Positions 1 to 7,746 of a DNA stretch of 7,746 bases are shown piece by piece (position 1 is the first letter of the stretch; every line of letters begins with the position of its first letter). The position numbers were made by a program, and so were the translations under genes. Source of the stretch: Bacteroidota bacterium (GTDB lineage: Bacteria; Bacteroidota; Ignavibacteria; Ignavibacteriales; Melioribacteraceae); contig JAMCSN010000326.1 in assembly GCA_023381535.1 (NCBI GenBank), forward strand, positions 289 to 8,034, in the 5' to 3' direction. The notes under the pieces are model-generated. The model ran no database searches and was not told the origin of the DNA. It was given only the letters and a program-made list of their open reading frames with translations.

Positions 1-119
1 ACGTCGTTAACAAGCGAGGTGATAATTTTTCCAAAAGCCGCGCCGATTATGATACCCACCGCCATATCCACTACATTGCCTTTCATCGCAAAAGTTTTGA
101 ATTCTTGAACTATTTTCAT
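1..119 (-). CDS. mscL: Large-conductance mechanosensitive channel MscL, N-terminal part (runs off the left edge)
   Basis: The minus strand reads from an ATG at 117-119 and stays open to the window edge, giving about 39 residues that begin [20 protein letters not shown]. This is the conserved MscL N-terminus: a short amphipathic helix ([17 protein letters not shown]), followed by the start of the first transmembrane helix with the small-residue run [13 protein letters not shown], which lines the pore in this family. MscL is a homopentameric inner-membrane channel that opens under membrane tension and releases solutes during hypo-osmotic shock. A GAAGAGG ribosome binding site lies 6 bases before the ATG, which supports this start. 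The gene follows the Fic gene on the same strand with a gap of about 45 bases. It may be read from that gene or from a possible promoter inside the end of fic. Only the first third of the protein is visible, but the match is clear. Confidence 0.93.
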
Positions 120-125
120 CACGAA

Positions 126-132
126 CCTCTTC
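126..132 (-). promoter_or_regulatory. Ribosome binding site of mscL
   Basis: On the minus strand GAAGAGG ends 6 bases before the mscL ATG. It is one of only two strong Shine-Dalgarno-like sites in the window and fixes the mscL start. Confidence 0.7.
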
Positions 133-147
133 GTTTTGTGATTTTTT

Positions 148-176
148 ATTGTAGCCGCGTTGAGCTAAGCTTCCAA
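148..176 (-). promoter_or_regulatory. Possible sigma-70-type promoter for mscL
   Basis: On the minus strand TTGGAA (176-171) and TACAAT (153-148) are separated by 17 bases, a usual -35/-10 layout with 4 of 6 and 5 of 6 consensus matches. It overlaps the last codons of the Fic gene and would start transcription about 20 bases before the mscL start codon. It is a pattern match only and could be chance in AT-rich DNA. Confidence 0.35.
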
Positions 177-1223
177 GATATTTAAATAATCTTTATATAC
201 AAATATTCTGTTGCGTTGTTTTCCTGTTGTTTCTTCCAAGATGCTTTCGTCCAGCAATTTCTTGATTAAGATATTTGCCGTCTGCTTGTTGAAACCAAGT
301 TCTTTTGTAATAAAAGGGATGGTTAAAACGGGCTGCCGCAATATTAAATCAAACAACCGTAACGAAAAGGAAGAAGCAAATTCTTTGTCGATGATTTTTT
401 GATAGTTGCGCTCTTCAATCGCCACAATTTTTTTTATTAGTTCGAGCGTAGATTGTGTGGCGGAAGAGACCGTCCTAACAAAAAATTTTATCCATGCTTC
501 CCAATTTTTTGTCCTCTCTAAATTTTCCAGATGATCAAAATATTCTAGTTTGTTCTTAAGAAGCTGCGATGAAATTTGGAGTCCGGGCAGATTCAGTTTT
601 TTCTTCCACAACAAATGAAGCACAAACAAAATTCTTCCTACAAAACCGTTTCGTTCTGAAAAAGGATGGATCATTTCAAACTGAGCGTGGATTAATGCGG
701 CGTTAACAACAACAGGGTACGAAATATCGGACGCAACATAATTCTCCAAATCATTCATTAACGTCGGGACTTCATCATGTGACGGTGGAATGTATCTTGC
801 ATCAACCAAATTATCTTTTTGTTGTCCGACCCAAATCGGTGTCTTGCGGTACTCTCCCTGATCCGTTCCCGTCTTTAGTTCTTTATGCACCGACTTTATA
901 ATGTGCGAGGAGCTCGAAACATTTTTGATCAACCTTTTGCCAACGGAAAGTGCCGCTGTGTAGTTTAAAATTTTGTTTACTCGTTCCGAGTTCTCGTTTA
1001 GGGATTCATTAAAAAAATCTCTGGGAGAGAGTTCTTCATTATCTACGCTGTTACTGTTGATCGCTTCTATAACCGTTAAGATTGCGGGGAGGTAATGAGT
1101 CTCTGGAAAGATCGACAGAATTCCATCGAGATAGTTTAATTGTTTGTCGGCTTCAGAGATAATAGTAACCATCTCGGAATCCAGCCGCGGCTTCGGTTCT
1201 GGGGGTAAAGGTTGTAACTTCAT
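165..1223 (-). CDS. Fic-family protein (predicted AMP/NMP-transferase) with a deviant Fic motif and C-terminal winged helix
   Basis: This is a 352-residue protein of the common Fic_N-Fic-wHTH layout. Residues about 1-92 match the Fic N-terminal domain (PLPPEPKPRLD, ADKQLNYLDG). The Fic core spans about 100-255, and residues about 283-345 look like a winged helix-turn-helix (FNKQTANILIKKLLDESIL). Fic enzymes transfer AMP or another nucleotide group to a hydroxyl side chain of a target protein through the loop HPFx(D/E)GNGRxxR. Here residues 186-197 read HPFSERNGFVGR. The catalytic His186, acidic Glu190, Asn192, Gly193 and final Arg197 are kept. The anion-loop Gly at 191 is Arg, and the first motif Arg at 194 is Phe. 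The usual inhibitory motif (S/T)xxxE(G/N) appears as S57-N-S-V-D61-N62, with Asp for Glu. The gene is otherwise intact, so a decayed pseudogene is unlikely. The target and the reaction cannot be read from the sequence; activity may be reduced or altered. Paired inverted repeats upstream suggest tight, perhaps self-directed, repression. Confidence 0.88.
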   Translation of the reverse strand: MKLQPLPPEPKPRLDSEMVTIISEADKQLNYLDGILSIFPETHYLPAILTVIEAINSNSVDNEELSPRDFFNESLNENSERVNKILNYTAALSVGKRLIKNVSSSSHIIKSVHKELKTGTDQGEYRKTPIWVGQQKDNLVDARYIPPSHDEVPTLMNDLENYVASDISYPVVVNAALIHAQFEMIHPFSERNGFVGRILFVLHLLWKKKLNLPGLQISSQLLKNKLEYFDHLENLERTKNWEAWIKFFVRTVSSATQSTLELIKKIVAIEERNYQKIIDKEFASSFSLRLFDLILRQPVLTIPFITKELGFNKQTANILIKKLLDESILEETTGKQRNRIFVYKDYLNILEA

Positions 1224-1227
1224 TATA

Positions 1228-1287
1228 AGTCTACAATAATTGACTTAAAGATATTATAAATCTTATAATAGTCAAGAATTATTGACT
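1228..1287. promoter_or_regulatory. Duplicated operator-like inverted repeat upstream of the Fic gene
   Basis: AGTC-N10-GACT occurs twice, at 1228-1245 and 1270-1287, exactly 42 bp apart (about four helical turns). The 10-base spacers agree at 7 positions, so both the arms and the centre are conserved. The second copy extends to AGTCAA-N6-TTGACT. The right-hand copy overlaps the presumed -35 element of fic. The left-hand copy lies between the presumed transcription start and the ATG. This layout suits cooperative repression. The bound protein is unknown; the winged helix of the Fic protein itself is one candidate. A further imperfect dyad (AAGAT/ATCTT, 1248-1264) lies between the copies. Confidence 0.55.
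1246..1275 (-). promoter_or_regulatory. Probable promoter of the Fic gene
   Basis: On the minus strand TTGACT (1275-1270) is followed 16 bases later by TATCTT (1253-1248). The same bases also fit the Bacteroidota pattern of TTG, 19 bases, then TAnnTTTG (TATCTTTA at 1253-1246). Both readings place the start of transcription near 1240, leaving a leader of about 15-20 bases with no clear ribosome binding site. Confidence 0.42.
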
Positions 1288-1357
1288 TGTTGGATCTGGT
1301 TGTTTCTTATTAGAAAGGTATTGCTTGCTACAGAATGATATTTCTTGATAACTCACC

Positions 1358-1445
1358 TTACGCAGCTAATTCTTAATCTTGCTCTTAATCATAATCTTAA
1401 TCGGATTTAGAACCAGATTACGATTAAGATTATAAAAGTGCGTAA
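1358..1445. repeat. Composite 88-bp repeat element with 7-bp terminal inverted repeats
   Basis: The 281 bases between the Fic start and the GroES-like stop contain no gene. Their centre is a structured block bounded by TTACGCA (1358-1364) and its perfect complement TGCGTAA (1439-1445). Inside are three 12-bp units starting with TCTTAATC (at 1371, 1383 and 1395), then a reverse-complement copy of that core (1422-1429). The terminal repeats plus internal structure resemble a small non-autonomous repeat (MITE- or REP-like), but no transposase or target duplication is visible. A single copy in this window cannot prove mobility. Confidence 0.45.
1391..1433. repeat. 13-bp perfect hairpin within the composite repeat
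   Basis: ATAATCTTAATCG (1391-1403) is perfectly complementary to CGATTAAGATTAT (1421-1433) across a 17-base loop. The stem is AT-rich and no T-run follows on either strand, so it does not look like a classical intrinsic terminator. It lies downstream of the GroES-like gene and could still act as an RNA end-stabilising structure for that transcript. Confidence 0.6.
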
Positions 1446-1504
1446 CATCAGTTAATAATCCCATCTTTTTTTGAGGTGCGGTGATTGAATGGAAAACGGA
1501 TAGC

Positions 1505-1879
1505 TTAAGCGAGAAGATCCTCGTCTCGGTAAAGCAGCAGGATGGCAAGTTGAGAAACAATAACAAACTTTTCTTTTTCTATCTCAACATCAATTGCATC
1601 TTTTCTGAGGAAGAGAGCAAAGTCTCCCTCTTTGGCTTGAAGCGGAATATACTTCGTTGTTTTCTTTTCATGCCAGGGTTCATCATCATCAATCGGCATT
1701 CCGATCGGGTAACCGGGCCCCGCTTTAATTACATAACCGCCCTGAACTTTTTCTTTTTCATGAACGCCGGGAGGAAGATAAAGTCCGCTGTGAGTTTTGT
1801 TTAGGTTTTCTTCTGGCCTAATTAGAACGCGGTCGCCGACAATAATTATTTTTTCCGTATGTATCACTTCGCTGCCCAA
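1505..1879 (-). CDS. GroES-like co-chaperonin, long divergent form
   Basis: This is a protein of about 124 residues with a Cpn10 fold signature: VGDRVLIRPEE at 14-24, a mobile-loop-like segment THSGLYLPPG at 29-38, and VIKAGPG at 50-56. Canonical GroES is about 95-100 residues. Here roughly 30 residues (57-86, YPIGMPIDDDEPWHEK then YIPLQAKEGD) sit between the GPG turn and the last strand. Residues 94-115 replace the usual C-terminal strand. GroES caps the GroEL chamber in the cytoplasm, and the mobile loop carries the hydrophobic contact (here LYL at 33-35). No groEL is adjacent, so this is an orphan paralogue, and its partner is unproven. No in-frame ATG exists between the upstream TAA and the conserved core. 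The start must be TTG (1879) or GTG (1867), and neither has a convincing ribosome binding site. I recall similar long forms from Bacteroidota annotated as GroES family. Confidence 0.82.
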   Translation of the reverse strand: MGSEVIHTEKIIIVGDRVLIRPEENLNKTHSGLYLPPGVHEKEKVQGGYVIKAGPGYPIGMPIDDDEPWHEKKTTKYIPLQAKEGDFALFLRKDAIDVEIEKEKFVIVSQLAILLLYRDEDLLA

Positions 1880-1955
1880 GACTATCTGTGTTTAAAATAG
1901 CAAATGCAAAAATGAGCATCAAATTCTTATCTTAGACAAAACAAATTTTGAGATC
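1880..1955. promoter_or_regulatory. Divergent intergenic region between the GroES-like gene and the methyltransferase
   Basis: These 76 bases must hold the control signals for both divergent genes unless transcription enters from outside. The best minus-strand pattern is TTG (1922-1920) and TATTTTAA (1899-1892), 20 bases apart, a weak fit to the Bacteroidota TTG/TAnnTTTG promoter. No good plus-strand promoter is visible. GAG at 1950-1952 just before the methyltransferase ATG is at most a weak ribosome binding site. Confidence 0.25.
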
Positions 1956-2552
1956 ATGAGCGAATTTTGGAACAAACGGTATTCCGAAACAGAATATGTT
2001 TACGGAAAAAGCCCGAATGAGTTTCTTAAAGGCGAATTGAATCAACTCCAGCCAGGCAAAATACTTTTTCTAGGTGAAGGCGAGGGAAGAAATTCAGTTT
2101 ATGCAGCAACGCTTGGTTGGGAGGTTGATGCTGTAGATGCGAGTTATGAAGGAAAGAAAAAAGCCGATAAACTGGCAGAAGAAAAGCGCGTAAAAATTAA
2201 TTATACGGTTAACGATCTCGTCGGTTATTCATGCAGACAGAATTATTATGATGCGGTAGCTCTGATTTTTCTTCATCTAGAAGAACCGATTAGAAACAAA
2301 GTGTACCACATGGCTGTTGAGGCGCTAAAAAACGGCGGCAGAATTATTCTGGAATCATTCGACAAAGAGCAGTTGAATTATAATTCAGGCGGACCGAAAG
2401 AGGAAGGACTACTTTATTCGCTAGAGGAAATTGTCAATGATTTTATAGAGCTAGACTTTGTAAAGTTGTCAAAAGAAATTGTTGAGCTTAACGAAGGAAA
2501 ATTTCATGAGGGAAAGGGAGCTGTAGTTAGATTTGTTGGAATCAAGCCATAA
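1956..2552 (+). CDS. Class I SAM-dependent methyltransferase (TehB/thiol-methyltransferase-like)
   Basis: This is a 198-residue soluble protein with a Rossmann-type methyltransferase core. The start FWNKRYSETEYVYGKSPNEFL is typical of small TehB-like and thiopurine/thiol methyltransferase-like enzymes. Motif I is ILFLGEGEGRNSVYAA (36-51) with the E/GxGxG loop that binds S-adenosylmethionine. The acidic residue after strand 2 is in VDAVDAS (57-63; D61 is the probable ribose ligand). Strand 4 is near DAVALIFLHL (99-108), followed by NGGRIILESF (126-135) and LLYSLEEI (152-159). The length is normal for the family, and no extra domain is present to indicate a substrate. Members act on small molecules such as thiols or tellurite, but that cannot be settled here. 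It stands alone, divergent from the GroES-like gene and 140 bases upstream of the TetR gene, which has its own promoter. Confidence 0.85.
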   Translation: MSEFWNKRYSETEYVYGKSPNEFLKGELNQLQPGKILFLGEGEGRNSVYAATLGWEVDAVDASYEGKKKADKLAEEKRVKINYTVNDLVGYSCRQNYYDAVALIFLHLEEPIRNKVYHMAVEALKNGGRIILESFDKEQLNYNSGGPKEEGLLYSLEEIVNDFIELDFVKLSKEIVELNEGKFHEGKGAVVRFVGIKP

Positions 2553-2605
2553 CCACTCTCCAGTTTAGAAAATCACCGTCGCAAAAAAACAAAATCAATT
2601 TTTTT

Positions 2606-2681
2606 GGAAACCACGGAAACTTTTCTTGACAAAAGAGTTTCTGCGCGCTATATTGGAAACCGAAAAAACAAAAATAGTTTC
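2606..2681. promoter_or_regulatory. Twin operator-like inverted repeats at the efflux operon promoter
   Basis: GGAAAC-N15-AGTTTC occurs twice, at 2615-2641 and 2655-2681, with identical arms and spacing, offset by exactly 40 bp. The first copy encloses the -35 box. The second begins right after the -10 box and covers the transcription start and leader. A third half-site, GGAAACC, lies at 2606-2612. Two in-phase palindromes bracketing a promoter upstream of a tetR gene are what an autoregulated TetR repressor would use. The assignment to this TetR is inferred from position. Confidence 0.6.
2626..2654 (+). promoter_or_regulatory. Strong sigma-70-type promoter of the tetR-efflux operon
   Basis: TTGACA (2626-2631) is a perfect -35 box. 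TATATT (2649-2654) is a 5 of 6 -10 box, and the spacer is the optimal 17 bases. Transcription would start near 2661, about 32 bases before the TetR ATG. This is the best promoter in the window. Confidence 0.75.
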
Positions 2682-2692
2682 GCGAGCAGACA

Positions 2693-3301
2693 ATGGAAGA
2701 AAAAGAACGAATTCTAAATTTAACGGAAGAAAGGATTTTTAGGGATGGGTTTTATAAAACCCCGATGGACGAGATTGCGTCCGAACTTAGAATAAGCAAG
2801 AAAACCATTTATAAGTTCTTCCCCTCTAAGAGCGATATGGTCGAAGCGATCGTGAGGCGGTTTATGAAAAAAAGGCAACAAGATGTACTGCCCATCTTGA
2901 ACAGCGACAAAAACGCGGTAGAAAAATTTGCGGGGATCGTCTTTCTGATGACACAAAATCTTTCCAGAATAAGCGAAAAAACCTTTAATGATTTGCGAGT
3001 GCATTTTCCTTCTCTTTGGAACGAGGTGGAAAAATTCAGGACGGAAATGATAAACAAAAATATCACCAAAGTGGTTGAACAGGGCAAACGAGAGGGATTA
3101 ATTGCCGATTATCCGACGCCGATAATAATGACAATCTTCCTTTCATCTATTCGCTCAATTGTAAACCCCGATTTTATTTTAAACAATAATTTTTCAATAA
3201 AACAAGCAACACAAATAACATTTCAAATTCTGATGAGCGGCATCCTTACGGAAAAAGGGGAGAAACTTTTTAAGAAATCAATCAGCGAGATAATACAATG
3301 A
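2693..3301 (+). CDS. TetR/AcrR-family transcriptional regulator of the efflux operon
   Basis: This is a 202-residue protein of standard TetR length. The N-terminal DNA-binding domain covers about residues 1-60: helix 1 KERILNLTEERIFRDGF, the PMDEIASEL helix (24-32), the recognition helix SKKTIYKFF (35-43), then the typical SKSDMVEAIV (45-54). The helical C-terminal half (about 65-195) is the divergent ligand-binding and dimerisation domain; no ligand can be predicted. TetR repressors usually block nearby transporter genes until a small molecule binds. The gene is first in the operon, and its TGA overlaps the next ATG (ATGA at 3298-3301), which implies translational coupling to the adaptor gene. 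Two identical inverted repeats on the promoter just upstream point to autoregulation. No strong ribosome binding site precedes the ATG, but this start leaves the complete helix-turn-helix domain. Confidence 0.9.
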   Translation: MEEKERILNLTEERIFRDGFYKTPMDEIASELRISKKTIYKFFPSKSDMVEAIVRRFMKKRQQDVLPILNSDKNAVEKFAGIVFLMTQNLSRISEKTFNDLRVHFPSLWNEVEKFRTEMINKNITKVVEQGKREGLIADYPTPIIMTIFLSSIRSIVNPDFILNNNFSIKQATQITFQILMSGILTEKGEKLFKKSISEIIQ

Positions 3302-4263
3302 AAAAATTAAATGCGGTATTCTTAACAACTGCCGTCATACTATTGTATGCATGCAGCGGAAACGACAAAAACAGTATCGAAGCTTCGGGCACTATTGAGG
3401 CAACTAATGTAACCGTTTCTGCAAAAGTTAGCGGGCAGGTAAAAAAAATATTTGTTAACGAAGGCAATAAGGTTAATGCCGGAGATACATTAATGATAAT
3501 TGATCATGATCTGCTTGCAATTCAACTGCGGCAGGCAGATGCTGCCGTTGATGCAGCAACGGCGCAATTGGCATTGCTCAAACAGGGCGCACGCACCGAG
3601 GACGTAATGCAGGCCGAAGAAGCTCTGAATCAAGCCAAAGCCAATTTTGAATTGGCTCAGGCAACGAAAGGACGAAACGAAAAACTTTTTCAGTCTAATT
3701 CGATTACGAAACAACAGTGGGACGACATCAGTACCAAATACGACGTCGCCAGCGCGCAGTTTAATTCCGCAAACGAGAACTATAAGAAGATTAAAAATCT
3801 AGCGCGACCGGAAGAAATAAAACAATCCCAAGCAAATCTCGACCGGCAGGTTGCCGCGGCAGATCTTCTTAGAAAAAACATCAGTGACTCATATGTTGCG
3901 GCACCCATCAGCGGAATTGTGGTTAAAAAGTTTATTGAAGCGGGAGAATCAGCTTCGCCGCTTTCGTCGTTAGTAATGTTATCCGACCTGAGTTATGTTG
4001 ATCTTGTAATTTATGTGTCGGAAACAGAATTGGGAAAAGTTAAGCTTGGTCAAGAGGCAAACGTTTCTGTTGATTCGTCCCCGGGTAAAACTTTCACAGG
4101 AAAAGTGATTTACATTTCTCCAACTGCCGAATTCACTCCGAAGAATATTCAAACCAAAGACGAACGGATAAAATTAGTCTTCGCGGTGAAGATACACATT
4201 CCAAATCCGGATTCCGGATTGAAAGACGGCGTTCCTGCTGATGCGGTTATCAACCTTAAATAG
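3298..4263 (+). CDS. HlyD/YbhG-type periplasmic adaptor lipoprotein
   Basis: This is a 321-residue membrane-fusion protein. The N-terminus is a lipoprotein signal, MKKLNAVFLTTAVILLYAC, with lipobox LYAC and acylated Cys19. The first biotinyl/lipoyl half-domain is at about 29-70 (GTIEATNVTVSAKVSGQVKK). A long helical hairpin covers about 74-195 and has Ala/Gln-rich heptads. The second lipoyl half is at about 199-230 (VAAPISGIVVKKFIEAGE). A beta-barrel segment follows (VDLVIYVSETELGKVKLGQ). The C-terminal stretch AEFTPKNIQTKDERIKLVF (277-295) is characteristic of the YbhG/YhiI branch of HlyD adaptors. Such proteins bridge an inner-membrane ABC exporter and a TolC-type channel. All of those partners are encoded next to it except the permeases, which are presumably beyond the window. 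The start overlaps the tetR stop, and the next gene begins 2 bases after its stop. Confidence 0.92.
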   Translation: MKKLNAVFLTTAVILLYACSGNDKNSIEASGTIEATNVTVSAKVSGQVKKIFVNEGNKVNAGDTLMIIDHDLLAIQLRQADAAVDAATAQLALLKQGARTEDVMQAEEALNQAKANFELAQATKGRNEKLFQSNSITKQQWDDISTKYDVASAQFNSANENYKKIKNLARPEEIKQSQANLDRQVAAADLLRKNISDSYVAAPISGIVVKKFIEAGESASPLSSLVMLSDLSYVDLVIYVSETELGKVKLGQEANVSVDSSPGKTFTGKVIYISPTAEFTPKNIQTKDERIKLVFAVKIHIPNPDSGLKDGVPADAVINLK

Positions 4264-4265
4264 AA

Positions 4266-5198
4266 ATGACGGCAAGAATGGAATTCGCAATCAAAATAAA
4301 TAACATTAAAAAGATTTACGGAGAAGTTTCCGCTCTTAAAGGAATTTCGCTGGACGTTGTGCCGGGAGAAATGTTTGGATTGGTTGGACCTGACGGTGCG
4401 GGCAAAACTACAACAATTAGACTTCTCTGCGGTTTGCTAGCGCCTTCGGATGGTTCGGCGGAATTGTTTGGTCTCGATCTTGTAAAAGATAAAAACAAAA
4501 TTCAAAAACATATCGGGTACCTTTCGCAGAAGTTTAGTTTGTACGGAGATCTTACAATAGACGAAAACATAGAGTTCTTTGCCGATCTTCACGGCGTAAA
4601 AGATTATCAAGCGCGAAGAAACGAGCTGCTGGAGTTTACGCGATTGACGCCGTTTCGGAACAGACTTGCCGATAATTTATCCGGCGGCATGAAGCAGAAA
4701 CTCGCGCTCGCATGCACTTTAATTCATAAACCGAAAATCATTTTTCTTGATGAACCAACAACCGGCGTTGATCCCGTATCACGCCGTGACTTTTGGAAGA
4801 TTCTTTCCAGCTTGCAAAAAGACGGAGTTACAATTTTCATGTCAACACCGTACCTGGATGAAGCCGAGCGGTGCAACCGTGTTGCGCTCTTGAACAACGG
4901 CGAGGTTCTAAGTTTTGACACGCCGAAGAAAATAAAATCTTCCATCAACAAATCAATTGTTGAAATAGTTTGTTCGCCGATCATCTCGGCTTATAAACTT
5001 CTTAAAGAAAAGAGCGGTTACGAAGTTCAAATGTTTGGTGACCGGCTGAACGTGGCGGTTGATAATTATAAAGAGGATTTCGGTGCAATCGAGAAACGGC
5101 TCATTGAGAACGGTGTTCAAATGGTGGATCATAGAATAATTCCAACTTCGCTTGAAAATGTATTTATCCATTTAATCGGCGAGTCGGCAAATTCTTAA
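4266..5198 (+). CDS. ABC transporter ATPase 1 of a YbhF-like exporter (H-loop His replaced by Pro)
   Basis: This is a 310-residue nucleotide-binding protein of the ABC-2 export class. Visible motifs are Walker A GPDGAGKTT (41-49), the Q-loop YLSQKFSLYGDLT with Q88, the signature LSGGMKQ (138-144), and Walker B IIFLDEP with D162 and catalytic E163. The segment TTGVDPVSRRDFW (166-178) matches the YbhF/RbbA branch. The H-loop reads FMSTPYLDEAE, so the usual switch histidine is Pro195. Residues about 235-310 form a C-terminal extension seen in this branch. It would power export with ABC ATPase 2, encoded 1.8 kb downstream, as a heterodimer. Together they correspond to the two halves of tandem YbhF-like ATPases. 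The gene follows the adaptor stop by 2 bases. ATG at 4278 is an alternative start, since the first four residues are not conserved. Confidence 0.92.
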   Translation: MTARMEFAIKINNIKKIYGEVSALKGISLDVVPGEMFGLVGPDGAGKTTTIRLLCGLLAPSDGSAELFGLDLVKDKNKIQKHIGYLSQKFSLYGDLTIDENIEFFADLHGVKDYQARRNELLEFTRLTPFRNRLADNLSGGMKQKLALACTLIHKPKIIFLDEPTTGVDPVSRRDFWKILSSLQKDGVTIFMSTPYLDEAERCNRVALLNNGEVLSFDTPKKIKSSINKSIVEIVCSPIISAYKLLKEKSGYEVQMFGDRLNVAVDNYKEDFGAIEKRLIENGVQMVDHRIIPTSLENVFIHLIGESANS

Positions 5199-5224
5199 TC
5201 AAAAAAAATTGAAGAGAAATTAAA

Positions 5225-6544
5225 ATGAAAAAAATATTTGTAATTGTTTTGTTGATGGCAATAAGCATATCAGCGCAAACTCAAAATCTTACTTTGACGC
5301 AAAGTTTGGAAATTGGAATGAAGAACAGCAAAGACCTAAAGATTTCGCAATCGAAATTGGCTGGAGCTTCTGCACAAGTTACGGCGGCTAATTCGCAGCT
5401 TCTGCCGCAAATTGGTTTATCCGCAAGCTACATGCGGTTAAGCAACATTCCCCCGTTCGAAGTAACCTTGCCTTTCTCTCCGAAGCCAATTCAGATTTCA
5501 CCGGTGATTTTGGATAATTATTCCGTCAAACTAAGTCTTCAGCAGCCACTGTTTACCGGATTCAGATTGTGGTCGGTAAAAAACGCAGCCGAATCAAATT
5601 ATGAAGCGACAAATTCGGATTATCTAAAAGATATGAACGAAGCCGCTTTCAAAATTGAAAATGCATTTTGGAATTACTACAAAGCTCAGCAGTACGATAA
5701 ACTTCTAGATGAGAATTTGAATCAGATCAAGCAGCATCTTGACGACACAAAGAATTTTATGCAGAACGGACTGGCAACGAAAAACGATTTTCTAAAACTG
5801 GAGGTTCAACACTCTTCAGTTAAGCTTCAAAAAATAGAAGCGGATAACCAGCTTGATATCGCAAGGATGTTTTTTAATCAAACAATCGGCTTGCCGCTGG
5901 ACTCCCCCACTACAATCGAGACCGGAGATTTATCGGCGAATATTGTTGACCTTAAGATTGAAGATTTACTCAACGAAGCAAAGAATAATAGAAACGAATT
6001 GAAGTCTCTCGACTACCGCGTTAACGCCAGCATCGCAAGTCTTCGTGCGGCACAATCGGCGTGGTTCCCTTCAATATTTCTTGTCGGCGATTATTACTAC
6101 AGCAAACCGAATCAGAGATTTTTGCCGGCGGTAAATGAATTTAAAGATACCTGGGATTTGGGAGTAACTTTATCATGGAGTGTTTGGAATTGGGGCTACA
6201 CTTCATCGCAAACTTCAATTGCGGAACAAAACAAAATACAAGCGGAAACCGTTCTATCACAATTGAAAGATGCTGTTGATATAGAAGTTCAACAAAACTA
6301 TCTGACTTACAAAAGATCATTCGACAAAGTGAATGTTGCAAAGTTAAGCGTAGATCAAGCAGAAGAAAACTATAGAATCACGCAGGAAAAATACAACTCC
6401 CAAGTTGCATCCAGCACGGATTTAATTGATGCGGAAGCGGCGCTTCTTCAGGCGAAGACAAGTTACAGCAATGCTCTTGTCGATTATGAAATTGCGAGAG
6501 TGCGTTTGGATAAATCGGTTGGAAGGAAGATTTACGGAAAGTAG
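5225..6544 (+). CDS. TolC-type outer membrane efflux protein
   Basis: This is a 439-residue protein of normal TolC-family length. A Sec signal peptide (MKKIFVIVLLMAISISA, probable cut before Gln18) is followed by two outer-membrane-efflux repeats. Repeat one starts with LTLTQSLEIGMKNSKDLKIS (22-41) and includes SYMRLS and the strand VKLSLQQPLFTGFRLW (101-116). Repeat two starts near NNRNELKSLDYRVNASIASL (254-273), with LGVTLSWSVWNWG (312-324) as the equivalent strand. It ends in a long helix with EENYRITQEKY (380-390) and SSTDLIDAEAALL (396-408). Trimers of this family form the barrel and periplasmic tunnel that exports substrate delivered by the adaptor and ABC pump. The gene lies 26 bases after ATPase 1. 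Its stop codon TAG (6542-6544) is also the first three bases of the inverted repeat that flanks the next gene. Confidence 0.92.
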   Translation: MKKIFVIVLLMAISISAQTQNLTLTQSLEIGMKNSKDLKISQSKLAGASAQVTAANSQLLPQIGLSASYMRLSNIPPFEVTLPFSPKPIQISPVILDNYSVKLSLQQPLFTGFRLWSVKNAAESNYEATNSDYLKDMNEAAFKIENAFWNYYKAQQYDKLLDENLNQIKQHLDDTKNFMQNGLATKNDFLKLEVQHSSVKLQKIEADNQLDIARMFFNQTIGLPLDSPTTIETGDLSANIVDLKIEDLLNEAKNNRNELKSLDYRVNASIASLRAAQSAWFPSIFLVGDYYYSKPNQRFLPAVNEFKDTWDLGVTLSWSVWNWGYTSSQTSIAEQNKIQAETVLSQLKDAVDIEVQQNYLTYKRSFDKVNVAKLSVDQAEENYRITQEKYNSQVASSTDLIDAEAALLQAKTSYSNALVDYEIARVRLDKSVGRKIYGK

Positions 6545-6561
6545 GAGATAGAAGTTAGAAT
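6542..6561 (+). repeat. Left arm of the inverted repeat flanking the S23 gene
   Basis: The 20-base arm starts with the tolC stop codon TAG and ends in GTTAGAAT; it is the exact reverse complement of 6965-6984. The pairing stops at both ends of the 20 bases. A related motif, AGATAGAA, appears at 6546 inside the arm and again at 6567, 21 bases further on. Confidence 0.9.
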
Positions 6562-6609
6562 ATAGTAGATAGAATGAATTGAAAACAGCAGAAAGATTAC
6601 TTAACAAAC

Positions 6610-6615
6610 GGGAGG
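6610..6615 (+). promoter_or_regulatory. Strong ribosome binding site of the S23 gene
   Basis: GGGAGG lies 7 bases before the ATG, a near-perfect Shine-Dalgarno site. The neighbouring operon genes have weak or no such sites, so this gene carries its own translation signal. Confidence 0.75.
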
Positions 6616-6622
6616 AAAAGAA

Positions 6623-6985
6623 ATGGAAAAGTCTAAAAGATTTACTGAACTAATTGTCTGGCAAAAAGCGCATGAATTTGTTTTGGGGGTATATAGCGCG
6701 ACAAAAATGTTTCCCAAAGAAGAGTTGTTCGGGTTAACATCTCAATTAAGAAGAGCGGCGGTTTCAATTCCAGCGAATATTGCAGAAGGTTATCGTAAAA
6801 GAGGAAAGATGGACAAAGCAAGATTTTTTAACATGGCAGAGGGCTCGTTGGAGGAGTGTTATTATTACATGATTTTAGCTAATGATTTAGGTTACGCGAA
6901 CACGGAAAATTTAAAAGGACTTTTAAACGAGGTTGGAAAACTCTTGAACGCATATTCCAAAAGCATTCTAACTTCTATCTCCTAA
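6623..6985 (+). CDS. Four-helix-bundle protein of the S23 (23S rRNA intervening-sequence protein) family
   Basis: This is a 120-residue protein of typical family length. Diagnostic stretches are FTELIVWQKAHEFVLGVYSA (7-26), the highly conserved FGLTSQLRRAAVSIPANIAEG (36-56), RFFNMAEGSLEECYYYMILA (67-86) and DLGYANTENLKGLL (88-101), which match the four helices in order. Family members form small homo-oligomeric bundles with a basic surface. They are named from ORFs in 23S rRNA intervening sequences, and the related Avd protein serves diversity-generating retroelements. The cellular role of solo copies is unknown. This copy lies 78 bases after tolC and 19 bases before ATPase 2, in the operon direction. 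The last six residues (ILTSIS) and the first two bases of the stop codon are encoded by the right inverted-repeat arm. There is no rRNA sequence and no reverse transcriptase nearby in the window. The family call is certain; the function is not. Confidence 0.95.
   Translation: MEKSKRFTELIVWQKAHEFVLGVYSATKMFPKEELFGLTSQLRRAAVSIPANIAEGYRKRGKMDKARFFNMAEGSLEECYYYMILANDLGYANTENLKGLLNEVGKLLNAYSKSILTSIS
6965..6984 (-). repeat. Right arm of the inverted repeat flanking the S23 gene
   Basis: This is the perfect reverse complement of 6542-6561. It contains the last six S23 codons and the first two bases of the stop codon (TAA at 6983-6985). Just beyond it lies a further degenerate copy of the same CTAACTCCTAA-like sequence (to about 6992), which has no match on the left because tolC coding sequence lies there. 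Confidence 0.9.
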
Positions 6986-7004
6986 CTCCTAAATTCTCAA
7001 CACA

Positions 7005-7746
7005 ATGCAAACAAACGATAAATATTCAATACAAGTAAATAACCTGACAAAAAAATTTGGCAGCTTTACCGCCGTTAACGGAATTTCGTTCAACGTTAAG
7101 CAAGGGGAAATCTTTGGCTTTCTGGGCGCAAACGGTGCAGGCAAATCCACCGCGATTAAAATGTTATGCGGAATTTTAGAACCGACCTCCGGCGGCGCAA
7201 TGGTCGGAGGATTCAGCGTGATGAACCAGCCCGATAAAGTGAAAACGCAGATTGGATACATGTCGCAAAAGTTTTCTCTTTACAATGATCTAACGGTAGA
7301 AGAGAACATAAACTTTTTCGGCGGCGTTTACGGACTTTATAACAACAAACTTGCAGAAAGAAAAAAGTGGGTCTTGAAGGTTGCCTACCTCGAAGGGAAA
7401 GAAAAATTATTAACCGCATCATTACCGGGCGGAATCAAGCAACGGCTTGCTCTTGCCATTGCCGTTATTCACGAACCGAAAATAGTTTTTCTTGACGAAC
7501 CTACCGGAGGCGTCGATCCGATCTCAAGAAGAAACTTTTGGGATTTGATAAACGAGCTTTCACAAAACGGAGTAACAGTTTTTGTAACAACCCACTATCT
7601 CGATGAAGCCGAGTTCTGCAACACGATAACTTTGATCAATGCCGGCAACATCATTGCAAGCGGCAGCTCGAAAGAATTGAAAACGAAATATTTGACCAAC
7701 ACTATTTTGGAAGTGGAAAGCGATAGAGTTGTTGACGCACTTGATA
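7005..7746 (+). CDS. ABC transporter ATPase 2 of the YbhF-like exporter (runs off the right edge)
   Basis: The frame is open from ATG 7005 to the end of the window (247 codons seen). The motifs are Walker A GANGAGKST (41-49), the Q-loop YMSQKFSLYNDLT with Q88, Walker B VFLDEP with D164 and E165, GGVDPISRRNFW (168-179), and an intact H-loop TTHYLDEAE with His197. The signature is LPGGIKQR (140-147), with Pro where most ABC proteins have Ser. LPxGxKQR signatures are familiar in the second half of YbhF/RbbA-type tandem ATPases. It resembles ATPase 1 closely over its whole length and probably pairs with it. The C-terminal extension is cut by the window end, and ABC-2 permease genes should follow. 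It begins 19 bases after the S23 stop with no clear ribosome binding site of its own. Confidence 0.9.
   Translation, partial: MQTNDKYSIQVNNLTKKFGSFTAVNGISFNVKQGEIFGFLGANGAGKSTAIKMLCGILEPTSGGAMVGGFSVMNQPDKVKTQIGYMSQKFSLYNDLTVEENINFFGGVYGLYNNKLAERKKWVLKVAYLEGKEKLLTASLPGGIKQRLALAIAVIHEPKIVFLDEPTGGVDPISRRNFWDLINELSQNGVTVFVTTHYLDEAEFCNTITLINAGNIIASGSSKELKTKYLTNTILEVESDRVVDALD

Follow-up and report, generated by a model that had tools for sequence, protein, structure and literature searches.

Inverted heptanucleotide-repeat arms around S23 four-helix-bundle genes point to a probable minimal insertion element in bacterial operons

Open reading frames (ORFs) of the S23 family lie in intervening sequences of the 23S rRNA of Coxiella, Leptospira and other bacteria. 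The passages of the source on which we draw describe the Coxiella example as 428 nt long with a 28-bp stem, call such sequences selfish, report mobile-element hypotheses for them and ascribe no known function to S23/four-helix-bundle genes (PMC4990558). For CPR bacteria, S23-type ORFs are likewise described from insertions in 16S and 23S in the corresponding section of PMC11270868. Degenerate 7-nt repeats that fold into hairpins, as the arms of S23 genes described below do, are known from two cyanobacterial settings, neither of which is tied to S23 in the excerpts concerned: short tandemly repeated repetitive (STRR) hairpins, made of 7-bp repeats, lie for example between hupS and hupL and have no known function (PMC2670836), and the P6b heptad stems of the Nostoc tRNA-Leu intron, with motifs TDNGATT and NNTGAGT, belong to repeat classes whose origins are given as ‘not known’ (PMC4476775). 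The TAACTGA heptamers of Beggiatoaceae lie between genes as 7-nt repeats, occur also in Cyanobacteria and some Bacteroidetes and, in the portion of the article cited, had no mechanism evident to the authors; unlike S23 arms they are direct repeats, mostly upstream of start codons, and the terms ‘S23’ and ‘four helix’ are absent from the main text (PMC4679880). The Avd protein of diversity-generating retroelements has a fold homologous to that of S23, according to the part of PMC10053308 that deals with it. In the open-access literature searched, outside which most subscription papers fall, we found no link of S23 to heptad arrays or to empty sites. REPINs and MITEs are small hairpin units moved in trans. 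The S23-less heptad hairpins reported here look like MITEs; S23 elements, unlike MITEs and REPINs, carry a conserved gene of their own and ends that vary between elements.

The locus compared with these systems lies in the window, by which we mean the whole 7,746-nt stretch of DNA that was analysed. Its efflux operon is ordered TetR (2693–3301), HlyD (3298–4263), ABC ATPase 1 (4266–5198), TolC/OEP (5225–6544, plus strand), S23 and ABC ATPase 2 (7005–7746, plus strand, running off the window). Profile matches, together with an in-frame check of ATPase 2, place S23 between tolC and the second ATPase, as a previous sequence-only reading had it. The exact reverse complements which that reading had noticed at 6542–6561 and 6965–6984 (both given on the plus strand) are indeed complementary at 20 of 20 positions, with 403 nt in between; they form the sole 100% inverted pair among the 25 listed of the 39 found in the window, and when the window was shuffled 200 times in blocks of 2 bases, no exact inverted repeat at most 600 nt apart exceeded 17 nt, against 20 observed. 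The ORF at 6623–6985 (plus strand, 120 aa), preceded by a GGAGG at 6611–6615 (plus strand) that reads by eye as its likely ribosome-binding site, belongs to the S23/23S_rRNA_IVP family by both PF05635 (E 1.4e-36, 125.4 bits, cut-off 33.8) and TIGR02436 (E 6.9e-35, 119.6 bits, cut-off 24). The bracketing noted for this gene holds, with corrections: the arms do enclose S23, but the right one lies inside the gene rather than outside it and encodes the C-terminal residues, and the left one starts at the tolC stop codon (TAG, 6542–6544). Divided by eye, both perfect arms are portions of longer degenerate arrays of 7 nt. The left array (about 6542–6576, plus strand) reads TAGGAGA, TAGAAGT, TAGAATA, TAGTAGA and TAGAATG, has a lag-7 self-match of 0.61 and supplies the perfect arm with its first 20 nt; the right array (about 6965–6998, plus strand) reads ATTCTAA, CTTCTAT, CTCCTAA, CTCCTAA and ATTCTC.

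The unit shares with 23S rRNA intervening sequences an S23 ORF in about 0.4 kb, complementary ends and sporadic presence, and the earlier statement that S23 ORFs occur in such sequences with pairing ends agrees with the excerpts of PMC4990558 cited above. Unlike them, it sits in a protein-coding operon instead of an rRNA gene, has heptad-array arms and occurs in filled and empty DNA pairs; neither the window nor any of 20 S23 loci searched matched an Rfam family, rRNA families included, at the gathering score. Terminal inverted repeats of the kind seen in DNA transposons and insertion sequences are present, and a transposase is not: in profile searches the S23 ORF matched only S23 and Avd-type models and no known recombinase, and two overlapping minus-strand ORFs of the unit (61 and 90 aa) had no Pfam match, which bears out the suggestion that the unit has no transposase of its own. 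Unlike Avd systems, it shows no reverse transcriptase or template repeat; no reverse transcriptase was found among the eight window proteins scanned, the DivGenRetAVD model reached 32.3 bits against a cut-off of 80, and the combination of a profile score over the cut-off, a reverse transcriptase and TR/VR repeats that marks Avd members was not seen here. Elsewhere the window encodes a Fic/DOC-family protein with Fic_N and HTH domains (165–1223, minus strand), a Cpn10-like protein (1505–1879, minus strand) and a methyltransferase (1956–2552).

S23 genes with inverted arms recur at unrelated sites, a point that the sequence-only reading had asked to have tested. Copies were counted in relatives of the window. 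S23 genes are multi-copy and very common there: of 12 genomes to which the loci led, 11 have a match (up to 25 per genome), as do 55 of 57 family members, and a sample of 148 genomes from the phylum of genome G001 includes 113 with a match above the cut-off. Arms were scored by local alignment of the left flank with the reverse-complemented right flank over about 200 bp on each side, a span that misses arms lying further out. Genomes of this phylum supplied 147 unique, nearly complete S23 genes whose flanks were full, a non-random sample of best-scoring matches in which 80 stretches were hand-picked from lists; of the 147, 92 scored at least 13.5 and 73 at least 15, leaving 55 copies below the arm cut-off. 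Neighbouring genes, those within 400 bp of S23 being left out, reached these scores in 2 and 0 of 159 cases, and artificial pairs of one element’s left arm with another’s right arm in 8 and 4 of 294. Armed copies were also the rule on cyanobacterial plasmids, where 28 records carry S23 and 14 S23-bearing stretches were taken (13 of 13 scored at least 13.5, L192 being dropped for its broken S23), and on viral contigs (30 of 31 scored copies, against 1 of 20 neighbour genes; 36 loci less two duplicates and three short or cut ones). The window’s S23 protein matched nothing at E 0.001 in annotated phage records. S23 genes often come in pairs 1–3 kb apart, as in G029:C21, G063:C228, G038:C233 and G155:C14. 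A four helix bundle gene is also listed between guanylate kinase and NaMN adenylyltransferase in a table of a Flavobacterium columnare paper (PMC5524665), in the portion cited again at an operon junction.

The 7-nt periodicity of the arms is general. In the 101 arms of at least 20 nt that came from 105 armed elements among 160, mean self-match was 0.576 at lag 7 (0.311 shuffled) and 0.582 at lag 14 (0.325 shuffled), and the best lag was 7 in 38 arms, 14 in 36 (7 or 14 in 74 of 101) and 8 in 19. The heptads are element-specific, for example GGATGCT, GAATTGA, GTTTGTA, AGAAGTC or GGGAACA, and are matched within one element. The more alike two S23 proteins are, the more alike their heptads (4600 pairs; Spearman 0.18, a value that none of 500 permutations reached). 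This correlation is carried by pairs above 50% identity among the 105 armed elements: median arm similarity is about 0.18 below 50% S23 identity and climbs to 0.22 at 50–60% (414 pairs), 0.35 at 60–70% (91 pairs), 0.55 at 70–80% (19 pairs) and 0.73 at 80–95% (6 pairs). Simple co-inheritance of gene and ends could account for this correlation. Arms of the AGAAGTC/AGGAGTC type are common to S23 genes of the window’s clade and of cyanobacterial plasmids. The heptad arrays, their match to S23 kinship and the S23-less derivatives described below formed no part of the sequence-only reading.

Plasmids of Nostocales carry filled and empty copies of the same operon. At site A, upstream of virB10, the unit is present in two Trichormus records and in Scytonema and absent, at 97.5–98.0% identity, from six of the records listed (Microchaete, two Tolypothrix, N. 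linckia, Aulosira and N. carneum), some of which may represent one lineage and three of which were read. The insert measures 428 bp, or 414 bp in Scytonema, which has 14 bp (two heptads) fewer, and an exact 5-bp target duplication, GTAAT, appears in each of the six pairings between two filled and three empty copies, simulation giving a chance of about 0.007 for a duplication of at least 5 bp. The two filled copies probably stem from one inherited insertion event; L183 has a decayed copy. Site C, filled in L178 and L192 and empty in L186–L189, shows a 5-bp repeat, TTCTA, within a stop codon and with a 1-nt difference from the empty copies. At site D, in pNsp_c, a unit with quite different heptads lies one gene further along the same operon with one mismatch in the five bases; a single plasmid operon is thus occupied at different junctions in different plasmids. 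At site E the unit lies inside the end of the upstream ORF and supplies a new stop, and at site B it separates cas10 from cmr3 in Picosynechococcus 7003 and is missing from 7002 (flanks 89%). In the phylum of the window, one site is filled in G155 and G090 and holds a 72-nt heptad-like spacer in G114 and G100 (93–95% identical), and at a second site G155 is filled where G100, G114 and G201 (92–94%) carry a short GAATTAA hairpin instead; at two other G155 sites, three or all of the four relatives compared are filled as well. Site A alone offers a clean target duplication. No duplication was readable at sites F, G, H, I and K (at the last of which G090 was not placed by anchors), because in the compared copies other insertions or remnants of heptads intervene or divergence is too great. 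The empty sites at 97.5–98% identity and the recurring arms support the earlier proposal that an S23 element had inserted into, or been captured by, an mRNA-coding operon.

The window’s own site is less clear-cut than these plasmids, although the expected empty junctions do exist. A scan for TolC relatives gave 15 loci, in 12 of which (L001–L012) the operon is present, and L107 was added from the S23 search. The second ATPase was found by in-frame query at its expected place with 75–99% identity in L001–L012, 63% in L107 and 58% in L013; L013 (TolC 31%), which is also empty, stays outside the 14-operon count, as do L014, ending 77 bases past TolC, and L015, with no second ATPase behind it. Of those 14 operons, five carry S23 between tolC and ATPase 2 (the window, L001, L002, L007 and L107), one (L006) holds a decaying remnant and eight (L003, L004, L005 and L008–L012) are free of it. 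Presence and absence are interleaved on a tree of HlyD, ABC1 and TolC: L002 has S23 and its sister L003 has none (support 100), and L107 has it and L009 does not (95). The S23 proteins of this site fall in one clade of eight rows, whose other three members, L108, L112 and L164, lie in different contexts, the former two between the two permease genes of a transport operon of this kind (with the end of ATPase 2 just upstream in L108) and the last in an unrelated place, so close S23 kin occupy more than one junction. The arms are unlike between loci yet pair within each, only weakly in L002; the left arm of L007 is a long tandem array of AGAAGTC/AGAAGAC, and L107 and L002 carry other heptads. No target duplication is readable at the window’s own site. 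Taken alone, the tolC site fits both several gains and one old gain with many losses. A conflict between S23 and host trees is not claimed here, as the key host fork has 72% support. The same junction holds another repeat in L010 (7317–7420), a different hairpin (AACACAGATAACACAGA...TCATCAGTGTTCCATT), and the contig of L009, titled Patescibacteria (BroJett037) with a TolC 57% identical to the window’s, is possibly misbinned.

By these observations the S23 unit is a real and widespread architecture and very probably mobile. It is present or absent as a block at operon junctions of close relatives, as a discrete insertion unit composed of a four-helix-bundle gene and heptad-array ends, kin to 23S rRNA intervening sequences, that behaves like a tiny mobile element with no recognisable enzyme for moving. 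We consider it probable that the unit is a minimal insertion element consisting of one S23 gene between inverted arrays of repeats of about 7 nt. The opposite reading, in which S23 is an ordinary operon gene inherited vertically and frequently lost, and the heptad hairpins belong to an independent repeat that accumulates near it, seems improbable. It would accommodate the single clade of tolC-site proteins, the decaying copy in L006, the age of the copies within genomes (protein identity among copies from 13 genomes peaks at 79%, with medians of 29–48%, the sample covering all 15 copies of G001, 18 of 25 of G002 and fewer of the others) and an orientation like that of ordinary genes. Against it stand the block difference at site A, with nearly identical flanks and an exact duplication, where the empty plasmids would have to be precise deletions; the use of different junctions of one operon in different plasmids; the spread of the eight-row clade over two transport-operon junctions and a third context; and the near absence of arms from neighbour genes (2 of 159). 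Near-identical copies were not found among those compared within the 13 genomes, so no recent burst has been caught, which speaks for rare movement and horizontal spread.

Whether the arms act in RNA or in DNA bears on a further alternative, an RNA-level element like the 23S rRNA intervening sequences, in which the arms would pair in the transcript, RNase III would cut the S23 segment from the operon mRNA and the arms would be kept for the stem. Intervening sequences do combine S23 ORFs with a terminal stem cut by RNase III in the text consulted (PMC4990558), the window unit folds with a 20-bp stem, and most units are in sense within operons. Yet selected RNA pairing should give more G-U than A-C mismatches, and the arms contain 94 and 111 respectively, so that wobbles are not in excess and do not speak for a selected RNA stem; folded as a whole, the unit is nothing unusual (z −1.41, with 14 of 100 shuffles as good), and a stem alone needs neither a 7-nt period nor heptad likeness among related S23 genes. 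We regard this explanation as rather unlikely, and the mismatch counts and ordinary fold lean towards a DNA-level role of the arms as putative arrays of binding sites. Orientation was dropped as an argument for insertion at the RNA level: where the flanking genes are codirectional, 116 S23 copies run sense and 8 antisense, and ordinary genes, S23 removed, are equally biased (210 and 7), with the plasmid copies L197 and L200 (2 of 14 plasmid stretches) antisense to both neighbours. Retro-type mobility, in which S23 would play the part of its homologue Avd, a reverse transcriptase would be supplied in trans and the transcript would be copied back into DNA, agrees with the weak, below-cut-off matches to bAvd and DivGenRetAVD, with sense insertion in transcribed junctions and with the resemblance of PF05635 to Avd, described as essential for retrohoming in the lines cited from PMC10053308. 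We judge it unlikely, since 7 of 13 genomes, picked for their many S23 matches or few contigs, gave no RVT_1 hit, although drafts can miss genes, and no template/variable repeat pair was seen in a non-systematic look. Mobilisation of the hairpins in trans by a HUH (Y1) transposase of the REP-associated type, as REPINs are moved, is least probable to us. Y1_Tnp does occur in 12 of the same 13 genomes, but none was found in G093, which has nine S23 matches, and HUH transposition leaves no target duplication, of which site A has one. Neither a reverse transcriptase nor a Y1 transposase, then, is shown to be needed, and both were set aside as required partners.

For the minimal insertion element that we prefer, the following route is conceivable. 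An S23 oligomer would recognise its own heptad arrays on DNA and join the two ends; in the cited part of PMC4990558, 2gsc, which with 2rld is one of the solved S23 relatives, is reported as a homopentamer. The unit might then be inserted by staggered cuts that a nuclease or transposase makes in trans or, less likely, that S23 makes itself. The family has nearly invariant polar residues at Q41, S48, N52, E55 and E78. Survivors would mainly be insertions that spare both neighbouring genes and are oriented with transcription, so that S23 could be expressed from the host promoter, and the matching of the two arms may be kept by exchange or copying between them (heptad slippage or hairpin-templated correction).

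Heptad hairpins also occur with no S23 gene between them. The 782 kb of loci contain 64 strong inverted repeats with S23 inside and 32 without it; of these 32, two are runs of N, and heptad hairpins whose loops are short are among the rest. Site H is occupied in N. edaphicum by an S23 element whose heptads are GGGAACA and in pNsp_c of ATCC 53789 by an S23-less insert with related heptads, and C057 has neither; further S23-less heptad hairpins lie in L186, L178, L193 and L179. Five hairpin stretches compared by tblastn with 14 S23 proteins gave no match at E 0.01. A stretch containing GGGTCTGAATC is common to the interiors of the S23-less hairpins at L186:59–304 and L179:4290–4450; it may be a small RNA or form its own repeat family. 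STRR hairpins and tRNA-Leu P6b repeats may descend from S23 elements. A bolder, tentative proposal, to which we give rather less than even credence, is that S23 elements form a mobile-element class of their own, in which a single non-canonical four-helix-bundle protein reads a private 7-nt end code and directs insertion, with 23S rRNA intervening sequences as its rRNA-borne members and cyanobacterial STRR hairpins and tRNA-Leu intron heptad stems as S23-less descendants. Two old questions, the function of S23 in rRNA intervening sequences and the origin of heptanucleotide hairpins, become one testable question, with S23 as candidate protein, heptads as candidate sites and well-defined empty targets in cyanobacteria. 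Among minor observations, CRISPR operons hold S23 elements, with cas10-S23-cmr3 (type III-B) in L177 and cas6-S23-cas4 in L194 (type I-D) and L199, two plasmids with unlike heptads; between cas6 and S23, L194 (1110–1450) has a heptad array of more than 300 bp (AGGTGAC/AGGGAAC), far longer than most arms.
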